Shown: one piece after another, positions 1 through 43,065 of the stretch | Position numbering within the stretch: position 1 is the first letter of the stretch | Layout: every line of letters begins with the position of its first letter | Assembly: GCA_937929895.1 (NCBI GenBank) | Contig: CALFUO010000199.1 | Span: 1 to 43,065, forward strand | Source: an uncultured Aquimarina sp. | GTDB taxonomy: Bacteria > Bacteroidota > Bacteroidia > Flavobacteriales > Flavobacteriaceae | Reading direction: 5' to 3' | DNA length: 43,065 nt | Program-made: the position numbers and the translations under genes | The notes under the pieces: model-generated | Database searches by the model: none | What the model saw: only the letters and a program-made list of their open reading frames with translations | Told to the model about the DNA's origin: nothing

Positions 1-1
1 T

Positions 2-913
2 GCAGAGTTTAGAGATCTATCTATTGGGGTTAATGGAATAGGATTGGCTAGCAAGCGTAAATTCAAAACACCTAATGATATCGACATTGTTAAGAGAAAT
101 GCACATACGGTTTTAAATACCGCCTATAATGGGATTGACGATCGTTTTCGTGCAATTTCTCCTAAGATAGCTCCTATGTTCTGGGACAATCGTGTAACTA
201 GTCTAGAAGCTCAGGCTTTAGAACCGATAAAATCTTTAGAAGAAATGCGAGGTCATAGTATCTCTAAAGAATCTATATTGGATAGTGTTGTGATTCGTCT
301 TAAAAACACTCCTGAATACAAAGAACTTTTCCAAAAGGCTTTTCCTAAAGAACCAACAATCTCAAAAGTTACTCTTAGCAAAGCCATTGCTAGTTTCGAA
401 CGTAGTTTAGTGACTCCTAATTCTCGCTTTGATCGCTTTCTAAATGGTGATAAAACAGCTATTTCTATTTCTGAAAAAGAAGGTTTTGAAACCTTTAAAC
501 GTGTGGGTTGTGCAGAATGCCATAGAGGACCTATGCTCTCTGACTTTAAATTACATACTCTTGGAGTCGAGGAAAACAAAAAACTATCTTTTGTAGATTC
601 TGCAAACGGGCATTTTAAATTTAGAACCCCTACCCTACGAAATCTAAGATTTACTGCTCCTTATATGCATAATGGAACCTTACCTAATTTTCAGAAAGTA
701 TTGGAGTTTTATGAAGATGTATCGCGAGGGAAGTCTAAAAATTTAGATATTTTACCGCATCAAATCGATCCTCTAATTCGTAGAATGCGTTTGAAAGAAC
801 ATGACTTTAAACCTATCATGACGTTTTTGAATTGCTTGAGTAGCGAAGACTTCGACAAAAAAATCCCACAACAAGTACCTAGTGGACTTCTTGTGGGAGG
901 GAATATTTATTAG
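2..913 (+). CDS. Di-heme cytochrome c peroxidase, 5' end outside window
   Basis: Periplasmic enzyme of the CcpA/MauG family, which reduces hydrogen peroxide with electrons from c-type cytochromes. The frame is open from base 2, so the N-terminal domain and its CxxCH heme site lie before the window. The visible part carries the C-terminal heme motif CAECH (bases 509-523). It also has the family phrases SRKFKTP-like near the start (SKRKFKTP), FWDNR, TPTLRN and APYMHNG. The APYMHNG phrase carries the conserved Met of the electron-transfer heme region. A TTG at base 44 could be read as a start, but the coding phrase IGVNGIGLAS continues upstream of it, so the gene is truncated by the window and is not short. 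It converges with the NYN-domain gene 3 bases away. The family assignment is firm; the physiological substrate (peroxide or a cofactor as in MauG) cannot be told from this part. Confidence 0.9.
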   Translation, partial: AEFRDLSIGVNGIGLASKRKFKTPNDIDIVKRNAHTVLNTAYNGIDDRFRAISPKIAPMFWDNRVTSLEAQALEPIKSLEEMRGHSISKESILDSVVIRLKNTPEYKELFQKAFPKEPTISKVTLSKAIASFERSLVTPNSRFDRFLNGDKTAISISEKEGFETFKRVGCAECHRGPMLSDFKLHTLGVEENKKLSFVDSANGHFKFRTPTLRNLRFTAPYMHNGTLPNFQKVLEFYEDVSRGKSKNLDILPHQIDPLIRRMRLKEHDFKPIMTFLNCLSSEDFDKKIPQQVPSGLLVGGNIY

Positions 914-916
914 ATT

Positions 917-1669
917 TTACCTCTTAACGAACTTTTTCTCTTTTTTCTTTACATAGATCAATTTACCCTTACCTTTTGGGCTATCTCTTCTCTCTACTTC
1001 GAAACTTCCTATAGAGCTTATTAGAGGGGTTAGCTTGTCAAAACCATAGTTTCTAGAGTCAAAATTAGGTCTTTTCTTCTGTAACAAACTCCCTACATCA
1101 CCTAAAAAAGCCCAGCCATCTTCGTCTGATAGATCTGATATTGTATCTGCTATAAGCTTGATATCCTTTGAAGTTATTTTATCGTAATTCTGGTCTACCT
1201 CTTTGATTAAAGCATCTTCTTCATCCTTTTTATTTGACTGATTTCTTATGATTTCAATATAAATAAATCGATCACAAGCCACCATAAAAGGAGTCGGAGT
1301 TTTCTTTTCGCCAATACCGATTACTTGCATTCCTGCTTCTCTTAATCGTGTAGCTAATTTCGTGAAATCACTATCACTGGAAACCAAACAAAAACCTTGT
1401 ACCTTTTGAGAATACAAAATATCCATGGCATCGATAATCATTGCTGAATCTGTCGCATTTTTCCCTGTAGTATAACCATACTGTTGGATAGGAGTAATGG
1501 CATTTTCTAACAGTACGTTTTTCCACTTCGATAAGTGCGGTTTTGTCCAATCCCCATAAATCCTTTTTATTGTAGGGTTTCCGTATTTGGCTACTTCTTC
1601 CATCATTTCCTTTACATGGGCCGAAGGAATGTTGTCTCCATCAATTAATACCGCTAGATTTATGTTCAT
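917..1669 (-). CDS. NYN-domain (LabA/DUF88-like) putative nuclease with C-terminal LOTUS/OST-HTH domain
   Basis: A 250-residue soluble protein. The N-terminal half is a PIN-like NYN fold. LIDGDN (Asp10, Asp12), TGKNATDSAMIID (Asn71, Asp74, Asp80) and SSDSDF (Asp99, Asp101) supply the acidic cluster that binds metal in NYN ribonucleases, followed by GIGEKKTP. The C-terminal third (about residues 175-240, with GWAFLGDVGSLL and NYGFDKLTPLI) fits the OST-HTH/LOTUS domain, an RNA-binding module that commonly follows bacterial NYN domains. The acidic residues look complete, so catalytic activity on RNA is plausible, but no substrate can be named. The next gene in the same direction (DUF302 lipoprotein) starts 18 bases upstream of this one's ATG side, so co-transcription is possible. 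The basic tail KKKEKKFVKR may aid nucleic acid binding. Confidence 0.87.
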   Translation of the reverse strand: MNINLAVLIDGDNIPSAHVKEMMEEVAKYGNPTIKRIYGDWTKPHLSKWKNVLLENAITPIQQYGYTTGKNATDSAMIIDAMDILYSQKVQGFCLVSSDSDFTKLATRLREAGMQVIGIGEKKTPTPFMVACDRFIYIEIIRNQSNKKDEEDALIKEVDQNYDKITSKDIKLIADTISDLSDEDGWAFLGDVGSLLQKKRPNFDSRNYGFDKLTPLISSIGSFEVERRDSPKGKGKLIYVKKKEKKFVKR

Positions 1670-1687
1670 TTTATCCCTAAGTATTAG

Positions 1688-2164
1688 CTACAATTTGGTA
1701 ATAATATCAAGCGCATTCGATATTTTTTCTAGAATTGGTTCTGCTCCTTTTATCTGATGTCTTTCTTGTAAATACATAGGATCGTTATAGGTAACAAATA
1801 CGCTTTTTCCTTCTTGATAAATTGCGATTTTCTGAGGCAAATCAATTGCTAAACTAGGACTAAGTTGCATTAAAGGAGTTCCTAAATTAGGGTTCCCGAA
1901 AACTAATAACCGAGTAGGTCTTAACGACAATCCTTTTGATACTGCATTTTTGCTATGATCTAGTTCTAATATGATCTTTAAATTAGGGTTATTTTCTAAA
2001 CGCTCCCTTATCAAATCGTATGTACTATTAAATGTCAAAGGACTTTCTTTTACTATTAAACCTTTAGATACCTCCATATTACTATTATTAATTACCGTTT
2101 TCTTACATGATTGTAGTATCATAAACACGAAACCATATAAAATTATTTGAAATTTAAACTTCAT
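1688..2164 (-). CDS. DUF302 family lipoprotein
   Basis: A 158-residue predicted lipoprotein. A short signal peptide ends in the lipobox LQSC (Cys20), so it should be anchored in the membrane facing the periplasm or the outer surface. The body matches DUF302: FGNPNLGTPLMQ followed by AIDLPQKIAIY and the YNDP phrase are the family signature. The biochemical role of DUF302 is not established. In many bacteria it sits with redox or heme-related genes, so the cytochrome c peroxidase just downstream is a suggestive neighbour, but no link is shown here. The gene lies between a NYN-domain gene (18 bases away) and a secreted unknown (39 bases away), all on the minus strand. Confidence 0.85.
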   Translation of the reverse strand: MKFKFQIILYGFVFMILQSCKKTVINNSNMEVSKGLIVKESPLTFNSTYDLIRERLENNPNLKIILELDHSKNAVSKGLSLRPTRLLVFGNPNLGTPLMQLSPSLAIDLPQKIAIYQEGKSVFVTYNDPMYLQERHQIKGAEPILEKISNALDIITKL

Positions 2165-2203
2165 GATTTTAATGTCGTTTTATCTAAAGTTGCCTTTCAA
2201 AAT

Positions 2204-3016
2204 TTACTGAATTCTAGCTAAAGTATCTGTAATCTCTTTCTGATTTAAAGGATTAATACGTTTTAACACAAAGTTTCCAAAAGCATCGAAAAAACCTTTT
2301 CCAGATAATGCACCTGCATTGATCTTAAATTGTCCATTTGCCAATTTTGAGGCTGCGCCTAGTTTACCCCCTTCACTAAAGATATCGAAACCGGATAAAG
2401 ACTTTCTAAAATCGTAACGCTTTCCTAAAAACTCAAATGCATAATTGACATTGGTTATATTCTTTATCCTTGACTCTTCTCCTAACCGCGCACTTTCAGC
2501 AGCTTCAATAGCCTCTAATCTTTTTTTAGCTTCTGCAATAATCGCTGCTTTAGATAAACCGCCTTCTTTTGCTTGTACTTTTGTTTCTGCTGCAGATGCT
2601 ATGTATTCGTGACTCTCAATATATGGATCTTCAAAAACTTTGCGAAAAGCTTCGTAATACGACTTCTGAAAATCTTTTTCTCTACTCGCACCTTCAAGAG
2701 TAGTATGTACCGTTCTACCGTAACAATCTATTAAGTCGAAACTGATATAAGTAGTTAAGAAGCCTCTTTTATTCACCGCTACTTTTAATGCCTTACAAGG
2801 ATCAAAACCTTCTGGAGGTAAATCTCCCTCTAACATAGTTTCAAAATCAAACTTCTTGAATGTAGAAGCTACAAGGTTATTCAAATTATACTGTCCTGCT
2901 TCTTTTTGCATCTTAAACTGCTTAGGTACGACGACATATTTATATGCAGATAATTTTTGTGCTTGTGTTCCTAAAAAAGCAAAAGCACAAATTATTAGTA
3001 ATAGTATTTTCTTCAT
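2204..3016 (-). CDS. Secreted protein of unknown function
   Basis: I do not recognise a named domain. The 270-residue product starts with a clear signal peptide (MKKILLLIICAFAFLGTQAQ, cleavage expected after TQA). The N-terminal half contains YKYVVVPKQF and a two-cysteine stretch (FDPCKALK and LIDCYGRT). A helical, charged middle (about residues 145-185, rich in Ala, Glu and Lys) follows. The C-terminal part, with GKRYDFRKS and repeated Gly/Phe turns, looks like a small beta domain. It is probably periplasmic or outer-membrane associated. It is the first gene of a minus-strand trio with the DUF302 lipoprotein (39 bases downstream). Proteins beginning this way are widespread as uncharacterised Flavobacteriaceae products, which is recollection and was not checked. 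Confidence 0.75.
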   Translation of the reverse strand: MKKILLLIICAFAFLGTQAQKLSAYKYVVVPKQFKMQKEAGQYNLNNLVASTFKKFDFETMLEGDLPPEGFDPCKALKVAVNKRGFLTTYISFDLIDCYGRTVHTTLEGASREKDFQKSYYEAFRKVFEDPYIESHEYIASAAETKVQAKEGGLSKAAIIAEAKKRLEAIEAAESARLGEESRIKNITNVNYAFEFLGKRYDFRKSLSGFDIFSEGGKLGAASKLANGQFKINAGALSGKGFFDAFGNFVLKRINPLNQKEITDTLARIQ

Positions 3017-3050
3017 AATATTTTATCTCCCAATTACGGGTCAAATTCTC

Positions 3051-3064
3051 CGAGGCTATCCTCG
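3051..3064. repeat. Short palindromic hairpin CGAGG-CTAT-CCTCG
   Basis: A perfect 5-bp stem with a 4-base loop inside the stretch ACGGGTCAAATTCTCCGAGG. It lies just upstream of the secreted-protein gene on the minus strand, so it would fall in its 5' leader. It resembles short interspersed palindromes common in flavobacterial intergenic DNA; no copy elsewhere in the window was found. Confidence 0.4.
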
Positions 3065-3153
3065 TTTCATTAAAATTAAATAAATTCTTATATACAACGA
3101 AAATGCAGACAGAACTAAGTCAAAGCTATAAAGCAAATTCTAAATTGAATCTC

Positions 3154-3180
3154 ATTTCGACTTCACTCGATATTCGAAAT
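3154..3180. repeat. Palindromic intergenic repeat of REP type
   Basis: ATTTCGA...TCGAAAT arms flank the word CTTCACTCGATAT. The word TTCGACTTCACTCGA is close to a very common Bacteroidota intergenic palindrome (TCGAGYGNAGTCGAAA as I remember it). It ends three bases before the stop codon side of the deacetylase-like gene and could serve as its transcript end. Confidence 0.45.
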
Positions 3181-3182
3181 CA

Positions 3183-4484
3183 TTATTTTAGGTGTAATCT
3201 AACAAAATATTGATACATCTGGTCCCAAAACTTATATTTAGCACTACTCTTATCAAATAAATCATTAGTTAAGTGTATAACTACTTGACCATTCACATTT
3301 TTTACTGTACTTATTAATTTAGACGTAACTTCTTGTGCCTTCGTTGCAGATTTAAAAGATTCGAATTGATTTTCAGATAAACAAAATGGTATTATCCTTA
3401 GAGGTGTTTGTATTTCGTATTCTAAATCATAAAAGAAAAAAGGAAGACTTGTTCCTGCTCTAAAACCAGCATGATTTAAGTACCCCATAGAATAATCACT
3501 GCCTACCTCTTGCTCTATAAGATTACGATATGTTATGGGTAAGCTTAATTTAGCGTATTGGCAAAAACTTCGATTTATTTCTCTATGCGCAATGCTTTCA
3601 AACCTTTTTCGTTCCGTTTTCTGAATAGATTCGTTTTCTAATGCATCTACCGAAAAACGAATCCCAATAGTACAGTAATCGGCTATAGATTTTATAAGAC
3701 GCTGATACGTTTGACTTTGGTAAGTGGTACTTTTTTCGTGTGACGAATAGTTACCCAAACCAAAGAAAAAAGAAATATCTGCACCCGTTCTACGCGCTGT
3801 ATTTATTAAGTAATTGTATACCTGAAAGGGGTCTCTTTCTAGTTTTAGAAGTACTTTTGTTCTTTGTAATATTCTTTTTAATTGAAATTTTTGAAGATCC
3901 CCTAAATATCCTTCTACACTTCTAAACCATCCCTTTTTCCGAAAAGCATAGGCTTCATTTATCTCACAAAATAATTTTACAGTAGTTACCCGATCTACGA
4001 AAAGCAGATCAGGAAATTTGTCTATTAATACTTTTTTCAATTCAGAACACCATAAATCAATTACAGGTAATTGCAAAAACCCATCTTTAAATGCTAAACT
4101 TTCTGTAGCAGGAAAACCATAAGCATCTTTCGGATGAGGAACATATTCTTCGTAACGGCTCAATAAATAAAAACTTGCAGAAAAGACATCAAATGATAAT
4201 GCTGATTTTTCGTTCGGAACCTCAAAAAAATAAGGCATATTTTCTTCGAATGTCACTCTAATGTCTATATCTTCTCTAATACCCCTATCCGATAATAGGC
4301 CATAGGCTTGAAAAAACAACTCGTGCCCTAAAGGTTGTGATCCATAAGAACATTTTGGACCTACATGGGCAACAAACTGAGCTATCTTGTCTGTAAAAAC
4401 TACTTCGATACCTAAAATTCGGTCGAATAGTTGTTTGAATATATATCGAACTCTAGGAGTAACTATAGTATAGACCAGTAACAT
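3183..4484 (-). CDS. Polysaccharide-deacetylase-like protein with diverged active site
   Basis: A 433-residue cytoplasmic-looking protein of a Bacteroidota family annotated as polysaccharide deacetylase-like. Family phrases are VYTIVTPRVRYIF at the start, FDVFSASFYLLSRYEEY in the N-terminal domain, then GHAGFRAGTSLPFFFYDLEYEIQTPL-type text near the C-terminus (seen here as NHAGFRAGTSLPFFFYDLEY). The position where NodB-fold enzymes have a catalytic DD reads CEINEAYAF, and no HxxxH metal pair stands out, so ordinary metal-dependent deacetylation is doubtful. I chose the ATG at 4484 because it begins the conserved MLLVYT phrase; a TTG nine codons earlier would overlap radC. The start is 4 bases after the radC stop, so the two are almost certainly translated from one message. 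Confidence 0.78.
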   Translation of the reverse strand: MLLVYTIVTPRVRYIFKQLFDRILGIEVVFTDKIAQFVAHVGPKCSYGSQPLGHELFFQAYGLLSDRGIREDIDIRVTFEENMPYFFEVPNEKSALSFDVFSASFYLLSRYEEYVPHPKDAYGFPATESLAFKDGFLQLPVIDLWCSELKKVLIDKFPDLLFVDRVTTVKLFCEINEAYAFRKKGWFRSVEGYLGDLQKFQLKRILQRTKVLLKLERDPFQVYNYLINTARRTGADISFFFGLGNYSSHEKSTTYQSQTYQRLIKSIADYCTIGIRFSVDALENESIQKTERKRFESIAHREINRSFCQYAKLSLPITYRNLIEQEVGSDYSMGYLNHAGFRAGTSLPFFFYDLEYEIQTPLRIIPFCLSENQFESFKSATKAQEVTSKLISTVKNVNGQVVIHLTNDLFDKSSAKYKFWDQMYQYFVRLHLK

Positions 4485-4488
4485 TTCT

Positions 4489-5184
4489 TTACAGCATATT
4501 TGCGTCAGCAAAACTAAAGTACGCTTTTTCAGTTATAATAAGGTGATCTAGTACTTTTAAACTCAATGTTTGTGCACCCGATTTTATTTGGTCAGTTAAG
4601 TGTTTATCAGCTCGACTAGCTTCTAGCTTTCCACTAGGGTGATTGTGTGCTAAAATTAGACTGATCGTATTTTTTTCTAAGGCTTCTTTAAAGATAAGCC
4701 TTACATCTACAGCAGCACTTGTAAACCCTCCGCTTCCGATCATTTTTTTGTAGATAATTTTATTCGAATTATCTAAATACATCACCCAGAATTCTTCGTG
4801 AGACAAATCCCCTAATAAAGGCTGCATATATTTAAAGACATCTTGACTACAAGTAATTTTAGGATGCTTGGGAACATCTTGATGTTGCTGTCTTCGTCCC
4901 AACTCTAAAGCTGCTACAATACTAATCGCTTTGGCTTGTCCTATTCCTTTAAAATTCATTAGTTGGTTTACAGAAAAACGACCCAATGCATTCAAATTAT
5001 TTTCTGCTTTCGCTAAAATGCGTTTACAAAGACTTACCGCAGACTCGTTTCTACTTCCCGAGCTAATTAAAATAGCTAACAATTCGGCATCCGTTAAGGT
5101 TTTCTTTCCTTTAGCCAATAGTTTTTCTCTAGGCCGATCTTCTTCTGACCATGATTTTATCGAGAGGTGTTTTTTATTACTCAT
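4489..5184 (-). CDS. radC: RadC family JAB/MPN-domain protein
   Basis: A 231-residue protein of the RadC/UPF0758 family. The N-terminal part has a helix-hairpin-helix phrase (NFKGIGQAKA, about residues 77-86), the usual DNA-contact element. The C-terminal part is a JAMM metalloprotease-fold domain with Glu131, His180 and His182 in LAHNHPSG, Ser185 and Asp193, all the zinc-site residues. The family was named for a repair role that has not held up in E. coli, and its molecular substrate is unknown. Length and order of domains are normal for the family. The next gene starts 4 bases after its stop. Upstream lies a divergent DUF1569 gene with only 55 bases between the starts. Confidence 0.95.
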   Translation of the reverse strand: MSNKKHLSIKSWSEEDRPREKLLAKGKKTLTDAELLAILISSGSRNESAVSLCKRILAKAENNLNALGRFSVNQLMNFKGIGQAKAISIVAALELGRRQQHQDVPKHPKITCSQDVFKYMQPLLGDLSHEEFWVMYLDNSNKIIYKKMIGSGGFTSAAVDVRLIFKEALEKNTISLILAHNHPSGKLEASRADKHLTDQIKSGAQTLSLKVLDHLIITEKAYFSFADANML

Positions 5185-5239
5185 AAGTATAACGTGTGCT
5201 TAAATTTATTAATTTTAAGAACACTAAAATCAATCTTAA

Positions 5240-5677
5240 ATGAAAACAATTTGGAATTCTGAAGCTAAAGATGAATTACTAAGTCGCGTTGAGCAATTAA
5301 CTGCAGATACGCCTCGTCAATGGGGCAAAATGGATACCGCACAGATGCTATGGCATTGCAAGTACCCTTTGACAGTAGCTATAAAAAATGAAGATAAGGG
5401 TAATGGAAAATGGTATATGAAACTTTTTAAAAAGTCTCTGTACAATGAAAAACCTTTTAAACAAGGCTTACCAACAGCCAAATTTTTAGTAGCTACGGAA
5501 TCTAAAAATTTTGAGGACGAAAAATCTCAACTCATTGATTTAATCCACAAAACTCACGATCTAAAAACTCGTGAATCTTGGAATCCACATCCGTTTTTCG
5601 GGAAATTTACGCACGAACAATGGGGACAATTAGAATACAAACATCTAGATCATCACTTTACTCAATTCGGAGTGTAA
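5240..5677 (+). CDS. DUF1569 (DinB-like fold) protein
   Basis: A 145-residue soluble protein matching DUF1569: the phrases PRQWGKMDTAQMLWHC, NPHPFFGKFTHEQWGQL and KHLDHHFTQFG are the family hallmarks. The His residues in these phrases (LWHC and KHLDHH) correspond to the three-His metal site of the DinB/YfiT four-helix bundle. Members are thought to be metal-dependent transferases or hydrolases, but no reaction is established for DUF1569. It is monocistronic, divergent from radC, and its stop codon abuts the left end of the 163-bp repeat that starts at 5677, so the repeat may shape the 3' end of its transcript. Confidence 0.87.
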   Translation: MKTIWNSEAKDELLSRVEQLTADTPRQWGKMDTAQMLWHCKYPLTVAIKNEDKGNGKWYMKLFKKSLYNEKPFKQGLPTAKFLVATESKNFEDEKSQLIDLIHKTHDLKTRESWNPHPFFGKFTHEQWGQLEYKHLDHHFTQFGV

Positions 5678-5839
5678 TTCAATTTAAACCATAAAATGCA
5701 ACATATATTAAGTTTACTTTTCTACTTTTTCTTCGTTTCAAAATGAAACCGTAGCTACTGCTATGCTTTAATTTTATGCCTTGAAAAAGCGAAAATTAAT
5801 TCTAAATATTTATGCCGCATTTTAGGGTTAAAATCGTAC
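5677..5839. repeat. 163-bp inverted-repeat element, copy A
   Basis: Non-coding element found nearly identical at 21524-21686 (same 163-bp length, about ten differences by eye). The ends are inverted: the left end contains TTTAAACCATAAAATGC and the right end GCATTTTAGGGTTAAAATC. The two halves are also complementary further in (left CATATATTAAG...CTTTTTC, right GAAAAAGCG...TATTTATG), so a transcript or single strand could fold into one long imperfect hairpin. It starts on the stop codon of the DUF1569 gene. No transposase is encoded. It is best read as a miniature inverted-repeat element. A weak echo of its middle (AAAATGAAGCCG, near 5876) lies just beyond its right end. Confidence 0.8.
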
Positions 5840-5948
5840 AATCTTAATATAAAGTACACAGATTTATTTTTTCTTAAAATGAAGCCGTTTGCTTTTAATC
5901 TAGAGAAGAGAATAAAAAACTATCTCTTTCATTTAATCTTTATACTGA

Positions 5949-7304
5949 TTACTTTGCACTCTGTACAAACACAGAAAAATCCAATCCTCCATAATTCCCA
6001 CTACTCATTAATAGTAAAGCGGTATTCTCTAAAGATTCTGCATAAATAAATTTGTGAAAGTCTTCTGCTTTTGTGAACACCTTTAGGTCTTCTCTTTTAA
6101 AGGCTTCTTTTATTTGAGCTTCGCTCAATGGCTTCATTCCTTTTATTTCTAATGCTTCTGCACTATAGTAAACAACTGCTTCATTAGCCGCTTTTAAAGC
6201 CCCCTCATACTGCACTAAAAACTCTGGGGTCAGACTGCTATAAGTATGCAATTCTAAACAAGCTAATAGTCTTTTGTCTGTATATTGTTCTTTTACAGCT
6301 GCAGTTGTTGCTTTTACCTTACTAGGACTATGTGCGAAATCTTTAAACACTATCGCACTATTTGATTCTGAAATCTTTTCTAATCGTTTTGAAGCCCCTT
6401 TAAAAGAAGAAATTGCTTCGTAGAATTCATCTTCATCGATTCCCATATTCTGGCAAATCCATTTCGCTCCCGCAAGATTGTTCAGGTTATGCTTTCCAAA
6501 AATTTCGAGCGGCATATCTCCTTCTTCTGTTTCGAGATAGGCTACACCATCTTCAACTGTATAGTCTGGTGTTGTGTATGGAATTTTTCGAATCTGGTTT
6601 TCGGATGCTCCTACAATTTCCTTGACAACAGGATCTTCTTCATTATAAATTAAAATTCCCCCTGCTACTACCTGATCTATAAATATCTTGAATTGCTCGA
6701 CATAGTCTTCGAAAGTTTTGAAAACATTAATATGATCCCAAGCAATCCCACTCAACAACGCAATATTCGGTTGATACAAATGGAATTTAGGTCTTAGATC
6801 TATAGGTGAAGAAAGGTATTCATCTCCTTCAAGCACCATAAAATCGTTCTCTTCAGTAAGGTGCACCATGGTTTCGAAACCTTCTAATTGTGCCCCCACC
6901 ATGTAATCTACTTCTTTCTCGTGATAATGTAGTACATGCAAAATCATTGAAGTAATGGTAGTTTTACCATGTGAACCCCCAATTACTACTCGTGATTTTA
7001 ATTTACTCTGTTCGAATAAATACTCTGGGTACGAGTAAATTTTTACTCCTAACTCCTGTGCTTTTAACAATTCTGGATTATCTCCTTTGGCGTGCATTCC
7101 TAAAATTACAGCGTCTAAGTCTGAAGTAATTTTGTCCGCATCCCAACCAAACGTATTTGGTAACAAACCATATTTTTCTAAGCGAGATTTCGAAGGGTCG
7201 AAAATTGCATCGTCACTACCCGTTATTTGATATCCTTTTTTATGAAGAGCAATCGCTAAATTATGCATAGCACTCCCACCAATTGCAATAAAATGTACTT
7301 TCAT
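5949..7304 (-). CDS. mpl: Mur ligase, Mpl-like (UDP-MurNAc:tripeptide ligase)
   Basis: A 451-residue ATP-dependent ligase of the MurC/Mpl branch. The Rossmann start is AIGGSAMHNLA (about residues 7-17), then GSD at 29-31. The ATP loop is GGSHGKTT (109-116). The Mpl-type segment VLEGDEYLSSPIDLRPKF corresponds to the E. coli Mpl stretch around ADEYDCAFFDKRSKF, and DHINVF and HNLNNLAGA are the Mur ligase middle and C-terminal signatures. Mpl joins recycled L-Ala-D-Glu-meso-DAP to UDP-MurNAc in the cytoplasm. No other murein-synthesis gene is nearby, which fits recycling and not the main dcw cluster that holds murC. A MurC-like role is not excluded by sequence alone. A TAnnTTTG box lies only 5 bases ahead of the ATG. 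Confidence 0.85.
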   Translation of the reverse strand: MKVHFIAIGGSAMHNLAIALHKKGYQITGSDDAIFDPSKSRLEKYGLLPNTFGWDADKITSDLDAVILGMHAKGDNPELLKAQELGVKIYSYPEYLFEQSKLKSRVVIGGSHGKTTITSMILHVLHYHEKEVDYMVGAQLEGFETMVHLTEENDFMVLEGDEYLSSPIDLRPKFHLYQPNIALLSGIAWDHINVFKTFEDYVEQFKIFIDQVVAGGILIYNEEDPVVKEIVGASENQIRKIPYTTPDYTVEDGVAYLETEEGDMPLEIFGKHNLNNLAGAKWICQNMGIDEDEFYEAISSFKGASKRLEKISESNSAIVFKDFAHSPSKVKATTAAVKEQYTDKRLLACLELHTYSSLTPEFLVQYEGALKAANEAVVYYSAEALEIKGMKPLSEAQIKEAFKREDLKVFTKAEDFHKFIYAESLENTALLLMSSGNYGGLDFSVFVQSAK

Positions 7305-7309
7305 AATTA

Positions 7310-7317
7310 CAAATATA
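7310..7317 (-). promoter_or_regulatory. Bacteroidota -7 box (TATATTTG) for the Mur ligase gene
   Basis: On the minus strand TATATTTG matches TAnnTTTG. It ends 5 bases before the ATG at 7304, so transcription would begin at or next to the start codon, giving a leaderless or nearly leaderless message. No clear -33 TTG was found at the usual distance, so this is tentative. Confidence 0.4.
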
Positions 7318-7343
7318 AGTTGGTAGTCGGTGGATATTACATT

Positions 7344-8009
7344 TTATTCGAAACTTATTACTCCTTCTACCATATGTATCCTAGTAATATCACTTCGCTT
7401 TAAATCGAAAGAAGGGTAATTGGTATTGTCGGCTCTGCAATTAACATATGCGGTATCACCATCCTTTGGAAATAAACGCCGAAGTAAAATACCTGATTTC
7501 GAACAAATAACAAAAGCTTTACCCCATATGATTTCGGCATCTTCGATAATCTTACAGATAAATAATGATCCGCCTTTATATCGAGGTAATAGACTATCGT
7601 CATTCAATCTAACTAGAAAATTACCTTTCTTAAATGAGAAATCAGGGATACTGTAATAAAGAAATTCGGAGGTATCATCGGTAAGTGTAAAATCCTTAAG
7701 CATGCTCTGAGGTACTAATGGTAATGCCTCTAAATTAGTCACCCCGCTAGTTCTATATTCTTCATTAGATTCTCTTATCCTTAGTTCTAAAAAATCATCT
7801 TCTAATAAAGGGTTTCCCTCCCCTGTAGCAACCCAATGAATATTTACAGGAAAAATTTCCGATATTTTTTCTACCCATTTACTTGAAATATGAGTGTTTT
7901 TAATAAGAGCTTTACGTAAAACACCTTGACTCATCCCCAATTTGCGTTCAAAGTCACTTTGCGTAATCCCTAATAATGCTGGTAATTGTCCTATTCGTTG
8001 TGTAATCAT
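7344..8009 (-). CDS. Repressor with N-terminal HTH and S24-like C-terminal domain
   Basis: A 221-residue transcription factor. Residues 1-65 form a phage-repressor type HTH (RIGQLPALLGITQSDFERKL, then LRKALIKNTHISSKWVEKI). Residues 120-200 match the LexA/S24 fold: FLVRLNDDSLLP with Ser139 in the nucleophile position, GGSLFICK, and WGKAFVI...ILLRRLF. The position where the self-cleaving Lys is expected reads Arg-Arg (177-178), and I see no Ala-Gly cleavage pair in the linker, so self-cleavage is doubtful; the domain may only dimerise or bind a ligand. It faces a 68-residue gene across 90 bases holding two palindromes, the usual layout of a repressor controlling itself and its partner. No phage genes are nearby. 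Confidence 0.8.
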   Translation of the reverse strand: MITQRIGQLPALLGITQSDFERKLGMSQGVLRKALIKNTHISSKWVEKISEIFPVNIHWVATGEGNPLLEDDFLELRIRESNEEYRTSGVTNLEALPLVPQSMLKDFTLTDDTSEFLYYSIPDFSFKKGNFLVRLNDDSLLPRYKGGSLFICKIIEDAEIIWGKAFVICSKSGILLRRLFPKDGDTAYVNCRADNTNYPSFDLKRSDITRIHMVEGVISFE

Positions 8010-8041
8010 AGTGTTCCCGTTAGAAAAAATTCCATCTTCTA

Positions 8042-8072
8042 TTGTGAGTAGGAAAATTTTCCATTATGTTTG
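8042..8072 (+). promoter_or_regulatory. Candidate Bacteroidota promoter for the 68-residue gene
   Basis: TTG at 8042-8044 and TATGTTTG at 8065-8072 are separated by 20 bases, matching the -33/-7 arrangement (TTG, then TAnnTTTG). The -7 box overlaps the left arm of the operator-like palindrome at 8069-8090, so a bound repressor would block polymerase. Confidence 0.55.
8051..8062. promoter_or_regulatory. Perfect 12-bp palindrome GGAAAATTTTCC
   Basis: Lies between the -33 and -7 elements of the rightward promoter and 42 bases from the repressor start. Position and symmetry suit a second repressor site, but it differs in sequence from the 8069-8090 palindrome, so it may be chance in AT-rich DNA. 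Confidence 0.35.
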
Positions 8073-8090
8073 TACTCAGGTAAGTACAAA
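8069..8090. promoter_or_regulatory. Operator-like inverted repeat TTTGTACT-n6-AGTACAAA
   Basis: Perfect 8-bp arms around CAGGTA in the intergenic region between the S24-type repressor (start 8009) and the divergent small gene (start 8100). The left arm overlaps the candidate -7 box. This is the most likely binding site of the adjacent repressor. Confidence 0.6.
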
Positions 8091-8099
8091 TTTGATTTT

Positions 8100-8306
8100 A
8101 TGAACAAAACTAGGCAAAAAAGGAATGATTATGATGCTGAAATCATAAAAATCTTAATAGAGAAATACCAAGTAGGAAAAAATTACATTGAAAAATCTAT
8201 TCGTGGGGATCGAAATGGAAATTTATCCATAACGATTGCAGAAGCTTATAAAAAGTTAAAACAAGATAAAAACAAAGCAATTAAAAAAGCTTCTGAGGAG
8301 CTTTAG
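8100..8306 (+). CDS. Small basic protein, possible HTH, divergent from the repressor
   Basis: A 68-residue, Lys-rich protein starting with MNKTRQKRNDYDAEIIKILI. I use the ATG at 8100; a non-ATG start at 8070 would begin inside the operator-like palindrome. The stretch EKYQVGKNYIEKSIRGDRNG (about residues 17-36) reads like a helix-turn-helix followed by a wing-like turn, and the rest is a charged helix (EAYKKLKQDKNKAIKKASEE). It may be a small DNA-binding partner or Cro-like counterpart of the S24-type repressor, but function is inference. No membrane segment or signal peptide. A long hairpin follows 15 bases after the stop. Confidence 0.65.
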   Translation: MNKTRQKRNDYDAEIIKILIEKYQVGKNYIEKSIRGDRNGNLSITIAEAYKKLKQDKNKAIKKASEEL

Positions 8307-8320
8307 TTTACTAAAAATAA

Positions 8321-8456
8321 GAAAACCTTCCTTAATTTCATTCAGCATTAAAATAGGATGATATCATCTATAGAGGTGTAAGGCATCTACCCCCTTTAAG
8401 CTTTCGCCCTTTTATAATTCTCTTCTATTTTAGAATGAAAAAAGGAAGGTGTTTTC
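8321..8456. repeat. 136-base long hairpin (possible structured RNA, terminator or MITE relic)
   Basis: The left arm (8321-8355, starting GAAAACCTTCCTT and ending TAAAATAG) is complementary to the right arm (8424-8456, starting CTATTTTAGAATGAAA and ending GGTGTTTTC). By hand the arms pair over about 30 positions with a 2-base and a 5-base interruption. The 68-base apical loop contains its own palindrome GATGATATCATC and the word AGGTGTAAGGCATCTACCCCC. It lies between the convergent small gene and the TPR gene and is followed by T-rich sequence, so a terminator role is possible. No reading frame of note is inside. Confidence 0.65.
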
Positions 8457-8531
8457 TTTTAATTTGCTTTTAGTGACAGTCGATAAATGATACAAAAGGC
8501 TGTCACAACAACTCGAAAATAACATAAAAGC

Positions 8532-9077
8532 TTATAATTTCGCTTCTAATAAAGAATACGCCTCTTTCCCCTTTTCTATACTAATCGAAGCTACTTCGTC
8601 AGCATAAAATTTCGCTTTATCATACCCACCACCAAAAGACTTTGGTAATTCCATATAAAGCTCAACCATTACCATACGTGGATCTATATAGGTTTCGTCT
8701 AAATCTGCTGCGATTTGTAAATGTTCTTTAATATCATCTAAAATGAAGATCGCACTCAACTTATTGTTCCTTGCTTTCATCCCTAATGCTCCGGCATATT
8801 TAAAATGATAGGTAGCATTTTTAGTATCGGTCTTCAATAATTTTTTAAAATAAGAAGCAGCGTCTCCCCATTCTTTTTGTTTGAATTTAATATCTCCTAA
8901 ATATTCCAAAGCTGTAGGATCTTGTGGCTGGGTACGCAATACTTTTCTAAAAGAAGATGTCGCCAAAAGGAATTCATTAGCATTAAACTGATTGATCCCT
9001 AACCGCAAAAAATCTTGTCCCTGCATTTGCATTGAAAAAAGAATCATTAAAAAGTGAAACCAATACTTCATTTTCAT
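8532..9077 (-). CDS. Periplasmic TPR-repeat protein
   Basis: A 181-residue exported protein. It begins with a signal peptide (MKMKYWFHFLMILFSMQMQG, cleavage likely near QGQ). Tetratricopeptide repeats follow: FLLATSSFRKVLRTQPQDP and LEYLGDIKFKQKEWGDAASY are two clear 34-residue units, and a third, degenerate unit begins at NATYHFKYAGALGMKA. The segment ELPKSFGGGYDKAKFYADEV near the end is reminiscent of TRAP1-type TPR lipoproteins. The role is probably a protein-interaction scaffold in the periplasm. It is divergent from the alpha-2-macroglobulin gene (153 bases between starts), but no functional link is shown. Confidence 0.8.
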   Translation of the reverse strand: MKMKYWFHFLMILFSMQMQGQDFLRLGINQFNANEFLLATSSFRKVLRTQPQDPTALEYLGDIKFKQKEWGDAASYFKKLLKTDTKNATYHFKYAGALGMKARNNKLSAIFILDDIKEHLQIAADLDETYIDPRMVMVELYMELPKSFGGGYDKAKFYADEVASISIEKGKEAYSLLEAKL

Positions 9078-9230
9078 AATTTAGGGACAAACCATTTTCT
9101 AAGCAAAAGTCACTGATGCATTTGACTTTATTTTAACGTACTCGAAAACTGGTATTATTTGTGTTACTCAATCATTTGTTAGCAAAGCTAAAAATGCTAA
9201 CCAATACATTAACGAAAAACTAAGGCTTTT

Positions 9231-12200
9231 ATGGCAAAGCAGTCTATAATTCTATCTATAATCTCATTTTTCCTATCATTTTTTATGACACAGGCGCAGC
9301 AAAATTTCGAAAAACAATGGTTAGAAATAGTCCAATTAGAAATTGATAGAAAAGTCACAACGGCGCTAGAAAAAGTAAATTTTGTCTACAAAAAAGCGCT
9401 TGCTAGCAAAAATGATACTCAGCGCCTTAAAGCATTATTATTTCGTTGGAAATTTCAACAAATCGTAGACGAAAAATCACAAGTAGTGATCCTAAAAAAT
9501 GTGGCTTACGAAATCGACCAAGCCGATGCTCCTTCAAAAAACATATTATATATGTATTTGGCTTCTTTCTTAGAAAGCTATTATAACGATAATTATTGGC
9601 GCATTAGCAAACGTACACCAACCGAAGATGCTGACCTAAAAGATTATCGCACTTGGGATGCTAAAACCTTCATCAAACAGATTTCTAATTTTTATGAAAA
9701 AGCATTAGAAAATAGCACCTCTTTAGCATCACAACCCATAGAAAAGTATACAGACTTATTGGTTACGGTTCCTATTTCTCGAAAACTGAAACCTACTTTG
9801 TTTGATCTTATTGCTCACAAAGCTTTGAATTTCTATAAGAATTCAAGAAATACGATTCAACCCAAAGAAGCCTTTATTATAGATAATGAAACCTATTTTG
9901 ACTTACCTGAGGCTTTTTACAGTCAAAACATTACTACTCCCGACGAGAATTCCTTTCCATATCAATCTTTAAAAATTTATCAAAATCTAGAAAGAGTCCA
10001 TAGTCAAAAGAATCATAAAGAAGCTTTAATTTTTACCGTTTCGGAACGTTTTCAATACGTAAAAAGTAATTGGAAAGGAGGGAATACAGACGAAGTTTAT
10101 TTCAACCATTTAAAAAAATTACAACAACAATTCCCAAACACGAGTATCGATATCAAATTGGCGGAAGCGTATCGTACACTTTCTTTTCAAAAGAATGAAG
10201 CAGGAAAGTATGTGTACCCAGACTATAATAATAAAGCGCTAGCGCTAATTTCTAATATCGAAAAGACGTCGAAAGATACTCGAATTCTAATCCCTGTTGA
10301 AAACCTAAAAAGCCAGATCTTACAAAAGAAACTCGAATGGCAAACGCAGTCTTTGTACTTACCTAACAAAAAGCACTTAGCCAAACTAACGTTTGCTAAT
10401 ACGGAAAAAGCTACTTTAAAAGCCTATAAAGTGGATTTTGAATTTGAGCCTAATGAACTGAAGCCTTACCTCGAAAAAGATTCAATACTAAGAAAATATC
10501 TAAAAAAGCAACAACTTCTGTTTACTAAAACCTATGAACTTCCTAAAAGAAAGGATCATAATAGTTATAGTACCGAGGTTATCGTCCCTAAATTACCTCT
10601 TGGTCATTATATCTTTACGTTAAAAGCCGATACTGAAGAAGAGAGCTGGAAATACCACGAACAAACAGTTACTGAAATCGGTTTGAACAAAACCTTACTA
10701 GGTAATAAAACTCGATATCAGATTGTCAATCGATATACTGGTGCTCCAATAGCAGGAACTGAAGTTACCGTTAAACACAAAATAGGCAACTACAGAAATT
10801 ACTCTTGGAAAACGAAACAAGAAACCACTGACCAAGAGGGATTCTTTTATGATTCAAATAGTGATAATAATGGGCATCAAATCATCGTCAAATTACCGCA
10901 GGACACCTTAAAAATATCAGATCGAAACTATCGTAGGAGGGGCGAAATAGATGATGCTAATCAAAACAAAAAGTATCAATCGAAAACTCTTTTATTTTTA
11001 GATCGCGCTATCTATAGACCTGGTCAAAAAGTATATTTTAAAGCCATAGCGATTCAAAAAGTTGATGAAATATCGAATTGCATTGCGGATACAAAAATCA
11101 AAATTGAAGTTAAAGATGTAAATCATCAACTAGTCCATACTCAAACTTTATCCACCAACGAATACGGATCTGTAAATGGAGACTTCGATTTACCTAAAAA
11201 TAGACTGACAGGTAATTTTCATATCTCGGCTTCTATAATTGAACCTAAAGATTCTCGTCGTAATCAAAATGCGAATACTAATTTTTCTGTAGAAGAATAC
11301 AAACGCCCCACATTCGAAGTGACTTTTGAACCTGCTACTGAAATTTTTAGATTAAATGATACTGTCGTGGTTAAAGGAAACGCTAAGGCTTTTTTTGGCG
11401 GAAATATTACCGATGCTAAAGTTAAGTATGTTGTAAAACGAACTGTAAAACCTATGTTTTGGTGGTGGAGAAGCTATCTGAATAATCAGAATGAGAAACA
11501 AATTACTACAGGTGAACTGACCACAGACGAAAATGGAAAATTCGAAATCAATTTTATAGCAGAGACTGGAACTCCAGAAATAGAAAACAAGATTTTCAAT
11601 TATGAAATCACAGCCAAAGTAACTGATGTAAATGGAGAAACACGCGAAGCTTCACAAACGATTAAAGTTGCAGATAAAAACTTACTTAGTAGTATTGACG
11701 TTTCTGAAACTCTACAAAGTAATGTTCTAACTGAAGTTAAAATTAAAACTACCGATGTCAATGATAATCCTATCAAAGCAAACGGAACTTTAACGGTTTA
11801 TAAACTAAAAGCTCCGAATCGATATCTAAATAATCGTCCTTGGGGAGTTCCGGATATTCAGGAAATCGATAAATCTACTTTCGAAAAGACGTTTACACAT
11901 ATACCTTACTCAGATGAAAAAGATCCTAAAAACTGGACAAAAGGAACATCGTTTTGTGAGCATACTTTTGAAAATACATCCGAAGCTATTATTGAATTAG
12001 ACAATATGAAGGATTGGCCAGCAGGGAAGTACTTATTAGTTACGAAGGTTAGTGACCCTATTACCAACACGACCACCGAAAATCAAAAGACGGTAACTTT
12101 AGAACACTCTAAACAAAAAATCCCGGCAGATAATCAAATACTGAATTTTAGCGTAGACTATAACGCTAAAAGTAAAAGTAGGGCTACAATTCACCTTAGT

Positions 12201-15200
12201 ACTTCGGTCGATACATTATACCCAATTGTAGAATTATACGATGGAAATCGTATAATTTACCACAAAGCCATTTCGTTACAAAAGGGTTCTAATTCTTTAA
12301 TTATTTCTTTACCTAAGTTGAATTATGATAAGGTAACAGCTAAAGTATTTTATCACCTTTTCAATACATTATACACCAAACAAGAAGTTTTAGATTATTC
12401 TAAAATTCCTGTAAATCTAGTCATTGAAAAACAACATTTTACAGACAAACTAACCCCTGGAGGAAAAGAGACTTGGAGTTTCAAATTAAAATCTTCTGAT
12501 GGCAACCGAGTTAACGCCGAAGGTTTAGCTAGTATGTACGATGCTTCTTTAGATCAGTTTAAAACACACACTTGGAATACGAATTTCGGATTTAAAGGCT
12601 ATACACCACCAGCTCCTAACACACAAGAATTAAATCGAATTTCCACCTCTAAAGTCTATTACAACCAGCAAATTGATCGTATCCCTTTACCTGAAATTAC
12701 CGTAGAGAAATTGAATTTGTATGGATTTACTTTTAACAGAATCAATTCTTGGGAGTATCGAGAATACTTGAATGATTTAAATTACTTGACTATTCTAGAA
12801 TCAATAAAAACTATAAAAGATTATGGTAAAAGTGGTAAAGCATATGGACAAATCATAGATGGTAGTGTGAATGAGCCTCTTCCTTTTGCTAACGTAAGTA
12901 TTTTCAACTCTAATAAAGTTACAACAACAGACTTTGAAGGAAATTTCTCTTTAGATGCAAAAGTAGGAGAACTTCTAGAAGTATCTTTTGTAGGTTACAA
13001 GACTGTTCTTTTCCCCATAGAAAAAGTAGATCGACCAATAATAATCACTCTTAATACAGGTGCATCTTCACTTAATAGTGTGATTATTTCTAGTGAATCA
13101 TCTAAACGCGTTTCAAAACAACGGATAGCTGCTAAATCCCTTTCTAGTAATATGTCCTTTTCTGATTGGGACAGTACAGAATACGAAACTGATGAAACTC
13201 CTGAAAAAGAAATTCCAAATATAAGTTCTAATAATCAAGACCTTTCATCCCTAAAAGCCATAAAAGCCCGAGAAAACCTAAACGAAACGGCTTTCTTTTT
13301 ACCCAACTTAAAAACCAACAAAAAAGGGGAAATAGAATTTGAGTTTACTTCTCCCGAGGCTTTAACCAAATGGAATCTACAGTTATTAGCCCATACCCAA
13401 AATGCCACTTGGGGAAAATTGGATGCAGAGGCTTTAACCCAAAAGGATTTAAACATTATCCCAAATGCGCCTCGTTTTTTACGAGAAGGAGATCAATTGT
13501 TATTTAGTGCTAAGATTTCGAATCTATCTGATAAAGTTTTAAATGGTACTGCCTTGCTAGAGTGGACAAATCCTATTGACGGAGCAGTAATTACGAAGCA
13601 ATTGAAACAAGCTAACGACACCCAAAACTTCACCATTGCCGCCAACGGAAATACAGAAGTGAGTTGGAAGATTGAAATCCCCGAAGGCTTGGGAGCTATT
13701 CAATATAAAATTGTGGCAAAAGCAGGTAATGCTACCGATGGGCAAACAGCTGCTATACCTGTTTTAACGAATAGGAAATTAGTAACCGAAAGTATTGCTA
13801 TGTGGGTACGCCCTGGAGAAACAGAAACCTATACCTTGAACAATTTTGACACGAATAGTACGACGCAAAAACCGCATCAAATTACGCTAGAGTATACTTC
13901 TAATCCTGCATGGATGGCGATTAAGTCGTTACCCTATTTAATTGAATTTCCACATGAGTGTAGTGAACAGACGTTTTCTAGAATGTATGCCAATAGTATT
14001 GCTTCACACATTATCAATTCGCACCCCAAAATCAAACAAGTATTCGAAAGTTGGGAAGCTAATGGGGTTTTAGAAAGTCCTTTAGAGAAGAATTTAGCAC
14101 TGAAAGAAGTATTGATTGCAGAAAGCCCATGGCTTCGTGACACGCAATCCGAAACAGAACAACAAAAACGCTTAGTGGAATTATTTGACATTCAAAAAAT
14201 GTCTCGTGCTAACGAACGTGCAATACAAAAACTTCAGCAACTTCAGAAAGCTAGTGGAGGTTTTCCTTGGTTTAGCGGTGGACGTGAAAACCCATTTATC
14301 ACTCGCCATATTGTTGCTGGATTTGGTCATTTAGAACGACTAGGAGTTATCGAACAACGTAAGAAAACGGACAACATCCTTCAAAAAGCAATTCAATATT
14401 TAGATCGAGAATTGGAAAATGAGTTTAATGAATTCAAAAATAGAACTCAAAAAGTCGATGATTTCTATAAGCGTATTTCTTTACTGCACTTCGCCTATGC
14501 CAGAAGCTATCATTTAGACCGTTTTCCTATAAAAGGATTAGCCAAAGATATCGTTGAAAAAGCATTAAGTTACCAAAATAAGAACTGGCAACAACGTTCA
14601 CTTTATCAAAAAGGATTATTGGCTTTAACCTTACACCGCTTCGAGACTTCTCCCAAAACAGTTTCTAAGATCATGACTGCCTTAGTAGAAACGGCAGTGC
14701 AATCGAAAGCGAATGGCATGTACTGGAAAGAAAACCAAGCGGGTTGGTACTGGTACCAGTCGATTATTTCTACACAGGCATTATTGATCGAAGCATTTAC
14801 AGAAACGAATCAACCACAGAAATATATTGAAGAACTAAAAGTTTTCTTATTAAAGAACAAACGTACGAATCGATGGGATAATACGATTAGTACAGCTAAT
14901 GCGTGTTATGCTTTATTATTAAGCGGTAATGATTGGCTATCCGTTAAAGATGGTGTAAAATTCAATTTACCTACGGGAAAAACGGGAACACTTTACAACA
15001 AAGTACAGACTGCGATATCGTCTAAAGAAGCTGGAAGTGGGTATTTTAAAACACAATGGAACGCTGATGAAATTGATGCTTCTTTTAAAACTATTGAAGT
15101 TAAAAATACAGGGAATGTAACAAACTATGGCGGGTATTATTGGCAATATTTTGAAGATTTAAATAAGATAAAAGTAGATGACCAAGGCCCTTTATCGATT

Positions 15201-15608
15201 GATAAAGAATTGTATTTAAAAGTGACTACAGATAATGGCACAGAACTGAAAAGAATCACTACAGTCACCCCACTACAACGTGGAGACAAAGTCACTGTTA
15301 GACTACTGATTAAAAGCGAAGATCATTTAGAATATGTACACTTAAAAGATATGCGTGCTAGTGGTTTCGAGCCTACAGAAGTGCTTTCTGGTTACAAATA
15401 CAAAGAAAACCTATGGTATTACCAAAGTACGAAAGATGTTGCCACACATTTCTTTATCGACCGTATGTCTAAAGGTAATTATGTATTGGAATACGATGTT
15501 ATAGCCAATCAAACAGGAGATTTCTCTAATGGTATTACAACACTACAATGTATGTATGCCCCTGAGTTTAGTAATCATTCTAGTGGACAACGTATAGAGA
15601 TTAAGTAA
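9231..15608 (+). CDS. Alpha-2-macroglobulin family protein with CSEQ thioester motif
   Basis: A 2125-residue exported protein with a signal peptide (residues 1-22, ending MTQAQ). The order is an N-terminal helical region, MG/MG2 domains (for example FLDRAIYRPGQKVYFKA, where RPGQ is the MG2 hallmark), a regulatory-type beta-sandwich insertion (about 1203-1290, PLPFANVSIFNS and VGYKT), the A2M core (NETAFFLPNL and FTSPEALTKWNLQ, near 1350), the thioester motif Cys1577-Ser-Glu-Gln1580, an alpha/alpha-toroid thioester domain, and a C-terminal receptor-like domain. Bacterial A2M proteins are thought to trap attacking proteases in the envelope; the intact CxEQ suggests covalent trapping. There is no lipobox, so it is periplasmic or secreted and not a lipoprotein. 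The insertion carries text like the start of SusC-type receptors, and sits where the protease bait region is expected. It is 153 bases from a divergent TPR gene and is followed by a repeat fragment. Confidence 0.92.
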   Translation: MAKQSIILSIISFFLSFFMTQAQQNFEKQWLEIVQLEIDRKVTTALEKVNFVYKKALASKNDTQRLKALLFRWKFQQIVDEKSQVVILKNVAYEIDQADAPSKNILYMYLASFLESYYNDNYWRISKRTPTEDADLKDYRTWDAKTFIKQISNFYEKALENSTSLASQPIEKYTDLLVTVPISRKLKPTLFDLIAHKALNFYKNSRNTIQPKEAFIIDNETYFDLPEAFYSQNITTPDENSFPYQSLKIYQNLERVHSQKNHKEALIFTVSERFQYVKSNWKGGNTDEVYFNHLKKLQQQFPNTSIDIKLAEAYRTLSFQKNEAGKYVYPDYNNKALALISNIEKTSKDTRILIPVENLKSQILQKKLEWQTQSLYLPNKKHLAKLTFANTEKATLKAYKVDFEFEPNELKPYLEKDSILRKYLKKQQLLFTKTYELPKRKDHNSYSTEVIVPKLPLGHYIFTLKADTEEESWKYHEQTVTEIGLNKTLLGNKTRYQIVNRYTGAPIAGTEVTVKHKIGNYRNYSWKTKQETTDQEGFFYDSNSDNNGHQIIVKLPQDTLKISDRNYRRRGEIDDANQNKKYQSKTLLFLDRAIYRPGQKVYFKAIAIQKVDEISNCIADTKIKIEVKDVNHQLVHTQTLSTNEYGSVNGDFDLPKNRLTGNFHISASIIEPKDSRRNQNANTNFSVEEYKRPTFEVTFEPATEIFRLNDTVVVKGNAKAFFGGNITDAKVKYVVKRTVKPMFWWWRSYLNNQNEKQITTGELTTDENGKFEINFIAETGTPEIENKIFNYEITAKVTDVNGETREASQTIKVADKNLLSSIDVSETLQSNVLTEVKIKTTDVNDNPIKANGTLTVYKLKAPNRYLNNRPWGVPDIQEIDKSTFEKTFTHIPYSDEKDPKNWTKGTSFCEHTFENTSEAIIELDNMKDWPAGKYLLVTKVSDPITNTTTENQKTVTLEHSKQKIPADNQILNFSVDYNAKSKSRATIHLSTSVDTLYPIVELYDGNRIIYHKAISLQKGSNSLIISLPKLNYDKVTAKVFYHLFNTLYTKQEVLDYSKIPVNLVIEKQHFTDKLTPGGKETWSFKLKSSDGNRVNAEGLASMYDASLDQFKTHTWNTNFGFKGYTPPAPNTQELNRISTSKVYYNQQIDRIPLPEITVEKLNLYGFTFNRINSWEYREYLNDLNYLTILESIKTIKDYGKSGKAYGQIIDGSVNEPLPFANVSIFNSNKVTTTDFEGNFSLDAKVGELLEVSFVGYKTVLFPIEKVDRPIIITLNTGASSLNSVIISSESSKRVSKQRIAAKSLSSNMSFSDWDSTEYETDETPEKEIPNISSNNQDLSSLKAIKARENLNETAFFLPNLKTNKKGEIEFEFTSPEALTKWNLQLLAHTQNATWGKLDAEALTQKDLNIIPNAPRFLREGDQLLFSAKISNLSDKVLNGTALLEWTNPIDGAVITKQLKQANDTQNFTIAANGNTEVSWKIEIPEGLGAIQYKIVAKAGNATDGQTAAIPVLTNRKLVTESIAMWVRPGETETYTLNNFDTNSTTQKPHQITLEYTSNPAWMAIKSLPYLIEFPHECSEQTFSRMYANSIASHIINSHPKIKQVFESWEANGVLESPLEKNLALKEVLIAESPWLRDTQSETEQQKRLVELFDIQKMSRANERAIQKLQQLQKASGGFPWFSGGRENPFITRHIVAGFGHLERLGVIEQRKKTDNILQKAIQYLDRELENEFNEFKNRTQKVDDFYKRISLLHFAYARSYHLDRFPIKGLAKDIVEKALSYQNKNWQQRSLYQKGLLALTLHRFETSPKTVSKIMTALVETAVQSKANGMYWKENQAGWYWYQSIISTQALLIEAFTETNQPQKYIEELKVFLLKNKRTNRWDNTISTANACYALLLSGNDWLSVKDGVKFNLPTGKTGTLYNKVQTAISSKEAGSGYFKTQWNADEIDASFKTIEVKNTGNVTNYGGYYWQYFEDLNKIKVDDQGPLSIDKELYLKVTTDNGTELKRITTVTPLQRGDKVTVRLLIKSEDHLEYVHLKDMRASGFEPTEVLSGYKYKENLWYYQSTKDVATHFFIDRMSKGNYVLEYDVIANQTGDFSNGITTLQCMYAPEFSNHSSGQRIEIK

Positions 15609-15914
15609 ATACAAATACCTACAGAAAGAGTTTTGAATTTACGGTATCATACACAAGCTATTAAAAGAAAACTCACTAACACAAGTATCCAAAAGTTTTA
15701 AGCTTTAGAAACAACAATTAACATTAAGTGTCTCATACGATCCTAAACCATAAAATGCAATATATATTAAGTTTATTTTTCTATTCTCTTTCAGTGAAAC
15801 GGTCTATATTCTAAAGTTTCGGATGCTAGTGACTCACTAACTAAAAATAAATTATAGTTTTTAGAATACTTATAGCATCTTTACCTTGTTAAAACTTTAA
15901 ACGTGTTACGGTGT
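15609..15914. other. 306-base intergenic region
   Basis: Between the alpha-2-macroglobulin and the TonB receptor. It contains the repeat fragment at 15735-15801 and otherwise AT-rich sequence. TACCTTG at about 15890 is one base short of a -7 box for the receptor gene. No small gene or terminator hairpin of note was seen. Confidence 0.5.
15735..15801. repeat. Left-end fragment of the 163-bp repeat, copy B
   Basis: ATACGATCCTAAACCATAAAATGCAA... follows the left half of copies A and C (with one extra C) through the TTAAGTTTA and TTTCTA stretch to about GTGAAACGG, then diverges. The right inverted end is missing, so this is a decayed copy. Confidence 0.65.
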
Positions 15915-18197
15915 ATGAAATTGAGAAAAGTAATAAAACTATTATTCCTAGGAATATGTATATACTTGCAAGTCTCAACTGTAAATGCGCAACAGAAAGT
16001 TACAGGGAAAGTACTAGATTCTTTTTCTAACCTCCCATTAGAAAATGTTTCTATTAAAATTAAAAACACAGAACAAGGAACATATTCTGATAAAAATGGG
16101 GTATTTGAATTCTCTAGTTTACCCACCAATACTTATTTAGTGTTTTCTATGATTGGTTATAAGACATTAGAAGTTACAATACAAAAAACAGATGCTACCA
16201 TTTTTTTAACTCCAAAAATCAATATAATTGATGAAGTGGTCTTACGAAGTTTTTCTAGTAGTCAACTAAAAAAGATAGCATCTGACCAAATTTACTTTTC
16301 TAAAGAGGATATTGAAAAACTCCCCTATATTCTAGGAGAAAAAGATGTTATTAAGTTAATACAATATACTCCTGGTGTACAGCAAGCTACAGAAGGACAG
16401 AGCGGCTTGTTAGTCCGAGGTGGAAATGGTAGTATGAATCTATCGCTACTCGATAATATCTATATCCATAATACCGCTCACTTGGGGGGTATATTTTCTG
16501 CAGTAAATGCAGACTTTGTAGAATCCTTAGAATTTTCTAAATCGAGTTTCGATGCTCAATTTGGGGGACGACTTTCTTCAATAACAGATATAAAATCTTT
16601 AAAAACGACTGATAGCACCACCTTTAAAGGAAGTATAGGCCTCCTCACTGCAAAAATTACTGGGAATATAAAGTTGAATAAAAAAAATAGCCTATTACTT
16701 TCGGGGAGAAGAACGTATTTAGAGGCTTTTAAGCCTTTTTTTAAAAACAGTAACTCTATTTTAGGTGCTAAAAAAAACTATTTCCTTTACGATTATTTCG
16801 GAAAACACAGCTTAGAACTTAACCCTAAAAATCGAATAGAGACTTCGGTGTATCTAACCAAAGATAACTTTACCGATAATACTAAAGGGCGTAATAGAAA
16901 ATTAAACTGGGGAAATTTACTTGTAGGAAGCACTTATTATCATGATTTTTCGAAACACTTAAAAAGTACTACATCTATCTCTAATAGTTTTTATAAACTA
17001 TCATTTAGTGACAATGACTTCCCTTTCGATTATGATGTCAAAAGCACTTTTAATAAATTCAATATTGATCATAATTTCGTCTGGAAACGAGATAACGGCT
17101 TAAAATTAAAAATAGGTGCTAATTATAGTTTTAATATTACATTACCCAAACGGGTTAAAGCAAGTATAAACGATTCTCCGATAGCATTTTCGAATCAAGA
17201 GACTTTTAAATATCATGAAATCAGTGGCTTCTCTGATTTAGAATTTACCGTAAGTAAACACATTAAAGCAAAAACAGGTATTCGCTTAACATCTTTTCAA
17301 ACTAAAGAAAATGCTCTTGTACCTTCCGAAAATTTTCTAGCAATAGAGCCAAGACTAAGTTTAAAATACATGTTGCAAAAAAGAGCTGCTTTCAAACTTA
17401 GCTATCAAAGATTAAACCAATTTATACACCAAGCTTCAGTTACAGGTTTAAGCCTGCCTATTGATTTTGTTGTAGTGAGTACTAATCAATTTAAACCCCA
17501 AATAGCAAATCAATATAGTATTGGATATAGTTATGAACCTCATGGATTTCAATTAAATAGCGCACTTTATTACAAGAGAGTTTCTAATTATACTGAATTC
17601 GTGAATGGTGCTGTAAATAACTTATTTAGAAATAATATATATGAGGATATTACTGTTGGCAAACTCAATTCTTACGGAGTGGAATTAAGTATACAGAAAA
17701 AAACTAAAAAAATAACTATCCAAAGTTCACTTACAATTTCTAGAACTATTGCACGGTTTAATGATATTAATCAAGGAAATTATTTTCCTGCAACCTTCGA
17801 CAGACCTGTTAATTTAAATACTATTCTTCAATATCAATTGAATAAACGTTGGGAAATAGGAGCTCTATTTCTTTTTACTAGTGGACAGAATTTTACAAAA
17901 CCCAAAGACATTCGAATCATTAATGAGGAAGCTATTATAAATTTTGAATCTAAAAATGCTTCTCGCTACCCTAATTATCATCGTTTAGATCTATCCTGTA
18001 CATATAATTTTAAACCAAAGAACAGATGGCAATCTAAATTGAATCTAACCATATACAATAGCTACAATAATAAAAATCCCTTTAATATTTACTACAAAAC
18101 AAACGGGGGGGCTAGCGACAACACTATAACTATTGAAGAAGTAAGAGAGAATCTCTTTCCTATACTACCAACATTAAACTGGATTTTCTCTTTTTAA
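15915..18197 (+). CDS. TonB-dependent outer-membrane receptor
   Basis: A 760-residue outer-membrane receptor that should import a ligand with TonB energy. The ATG at 15915 is chosen because it directly precedes the Lys/Arg-rich start of the signal peptide (MKLRKVIKLLFLGICIYLQV, cleavage after VNA); a GTG four codons earlier is less likely. After the signal come a carboxypeptidase-D regulatory-like domain (VTGKVLDSFSNLPLENVSI, ending MIGYKTLEV), the plug domain (GVQQATEGQSGLLVRGGNG, LLDNIYI, FGGRLSS), and a beta-barrel ending WIFSF with a terminal aromatic residue, the outer-membrane insertion signal. It forms a pair with the DUF4249 lipoprotein 11 bases downstream, a common Bacteroidota arrangement. 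Substrate unknown. Confidence 0.93.
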   Translation: MKLRKVIKLLFLGICIYLQVSTVNAQQKVTGKVLDSFSNLPLENVSIKIKNTEQGTYSDKNGVFEFSSLPTNTYLVFSMIGYKTLEVTIQKTDATIFLTPKINIIDEVVLRSFSSSQLKKIASDQIYFSKEDIEKLPYILGEKDVIKLIQYTPGVQQATEGQSGLLVRGGNGSMNLSLLDNIYIHNTAHLGGIFSAVNADFVESLEFSKSSFDAQFGGRLSSITDIKSLKTTDSTTFKGSIGLLTAKITGNIKLNKKNSLLLSGRRTYLEAFKPFFKNSNSILGAKKNYFLYDYFGKHSLELNPKNRIETSVYLTKDNFTDNTKGRNRKLNWGNLLVGSTYYHDFSKHLKSTTSISNSFYKLSFSDNDFPFDYDVKSTFNKFNIDHNFVWKRDNGLKLKIGANYSFNITLPKRVKASINDSPIAFSNQETFKYHEISGFSDLEFTVSKHIKAKTGIRLTSFQTKENALVPSENFLAIEPRLSLKYMLQKRAAFKLSYQRLNQFIHQASVTGLSLPIDFVVVSTNQFKPQIANQYSIGYSYEPHGFQLNSALYYKRVSNYTEFVNGAVNNLFRNNIYEDITVGKLNSYGVELSIQKKTKKITIQSSLTISRTIARFNDINQGNYFPATFDRPVNLNTILQYQLNKRWEIGALFLFTSGQNFTKPKDIRIINEEAIINFESKNASRYPNYHRLDLSCTYNFKPKNRWQSKLNLTIYNSYNNKNPFNIYYKTNGGASDNTITIEEVRENLFPILPTLNWIFSF

Positions 18198-18208
18198 AAC
18201 TTAACACT

Positions 18209-19051
18209 ATGAAGAAAATAGCACTACTTATCGTAATTGTTTTAACTAGCTGTGCTATTGAAGATACGATAGCTCGTAAAGATGACCCGCTAAGTATAGA
18301 GGCAAATATAAAAGAAGGGAAATTCGCAGAAGTAAGACTTACAAACAGTATTAATTTCTCTGGAATAATAGATTCGCTTGAAATAGCGAAAAGTGTTGAA
18401 TCCAAAGCAAAAGTTAGCATTTCGGATGGGACAAACTCCGAAATATTAACTTTAAAAAAAGACGAAAACAGATTTCCTTTTTTCTTTTACCAAGGAACGG
18501 TAATTAAAGGGGAGATTGGTAAGTTATATAACCTATCGATTACTATTAATAATAATACATATCATTCTACAACCAGTATCCCTAATCAACCCGAAATTAT
18601 AAATATTGATTTTGTTACAGCTAACGAAGAAGGAAATCCTACACCTGATTTTAAAGACATTATATTAACTATAAAAAACGATATTAACACCACGAACTAC
18701 TTCAAAATACTGATAAAAAATGAAAACGACTCAAAATTTAGGGATGCTACCCCTTTTCTATTTAACACAGAAAACATAAACACAGCTGAATTTCCAATAG
18801 TAGTTTCTTACAGTAAATTCGAAAATGACACAAAGATCAACTTACTAGAAACAAATGCTACTTTCGAACTTCAACTTATCCAAATAACAAAAGAGCAATT
18901 CTCTTTTTGGAAGTCTATTAAAGATGATGAAACTATATTATTAAGTGGAGCTTCTCTAACAAACGAAGTAAATTCTAACATAAGTAATAATGCGTTTGGT
19001 TATTGGTCTGGTGAAAATCCTACTGCTATCAAATTTATTGTGCCCGAATAA
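18209..19051 (+). CDS. DUF4249 lipoprotein, partner of the TonB receptor
   Basis: A 280-residue lipoprotein with lipobox LTSC (Cys15, MKKIALLIVIVLTSC). The body fits DUF4249: FAEVRLTNSINFSG, then KAKVSISDGTNSEIL, and a conserved turn where a small domain gives GEIGKLYNLSI and TYHSTTSIPNQP. The C-terminus ends in YWSGENPTAIKFIVPE. Members are usually encoded immediately after a TonB-dependent receptor and are assumed to be surface-side partners. Here the gap is 11 bases, so one transcript is expected. The ligand is not known. The transcript probably ends at the strong hairpin at 19284-19318. Confidence 0.88.
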   Translation: MKKIALLIVIVLTSCAIEDTIARKDDPLSIEANIKEGKFAEVRLTNSINFSGIIDSLEIAKSVESKAKVSISDGTNSEILTLKKDENRFPFFFYQGTVIKGEIGKLYNLSITINNNTYHSTTSIPNQPEIINIDFVTANEEGNPTPDFKDIILTIKNDINTTNYFKILIKNENDSKFRDATPFLFNTENINTAEFPIVVSYSKFENDTKINLLETNATFELQLIQITKEQFSFWKSIKDDETILLSGASLTNEVNSNISNNAFGYWSGENPTAIKFIVPE

Positions 19052-19071
19052 AAATTATTATGAAAAAATAG

Positions 19072-19275
19072 TAGTGTCCGATAAAGATTCAAGATCGCTT
19101 CGCTTCAAGAAACAGGAATCAAGATTGTGCCCATAACACACTGAAAACAGCTGATTTTTATTGTTTGTTTTTGAAACACAAACATGATTTCTTTGATATA
19201 ATACGATTTAAACCATCTTAAAGTCAGTGTTTAAAAGCATTGTCAGATTTTTATAAAATTTTTAGTCGGACACCA
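19072..19275. mobile_element. 204-bp inverted-repeat element (IS remnant or MITE)
   Basis: The left end TAGTGTCCGATAAAG and the right end (read inward) TGGTGTCCGACTAAA are inverted copies over about 14 bases with one extra C and one substitution. The interior has no reading frame for a transposase. The end word GTGTCCGAC-TAAA is of the kind that bounds insertion sequences in Flavobacteriaceae, but I cannot name the family. No clear target duplication is visible. The interior includes the word ATACGATTTAAACCAT (19201-19216), matching the inverted end of the 163-bp repeats, and the word AAGAAACAGGAATCAAGA (19107-19124), which recurs after ruvC. Confidence 0.6.
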
Positions 19276-19283
19276 ATGATAAA

Positions 19284-19318
19284 AAAAATGTCCAGAAATA
19301 ATATTTCTGGACATTTTT
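19284..19318. terminator. Bidirectional terminator
   Basis: Perfect 16-bp stem AAAAATGTCCAGAAAT / ATTTCTGGACATTTTT with a 3-base loop, A and T tracts on both sides. It sits between the DUF4249 gene (plus) and the broken lipoprotein gene (minus) and can end both transcripts. Confidence 0.85.
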
Positions 19319-19365
19319 AGCTTTTACTTTCAGAAAGCTTTAATATTATACACTTTTGGTTTTAT

Positions 19366-20679
19366 TTAGTTTCTTTCAGCTGGTGCTTCAACCTCTTGTT
19401 CGGTGGTAGGTGTTGCAGGATAGTAATATTCATCATCATCCTCACCTAAATCAATATTTTCAAACAGAATTTCATATGCATCAAACACAGCATTAAACTT
19501 GTTTTCCAATGCAGTAAAAGACCCATTTACATAGGTATCAAAATCAGCACTAGTCCCATCACTAAACAAGAATCTTGCGTTTATGATATCCTGTTCTTTT
19601 TCTACGTAATCTCCATAATTTTTATTAGGGTCATATACATATGTCCAGTACGTATCTTTATCCTTGTAAAATTGACTTTTAGCTATAGAATAATTATTAA
19701 TACTTAATTCTGCAGTAACATTACTATTCAACAACGCAATTTCTTCATCGATAGTTAAGTCTTTTTCAGAATTTAAACTATTATCATTAGCAGTCATAAA
19801 TACAACTGCATCTAAGAATGAAAAAGATACTTTAATATCATCTACTACATCTTCTACTGTCCCTGCGTTAGAATTAAAATTACCATTTGCAGCACTATCA
19901 AAACCAATCACTTTCTCTCCGTTTAGATTAAATGACATAGATTGAATGATTTTTCTATTATCTTGATTTGAATAGCTCGTATTTATTGACAAAGCTCCCA
20001 TTGTCGTAGTATTACTTAAAGTTACTGGAGCTATCTGACCCTCTTGGAAAGATGCAGAAAATTGTTGGCTAAATAAAGTCGTACCACCAATCTTTAATGT
20101 TGCATTAGCTAAAGTTGGTAATTCTTCTCCTTCAACTAAAGTACTATCAAAATCAGTTATACTAAAAACAGCCGTTTTTCCATCGTAATTAATATTATAG
20201 ATTTGATCATCACTATTTCCTGTCTTATCGAAGTCTTCTTTTACAGAATTCCATGTATAAATACCTTTACCTTCTGTAAAATCTGCCTTTAATGACAATG
20301 ATGCTAAATCAGCTGCTTGTGCAGCATTAAAGGCTATAATATCTCTATCGTTTGTTTTTACATCTGCAATGTTAGAAATTGTTTTAAGAGCTATATTCGA
20401 ATTCTTAACTTCTGTGTCGTCATCAGGTTGTAAAAACTCTGCTAGTTTAACTATTTCATTTAAAGAGGTATCATTTTTAAAAGCATCAACTTTATTTAAA
20501 AGTGCAATACTATTGTCTTCTAATTATTTTTTTCCATCCTGAACATTAAGTACACCTTTAAGAGTTGGAGCTTGAGGTTCTGTTAAAGTAGGATTGGGAG
20601 AGCTACCTCCATCATCATCACTTCCGCAAGAAGCTAATAATAAAGAAGAGCAAATAAAGATAGTTAGGGTCTTTTTCAT
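19366..20679 (-). pseudogene. Lipoprotein gene with in-frame stop codon
   Basis: Reading from the ATG at 20679 gives a lipoprotein with lipobox LASC followed by GSDDDGG, the acid-rich stretch that directs Bacteroidota lipoproteins to the cell surface. At codon 52 (bases 20526-20524) the frame reads TAA directly after GGA AAA AAA. Beyond it the same frame stays open for 385 codons of coherent protein (LEDNSIALLNKVDAFKND..., ending TEQEVEAPAERN). Nothing shifts, so a single base change is enough. There is no ATG close behind the stop; the next usable start is a TTG at 20298. It may be a fresh pseudogene, a sequencing error, or a stop that is read through. No domain was recognised in the 385-residue part, which is Asp/Asn-rich and beta-like. 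Confidence 0.75.
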
Positions 20680-20778
20680 ATTAAAATCATTTTATCGACT
20701 AAAATACTATTTTTAAATATAACAGTTACATTTAATCTGTAAATTACGTAAAAAAACGTTAAAAATCATTTTACAAAA

Positions 20779-20809
20779 AACCGATAAGTTGAAGATTAAC
20801 TTATCGGTT
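20779..20809 (-). terminator. Rho-independent terminator
   Basis: 12-bp perfect stem AACCGATAAGTT / AACTTATCGGTT with a 7-base loop, followed on the minus strand by TTTTTTG. It ends the transcript of the lipocalin-like gene. Confidence 0.85.
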
Positions 20810-20845
20810 CGAAAAACATTTTTGGGGAGAAATGCTTGCCTTTAG

Positions 20846-21288
20846 TTATTCTATAGTAATCGTGTTTCTTGGGGTTGCTACACGTTTGTAATTTCTTTCT
20901 ACTTGACCAGAGTCCTCATTGGTACGAATCGTTAACAAGTTTTGGTTTATAAAAACTTCCCCTTGTTGACTATTGCCTTCGGGTAAATCGATCGTAACTG
21001 TATTTCCTACAAAAGAGAATTTACCAATGACTTCTGCATTAGGTTCACACTGCAAAGTAGTTTCGTTTACTGAACTAGAATTGTTGTAGAAATTTCCACT
21101 TAACGCAAAAGTGATTCGATTTTGAAGATCACAAGAACTTAATGCTTGTCCTTGACTATTGATTTCTTTACTTAGTAACTCCCAGTTACCTGCGCTTCTT
21201 TATCGTACCGAATTTGGTTTTTGTCCTCCTGCTCGCAACTGCATAGCGAGACGAGTGCTATTAAAAGCACTAAAAACTTGGTTTTCAT
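20846..21288 (-). pseudogene. Frameshifted lipocalin-like lipoprotein gene
   Basis: From the ATG at 21288 the frame gives a signal peptide with lipobox LCSC (Cys18) and EQEDKNQIRYDKEAQ, then hits TAA after VTGSY. The real continuation is in another frame: GNWELLSKEINSQG, SSCDLQNRITF, FSFVGNTVTIDLP, down to NTITIE and a stop at 20846. That body matches the Bacteroidota lipocalin-like domain (GxW start, the two Cys in CDLQNR and LQCEPN). The new frame has a stop at 21202, so the shift lies between about 21202 and 21174. One missing base (or two extra) explains it. It is a small secreted ligand-binding-like protein in origin. It may be decayed or a sequencing error. Confidence 0.75.
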
Positions 21289-21312
21289 AGTAATTTGTTT
21301 GTTTTGGAGTTC

Positions 21313-21320
21313 CAAATATA
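21313..21320 (-). promoter_or_regulatory. Bacteroidota -7 box (TATATTTG)
   Basis: On the minus strand TATATTTG matches TAnnTTTG and stands 25 bases before the ATG of the lipocalin-like gene. A TTG in the -33 place is not clear. Confidence 0.45.
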
Positions 21321-21523
21321 GCTGTCAACCTAATATTTAAAGGAGTTGTTCGACGAACTACACAGAAGATCATAAATGATCGACTCTCAAAAAATTGAAA
21401 CACAAATGAAATAAAAAATACTGTTTTGAAATGTTAAAATTTGAGTTAAGGCTCAATTTGAACGTCAAATATTAGTTATCAGATAGATAAAAATTGAAGA
21501 ACGAAACTGGTCTTTTTTAACTA

Positions 21524-21686
21524 ATACGATCTAAACCATAAAATGCAACATATATTAAGTTTACTTTTCTACTTTTTCTTCGTTTCAAAATGAAATCGTG
21601 GCTAGTGCTATGCTTTAATTTTACGCCTTGAAAAAGCGAAAATTAATTCTAAATATTTATGCCGCATTTTATGGTTTAAATCGTAT
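21524..21686. repeat. 163-bp inverted-repeat element, copy C
   Basis: The best-preserved copy. The left end ATACGATCTAAACCATAAAATGC and right end are inverted complements over 23 bases with one mismatch. Flanks read AACTA on the left and AACTG on the right, a possible short target duplication. The interior is as in copy A, including TTCGTTTCAAAATGAAA. It lies 24 bases after the stop of queG. Confidence 0.85.
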
Positions 21687-21710
21687 AACTGATACATTGA
21701 AACTAACAAT

Positions 21711-22661
21711 TCAGAGATTTAAAAAGTCGATATTTCGTTTTAAACCTGAAAATTTAGTGCGTTTTACAGCAGACTTTTTAAACACTTTTCTAAAAACATC
21801 TTCTGTAATTTCTTGCCAATCTTGATAAGTCATTTCTAAAAGATCTGGATGCGGATTAAATAGAGGCTCATTATGAGATTTTGACATTCGATTCCAAGGA
21901 CATACATCCTGACAAACATCACAACCAAACATCCAATTATCAAATTTCCCCTGCATACTAGGCGGAAGGTTGTCTTTTAACTCAATTGTAAAATAGGAAA
22001 TACATTTACTTCCATCTACAACATAAGGTTCTACTATCGCCTGTGTAGGACAAGCATCCAAACAAGCAGTACAAGTTCCGCAATGATCTGTAGTTGCATG
22101 ATCGTATTCTAATTCGATATCTAAGATAAGTTCGGCTATAAAGAAAAAAGAACCAGCTCTTTTTTGTATTAAATTAGAGTTTTTCCCTGTCCATCCTAAA
22201 CCACTTTTAGCAGCCCACGCCTTATCCAAAACAGGTGCCGAATCTACAAATACACGTCCCGAAACCTCACCAATTTCTTGGTTTATAAATGCATGTAGTT
22301 CTCTTAGTTTCTTTTTGATGATATCGTGGTAATCCTGACCGTAAGCATATTTCGAAATCTTTGGTGCATTCGGATCGATTTGCTTTTCCTCTGTATAATA
22401 ATTTAAGAGTAATGATATTACACTTTTCGAACCTTCGACAAGCTTGGTAGGGTCTAAACGCTTATCAAAGTGATTTGCCATATAGCTCATTTGCCCATGA
22501 CAATTTTCCTGTAACCACTTTTCTAATCGAGGAGCTTCTTCTTCTAAAAATCCTGCCTTACTTATACCACATGACATAAAACCAATACGCTTGGCTTCTT
22601 CCTTAATCATTAAGGACCATTTAGAAGCATTGATCGTTTTATTCTGATGGGATTGTAGCAT
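21711..22661 (-). CDS. queG: Epoxyqueuosine reductase QueG
   Basis: A 316-residue cytoplasmic enzyme for the last step of queuosine synthesis in tRNA: reduction of epoxyqueuosine to queuosine with cobalamin and iron-sulfur clusters. It carries two ferredoxin-type motifs, [12 protein letters not shown] and [11 protein letters not shown], separated by about 40 residues, and the family phrases [10 protein letters not shown] and FFIAELILD. Length is close to the family norm. A later in-frame Met (residue 18) could also start it. It follows the cytochrome P450 gene with a 32-base gap in the same direction. A copy of the 163-bp repeat lies just past its stop. Confidence 0.95.
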
Positions 22662-22693
22662 GAAATTATGAGATAATTATGATGTATAAATAA

Positions 22694-24022
22694 CTAGCAC
22701 TCTCTTGCTTCAAAACGCAAAAACAAATCCACGGGTCGTAATGTAATCAATGGTTCGTATTTGATTTCTTTTGCTACTGTAGTTACTTTAAAACGCTTTA
22801 TGATTTCTGTAATCACAACTAACATTTCGTACATCGCAAAGTTACTACCTACGCACATTCTAGGTCCTCCTCCGAAAGGAAAATAATTTCCAGAATAGGC
22901 TTTTACCCTCTCCTTTTCAAATCGATCTGGCAAGAATTCTGTTGACTTTTCCCAAAAATTAGAATTCCTATGGATTTCAAAAAAAGATATCAACAACTGT
23001 TCGCCCTTTTTAAATGTTAGATCTTTGTAGTAATCGTCTTCTATAGCTACTCTATCCGAAAAATAAGCAGGTGGATACAAACGCATAGATTCATCAATAC
23101 ATTGCTTTACAAAAGAAGCTTCTTCAAAAAGTCCCATAAGTGACTGTGACGCTGTAGAAAATGCACTTATTTCTTTCAATACTTTTTCTTGGACATCTTG
23201 GTTTTGCCCCAATAAACCTAATGTAAATGCCAATGCATTGGCTGTGGTCTCGTGCCCCGCAATAAAGAGTATAAGGATTTCATCTACCAGTTGTTCGGTA
23301 GTCATCTTCGTACCACCTTCGTAGGTACAATTCAAAAGGATATCTAGTAGGTTGTCAAATTCTCCTTGGGTCAATCTTCTTGCTTCAACCAATTCACCTA
23401 TAATCGATTGTAACTCTAAAGATAAATTTTTAGTATGCTTCCTTTTTCCCGAAACCTGACGCCACCAACGTAAGAAAGGAAAACGCAATTCAAAAATAAA
23501 ATCTTTTTGAACCTTTTCCATAATATGCTGAATACGATCGATGGTTTGGGTATCACAGGCATAGCCAAACAAAGATTCTGCAACAATTTTAAAGGCTAAA
23601 CTCGATGTTATTAGGTGGATATCAGCTTCCTTATCTGCTTCAATTTTTTCTATTTCACGAATAGCAACTTCTTTTATGATATTAGCAACAGTATTTAATT
23701 TCTTTTTGTAAAACGAAGGTTGAATTAATTTCCGTTGCTTTTTCCAATACGTTCCCGAAGAGGTAAGTAACCCATTACCAAGATAAAAAGCTAATCTATC
23801 AGTTTGATATGCGGATTTATGATATTTTTTTTCAGAAGTTTGAAGTACATACTTCACCAAATCTGCATCTCTTGTAAAAAGAGAACTTTGGTCGAAGCTA
23901 GTATGAATTCTAAACGTATCACCTGATCTTTCAAACCATTTATTATGATATTTTAAAGGATTTTTCATGATCTTAGGAGCATTCCACAATACTTCTAAAA
24001 AACGTACTTCTTTAATATCCAT
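22694..24022 (-). CDS. Cytochrome P450
   Basis: A 442-residue P450 monooxygenase. It has the C-helix WKKQRKLIQPSF, I-helix oxygen-binding motif AGHETT, K-helix ESMR (ExxR), and the heme loop FGGGPRMCVG with Cys390 as axial ligand. It has no N-terminal membrane anchor or reductase fusion, so it is a soluble class that needs a separate redox partner, none of which is in the window. The overall look (bulky C-helix QPSF, AGHETT) is closest to the CYP4/CYP102-like group often active on fatty acids or lipids, but the substrate is a guess. It lies between ruvB (104 bases upstream) and queG (32 bases downstream), so it could share their transcript. Confidence 0.93.
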   Translation of the reverse strand: MDIKEVRFLEVLWNAPKIMKNPLKYHNKWFERSGDTFRIHTSFDQSSLFTRDADLVKYVLQTSEKKYHKSAYQTDRLAFYLGNGLLTSSGTYWKKQRKLIQPSFYKKKLNTVANIIKEVAIREIEKIEADKEADIHLITSSLAFKIVAESLFGYACDTQTIDRIQHIMEKVQKDFIFELRFPFLRWWRQVSGKRKHTKNLSLELQSIIGELVEARRLTQGEFDNLLDILLNCTYEGGTKMTTEQLVDEILILFIAGHETTANALAFTLGLLGQNQDVQEKVLKEISAFSTASQSLMGLFEEASFVKQCIDESMRLYPPAYFSDRVAIEDDYYKDLTFKKGEQLLISFFEIHRNSNFWEKSTEFLPDRFEKERVKAYSGNYFPFGGGPRMCVGSNFAMYEMLVVITEIIKRFKVTTVAKEIKYEPLITLRPVDLFLRFEAREC

Positions 24023-24126
24023 TTCAATGTTATATCTATTACCCCAAGTTAAGTATTAAAGTATAGAGCCAAAACTACTTTTATGAAAAGCAAAACAATC
24101 CTTTAAAATTCAGTCCACAATGCGGA

Positions 24127-25149
24127 TTAAAATAGTTGTCCTTGTTCTGGCCCTTTAGTCTTCCCTAAATGACGATAAGCTAACTCTGTAACTTCACGAC
24201 CTCTAGGTGTTCTCATAATAAAACCCTGTTGGATTAAGAAAGGCTCATATACTTCCTCTATAGTCTCTGCACTTTCACTAACCGCTGTTGCTAAAGTAGT
24301 TAAACCGACTGGACCCCCTTTAAACTTTTCGATAATCGTAGTTAAAATCTTATTATCCATCTCATCTAAACCGAAAGCGTCAACATTTAAGGCTTTTAAG
24401 GAGAATCTTGCAATTTCTAGATCAATAGATCCGTTTCCTTTTATTTGTGCAAAATCTCGTACCCTACGCAATAAGGCATTCGCTATACGAGGGGTACCTC
24501 TACTTCTTCCTGCTATTTCAATAGCAGCTCTTTCGTCGATAGGTACTTGCAGAATTGCCGCACTACGTTGGATAATTGACGACAATAATTCTGTGGAATA
24601 GTATTGTAATCGAGATTGAATTCCGAAACGTGCACGCATAGGTGCTGTCAATAGCCCAGAACGTGTTGTTGCCCCTATCAAAGTAAATTCGTCCAAATGA
24701 ATTTGTACCGTTCTAGCATTTGGACCACTTTCGATCATGATATCGATTTTAAAGTCCTCCATAGCCGAATACAAGTATTCCTCTACTATAGGGCTCAATC
24801 GATGAATCTCATCGATAAAAAGCACATCTCTTGGCTCCAAATTGGTTAATAATCCCGCTAAGTCACCTGGCTTATCTAAAACAGGGCCTGAAGTGATCTT
24901 AATCCCTACTCCAAGCTCGTTAGCAACGATATTGGCCAAGGTCGTTTTACCCAAACCTGGAGGGCCGTGAAACAAGGTATGATCTAGTGCTTCACCTCTC
25001 ATATTTGCAGCTTTCACGAAAATCCCAAGATTTTCTAGCACCTGTTCTTGCCCAGCAAAATCATCGAAACTTAATGGTCTTAACGCCTTTTCGACATCGT
25101 GATCCTGTGGTGTGTAATTTTCGCTTGTAGGGTCTAAGTTTGAATTCAA
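24127..25149 (-). CDS. ruvB: Holliday junction branch-migration ATPase RuvB
   Basis: A 340-residue AAA+ motor that drives branch migration with RuvA. It shows [12 protein letters not shown], Walker [10 protein letters not shown] (62-70), Walker B FIDEIHR (DEIH 113-116), sensor [10 protein letters not shown], and the C-terminal winged helix with [16 protein letters not shown]. Length is normal. It precedes the P450 and queG genes on the minus strand. ruvC is 14 kb away at 38999 and ruvA is not in the window, so the Ruv genes are dispersed, as is usual in Bacteroidota. Confidence 0.97.
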
Positions 25150-25204
25150 ATTAAATACTTTTTAGATCCCGTTTATCAATAATAAAAGACACCTATTTAA
25201 TAAG

Positions 25205-25224
25205 ATTCCCACCTACGTGGGAAT
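25205..25224. repeat. Palindromic repeat ATTCCCAC-CTAC-GTGGGAAT
   Basis: Perfect 8-bp stem followed by GACG. It matches a widely distributed intergenic palindrome (ATTCCCACCTACGTGGGAATGACG) in flavobacterial genomes, from memory. It lies between ruvB and the respiratory operon terminator. Confidence 0.6.
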
Positions 25225-25298
25225 GACGTGGCGATAGAAATACTATCAAATAATAGTGTTCGCTAATAACAAAAATAAGACTATCCCTAAAAATAAAA

Positions 25299-25318
25299 AA
25301 GCCCTCAAACGAGGGCTT
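25299..25318 (-). terminator. Rho-independent terminator of the respiratory operon
   Basis: 8-bp stem AAGCCCTC / GAGGGCTT with a 4-base loop, followed on the minus strand by TTTTTTATTTTT. It lies 31 bases past the subunit I stop and should end the act-cox transcript. Confidence 0.9.
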
Positions 25319-25348
25319 CTTAGTATAATAGTTTAGTCAATAGACTAA

Positions 25349-27133
25349 TTAGTGAGTCAATTCTTCTTCTCCTTCTTGTACAGGAGTTGTTTGTGGTGTA
25401 TAATCTTGTCCTTCTATTACATACTCACCGTTCTCTTTTGTCTTACTATAATCATAAGCCCAACGTTGAACAGTAGGTAATTCTGCTGGCCAGTTACCGT
25501 GAATGTGCTCTACCGGTGTAGTCCACTCTAAGGTATTAGATTTCCATGGATTTTGTTCAGCTTTCTTACCATAAAAGATAGAATAGATGAAGTTGTATAA
25601 GAACACTAACTGAGCCGCTGCTGTGATTAATGCAAACACTGTAATTAATACTTGTGTATCTGCTAAATCATCGAAGTAAGGAAAGTTAGTATACGTATAA
25701 TAACGTCTTGGTAAACCTGCCATACCTACAAAATGCATCGGGAAGAAAACCCCGTACGCACCAACTGCAGTTACCCAAAAGTGAACATATCCTAAATTCT
25801 TATTCATCATTTTCCCATACATCTTAGGGAACCAGTGGTACACCCCAGCAAATAAACCGTATAATGCAGAGATACCCATTACTAAGTGAAAGTGAGCTAC
25901 TACGAAATACGTATCATGTACATTAATATCTAATGTACTATCTCCTAAGATAATCCCTGTCAAACCACCAGTGATAAATGTAGATACTAACCCAATAGAA
26001 AATAACATTCCTGGGTTGAACTGTAAATTACCTTTCCAAAGTGTAGTAATGTAGTTAAATGACTTTACTGCGGATGGAATTGCAATTAATAATGTTGTAA
26101 ACGTAAATACCGATCCCAAAAATGGATTCATACCCGACACGAACATGTGGTGACCCCATACAATTGTAGATAAAAATGCAATTGCAATAATAGATCCAAC
26201 CATCGCACGGTAACCAAAAATTGGTTTACGAGCATTTGTTGCGATAATCTCTGAAGTGATCCCTAATGCTGGTAATAATACGATATATACCTCAGGGTGT
26301 CCTAAGAACCAGAATAAGTGCTCGAATAATACTGGAGAACCCCCTTGATTATGTAAAACTTCGCCTTGAATAAAGATATCACTTAAGTAAAATGAGGTAC
26401 CAAAACTTCTATCCATTATTAACAATAACGCTGCTGATAATAATACTGGGAAAGAAATAACCCCAATAACAGCCGTTACAAAGAAAGCCCAGATAGTCAA
26501 TGGAAGACGTGTCATAGACATTCCTTTAGTTCTTAAATTAATTACTGTTACAACGTAGTTTAAAGAACCTAATAAAGAGGATGCAATAAAGATCGCCATT
26601 GCTACTAACCAAAGTGTCATACCTAATCCAGAACCTGGCATTGCTTGTGGTAAAGCACTTAAAGGAGGATAAATAGTCCATCCTGCTGCTGCTGGTCCTG
26701 CTTCGATGAACAAAGAAAATACCATAATGATTGAACTTAAAAAGAACAACCAATAAGATACCATGTTCATGAATCCTGAAGCCATATCACGAGCTCCAAT
26801 CTGCAATGGAATTAATAAGTTACTAAACGTACCTGATAAACCTGCAGTTAATACGAAGAATACCATAATAGTACCATGAATGGTAACTAAAGCTAAATAA
26901 ACATTAGGATCCATAACCCCCTCTGGAGCCCATTTTCCTAACAATACTTCGAAAACCTGAAACGATTGTTCTGGCCATGCTAATTGCATACGGAATAATA
27001 ACGACATTCCGATTCCGATAATACCCATTAACAAACCAGTAATTAAGTACTGTTTTGAGATCATATGGTGATCTTCACTAAAGATATACTTAGTGATAAA
27101 AGTGTCTTTGTGGTGTCCGTGATCTGCTGACAT
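25349..27133 (-). CDS. coxA: Cytochrome c oxidase subunit I
   Basis: A 594-residue integral membrane protein with about twelve helices that reduces oxygen to water at a heme-copper centre. The CuB site is visible as GHPEVY (His cross-linked to Tyr; the Glu here marks the A1 class), VWGHHMF for the two further His, and the heme ligand region VVAHFHLVMG. The N-terminus MSADHGHHKD is His-rich. It is the last gene of the act-cox operon, 34 bases after subunit II. Subunits III and IV are not in the window. Assignment is firm. Confidence 0.97.
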   Translation of the reverse strand: MSADHGHHKDTFITKYIFSEDHHMISKQYLITGLLMGIIGIGMSLLFRMQLAWPEQSFQVFEVLLGKWAPEGVMDPNVYLALVTIHGTIMVFFVLTAGLSGTFSNLLIPLQIGARDMASGFMNMVSYWLFFLSSIIMVFSLFIEAGPAAAGWTIYPPLSALPQAMPGSGLGMTLWLVAMAIFIASSLLGSLNYVVTVINLRTKGMSMTRLPLTIWAFFVTAVIGVISFPVLLSAALLLIMDRSFGTSFYLSDIFIQGEVLHNQGGSPVLFEHLFWFLGHPEVYIVLLPALGITSEIIATNARKPIFGYRAMVGSIIAIAFLSTIVWGHHMFVSGMNPFLGSVFTFTTLLIAIPSAVKSFNYITTLWKGNLQFNPGMLFSIGLVSTFITGGLTGIILGDSTLDINVHDTYFVVAHFHLVMGISALYGLFAGVYHWFPKMYGKMMNKNLGYVHFWVTAVGAYGVFFPMHFVGMAGLPRRYYTYTNFPYFDDLADTQVLITVFALITAAAQLVFLYNFIYSIFYGKKAEQNPWKSNTLEWTTPVEHIHGNWPAELPTVQRWAYDYSKTKENGEYVIEGQDYTPQTTPVQEGEEELTH

Positions 27134-27167
27134 ATCCTCTATCTCTTTTTAATAAAATTATTAAATA

Positions 27168-28229
27168 TTATTTAGACACTACTTGTCTGAAAGTCTTTTG
27201 TTCGGCTAACCAATTGTTAAAATCTTCTTCAGATTCTACAACAATTTTCATTTGCATATTGTAATGAGAAGCACCACAAATCTTATTACATAATAAATAG
27301 TAATCAAATTCGTATGGTTCTAAAGCTTCTTCTCCCTTAGCAATCAATTTTTGGCTATTCTCTCTACGAACGTTGTTGATTGTCTCAACTTTTTCTAACA
27401 TAAAGTCTGTCTGACGCATTTCTTCAGTCGTCTTAATTGGCGTGTACGCAAATTCAGTAATCATACCAGGTACTACGTTCATTTGTGCTCTAAAGAAAGG
27501 CATGTAGGCTGAATGTAATACATCTTGAGAACGCAATTTGAAAATTACCTTTTTATTTACTGGTAAGTGCAGTTCGTTAGTGATGATATCATCTTGACCG
27601 TAATTATCAGACTCGTCAACCCCTAAAGTATTTACTCCTTCAATGAAACGTACATTAGCTTTTCCTAATTCGTTATCTGCTCCCGCATACCTTGCTCTCC
27701 AGGCAAACTGATAAGCGTATAATTCAACTACCATAGCATCCTCCTCTTCATCAATATGCATGATATCAACCCAAGTATATAAACCGTAGATGATCAAACC
27801 TGCAAGTGTAATAATTGGAATACCTGTCCAAATTAACTCTAACGTGTGGCTATCTGCGAAGAATAAAGCCTTTTGGTCTTTTTTTCCTCTATACTTATAA
27901 GCGAAGAAGTGTAATAAAAACTGTGTACAAATTTGAACAAACATAATTAGTACTACTGAAATCTTCATTAACATATCATAGCCCTTACCGTGCTCAGAAG
28001 CAGTTTCTGGTAAGAAATAAGAATTATAGCTGATAAAGCAGTATGCCATTAATCCGTATAGGAAAATCACGAAAGCCAACATTAACTTTCCTTGTGTCTG
28101 GTTGTCTTTATCGTTTGCTATTTCTGAAGTATCTGAATCTCCTCCTAGAGTAAACTTGTAAATCTTTGAAAGTTGCCATACAGAAACTCCCAAAAGGGCT
28201 ACAATTAGTAAGATTAAAAATATCGTCAT
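27168..28229 (-). CDS. coxB: Cytochrome c oxidase subunit II
   Basis: A 353-residue subunit with a membrane-anchored CuA domain that takes electrons from a c-type cytochrome. Hydrophobic segments are at about 1-18, 50-70, 87-107 and 130-150. The CuA site reads CNKICGASHYNM (Cys314, Cys318, His322, Met325), with the further His in VLHSAYMPFF. The usual Glu between the two Cys is Lys here; only its backbone binds copper, and I believe flavobacterial homologues share this. It lies 34 bases after actF and 34 before subunit I. It has extra N-terminal helices compared with proteobacterial forms. Confidence 0.95.
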   Translation of the reverse strand: MTIFLILLIVALLGVSVWQLSKIYKFTLGGDSDTSEIANDKDNQTQGKLMLAFVIFLYGLMAYCFISYNSYFLPETASEHGKGYDMLMKISVVLIMFVQICTQFLLHFFAYKYRGKKDQKALFFADSHTLELIWTGIPIITLAGLIIYGLYTWVDIMHIDEEEDAMVVELYAYQFAWRARYAGADNELGKANVRFIEGVNTLGVDESDNYGQDDIITNELHLPVNKKVIFKLRSQDVLHSAYMPFFRAQMNVVPGMITEFAYTPIKTTEEMRQTDFMLEKVETINNVRRENSQKLIAKGEEALEPYEFDYYLLCNKICGASHYNMQMKIVVESEEDFNNWLAEQKTFRQVVSK

Positions 28230-28263
28230 TGCTCGTTATCTTATAATTAAATACTTCTTTTTA

Positions 28264-29670
28264 TTAATAATGGAAATGTTTACTCTCTTCTAAGTAAGGA
28301 TTTCCTGATGGTTCTAAATCAGCTTTAGTAAGTGCTTTTGTTACAACAAAGATGAATAATCCTAAGAACAACGCTACTGCACTAATTTCTGGTAAACCTA
28401 TTGACCATGATACCCCTACTGTTGCAGGCATTACCATGTTATAAATATCAATGTAGTGACCTATTAAGATGACAATACCAACAGTTACGATAATAAAGTT
28501 GATACGTTTGAAATCAGAGTTCATTAACACCAACAATGGGAACACTAAGTTTAATGCTACCATACCGAAGAATGGTAATGTATAATCGTTAATACGCGTT
28601 ACGAAATAAGTAACCTCTTCTGGAATATCGGAATACCAAATCAACATGAATTGAGAGAACCATAAGTAGGTCCAGAAAATGCTAATACCAAACATAAACT
28701 TTGCTAAATCGTGTAAATGGCTATTATTCACTTTAGCTAAGTATCCCTTAGACTTTAAGAAAATTGTAGTTAATGCTATTACAGTGATTCCACTTACAAA
28801 CATACTAGCAAACACATACCATCCAAATAAGGTACTAAACCAGTGCGGATCGAAACTCATAATCCAGTCCCAAGACATCATAGATTCAGAGTAAATAAAT
28901 ACTACTAAAAATACTGCTGCTGCTTTAAAACTTTTCTTATACCATACATTTCCTGCAGGTTCCTCATCTTGTTTTCTAGAAAACTTAACTGCGAAATGTC
29001 TATATACATTCCAAGCAATTAAATACAATGCTGCACGGATTAAGAATGCTGGTACGTTTAACCAACCTTGTTTTCCTTGAAGTAATTCGTCGTGAGCAAC
29101 TACTTCAGAATCCATCCACACAAATAAGTGATTTAAATGGAAACCTGATAATGCCAAAATGATAAACACGATTATTCCTCCAGGAAGTAAGTAAGCAGTA
29201 ATTGCTTCCATCACTCTGAACAATAATGGTGACCATCCTGCTTGAGCCGCAAATTGAATTGCATAAAACACTAACACTCCCAACGCAATCATAAAGAAAA
29301 AGAATGCTGCAACATATAACGCTGCCCAAGGCTTGTTTTGTAATTGGTGTAGAACGTGATGTAAATGTTTTTCGTGTTCAGTATGCGCCTCATCTTGAAC
29401 AGTTACTTCATGAGTATTATGTCCATGTGCATCTTCTCCATGCGCTGCGTGATGACTCTCCGCTTTATGAGCATCTCCGTGGCTATCATGATCAGCAGCA
29501 TGCGCATCTCCGTGCGATGCTCCATGTCCGCCATGATGCTGACTAGCTAAAATTTGCTCTACTTCTTCTGTTGAACTCGGTGCACTTGAAAAGCTAATTG
29601 CCAAACCAATGATTCCTAAAACCATTAGCACAAGTGGTAATATCTTTATATTATTTTTGAATGTGTTCAT
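28264..29670 (-). CDS. actF: Alternative complex III membrane subunit ActF with His-rich insert
   Basis: A 468-residue polytopic membrane protein of the menaquinol:cytochrome c oxidoreductase (ActF, ActC-related fold). After one N-terminal helix (about residues 10-28) comes a segment (45-108) with about 20 His, then the remaining eight or nine helices, including WNVYRHFAVKF and IFWTYLWFSQFMLIWYS. The His segment should face the periplasm if the first helix is a signal anchor. ActC/ActF-type subunits carry the quinone-side proton path. It is 34 bases ahead of coxB. The His-rich segment is the odd feature; its role is unknown and may be metal buffering for heme and copper assembly. Confidence 0.92.
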   Translation of the reverse strand: MNTFKNNIKILPLVLMVLGIIGLAISFSSAPSSTEEVEQILASQHHGGHGASHGDAHAADHDSHGDAHKAESHHAAHGEDAHGHNTHEVTVQDEAHTEHEKHLHHVLHQLQNKPWAALYVAAFFFFMIALGVLVFYAIQFAAQAGWSPLLFRVMEAITAYLLPGGIIVFIILALSGFHLNHLFVWMDSEVVAHDELLQGKQGWLNVPAFLIRAALYLIAWNVYRHFAVKFSRKQDEEPAGNVWYKKSFKAAAVFLVVFIYSESMMSWDWIMSFDPHWFSTLFGWYVFASMFVSGITVIALTTIFLKSKGYLAKVNNSHLHDLAKFMFGISIFWTYLWFSQFMLIWYSDIPEEVTYFVTRINDYTLPFFGMVALNLVFPLLVLMNSDFKRINFIIVTVGIVILIGHYIDIYNMVMPATVGVSWSIGLPEISAVALFLGLFIFVVTKALTKADLEPSGNPYLEESKHFHY

Positions 29671-29692
29671 AACTTTAAACCAGAGTCCTTAA

Positions 29693-30517
29693 TTATTTTA
29701 ATCCTGCTTCTTTATGCGAATGATGAGACTTTCCACCTATTAAAGGCTTTTTAGAATGACTCTTCGCTTCTTGAATTGTACTTTCTACTTGCTCTAAAGA
29801 ATGCTGATTTGCATGAGCATCCTCTTCCCCTTCTAAACCAACTGTACCCAGAGATACAGCTTCAACTTTAGGAGCCTTCGCTGTAACACTGTTTTCATAT
29901 CCGAATAAGTATACTTGATTGCTCTTAGGATTTGAAATGTTATCGATCCTAGATTCTTTACCTTCAAGTTTTGCTTTCAATTGCTCTACATACTGAGCAA
30001 TTAACCAACGCTCTTCGGTACTGGTTTGCGCAGCATAAGAACCCATGGAGTTAATTCCATAATAAATCACGTGATAAATACTTCCCTCTGTAATCGCACG
30101 TCCAGCATCATCATAACTAGGTACCCCAAGAATTTTTTCTCTTTTAACTAAAGTACCTTTACCGTTACCCTTTGCTCCGTGACAAATCGCACAATAGATA
30201 TCATAAAGTGCTTTTCCCTTTTCTGTATTTTCCTTTGTGTAAGGCAATGGATTTTTAGAACCTTCCTTAGCTGCTAAATAACCAGCACGGTCGTTAGCAT
30301 AATCGTAAGGCAACCATCCTCTTTTTACAGTACCATCAACAGGAGTTAAAGCTTCTGAAGTGAAATTCTTAGCAAAAACCTCATGAGAACTATAAGCTTC
30401 ATAGCCTAATGACTCGTACATATTAGGGAAATATTGATAGTTTGGTTTTTTCTTGTTTTGACAAGAAACCGCAACCAATGCTACTGCAACTAATCCTATT
30501 TTAAAAACTGCTCTCAT
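29693..30517 (-). CDS. actE: Alternative complex III monoheme cytochrome c subunit ActE
   Basis: A 274-residue lipoprotein (lipobox AVSC, Cys19) with a single heme site CAICHGAKGNGKG (Cys109-His113) and a methionine-bearing segment INSMGSYA as a likely sixth ligand. It passes electrons out of the complex on the periplasmic side. It lies 4 bases after actD. The C-terminal tail has a loose His-rich stretch (GGKSHHSHKEAG), like those of actF, actC and coxA in this operon. Length and position are normal for the cluster. Confidence 0.94.
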   Translation of the reverse strand: MRAVFKIGLVAVALVAVSCQNKKKPNYQYFPNMYESLGYEAYSSHEVFAKNFTSEALTPVDGTVKRGWLPYDYANDRAGYLAAKEGSKNPLPYTKENTEKGKALYDIYCAICHGAKGNGKGTLVKREKILGVPSYDDAGRAITEGSIYHVIYYGINSMGSYAAQTSTEERWLIAQYVEQLKAKLEGKESRIDNISNPKSNQVYLFGYENSVTAKAPKVEAVSLGTVGLEGEEDAHANQHSLEQVESTIQEAKSHSKKPLIGGKSHHSHKEAGLK

Positions 30518-30521
30518 CGAC

Positions 30522-31046
30522 TTATTGGTTTTTAAAATTAACTTCCTCTGCTCCTGTTAATTTTAAGAAAGCGTCTAATTCACTTTCTTCAACATGTGAA
30601 GCATCTAACTCGATACAGAATAAATCGTCTGTAGTTCTTTCGTTGGGATTTTCTGCTTTCTTAAAAGGCCATAATTTACTTCTCATATAAAAAGTAATAA
30701 CCATTAAGTGGGCTGCAAAAAACACCGTTAATTCGAACATAATAGGAATGAAAGAAGGTAAGTTTTCGATATAACTAAAACTTGGTTTTCCTCCAATGTT
30801 TTGTGGCCAGTCTTCGATCATGATGAAATTCATCATAGTCGTAGCTACTGTCAAACCGATCAATCCGTAAATAAATGCGCAAATCGCAAGACGTGTATGA
30901 GGTAAACCTAATACTTTATCTAACCCATGTACTGGGAAAGGCGTATAAACGTCCTCGATATGATAGTGCTTTTTCTTACACGCTTTTACAGCGTCCATTA
31001 AAACCTCGTCATCGAGATAATAAGCATGAGCAACTTTTGAAGCCAT
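30522..31046 (-). CDS. actD: Alternative complex III subunit ActD (DUF3341)
   Basis: A 174-residue membrane subunit matching DUF3341: VHGLDKVLGLPHTRLAICAF near the start, two transmembrane segments (about 52-72 and 97-120), and the conserved phrase NIGGKPSFSYIENLPSFIPI between them. It interacts with ActC/ActF in known structures of the complex. It lies 19 bases after actC and 4 bases before actE, so it is translated from the same message. Nothing unusual. Confidence 0.95.
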   Translation of the reverse strand: MASKVAHAYYLDDEVLMDAVKACKKKHYHIEDVYTPFPVHGLDKVLGLPHTRLAICAFIYGLIGLTVATTMMNFIMIEDWPQNIGGKPSFSYIENLPSFIPIMFELTVFFAAHLMVITFYMRSKLWPFKKAENPNERTTDDLFCIELDASHVEESELDAFLKLTGAEEVNFKNQ

Positions 31047-31065
31047 ACAATACTTAATTTATATA

Positions 31066-32514
31066 TTAATGGTGATCGTCGTGATCATCACCTAATAGTT
31101 CAACAATACCTTCAGCTCTTTCGTAAGTTGGTTTTCCCGCATCACGCAATTTTTTATATTTTTCTCCTGAAGCTTTCATAATTGACTTCACCTCTGCTTG
31201 CGCAATTACAGGGAAGCTACGTGCGTATAATAAGAATAATACAAAGAAGAAACCTATGGTCCCTATATAAATTCCTATATCTACAAATGTTGGTGAAAAC
31301 ATTGTCCATGATGATGGTAAGTAATCACGGTGTAACGATGTTACAATAATTACAAAACGCTCAAACCACATTCCTATGTTTACAATAAGTGAGATGAAGA
31401 AAGAAAACATAATACTTCTTCTCAACTTAGGAATCCACATAAACTGAGGAGAGAATACGTTACAAGTCATCATTGACCAGTATGCCCACCAGTATGGTCC
31501 TGTTGCACGATTTAAGAATGCATATTGTTCGTATTCTACACCTGAGTACCATGCTACGAAAAGCTCTGTAATATAGGCTACCCCCACAATAGAACCCGTA
31601 ATCATAATTACCAAGTTCATTAATTCAATATGTTGAAGTGTAATATAGTTTTCCATATTACATACTTTACGCATGATGATCAATAATGTATTCACCATTG
31701 CGAATCCTGAGAAGATTGCCCCTGCTACAAAGTATGGAGGGAAAATCGTCGTATGCCATCCTGGAATTACAGAGGTTGCAAAGTCAAAAGATACTATCGT
31801 ATGAACCGAAAGTACTAATGGTGTTGCTAAACCAGCTAACACTAAAGACACCTCTTCAAAACGTTGCCAATCTTTTACTCTTCCTGACCATCCAAAAGAT
31901 AAGATTCCATAAATCTTTTTTGTAAATGGTGTTACCGCACGGTCACGAATCATCGCAAAGTCAGGTAACAAACCAGTCCACCAGAATACTAATGAAACCG
32001 ATAAATATGTTGAAATAGCGAATACATCCCAAAGTAATGGGGAATTAAAGTTAACCCATAACGATCCAAATTGGTTAGGTATTGGCAATACCCAGTAAGC
32101 TAACCATGGACGTCCCATATGAATGATCGGAAACAAACCTGCTTGTACAACGGCGAAAATTGTCATCGCCTCTGCAGAACGGTTAATCGCCATACGCCAT
32201 TTCTGACGAAACAGTAATAATACCGCCGATATCAGGGTTCCTGCGTGCCCGATACCTACCCACCATACGAAGTTCGTGATATCCCACGCCCATCCTACAG
32301 TTTTATTTAAACCCCATGTACCGATCCCGGTTGACACGGTGTATACAATACATCCTAATCCCCACGCAAAGGCAATTAAAGCGATAGAAAATGCAATCCA
32401 CCAGTGCTTATTTGCTCTACCTTCTACAGGTGCTACCACATCTAAAGTGATATCGTGGTAAGACTTATCACCTGTTACAAGAGGCGTTCTTATGGGTGCT
32501 TCGTAATGAGACAT
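31066..32514 (-). CDS. actC: Alternative complex III quinol-binding membrane subunit ActC (NrfD-like)
   Basis: A 482-residue NrfD/PsrC-type protein with about ten transmembrane helices that holds the menaquinol site next to the iron-sulfur domain of ActB. Phrases VGWAWDITNFVWWVGIGHAGT, SAEAMTIFAVVQAGLFPIIHMGRPWL and SLHRDYLPSSWTMF are conserved in the family (these are quoted in part). It follows actB by 29 bases. Its C-terminus ends LLGDDHDDHH, one of several His-rich tails in this operon. Confidence 0.95.
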   Translation of the reverse strand: MSHYEAPIRTPLVTGDKSYHDITLDVVAPVEGRANKHWWIAFSIALIAFAWGLGCIVYTVSTGIGTWGLNKTVGWAWDITNFVWWVGIGHAGTLISAVLLLFRQKWRMAINRSAEAMTIFAVVQAGLFPIIHMGRPWLAYWVLPIPNQFGSLWVNFNSPLLWDVFAISTYLSVSLVFWWTGLLPDFAMIRDRAVTPFTKKIYGILSFGWSGRVKDWQRFEEVSLVLAGLATPLVLSVHTIVSFDFATSVIPGWHTTIFPPYFVAGAIFSGFAMVNTLLIIMRKVCNMENYITLQHIELMNLVIMITGSIVGVAYITELFVAWYSGVEYEQYAFLNRATGPYWWAYWSMMTCNVFSPQFMWIPKLRRSIMFSFFISLIVNIGMWFERFVIIVTSLHRDYLPSSWTMFSPTFVDIGIYIGTIGFFFVLFLLYARSFPVIAQAEVKSIMKASGEKYKKLRDAGKPTYERAEGIVELLGDDHDDHH

Positions 32515-32543
32515 AATTTATTCTTGTTTAAGTCTTTTAATAA

Positions 32544-35500
32544 TTAAGCTTTCGTGTTACGTACCTTTAATTGATACTGAACATTCGGTTTTACTCCAAT
32601 ATGCTCTAATAAGTGATACATACGGTCACTTTCTTTAGATTTAGCTACACCACTTTCTTTGTCATTAATATCACCGAAAGCAATTGCACCTGTAGTACAA
32701 GCATTAGAACATGCCGTTTGGAATTCTCCTTCTCTAACCGGACGTCCTTCGCGCTTCGCATCAAGAATTGTTTTCTGCGTCATTTGCATACACATAGAAC
32801 ATTTCTCCATAACACCTCTAGAACGTGCTGTAACATCTGGATTCACAACCATACGACCTAAATCGTTATTCATATGGAAATCGAATTCATCGTTTCCATT
32901 ATACAAGAACCAGTTGAAACGACGTACTTTATAAGGACAGTTATTTGCACAATAACGCGTACCTACACAACGGTTATATGCCATATGGTTTTGACCTTGA
33001 CGACCGTGTGAAGTTGCAGCTACTGGACATACTGTTTCACATGGAGCATGGTTACAGTGCTGACACATTACTGGCTGGAATACTACCTGAGGATTCTCTG
33101 AAGGATCTTCGATACTTCCAAATCCAGATAAGTTTTCACCTAAACCACTAAATCCTTCTTTTTTCTCTACATCTCCTGCAAAGGTCTCTTCAGAAGAATA
33201 GTATCTATCGATACGTAACCAGTGCATATCACGTGATCTACGTACTTCAGACTTCCCTACAACGGGCACATTGTTTTCTGCATGACATGCAATTACACAA
33301 GTACCACAACCTGTACAAGAGTTCAAGTCGATAGATAAGTTAAAATGATGCCCTATAGAACGATCAAACTCTTCCCATAAGTCAGCATCCGGAGACGTAA
33401 CTTCGATTTCTTCGTGATCTAAAGATACTTTAGGTACTGCATTGTAGTACTCTTTATCTTTAGTATTAAAGATCTCTAATGTAGTTTCCTTAACGATATC
33501 TCCACGTCCCATCAATGTTTTATGTAACTGAACACATGCAAACTCATGCTCTCCAGAAACTTTCTCGATAGTTACGTTTTGAACCTTTCCAAAACCTTGA
33601 TATAATGAGTAGGCATTAACACCTACTTGCATTTCTTCTTTTAATCCTTCTGTACGACCATAACCTAAAGCTAAACCTACTGTTCCTTTAGCTTGACCTG
33701 GCTGAATGTAAACTGGCACATTTTCTAAAGTAACACCTCCAACGGTTACTTTAACTAAACTACCATTTAACGCTCCGTTAGCTACATTCCAGTTTTCTAA
33801 CCCTAATGCTTCTGCATCAGCCTTAGAAACGGTTAAGTAGTTATCCCAAGAAGTCCTTGTTAATGGATCTGGAAATTCTTGTAACCATGGGTTGTTAGCC
33901 TGTTGACCATCACCCATTCCTGTTTTTGTATACAATACTAACTCTAATCCTGATGGCTTAGCACCGCTTAAACTAGAAGCATTAATATTGAAACTTGGAG
34001 CAGATGCTACACTAGCACTTGTAGTAAAGAACCCATCATGTAATGCTTTATTAAAAGACTTACCTCCTAATATTTCTGCACTCCAAACTTGCTTTAAATA
34101 TTGATCGAAAGCAACAGGGTTACCTACTAGTTTCAACAATGTATCTTGGAATTGACGCGTATCAAATAGTGGGCGGATTGTTGGCTGTGTTAAACCAAAC
34201 TTCCCTTTCACTAATTCTACATCACCCCAAGACTCTAAGAAATGTGGAGTAGTCGCCACGAATTCACTTACAGAAGCTGTTTCATCTGGAGTAGAAGAGA
34301 AAGACACAACTACATCAACATTCTTCTTTAAGCTTTCTGCAAAAGCCTCTCCTTTTGGCAAGGTATATACTGGATTAGATCCTATCGTAAATAAAGCACC
34401 TACTTTACCTGAATTTACATCAGCTATTAATTGCTCTACCTTAGCAGAATCACCAACAAATGCAGTTTTAGGCTGCTTAGCAGAAAATGCTTTACTATGT
34501 AATTTCTCATTAATTGCTAAAGCAATTAATTGAGCATTTTTATCTTCAACACCTGTTAAAACAACAGCATTACTCCCTGCTTCCTTAATTTCAGCCGCAG
34601 TTTTAACAACTACTTGCTTTAAATTCTTAGGAAGATTAGCAGAAACTCCAGCTCCAGTAATTAAGCTGTATAATTCTAGCAGCACTTGTTTTAACTCGTA
34701 ATTAGTTGCCGCAATACGCTTATCTGCATTAGCACCAGCTAATGACATATTAGATTCGAATTGGATGTGTCGAGACATTTTCCCATGCTTAGGAACACGT
34801 CCTTTAGCATATCCAGACTCATAACCACCACCTTGCCAATCTCCTAAAAAGTCAGCACCAACACCAACAATTACGTCAGCTTTTTCTAAATCGTATCCCG
34901 CTAACGCTCTTTCTCCATAAGTGGCTTCGAAAGCATCTAACGCCGTAGTATGAGAAACAGAATCGTAACTAACTTGCTTTACATTTGGAAATTTAGAAGC
35001 AAACTCAGCAATTACCTTTTTTGTTGCAGGACCAGAAAAACTCTGAGTCAACAACACGATATCACCTTTTACATTCCCTAAACGCTTTGCAAGTTCTGCA
35101 TCAAACTTCTCCCACGTTACAGGCTTCCCTGCAATATGTGGTTTTTTCAACCTCGAAGTATCGTACATCGAAAGAACAGACGCATGCATACGACCATTAG
35201 CATCACCAGTAGCTCCCGCTAATGCATTACTTTCAACTTTTATCGGACGACCTTCTCTAGTTTTGATAAGTATGTTTGCAAAATCGAATCCATCTGCAAT
35301 AGTTGTCGCATAATAATTAGCAACACCAGGAACAATCTGTTCTGGTTGCACTACATAAGGAATTGATTTCACCACTGGACCCTCACAAGCTGCTAACGTA
35401 GCTGCAGCTGTACTAAATCCAACATATTTTAAGAAATCTCTACGTGATGTCGATGAACTCTCTAGCGACGACTCGTCTTCTAAGAAACCATTAATTGGCA

Positions 35501-35594
35501 ATTCTTCAGAAAACTCATTTTGCTTAAGTGCCTCAATCATCGAGCTATCTTTTAGCTCCTCAACACTTTTCCAGTATTTCTTGTTTGATGACAT
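32544..35594 (-). CDS. actB: Alternative complex III subunit ActB (molybdopterin-oxidoreductase-like, iron-sulfur)
   Basis: A 1016-residue fusion protein with a Tat-like signal (SRRDFLK at 50-56) and a lipobox-like LAAC (Cys70). The middle is a molybdopterin-oxidoreductase fold that in this complex lacks the cofactor. The C-terminal part has four cysteine groups: CTGCGTCVIACH (from Cys760), CQHCNHAPCETVCP (844), CVGTRYCANNCP (876) and CSMC (932) with later Cys, giving three 4Fe-4S and one 3Fe-4S cluster in the known complex. It moves electrons from the quinol site of ActC to the hemes of ActA/ActE. It follows actA by 49 bases. The annotation is firm from order and motifs. Confidence 0.96.
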   Translation of the reverse strand: MSSNKKYWKSVEELKDSSMIEALKQNEFSEELPINGFLEDESSLESSSTSRRDFLKYVGFSTAAATLAACEGPVVKSIPYVVQPEQIVPGVANYYATTIADGFDFANILIKTREGRPIKVESNALAGATGDANGRMHASVLSMYDTSRLKKPHIAGKPVTWEKFDAELAKRLGNVKGDIVLLTQSFSGPATKKVIAEFASKFPNVKQVSYDSVSHTTALDAFEATYGERALAGYDLEKADVIVGVGADFLGDWQGGGYESGYAKGRVPKHGKMSRHIQFESNMSLAGANADKRIAATNYELKQVLLELYSLITGAGVSANLPKNLKQVVVKTAAEIKEAGSNAVVLTGVEDKNAQLIALAINEKLHSKAFSAKQPKTAFVGDSAKVEQLIADVNSGKVGALFTIGSNPVYTLPKGEAFAESLKKNVDVVVSFSSTPDETASVSEFVATTPHFLESWGDVELVKGKFGLTQPTIRPLFDTRQFQDTLLKLVGNPVAFDQYLKQVWSAEILGGKSFNKALHDGFFTTSASVASAPSFNINASSLSGAKPSGLELVLYTKTGMGDGQQANNPWLQEFPDPLTRTSWDNYLTVSKADAEALGLENWNVANGALNGSLVKVTVGGVTLENVPVYIQPGQAKGTVGLALGYGRTEGLKEEMQVGVNAYSLYQGFGKVQNVTIEKVSGEHEFACVQLHKTLMGRGDIVKETTLEIFNTKDKEYYNAVPKVSLDHEEIEVTSPDADLWEEFDRSIGHHFNLSIDLNSCTGCGTCVIACHAENNVPVVGKSEVRRSRDMHWLRIDRYYSSEETFAGDVEKKEGFSGLGENLSGFGSIEDPSENPQVVFQPVMCQHCNHAPCETVCPVAATSHGRQGQNHMAYNRCVGTRYCANNCPYKVRRFNWFLYNGNDEFDFHMNNDLGRMVVNPDVTARSRGVMEKCSMCMQMTQKTILDAKREGRPVREGEFQTACSNACTTGAIAFGDINDKESGVAKSKESDRMYHLLEHIGVKPNVQYQLKVRNTKA

Positions 35595-35643
35595 ATATTA
35601 AACTTGTTTGCTTCTTAATGATAATTTTTAGATAAACCCTGTA

Positions 35644-36942
35644 TTAGTAGTGACATTTACCACATTCTAACGCTCCCATTTGAGCTGCAGTCAATTTATC
35701 TACACCATACTTCTTAGATAATTCTTCGTGGATTTTCTCGTAGTATGCATTCCCTTCAACCTTCACATTTGTTTCTCTGTGACAATTAATACACCACCCC
35801 ATAGTTAATGGAGCATGTTGACGCATAATTTCCATTTCTTCTACTGGTCCGTGACACTTTTGACACTGAACACCAGCGACCATTACGTGTTGTGAGTGAT
35901 TGAAGTATGCAAAGTCTGGCAAGTTATGAATACGAACCCACTTTACAGGAGAAGACTCGCCCGTATAAGCCTGTTTCGACGGATCCCAACCAGTTGCTTT
36001 GTATAATTTTTGAATTTGCTTATTGTAATCTACACCGTACTTCGCTAAACCTTCAGCTTGCGTTTCTTCTGCCACTTCACCGATTGACTTATGACAATTC
36101 ATACAAACATTTAAAGAAGGAATACCCGAGTGTTTAGACACACGTGCAGAAGAGTGACAATACTTACAGTCTATCTTGTTATCGCCTGCATGGATTCTGT
36201 GAGAGTAGTGAATTGGCTGTATTGGCTCGTAACCTTTATCAACACCAACTTGCATTAAAAATCCATACACAAAGTATGCACTTACCAATAGTAAAAACAC
36301 TACTGACACCAATACTAAAAATTGATTCTCTATAAATGCTTTCCAGATTGGAGTTCCTTTCTCTTTTTCAGGAATAGCCACACCATTATTCTCTGCATAT
36401 GTCTTTAATGTCTTGCTTACCATAAACAACACACCAATCAACAACAACAATACTAATACCAACAACCCTAAAACTATGTTCTGAGTCACCGAAGAGTCTC
36501 CTCCTGCGTTTTCAGTACCAGTACTTGCTGAGGCAACCGCTTTAGGAGCCACCTTTTTAGGTTCCATCACATAAGCAATGATATTATCAATATCCGCATT
36601 TGACAATTGAGGAAAAGCATTCATCGCTACTTTATTATACTCCTCATAAATAGCAACAGCTTCAGCATCTCCTGATGCAATTAATGCAGTACTGTTTTTC
36701 ACCCATTTATAAATCCACTCCATATCGTGACGCTCTGTCACCCCATATAAAGCAGGACCTGTAGCCTTCTTGTATCTTTTATGACATGCTGCACACAAAG
36801 AATTAAACAACTCTTTACCTTTTACAGCATCACCTGCCGGAGCATCTTGTGCATAAGAAATAACTGGAGATAGACTTAATAGAAAAGTAACGACCAATAA
36901 GGTCAATTTTTGAATAAGACTTCCGTTTGCCACTTTTTTCAT
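35644..36942 (-). CDS. actA: Alternative complex III multiheme cytochrome ActA, six CxxCH motifs
   Basis: A 432-residue exported cytochrome and first gene of the act-cox operon. The ATG at 36942 is chosen since it starts a signal peptide (MKKVANGS..., cleavage near SYA-QD); a TTG ten codons earlier is less likely. Residues 31-130 are a monoheme cytochrome c domain (CAACH 50-54). Two hydrophobic helices follow at 156-176 and 208-230. The C-terminal half has five heme motifs: CKYCH 259-263, CMNCH 280-284, CQKCH 360-364, CINCH 384-388 and CGKCH 427-431. So the usual pentaheme ActA is fused to an extra monoheme domain. The protein donates electrons to cytochrome oxidase. Confidence 0.93.
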   Translation of the reverse strand: MKKVANGSLIQKLTLLVVTFLLSLSPVISYAQDAPAGDAVKGKELFNSLCAACHKRYKKATGPALYGVTERHDMEWIYKWVKNSTALIASGDAEAVAIYEEYNKVAMNAFPQLSNADIDNIIAYVMEPKKVAPKAVASASTGTENAGGDSSVTQNIVLGLLVLVLLLLIGVLFMVSKTLKTYAENNGVAIPEKEKGTPIWKAFIENQFLVLVSVVFLLLVSAYFVYGFLMQVGVDKGYEPIQPIHYSHRIHAGDNKIDCKYCHSSARVSKHSGIPSLNVCMNCHKSIGEVAEETQAEGLAKYGVDYNKQIQKLYKATGWDPSKQAYTGESSPVKWVRIHNLPDFAYFNHSQHVMVAGVQCQKCHGPVEEMEIMRQHAPLTMGWCINCHRETNVKVEGNAYYEKIHEELSKKYGVDKLTAAQMGALECGKCHY

Positions 36943-36981
36943 AGATTCAATGTAGAATTTCAAACTTTGCAAATAAAAGAC

Positions 36982-37010
36982 CCCAATAGTTAATTAAGTG
37001 TAAAATTGGG
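36982..37010. promoter_or_regulatory. Hairpin in the 5' leader of the act operon
   Basis: CCCAAT / ATTGGG arms with the palindrome TTAATTAA between them, lying 40-68 bases before the actA ATG. On the plus strand it is followed by CTTTTT, so it could also end a transcript from outside. A TACTTTTG (TAnnTTTG) box for actA is at about 37027-37034 on the minus strand. Function is inference. Confidence 0.35.
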
Positions 37011-37127
37011 CTTTTTATGCCTCGCAAAAGTACTACACAAATTCTTTATGAGAAATGGCCTTACAGGCTTAAAAGTAATTTATAAAAATTCTAAATAAAG
37101 AAAAGTACTTGTATATTTATTATATTA

Positions 37128-37135
37128 TAACTTTG
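37128..37135 (+). promoter_or_regulatory. Bacteroidota -7 box (TAACTTTG) for the SPOR gene
   Basis: TAACTTTG matches TAnnTTTG and stands 17 bases before the ATG at 37153. A TTG at 37109-37111 is 16 bases upstream, slightly closer than the usual 19-21. Confidence 0.5.
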
Positions 37136-37152
37136 TCAAAAATTAAAAGTCA

Positions 37153-37521
37153 ATGCGATTATTCTTTGCTTTCTTATTTGTTGTATTTGTTTCTAATCTC
37201 TCTATCGCACAAAACGAAGTTGCTGCTAGTCACATCGAGGTTTCGGAAGCTATTGAAAAGATTACAGCAACAAAATTCAAAATAGAAAACAATGATTCTT
37301 ACAAAATTCAATTGTTTTATGGGAATCTAAAAGAAGCCCACAAAGTATTGGCGAGTTTTAAAACCACTTACGGTGGTACATGGAGCAGTAAGATAAAGTT
37401 CGAAACACCTAATTACAAAGTTTGGGTAGGTAACTATAGAAACAGATTAGAAGCTGATCGTGCTTTAATGCGTATTCAGAAGAAGTTTCCTAGTGCATTT
37501 ATTTTTAAGCCAAAGAAATAA
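37153..37521 (+). CDS. SPOR-domain exported protein
   Basis: A 122-residue protein with a signal peptide (MRLFFAFLFVVFVSNLSIAQ, cleavage after SIA) and one SPOR domain: YKIQLFYGNLKEAHKVLASF, then YKVWVGNYRNRLEADRAL and a final FPSAFIFKPKK. SPOR domains bind denuded glycan strands at the division septum. It is a small periplasmic or outer-membrane-facing protein, not an FtsN-type membrane protein, as it has no transmembrane helix after the signal. It is monocistronic and divergent from the act operon, with 210 bases between the starts. Confidence 0.9.
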   Translation: MRLFFAFLFVVFVSNLSIAQNEVAASHIEVSEAIEKITATKFKIENNDSYKIQLFYGNLKEAHKVLASFKTTYGGTWSSKIKFETPNYKVWVGNYRNRLEADRALMRIQKKFPSAFIFKPKK

Positions 37522-37588
37522 TAAGAGAATATAGAGCAGAGAAAAGAGACTTTATATTTTAAGTTTATGGTGGATCGTCTTAAATAAT

Positions 37589-37672
37589 GGCGTGCCCTTT
37601 CAGGTCAGGCTTTCATTCATACTCCTCACTCCGTTTCACTACGCTGTGGGGTAACCATTCAATCCCTCACGC
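37589..37672. repeat. Bacteroidota intergenic repeat (GGCGTGCCC...CCTCACGCG type)
   Basis: Starts GGCGTGCCCTTTCAGGTCAG, continues with a CTCCTCACTCCG...CTACGCTGTGGGG hairpin and ends CAATCCCTCACGCG. I recognise this as a degenerate copy of a common repeat in Flavobacteriaceae intergenic DNA (recollection, not searched). Only one copy is in the window. Confidence 0.6.
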
Positions 37673-37772
37673 GATTGTGACTTTATATTGAAAGCAACCT
37701 TGAATCTTAAGAAAAGTAATCTTATATTCCTAAAAGTTGATTTTTCCTTTGTGCATTTAAACCAATTCAAAT

Positions 37773-37859
37773 CACGTCATGCTGAATTTATTTCAGCATC
37801 TTATCTAATTTTACACATCATAAGCACTTAATAAGCCTCTGAAACGATCAGGGTGACGA
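37773..37859. repeat. REP-like two-hairpin repeat (CGTCATGCTGAA...CAGGGTGACG)
   Basis: Ends are inverted (CGTCATGCTGA and TCAGGGTGACG). The first hairpin TGCTGAATTTATTTCAGCA has a 7-bp stem; the second, CTCTGAAACGATCAGGG, is weaker. This word is widespread in Bacteroidota intergenic DNA, from memory. Confidence 0.6.
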
Positions 37860-37920
37860 ACCTCTTTCGAAAGAACCTCTTTCTCTTCTCTTTTATCTAT
37901 GTTCTCTTTTCCACAAATTA

Positions 37921-38481
37921 CTAATTATAGAAAAACGGAAACAATCCTTTAAAGTTTCCTATCACCTCATAGAAATAAAGCCCTACAAATACAAGACTCA
38001 TAATAAACTTCATAAAACTTGAAGCTAAAAAGCCTACAAAAGCCCCCCAAGCTGCTTTTGCAGCTACTTTAGAGTTTTGTTGATATAACATTTCCCCTAC
38101 ATAAGCTCCTACAAATGGTCCGATTACAAATCCTAATGGAGGAAAAAACATTCCCGCAATTAACCCCAAAGTTGTTCCGTAGACTCCATATTTACTACCA
38201 CCGAACTTTTTAGTTCCCATTGCTGGTATTATATAATCGAGTAGTAATATAATCACAGCTACAGCCAACCATATCCCTAAAAAGGTATAATTAATAGACA
38301 CAACCGATGTTAAATGCACAAACAAAAGCCCTAACCAGCTTATTGGCAATCCAGGTAAAACAGGAAGAAAGCTCCCTAAAATCCCTACTAATACACACAA
38401 TAAACCTATTACTACTAAAAAGATATCCATATTTAAAATTTTAGCTAAACCCTTGAACCTATTAAAATTCAAGATATTCAT
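37921..38481 (-). CDS. DUF456 family membrane protein
   Basis: A 186-residue (or 169-residue) integral membrane protein matching DUF456: GILGSFLPVLPGLPISWLGL, YIIPAMGTKKFGGSKYGV, GLIAGMFFPPLGFVIGPFVGAYVGE (partly quoted). There are about five hydrophobic segments. The second ATG at 38430 opens directly on the conserved MDIFLVVIGLLC, so it may be the true start; the first 17 residues are not hydrophobic. Function of DUF456 is unknown. It is divergent from the lipoprotein-ruvC pair, across an inverted repeat. Confidence 0.88.
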   Translation of the reverse strand: MNILNFNRFKGLAKILNMDIFLVVIGLLCVLVGILGSFLPVLPGLPISWLGLLFVHLTSVVSINYTFLGIWLAVAVIILLLDYIIPAMGTKKFGGSKYGVYGTTLGLIAGMFFPPLGFVIGPFVGAYVGEMLYQQNSKVAAKAAWGAFVGFLASSFMKFIMSLVFVGLYFYEVIGNFKGLFPFFYN

Positions 38482-38491
38482 ACTTTTGCTA

Positions 38492-38516
38492 AGAGGTACA
38501 CAAAAACTATACCTCT
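38492..38516. promoter_or_regulatory. Inverted repeat AGAGGTA-n11-TACCTCT
   Basis: Perfect 7-bp arms between the divergent DUF456 and lipoprotein genes. The position suits an operator or a shared promoter control site, but no regulator is next to it. Confidence 0.35.
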
Positions 38517-38547
38517 AAAATTACACTGACAAAACATCCGATTTATC

Positions 38548-39006
38548 ATGCTCAGATATTTGCTTTACGGAATTCTGATACCTTCAATTTGCATTGGGTG
38601 TCAATCGAAAGTTTCTAGAAAACAACAACTTCAAGAAATAGTAAATTTACAATTAGAGCAATTAGAACTAGAATCGTATCCTGAAATCGAACCTTGTAAG
38701 GAAACATCCGAACAATGTTTTAATCAACAACTTTTAGATATTCTAGAACTCAGTATACCTGAAAGCATTACCGAAGACAAAGAGCAAATAAACGATACTC
38801 TATGGATTCGTGTAATTGTTAAAAAAGACGGTTATTTAAAAACCGTGTTTTCCCAAAAAACTTCTTTAACTAAAAAAATACAACAACGTATCGATAGTTC
38901 TCTAGTAGAAATCAACCCAATTAAACCTGGACATGTAAGAGGGATACCTGTAACTTGCAATTTTAAGCTTCCACTTATTTTAAACAAAGATTTGAATATT
39001 GAATAG
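38548..39006 (+). CDS. Lipoprotein with TonB-C-like C-terminus
   Basis: A 152-residue lipoprotein with lipobox CIGC (Cys18, MLRYLLYGILIPSICIGC). A charged helical segment (KQQLQEIVNLQLEQLELES) is followed by a C-terminal domain whose end, KPGHVRGIPVTCNFKLPLIL, follows the usual TonB_C form (G-P-V-x-x-x-F-x-L-P). It lacks an inner-membrane anchor, so it would not be an energising TonB; the domain may serve in envelope protein contacts. It overlaps ruvC by 8 bases, so the two are translationally coupled. Confidence 0.65.
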   Translation: MLRYLLYGILIPSICIGCQSKVSRKQQLQEIVNLQLEQLELESYPEIEPCKETSEQCFNQQLLDILELSIPESITEDKEQINDTLWIRVIVKKDGYLKTVFSQKTSLTKKIQQRIDSSLVEINPIKPGHVRGIPVTCNFKLPLILNKDLNIE

Positions 39007-39556
39007 TGATAGAATTATATTAGGAATTGATCCCGGAACCACGATTATGGGTTTTGGTGTGATTAAGGTCATAAACAGAAAAATGGAATTTGTTCAGCTA
39101 AATGAATTGAATCTTACCAAATACACTGATCACTACCTAAAACTTAAAAAAATATTCGAACGTACTGTTGAATTGATCGACACACACAATCCCGACGAAA
39201 TAGCTATTGAAGCTCCTTTCTTTGGAAAAAATGTACAATCTATGTTAAAACTTGGGCGTGCACAGGGTGTAGCTATGGCTGCTGGTTTAAGCCGTGAAAT
39301 ACCTATTACAGAATATTTACCAAAAAAGATAAAGATGGCAGTTACTGGTAACGGAAATGCCAGTAAAGAACAAGTTGCCAAAATGTTACAGCAAATTTTA
39401 GGACTAAAAACCTTACCTAAAAATCTAGATTCTACCGATGGGCTTGCTGCAGCCGTTTGTCATTTTTACAATTCGAATTCTAAACTAGGAAACACGAAAA
39501 GTTACTCTGGCTGGGATGCTTTTGTTAAGCAGAATGAGCACCGAGTAAAGAAATAA
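38999..39556 (+). CDS. ruvC: Holliday junction resolvase RuvC
   Basis: A 185-residue endonuclease that cuts Holliday junctions. Acidic catalytic residues are Asp11 (LGIDPGTT), Glu71 (EIAIEAPFFGKN), Asp144 and Asp147 (DSTDGLAAAVCHF). The frame has a stop at 38993, and the only usable start near the conserved IILGIDPG is TTG at 38999, overlapping the upstream gene by 8 bases, so translation depends on the upstream gene or on a weak start. Length is normal for Bacteroidota. Confidence 0.95.
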   Translation: MNSDRIILGIDPGTTIMGFGVIKVINRKMEFVQLNELNLTKYTDHYLKLKKIFERTVELIDTHNPDEIAIEAPFFGKNVQSMLKLGRAQGVAMAAGLSREIPITEYLPKKIKMAVTGNGNASKEQVAKMLQQILGLKTLPKNLDSTDGLAAAVCHFYNSNSKLGNTKSYSGWDAFVKQNEHRVKK

Positions 39557-39579
39557 TATTTCTAGAATCAAGATTAAAA

Positions 39580-39619
39580 AGAAACAGGAACCAAGACGTA
39601 ATCCTGATTCCTATTTTCT
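39580..39619. terminator. Imperfect hairpin after ruvC
   Basis: AGAAACAGGAACCAAGA pairs imperfectly with TCCTGATTCCTATTTTCT around a 5-base loop (CGTAA), between the convergent ruvC and OmpA genes. It may end one or both transcripts. The word AAGAAACAGGAACCAAGA recurs with one change inside the 19072-19275 element. Confidence 0.4.
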
Positions 39620-39645
39620 GAAACGAAGTGATCTTGTTTCTATAT

Positions 39646-40485
39646 TTATTCCGAAACTATCATCGAAAAGAACTTGTCTAAATTTGGCATAATTACAATT
39701 CTTGTTCTTCGATTTAAAGCTCTACTTTTTCTTGTATTATTTTCTGCTATCGGAGCGTATTGTCCTCTACCCGCTGCAATCAATTGCTTTGGATTCACAT
39801 TGTATCGCCATTGCAATAAACGGATAATAGACGTCGCTCTTTTTACACTTAAATCCCAATTATCTTCTAAGATCTCTTTTTTAAATGCTTGTGAGTCTGA
39901 GTGCCCTTCAACCATAACCTCTACACTAGGTTCTGACTTAATCAACTCTGCTAATTTCTTTAACAATGGAAGCCCCGCTCTACTTACTCGAAAACTTCCT
40001 GAACTGAATAATAAATCATCCGAAACATTAATCATTACCACAGCGTCATCTACTTGCACATCTAATCCTTCGAAGTGACCTAGTTTCCCATTTACATTAG
40101 ATTTAAAAAAATAATTGATAGAATCATTTAGGGTTTTTGCCCCTTCTAATAATGCTGGGTCTACTTGTGACAACTGCTTTCTTAATTCTGCAAGTGCCCC
40201 ATCAGACATTGGGATTCCCTCTGTCTTAGAAAAGTTTAACTTCTTTGCACTTTTTTCTGCAAGTGATTTATTCACATCTTTTAGACCTTCTATCTTTCTA
40301 TTGAACACCTCTACCCGGTCTTCGATTTCCTGATATTTATCTTTAAACTCATTTCTTTCTACTTCGGTTTCCGAAAGTTTTGTTTCCGTATTTTTTAGAT
40401 TATTTTCTAGCTCTGTAAATTTCTTTTTAGAAACGCACGAGCTTATTAACACTAATAACGAAGTAATAATAAATAGCTTTTTCAT
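39646..40485 (-). CDS. OmpA-family lipoprotein
   Basis: A 279-residue lipoprotein that anchors the outer membrane to peptidoglycan. The ATG at 40485 starts the signal MKKLFIITSLLVLISSC, lipobox ISSC; a TTG ten codons earlier would give a weak prefix. A coiled-coil follows (about residues 20-90, Glu/Lys-rich heptads), then the OmpA C-terminal domain: VEGHSDSQ, NWDLSVKRATSIIRLLQ (with the Asp and Arg that grip diaminopimelate), AAGRGQYAP and RALNRRTRIVI. It is a paralogue of the next gene at 40672, sharing CVSKKKF after the lipobox and the ending NLDKF.SMIV. Confidence 0.93.
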   Translation of the reverse strand: MKKLFIITSLLVLISSCVSKKKFTELENNLKNTETKLSETEVERNEFKDKYQEIEDRVEVFNRKIEGLKDVNKSLAEKSAKKLNFSKTEGIPMSDGALAELRKQLSQVDPALLEGAKTLNDSINYFFKSNVNGKLGHFEGLDVQVDDAVVMINVSDDLLFSSGSFRVSRAGLPLLKKLAELIKSEPSVEVMVEGHSDSQAFKKEILEDNWDLSVKRATSIIRLLQWRYNVNPKQLIAAGRGQYAPIAENNTRKSRALNRRTRIVIMPNLDKFFSMIVSE

Positions 40486-40609
40486 ACATTCATAGTTTAT
40501 AGTTGGTGTTAACAAAAATGAGGGTTTCCTTAAGAAATTAACAGTTTTATTGCAATTAATTTTTCCTCAGAAAACCATGATACTATAAATCAGATTATTA
40601 GACAAAATA

Positions 40610-40644
40610 AAAAAGGAGATGTTTTTTGTAAACATCTCCTTTTT
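40610..40644. terminator. Bidirectional terminator between the OmpA paralogues
   Basis: 15-bp stem AAAAAGGAGATGTTT / AAACATCTCCTTTTT with a 5-base loop. On the minus strand it follows the second OmpA gene by 27 bases and is trailed by T-rich sequence. Confidence 0.88.
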
Positions 40645-40671
40645 ACATACAAATATGTATGTATTGCTGAT

Positions 40672-41511
40672 TTAGTTAGTCACTATCATCGATAAGAACT
40701 TATCTAAATTTGGCATGATTACCACTCGTGTTCTACGATTCAATGCTCTATTTTCTTTAGAAGTATTCTCTACTAATGGAGCATAACAACTACGCCCTGA
40801 TGCTATCAGTTGTGCTGGTGCCACTTTAAATTTATTTTGAAGTAATCTAACGATTGAAGTTGCTCTTTTTACACTTAAATCCCAATTATCTTCTAAAACA
40901 CCTGTTTTAATAGTTCTTGAATCTGTATGGCCTTCTATAATCACTTCTACACTAGGTTCCGATTTAATTACTTCTGATAATTTCTCTAATAAAGGATGTG
41001 CTTTAGAACTTACACGATAACTCCCTGTATTAAATAGTAAGTCATCTGAGATATTAATCATAACCACAGTTTCGTCAACCTGAACATTAATACCTTCAGA
41101 GTTTTCTAACCCTTTAGTTAACTTCTTATTCAGTACTAAATTAATCGAATCATTTAGTGTCCTTGCCTTTGCTACTTCTGCTTGATCCATAGAGGCTAAC
41201 TGCTGATTAATTTGTTCTAAATTCACTGCAGAAATCGGCGCTTTACTTCCTGATAACAAACTCAGTTTACTATTGCTTTCTTGGGTTAAAGCATCATTGG
41301 TCGATTTCAATGAATTTACTTTCTCGTTGAATTCAGCCACTCTGGCTTCTATTTTACCATACTTATTTTGTAGCTCTTCTTTTTCTAGTAATGTCTTAGC
41401 AAGAGAACTTTGCGTTTTGTTGTGTTGATCTTGTAACGCGACGAATTTCTTTTTAGAAACACAAGAGGTTAGTGTTACTAGAACCCCTAGAGATATTACA
41501 ATTTTCTTCAT
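40672..41511 (-). CDS. OmpA-family lipoprotein, paralogue of the previous gene
   Basis: A 279-residue protein of the same length and layout as the gene at 39646. I start it at the ATG at 41511, where the signal peptide MKKIVISLGVLVTLTSC (lipobox LTSC) begins; an earlier start 30 codons upstream would put non-signal residues in front. A coiled-coil then leads to the OmpA domain: VEVIIEGHTDSRT, NWDLSVKRATSIVRLLQ, ASGRSCYAP and RALNRRTRVVIMP. The two genes are clearly duplicates and have their own terminators, so they can be controlled apart. Confidence 0.93.
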   Translation of the reverse strand: MKKIVISLGVLVTLTSCVSKKKFVALQDQHNKTQSSLAKTLLEKEELQNKYGKIEARVAEFNEKVNSLKSTNDALTQESNSKLSLLSGSKAPISAVNLEQINQQLASMDQAEVAKARTLNDSINLVLNKKLTKGLENSEGINVQVDETVVMINISDDLLFNTGSYRVSSKAHPLLEKLSEVIKSEPSVEVIIEGHTDSRTIKTGVLEDNWDLSVKRATSIVRLLQNKFKVAPAQLIASGRSCYAPLVENTSKENRALNRRTRVVIMPNLDKFLSMIVTN

Positions 41512-41587
41512 GATGATTGATTTATTTGTTTGCTTCAAGGAGAACCCTATGATAAAATAAATATTGTGGTATTGGGAAAACTTTAGC

Positions 41588-41618
41588 ATTCTTAACCTCA
41601 ATAAAGGTTATTCTTAAC
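41588..41618. promoter_or_regulatory. Direct repeat ATTCTTAAC (x2, 22-bp period) with internal hairpin
   Basis: ATTCTTAAC at 41588-41596 and 41610-41618, with TAACCT / AGGTTA arms between. The 22-bp spacing is about two helical turns, as for a dimeric regulator. It lies 76-107 bases upstream of the second OmpA gene (minus) and 70-100 bases before mfd (plus). Role unknown. Confidence 0.35.
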
Positions 41619-41642
41619 ACTTTTAACAATCTTTAGAAACAC

Positions 41643-41671
41643 TTGTTTCGCTGTAAAACCCACTATATTTG
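41643..41671 (+). promoter_or_regulatory. Candidate promoter for mfd
   Basis: TTG at 41643-41645 and TATATTTG (TAnnTTTG) at 41664-41671, 18 bases apart. Transcription would start about 10 bases before the TTG codon at 41688, so the leader is very short. Confidence 0.55.
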
Positions 41672-41687
41672 CCAAAAAAATTAGATT

Positions 41688-43065
41688 TTGGATACTATTG
41701 ATTTGATAAAACAGCTTAAAAAATCTGCGCTTCAAACCCAACTTAATTCAGCTTTACAAGCTTCTAAAAACGCACACACCATAAAAATGGTAGGTTCTGG
41801 GCTTTCTTTTGCGATTTCCGAAAGTTTTTCAAGTCTTTCCCATTCCCAAATTCTAATCTGTAACGACAAAGAGGAAGCTGCTTATTACTTCAATGATTTA
41901 CAGCGTATTCTTGGAGAAAAAGAAGTGCTGTTTTTCCCAACAAGTTATCGCAGACCTTATCAAATTGAAGAAATTGATAATGCGAATGTATTATTACGAG
42001 CAGAAGTGTTAAATAACATTAGCAAAGCTACTTCGAAACAATTAATCGTTACCTATCCCGATGCTCTTTTCGAAAAAGTAGTGTCACAAAAAACTATAGA
42101 AGAGAAAACCTTAAATATTAAAATAGGGGATTTACTTAGTCTCGATTTTGTAAATGAGGTATTGTTCGAATACGAATTTCAACGCGTGGACTTTGTTACC
42201 GAACCTGGCGAGTTTTCGGTACGTGGTGGGATCATCGATATCTTTTCTTTCAGTAACGATAACCCTTATCGGATTGAATTTTTCGGGGACGAAGTAGATA
42301 GTATTCGAACTTTTGACATCGAATCTCAACTTTCGGTAGAAAAGGTTAAGCAAATTAGTATCATCCCTAATATCGAACAAAAATCTACTACAGAGAGCCG
42401 CATTTCTTTTTTTCAAACTATACCTAAAGAAAGTATACTTTGGTTACAGCACACCGACTTATTATTGGGAAGTTTAGACAAGCTTTTCGAAAAAGCAACT
42501 GCTGCGTTCGAAAAATTGGATAGTGAAGTGAAACGTGGAACCCCAGAAGATTTGTTCATCAACGGGATTGTTGCAAAAGATCATTTGTTTGCATTTCAAC
42601 AAGTACAATTAAATAATACTTATTTTAAAACGAATGATCGTGATATAGTTGAACTCAATTTCAACCAAAAACCACAACCTTCTTTCAATAAACAATTTGA
42701 ATTATTGATAGAAGACCTCAACAAAAATCACGAACAAGGATACACCAATGTGATTTGTTGCGTAAGCGAACAACAAGCGCAACGTTTTCATGATATTTTC
42801 GAGGATATGGAAACGGGAGAAATTCACTATCAAACGGTAGTACTTTCTTTATACCAAGGTTTTATTGATCAGGAAACGAAATTGATTTGTTACACGGATC
42901 ACCAAATCTTTGAACGTTACCATAAATTTCAACTAAAAAGTGGTTATGCTAAAAAGCAAGCCATTACTCTAAAGGAATTAACCAATCTTGATGTTGGGGA
43001 TTATATTACCCATATCGATCATGGGATTGGAAAGTTTGCTGGTCTTAAAAAGATCGATGTTGAAG
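41688..43065 (+). CDS. mfd: Transcription-repair coupling factor Mfd, 3' end outside window
   Basis: The frame runs to the window end without a stop; 459 codons of the N-terminal half are visible. Mfd is an RNA polymerase-binding DNA translocase that removes stalled polymerase and brings in UvrA. The phrases DFVTEPGEFSVRGGIIDIFSF and NPYRIEFFGDEVDSIRTFD are the UvrB-like domain; DVGDYITHIDHGIGKFAGL is the start of the RNA-polymerase-interaction (CarD-like) domain near the window edge. The helicase motifs lie beyond. No ATG precedes the domain; a TAG bounds the frame upstream, so the start is TTG at 41688 (or TTG at 41703), giving a product beginning MDTIDLIKQLKK. The next ATG (41787) would cut into the conserved fold. 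Confidence 0.93.
   Translation, partial: MDTIDLIKQLKKSALQTQLNSALQASKNAHTIKMVGSGLSFAISESFSSLSHSQILICNDKEEAAYYFNDLQRILGEKEVLFFPTSYRRPYQIEEIDNANVLLRAEVLNNISKATSKQLIVTYPDALFEKVVSQKTIEEKTLNIKIGDLLSLDFVNEVLFEYEFQRVDFVTEPGEFSVRGGIIDIFSFSNDNPYRIEFFGDEVDSIRTFDIESQLSVEKVKQISIIPNIEQKSTTESRISFFQTIPKESILWLQHTDLLLGSLDKLFEKATAAFEKLDSEVKRGTPEDLFINGIVAKDHLFAFQQVQLNNTYFKTNDRDIVELNFNQKPQPSFNKQFELLIEDLNKNHEQGYTNVICCVSEQQAQRFHDIFEDMETGEIHYQTVVLSLYQGFIDQETKLICYTDHQIFERYHKFQLKSGYAKKQAITLKELTNLDVGDYITHIDHGIGKFAGLKKIDVE

Follow-up and report, generated by a model that had tools for sequence, protein, structure and literature searches.

What is a folded domain doing in the bait of an alpha-2-macroglobulin (A2M), at the place where a target protease is expected to cut? 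This question is raised by a 43,065-nucleotide stretch of DNA from an uncultured Aquimarina sp. (contig CALFUO010000199.1, positions 1 to 43,065; hereafter the window), which belongs to a 2.68-Mb assembly of 245 contigs that is 81% complete. A sequence-only reading of the window had proposed that positions 12840-13290 encode a regulatory-type beta-sandwich like the one that opens SusC-type receptors, located at the bait position of an A2M-family protein.

The window encodes a thioester A2M

The open reading frame at 9231-15608 encodes a thioester A2M of an Aquimarina-type bacterium (Table 1). The domains of a type I bacterial A2M (MG2, A2M and bMG10) all score above the Pfam cut-offs, and alignment sets Cys1577 of the CSEQ motif opposite Cys1187 of ECAM, the E. 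coli protein, as expected for a CxEQ thioester. ECAM and SaA2M, the type I proteins of E. coli and Salmonella, share these domains and the CxEQ thioester, and their bait, like that of the window protein, interrupts an MG domain and splits it into two halves (PMC4498604). In contrast, their bait is a short disordered stretch, whereas that of the window protein extends over about 240 residues and contains a folded NTE of the type found in TonB-dependent transporters (TBDTs). ECAM, though not every A2M, is a lipoprotein anchored in the inner membrane, while the N-terminus of the window A2M has no lipobox and looks by eye like an ordinary signal peptide; a pattern scan found a lipobox in 2 of 159 A2Ms. 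The missing lipobox weakens only the case for an ECAM-like inner-membrane anchoring.

The neighbourhood also differs. The 3' neighbour of the A2M gene is pbpC in E. coli and, in the window, a TBDT gene (15903-18197; PF13715, Plug and barrel), followed by a DUF4249 gene (18209-19051). A TBDT-DUF4249 pair has been reported in BT2172-BT2173 (PMC11003636). We rejected a conserved A2M-TBDT-DUF4249 operon, since in none of the related loci compared did the downstream TBDT and DUF4249 genes have a counterpart above 40% identity. On the other side lie a Mur ligase gene (5949-7304, minus strand), whose orthologue is near or beside the A2M gene in most Flavobacteriaceae loci compared, and an ORF (7344-8009, minus strand) whose HTH and peptidase S24-like matches are weak, possibly a phage-repressor-type regulator. 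The window genome (G000) has a second A2M-domain ORF of 1758 aa (L002; contig C237:17406-17642), apparently of a different subfamily.

Table 1. Coordinates of the features of the window A2M, and proteins of another family with the same cassette.
Feature	Residues	Position	Strand	Basis
A2M-family protein, 2125 aa, signal-peptide-like N-terminal segment, no lipobox		9231..15608	+	ORF; Pfam MG2/A2M/bMG10; lipobox scan
MG2 domain	587-687	10989..11291	+	Pfam PF01835, E 6.1e-18
Bait-bearing MG domain, first half	~1063-1109	12417..12557	+	AF2 strands; ECAM alignment
N-terminal bait linker, predicted disordered	~1121-1170	12591..12740	+	pLDDT <50
Lead-in helix	~1174-1192	12750..12806	+	AF2 helix 220-238 of fragment
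NTE / CarboxypepD_reg_2 beta-sandwich, SusC-type	1203-1285	12837..13085	+	Pfam; AF2; PDB 9hfj_A; TBDTN HMM
Degenerate Ton-box position, LNSVIISSES	1281-1290	13071..13100	+	TBDTN HMM register (5-100); PSSM 9.1
Ser/Glu/Asp-rich bait linker	~1286-1345	13086..13265	+	pLDDT <50 for ~1280-1332; relatives with plug
A2M domain 3' of bait, from NETAFF	1353-1438	13287..13544	+	Pfam PF00207, E 1.7e-13; Xenopus A2M alignment
Thioester motif CSEQ	1577-1580	13959..13970	+	Alignment with ECAM CLEQ 1187
bMG10 C-terminal domain	1988-2112	15192..15566	+	Pfam PF17973, E 2.5e-28
MuiA-type proteins with cassette		L116:766-2646 (-), L268-L275		NTE-Ton box-plug at internal site

A trimmed transporter cassette occupies the bait loop

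The proposed beta-sandwich is real. Positions 12840-13290 correspond to residues 1204-1353 of the 2125-aa ORF, and four analyses agree on a SusC-type regulatory (NTE) domain: Pfam CarbopepD_reg_2 (PF13715) matches residues 1206-1285 above its cut-off (E 2.1e-12), an HMM of TBDT N-termini (TBDTN) matches the domain with E 2e-20, phmmer against the PDB pairs residues 1204-1262 with 9hfj_A, a 'SusC homolog' (E 3.5e-5), and AlphaFold2 folds residues ~1205-1274 into a beta-sandwich with pLDDT 94-97. The AlphaFold2 run used 65 sequences and covered residues 955-1520, and its mean pLDDT was 77.8; such alignments are small, and at its pTM of 0.46 the placement of domains relative to each other is unreliable.

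The bait position was borne out as well. Residues 1110-1347 align opposite ECAM ~910-970, where the segment reported to be cleaved is 947-963 (PMC4498604), and RENLNETAFF, which follows the insert, aligns with RKNFSETF of Xenopus A2M. In the AlphaFold2 model, pLDDT falls below 50 at ~1121-1170 and ~1280-1332, and the two MG-domain halves flank these stretches. The NTE thus lies inside the loop that corresponds to the ECAM bait, with a free, predicted-disordered linker on each side; the second includes the flexible Ser/Glu-rich linker described earlier, after which the A2M core (PF00207) begins at NETAFF. Position and predicted disorder are compatible with a putative protease-cleavable bait that would trigger the thioester. 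Foldseek with multi-domain fragments returned only A2M/complement matches, C3 and C5 among them; flexibility between domains kept the TM-scores low, and the search did not place the NTE. Complement C3 and C5 belong to the A2M superfamily and likewise carry an extra folded domain, the anaphylatoxin domain, in the MG6/bait region; in contrast, the window insert is an unrelated beta-sandwich of transporter origin, of a kind that is exchanged between species.

SusC/RagA transporters such as BT1763 have the NTE (PF13715) in common with the window protein, and their Ton box (DEVVVTG in BT1763) and plug recur in relatives of the window A2M in the same order and register (PMC7782687). Unlike in the transporters, the cassette lies within an A2M and has no beta-barrel. 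A TBDT is recognised by a Ton box after the NTE, a plug and a 22-strand barrel; many relatives have the Ton box and some the plug, while Pfam finds neither Plug nor barrel in the window protein, and an acidic linker (~1286-1345) stands where relatives carry the plug. Its Ton-box stub scores 9.1 against the Ton-box matrix, versus 20-28 for clear Ton boxes, and is only the third-best match in the protein, that is, not above the protein's own background. In the window protein the cassette is cut down to the folded NTE bead, followed by the stub of a degenerate Ton box and the acidic linker.

Relatives carry transporter segments at the same site

We collected 159 A2Ms, including that of the window, by similarity to the window protein as single query, from a genus set, a phylum sample and named genomes, and searched them with a profile built from 29 TBDT N-termini. 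Modules were found in the bait of 61 of the 159; outside baits, there was a single weak match (E 0.004). This one position holds either the NTE, Ton box and plug (about the first 210 SusC residues), fragments of these, or nothing. Complete inserts occur in L037, L041, L057, L068, L082, L201 and others, and in two such cases NCBIfam assigns the insert to SusC/RagA residues ~2-217 of 981, with the barrel absent. Partial inserts consist of the NTE with a Ton-box stub, the plug end only or, in the window, the NTE alone. Pfam detected the NTE in 20 and the plug in 11 of 65 bait regions, and no barrel or other common inserted domain in these 65. The insertion site is constant across relatives. The phylum sample (n=60) is the set with the least bias; of its A2Ms, 19 have a module, 8 a clear Ton box without a module and 33 neither.

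The earlier account holds for the NTE, its bait position and the linker, and its suggestion that the domain could alter bait specificity or bind a partner may apply; it missed the larger TBDT N-terminal cassette seen in relatives. It also overlooked that the cassette varies and is replaced in situ, and that the Ton box is kept more often than any other part.

Three genomes (G009, G006 and G014) have two A2M paralogues within ~35 kb (L036/L037, L038/L039 and L040/L041), and in each pair one bait is plain while the other holds the complete NTE-Ton box-plug cassette. Near some A2M genes, proteins that are not recognised TBDTs start with an NTE and a Ton-box-like string such as LEEVVVT or LNEVVF (L037:14487-16088, L182:6768-7916, L219:14487-15656).

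The cassette is exchanged between close relatives

Bait identity averages 34% where the core is 80-90% identical, and four pairs with conserved neighbours have differing baits. In a Tenacibaculum pair with 87% core identity, one bait has NTE, Ton box and plug (L147, 283 aa) and the other comprises 132 aa (L185). Two loci of the window's genus, L033 and L034, have modules that are 33% identical with a dS of 1.7, a value inflated by alignment uncertainty at this identity; outside the module, their genes are 86-93% identical and dS is 0.5-0.6. Their third-codon identity drops from 80-93% to ~40% near residues 1185-1360 and then recovers, which argues for replacement of the cassette rather than drift. 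Accordingly, comparison of syntenic loci indicates that the cassette has been replaced between sister species. Between close pairs, dN/dS within the module is ~0.2.

In a tree built from 71 modules, those of A2Ms fall among those of TBDTs, with 8 changes (bootstrap 7-9). A single origin of all A2M modules appeared in 0% of bootstrap trees, and the AU test (p 0.054) gave no formal rejection. The module of L037 shares 51% identity with a TBDT encoded in the same genome, against 42-47% with the modules of A2Ms from other lineages; the module of the window is nearest to that of the A2M of G022, of the same genus (46%), and then to TBDTs (37-39%).

The Ton box is enriched in short baits

Next, we turned to the 98 A2Ms whose baits have no domain match, using a Ton-box matrix derived from 17 TBDTs. 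Ton-box-like sequence at p<=0.01 was present in 30 of these short baits, with 1 expected. Two plug motifs were also enriched (10 each), while two NTE motifs and the plug-end motif were not. A scan with the whole 200-column profile showed three peaks and no others: the Ton box (34 of 98, and 17 of 65 once similar baits were removed; reversed-PSSM control 4), GRAAGV (10; control 1) and IRG (12; control 3). At a score of at least 17, Ton boxes occurred in 20 of the 98 short baits, versus 0 in the rest of the A2Ms and 0 in 1005 neighbouring proteins (399,742 aa). Shuffles, the reversed PSSM and these neighbouring proteins ruled out chance matches; bait counts are not independent events, because baits share descent. 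Several baits have a plug motif before the Ton box, opposite to the transporter order. These counts indicate that the Ton box is selectively present in baits that have no other part of the cassette. Where the cassette is full-length, disorder is predicted for the Ton box and the segment that follows it (L201, fragment 324-397).

In some A2Ms another residue stands in place of the thioester Cys (HESAEQ), or the whole motif is gone (L058, L059, L211; L047, L048, L095-L097, L099, L165). The bait of most of these has kept a clear Ton box; among the Chryseobacterium-type A2Ms that have no thioester motif, 5 of 7 keep it.

MuiA-type proteins carry the same cassette

The NTE-Ton box-plug cassette is also internal, at one site, in MuiA-type proteins (TIGR02231/DUF4139) of Flavobacteriaceae, which unlike the window A2M are an unrelated host protein with neither bait nor thioester. 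The cassette or parts of it occur in 8 of the 8 found in the family sample: it is complete in L269 and L275, reduced to the plug in L272 and weakest in L270, where only a Ton-box-like string (E 0.001) is present.

Discussion

The anatomy and exchange of the cassette are well supported; its function we infer. Our leading, still tentative, explanation is that A2M baits carry an exchangeable mimic of the TBDT N-terminus, most likely as a handle for docking to TonB or TBDTs. The loop would still act as a bait, so that a cut in its disordered flanks would spring the thioester trap. The cassette would show TBDT N-terminal surfaces to the periplasm and so dock the trap to the TonB/TBDT machinery, keeping it where TonB-driven import admits foreign proteins; exchange of the cassette would alter the partner or the bait. 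The contact would be the Ton box where present and perhaps the NTE alone in the window protein, where only the NTE could dock because the protein's own Ton box is degenerate; contact with TonB through that Ton box is not supported, its score being at background. In BT1763 the Ton box is experimentally needed for uptake, and the NTE has no known function, yet its deletion is strongly deleterious, and the authors suggest a role in TonB specificity (PMC7782687). We place docking first for three reasons: where the rest of the cassette is gone, the Ton box is what most often persists; most Chryseobacterium-type A2Ms without a thioester motif still have it; and the cassette or its parts also occur in MuiA-type proteins, which are not known to be traps. 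Against docking, about half of the phylum-sample A2Ms (33 of 60) have neither module nor Ton box, some baits retain the plug end only, and GRAAGV and IRG, also kept in baits, are not TonB-binding elements.

Close behind, though on balance improbable, we rank an integrated decoy, whose bait would copy the exposed, flexible N-terminus of abundant TBDTs so that a putative periplasmic protease that cuts TBDTs also cuts the bait and is trapped. The cassette lies exactly at the bait, and what short baits keep is the predicted-disordered Ton box and following stretch, or its edge, and not the folded parts. The bait also diverges much faster than the core, and replacement of the cassette between sister species would fit a changing target. 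The same cassettes in MuiA-type proteins, which are not known traps, speak against a decoy, as does the Ton box retained in A2Ms without a thioester, although the thioester-less MagD still traps (PMC5764988).

Third and somewhat less probable again, the bait loop may simply tolerate insertions, with recombination writing and eroding TBDT N-terminal DNA without specific function. Donors are abundant (22-62 matching TBDT loci per genome), and the interleaved tree with its 8 changes, the one module that, orthologues aside, has its closest relative in a TBDT of its own genome, the replacement at syntenic loci and the cassettes in MuiA are all consistent with such near-neutral capture. However, the recognisable pieces come from the NTE-plug part only, with no barrel or other common domain in the 65 bait regions; short baits retain the Ton box and not its equally conserved neighbouring motifs; and the low dN/dS in close pairs indicates purifying selection on the modules. 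Finally, it is very improbable that the NTE bead is a steric gate that only limits which proteases reach the flanking cleavable linkers, with no specific partner, since a folded bead between two disordered linkers would fit, as would the folded anaphylatoxin domain in the corresponding region of complement C3, but a gate leaves the Ton-box and plug motifs of short baits and the always-TBDT donor unexplained.

Returning to docking, a far-reaching extension, which we regard as a long shot, is that in Bacteroidota SusC-type NTE/Ton-box/plug cassettes form a general exchangeable adaptor linking envelope proteins other than transporters to energised TonB; TonB would hold or mechanically load the A2M bait, and proton motive force would set or move the trap.

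A search of the open PMC subset turned up no description of A2M baits that contain TBDT segments, an absence that does not prove novelty. The bait decides what an A2M catches, and here it is built from the front end of a nutrient transporter and swapped between close relatives. Our observations bear on the role of the SusC NTE, since NTE, Ton box and plug occur outside transporters, in A2M and MuiA-type proteins. A transporter-derived bait would link a protease trap to TonB-dependent import, and suggests that the trap imitates the machinery of nutrient uptake or docks to it.
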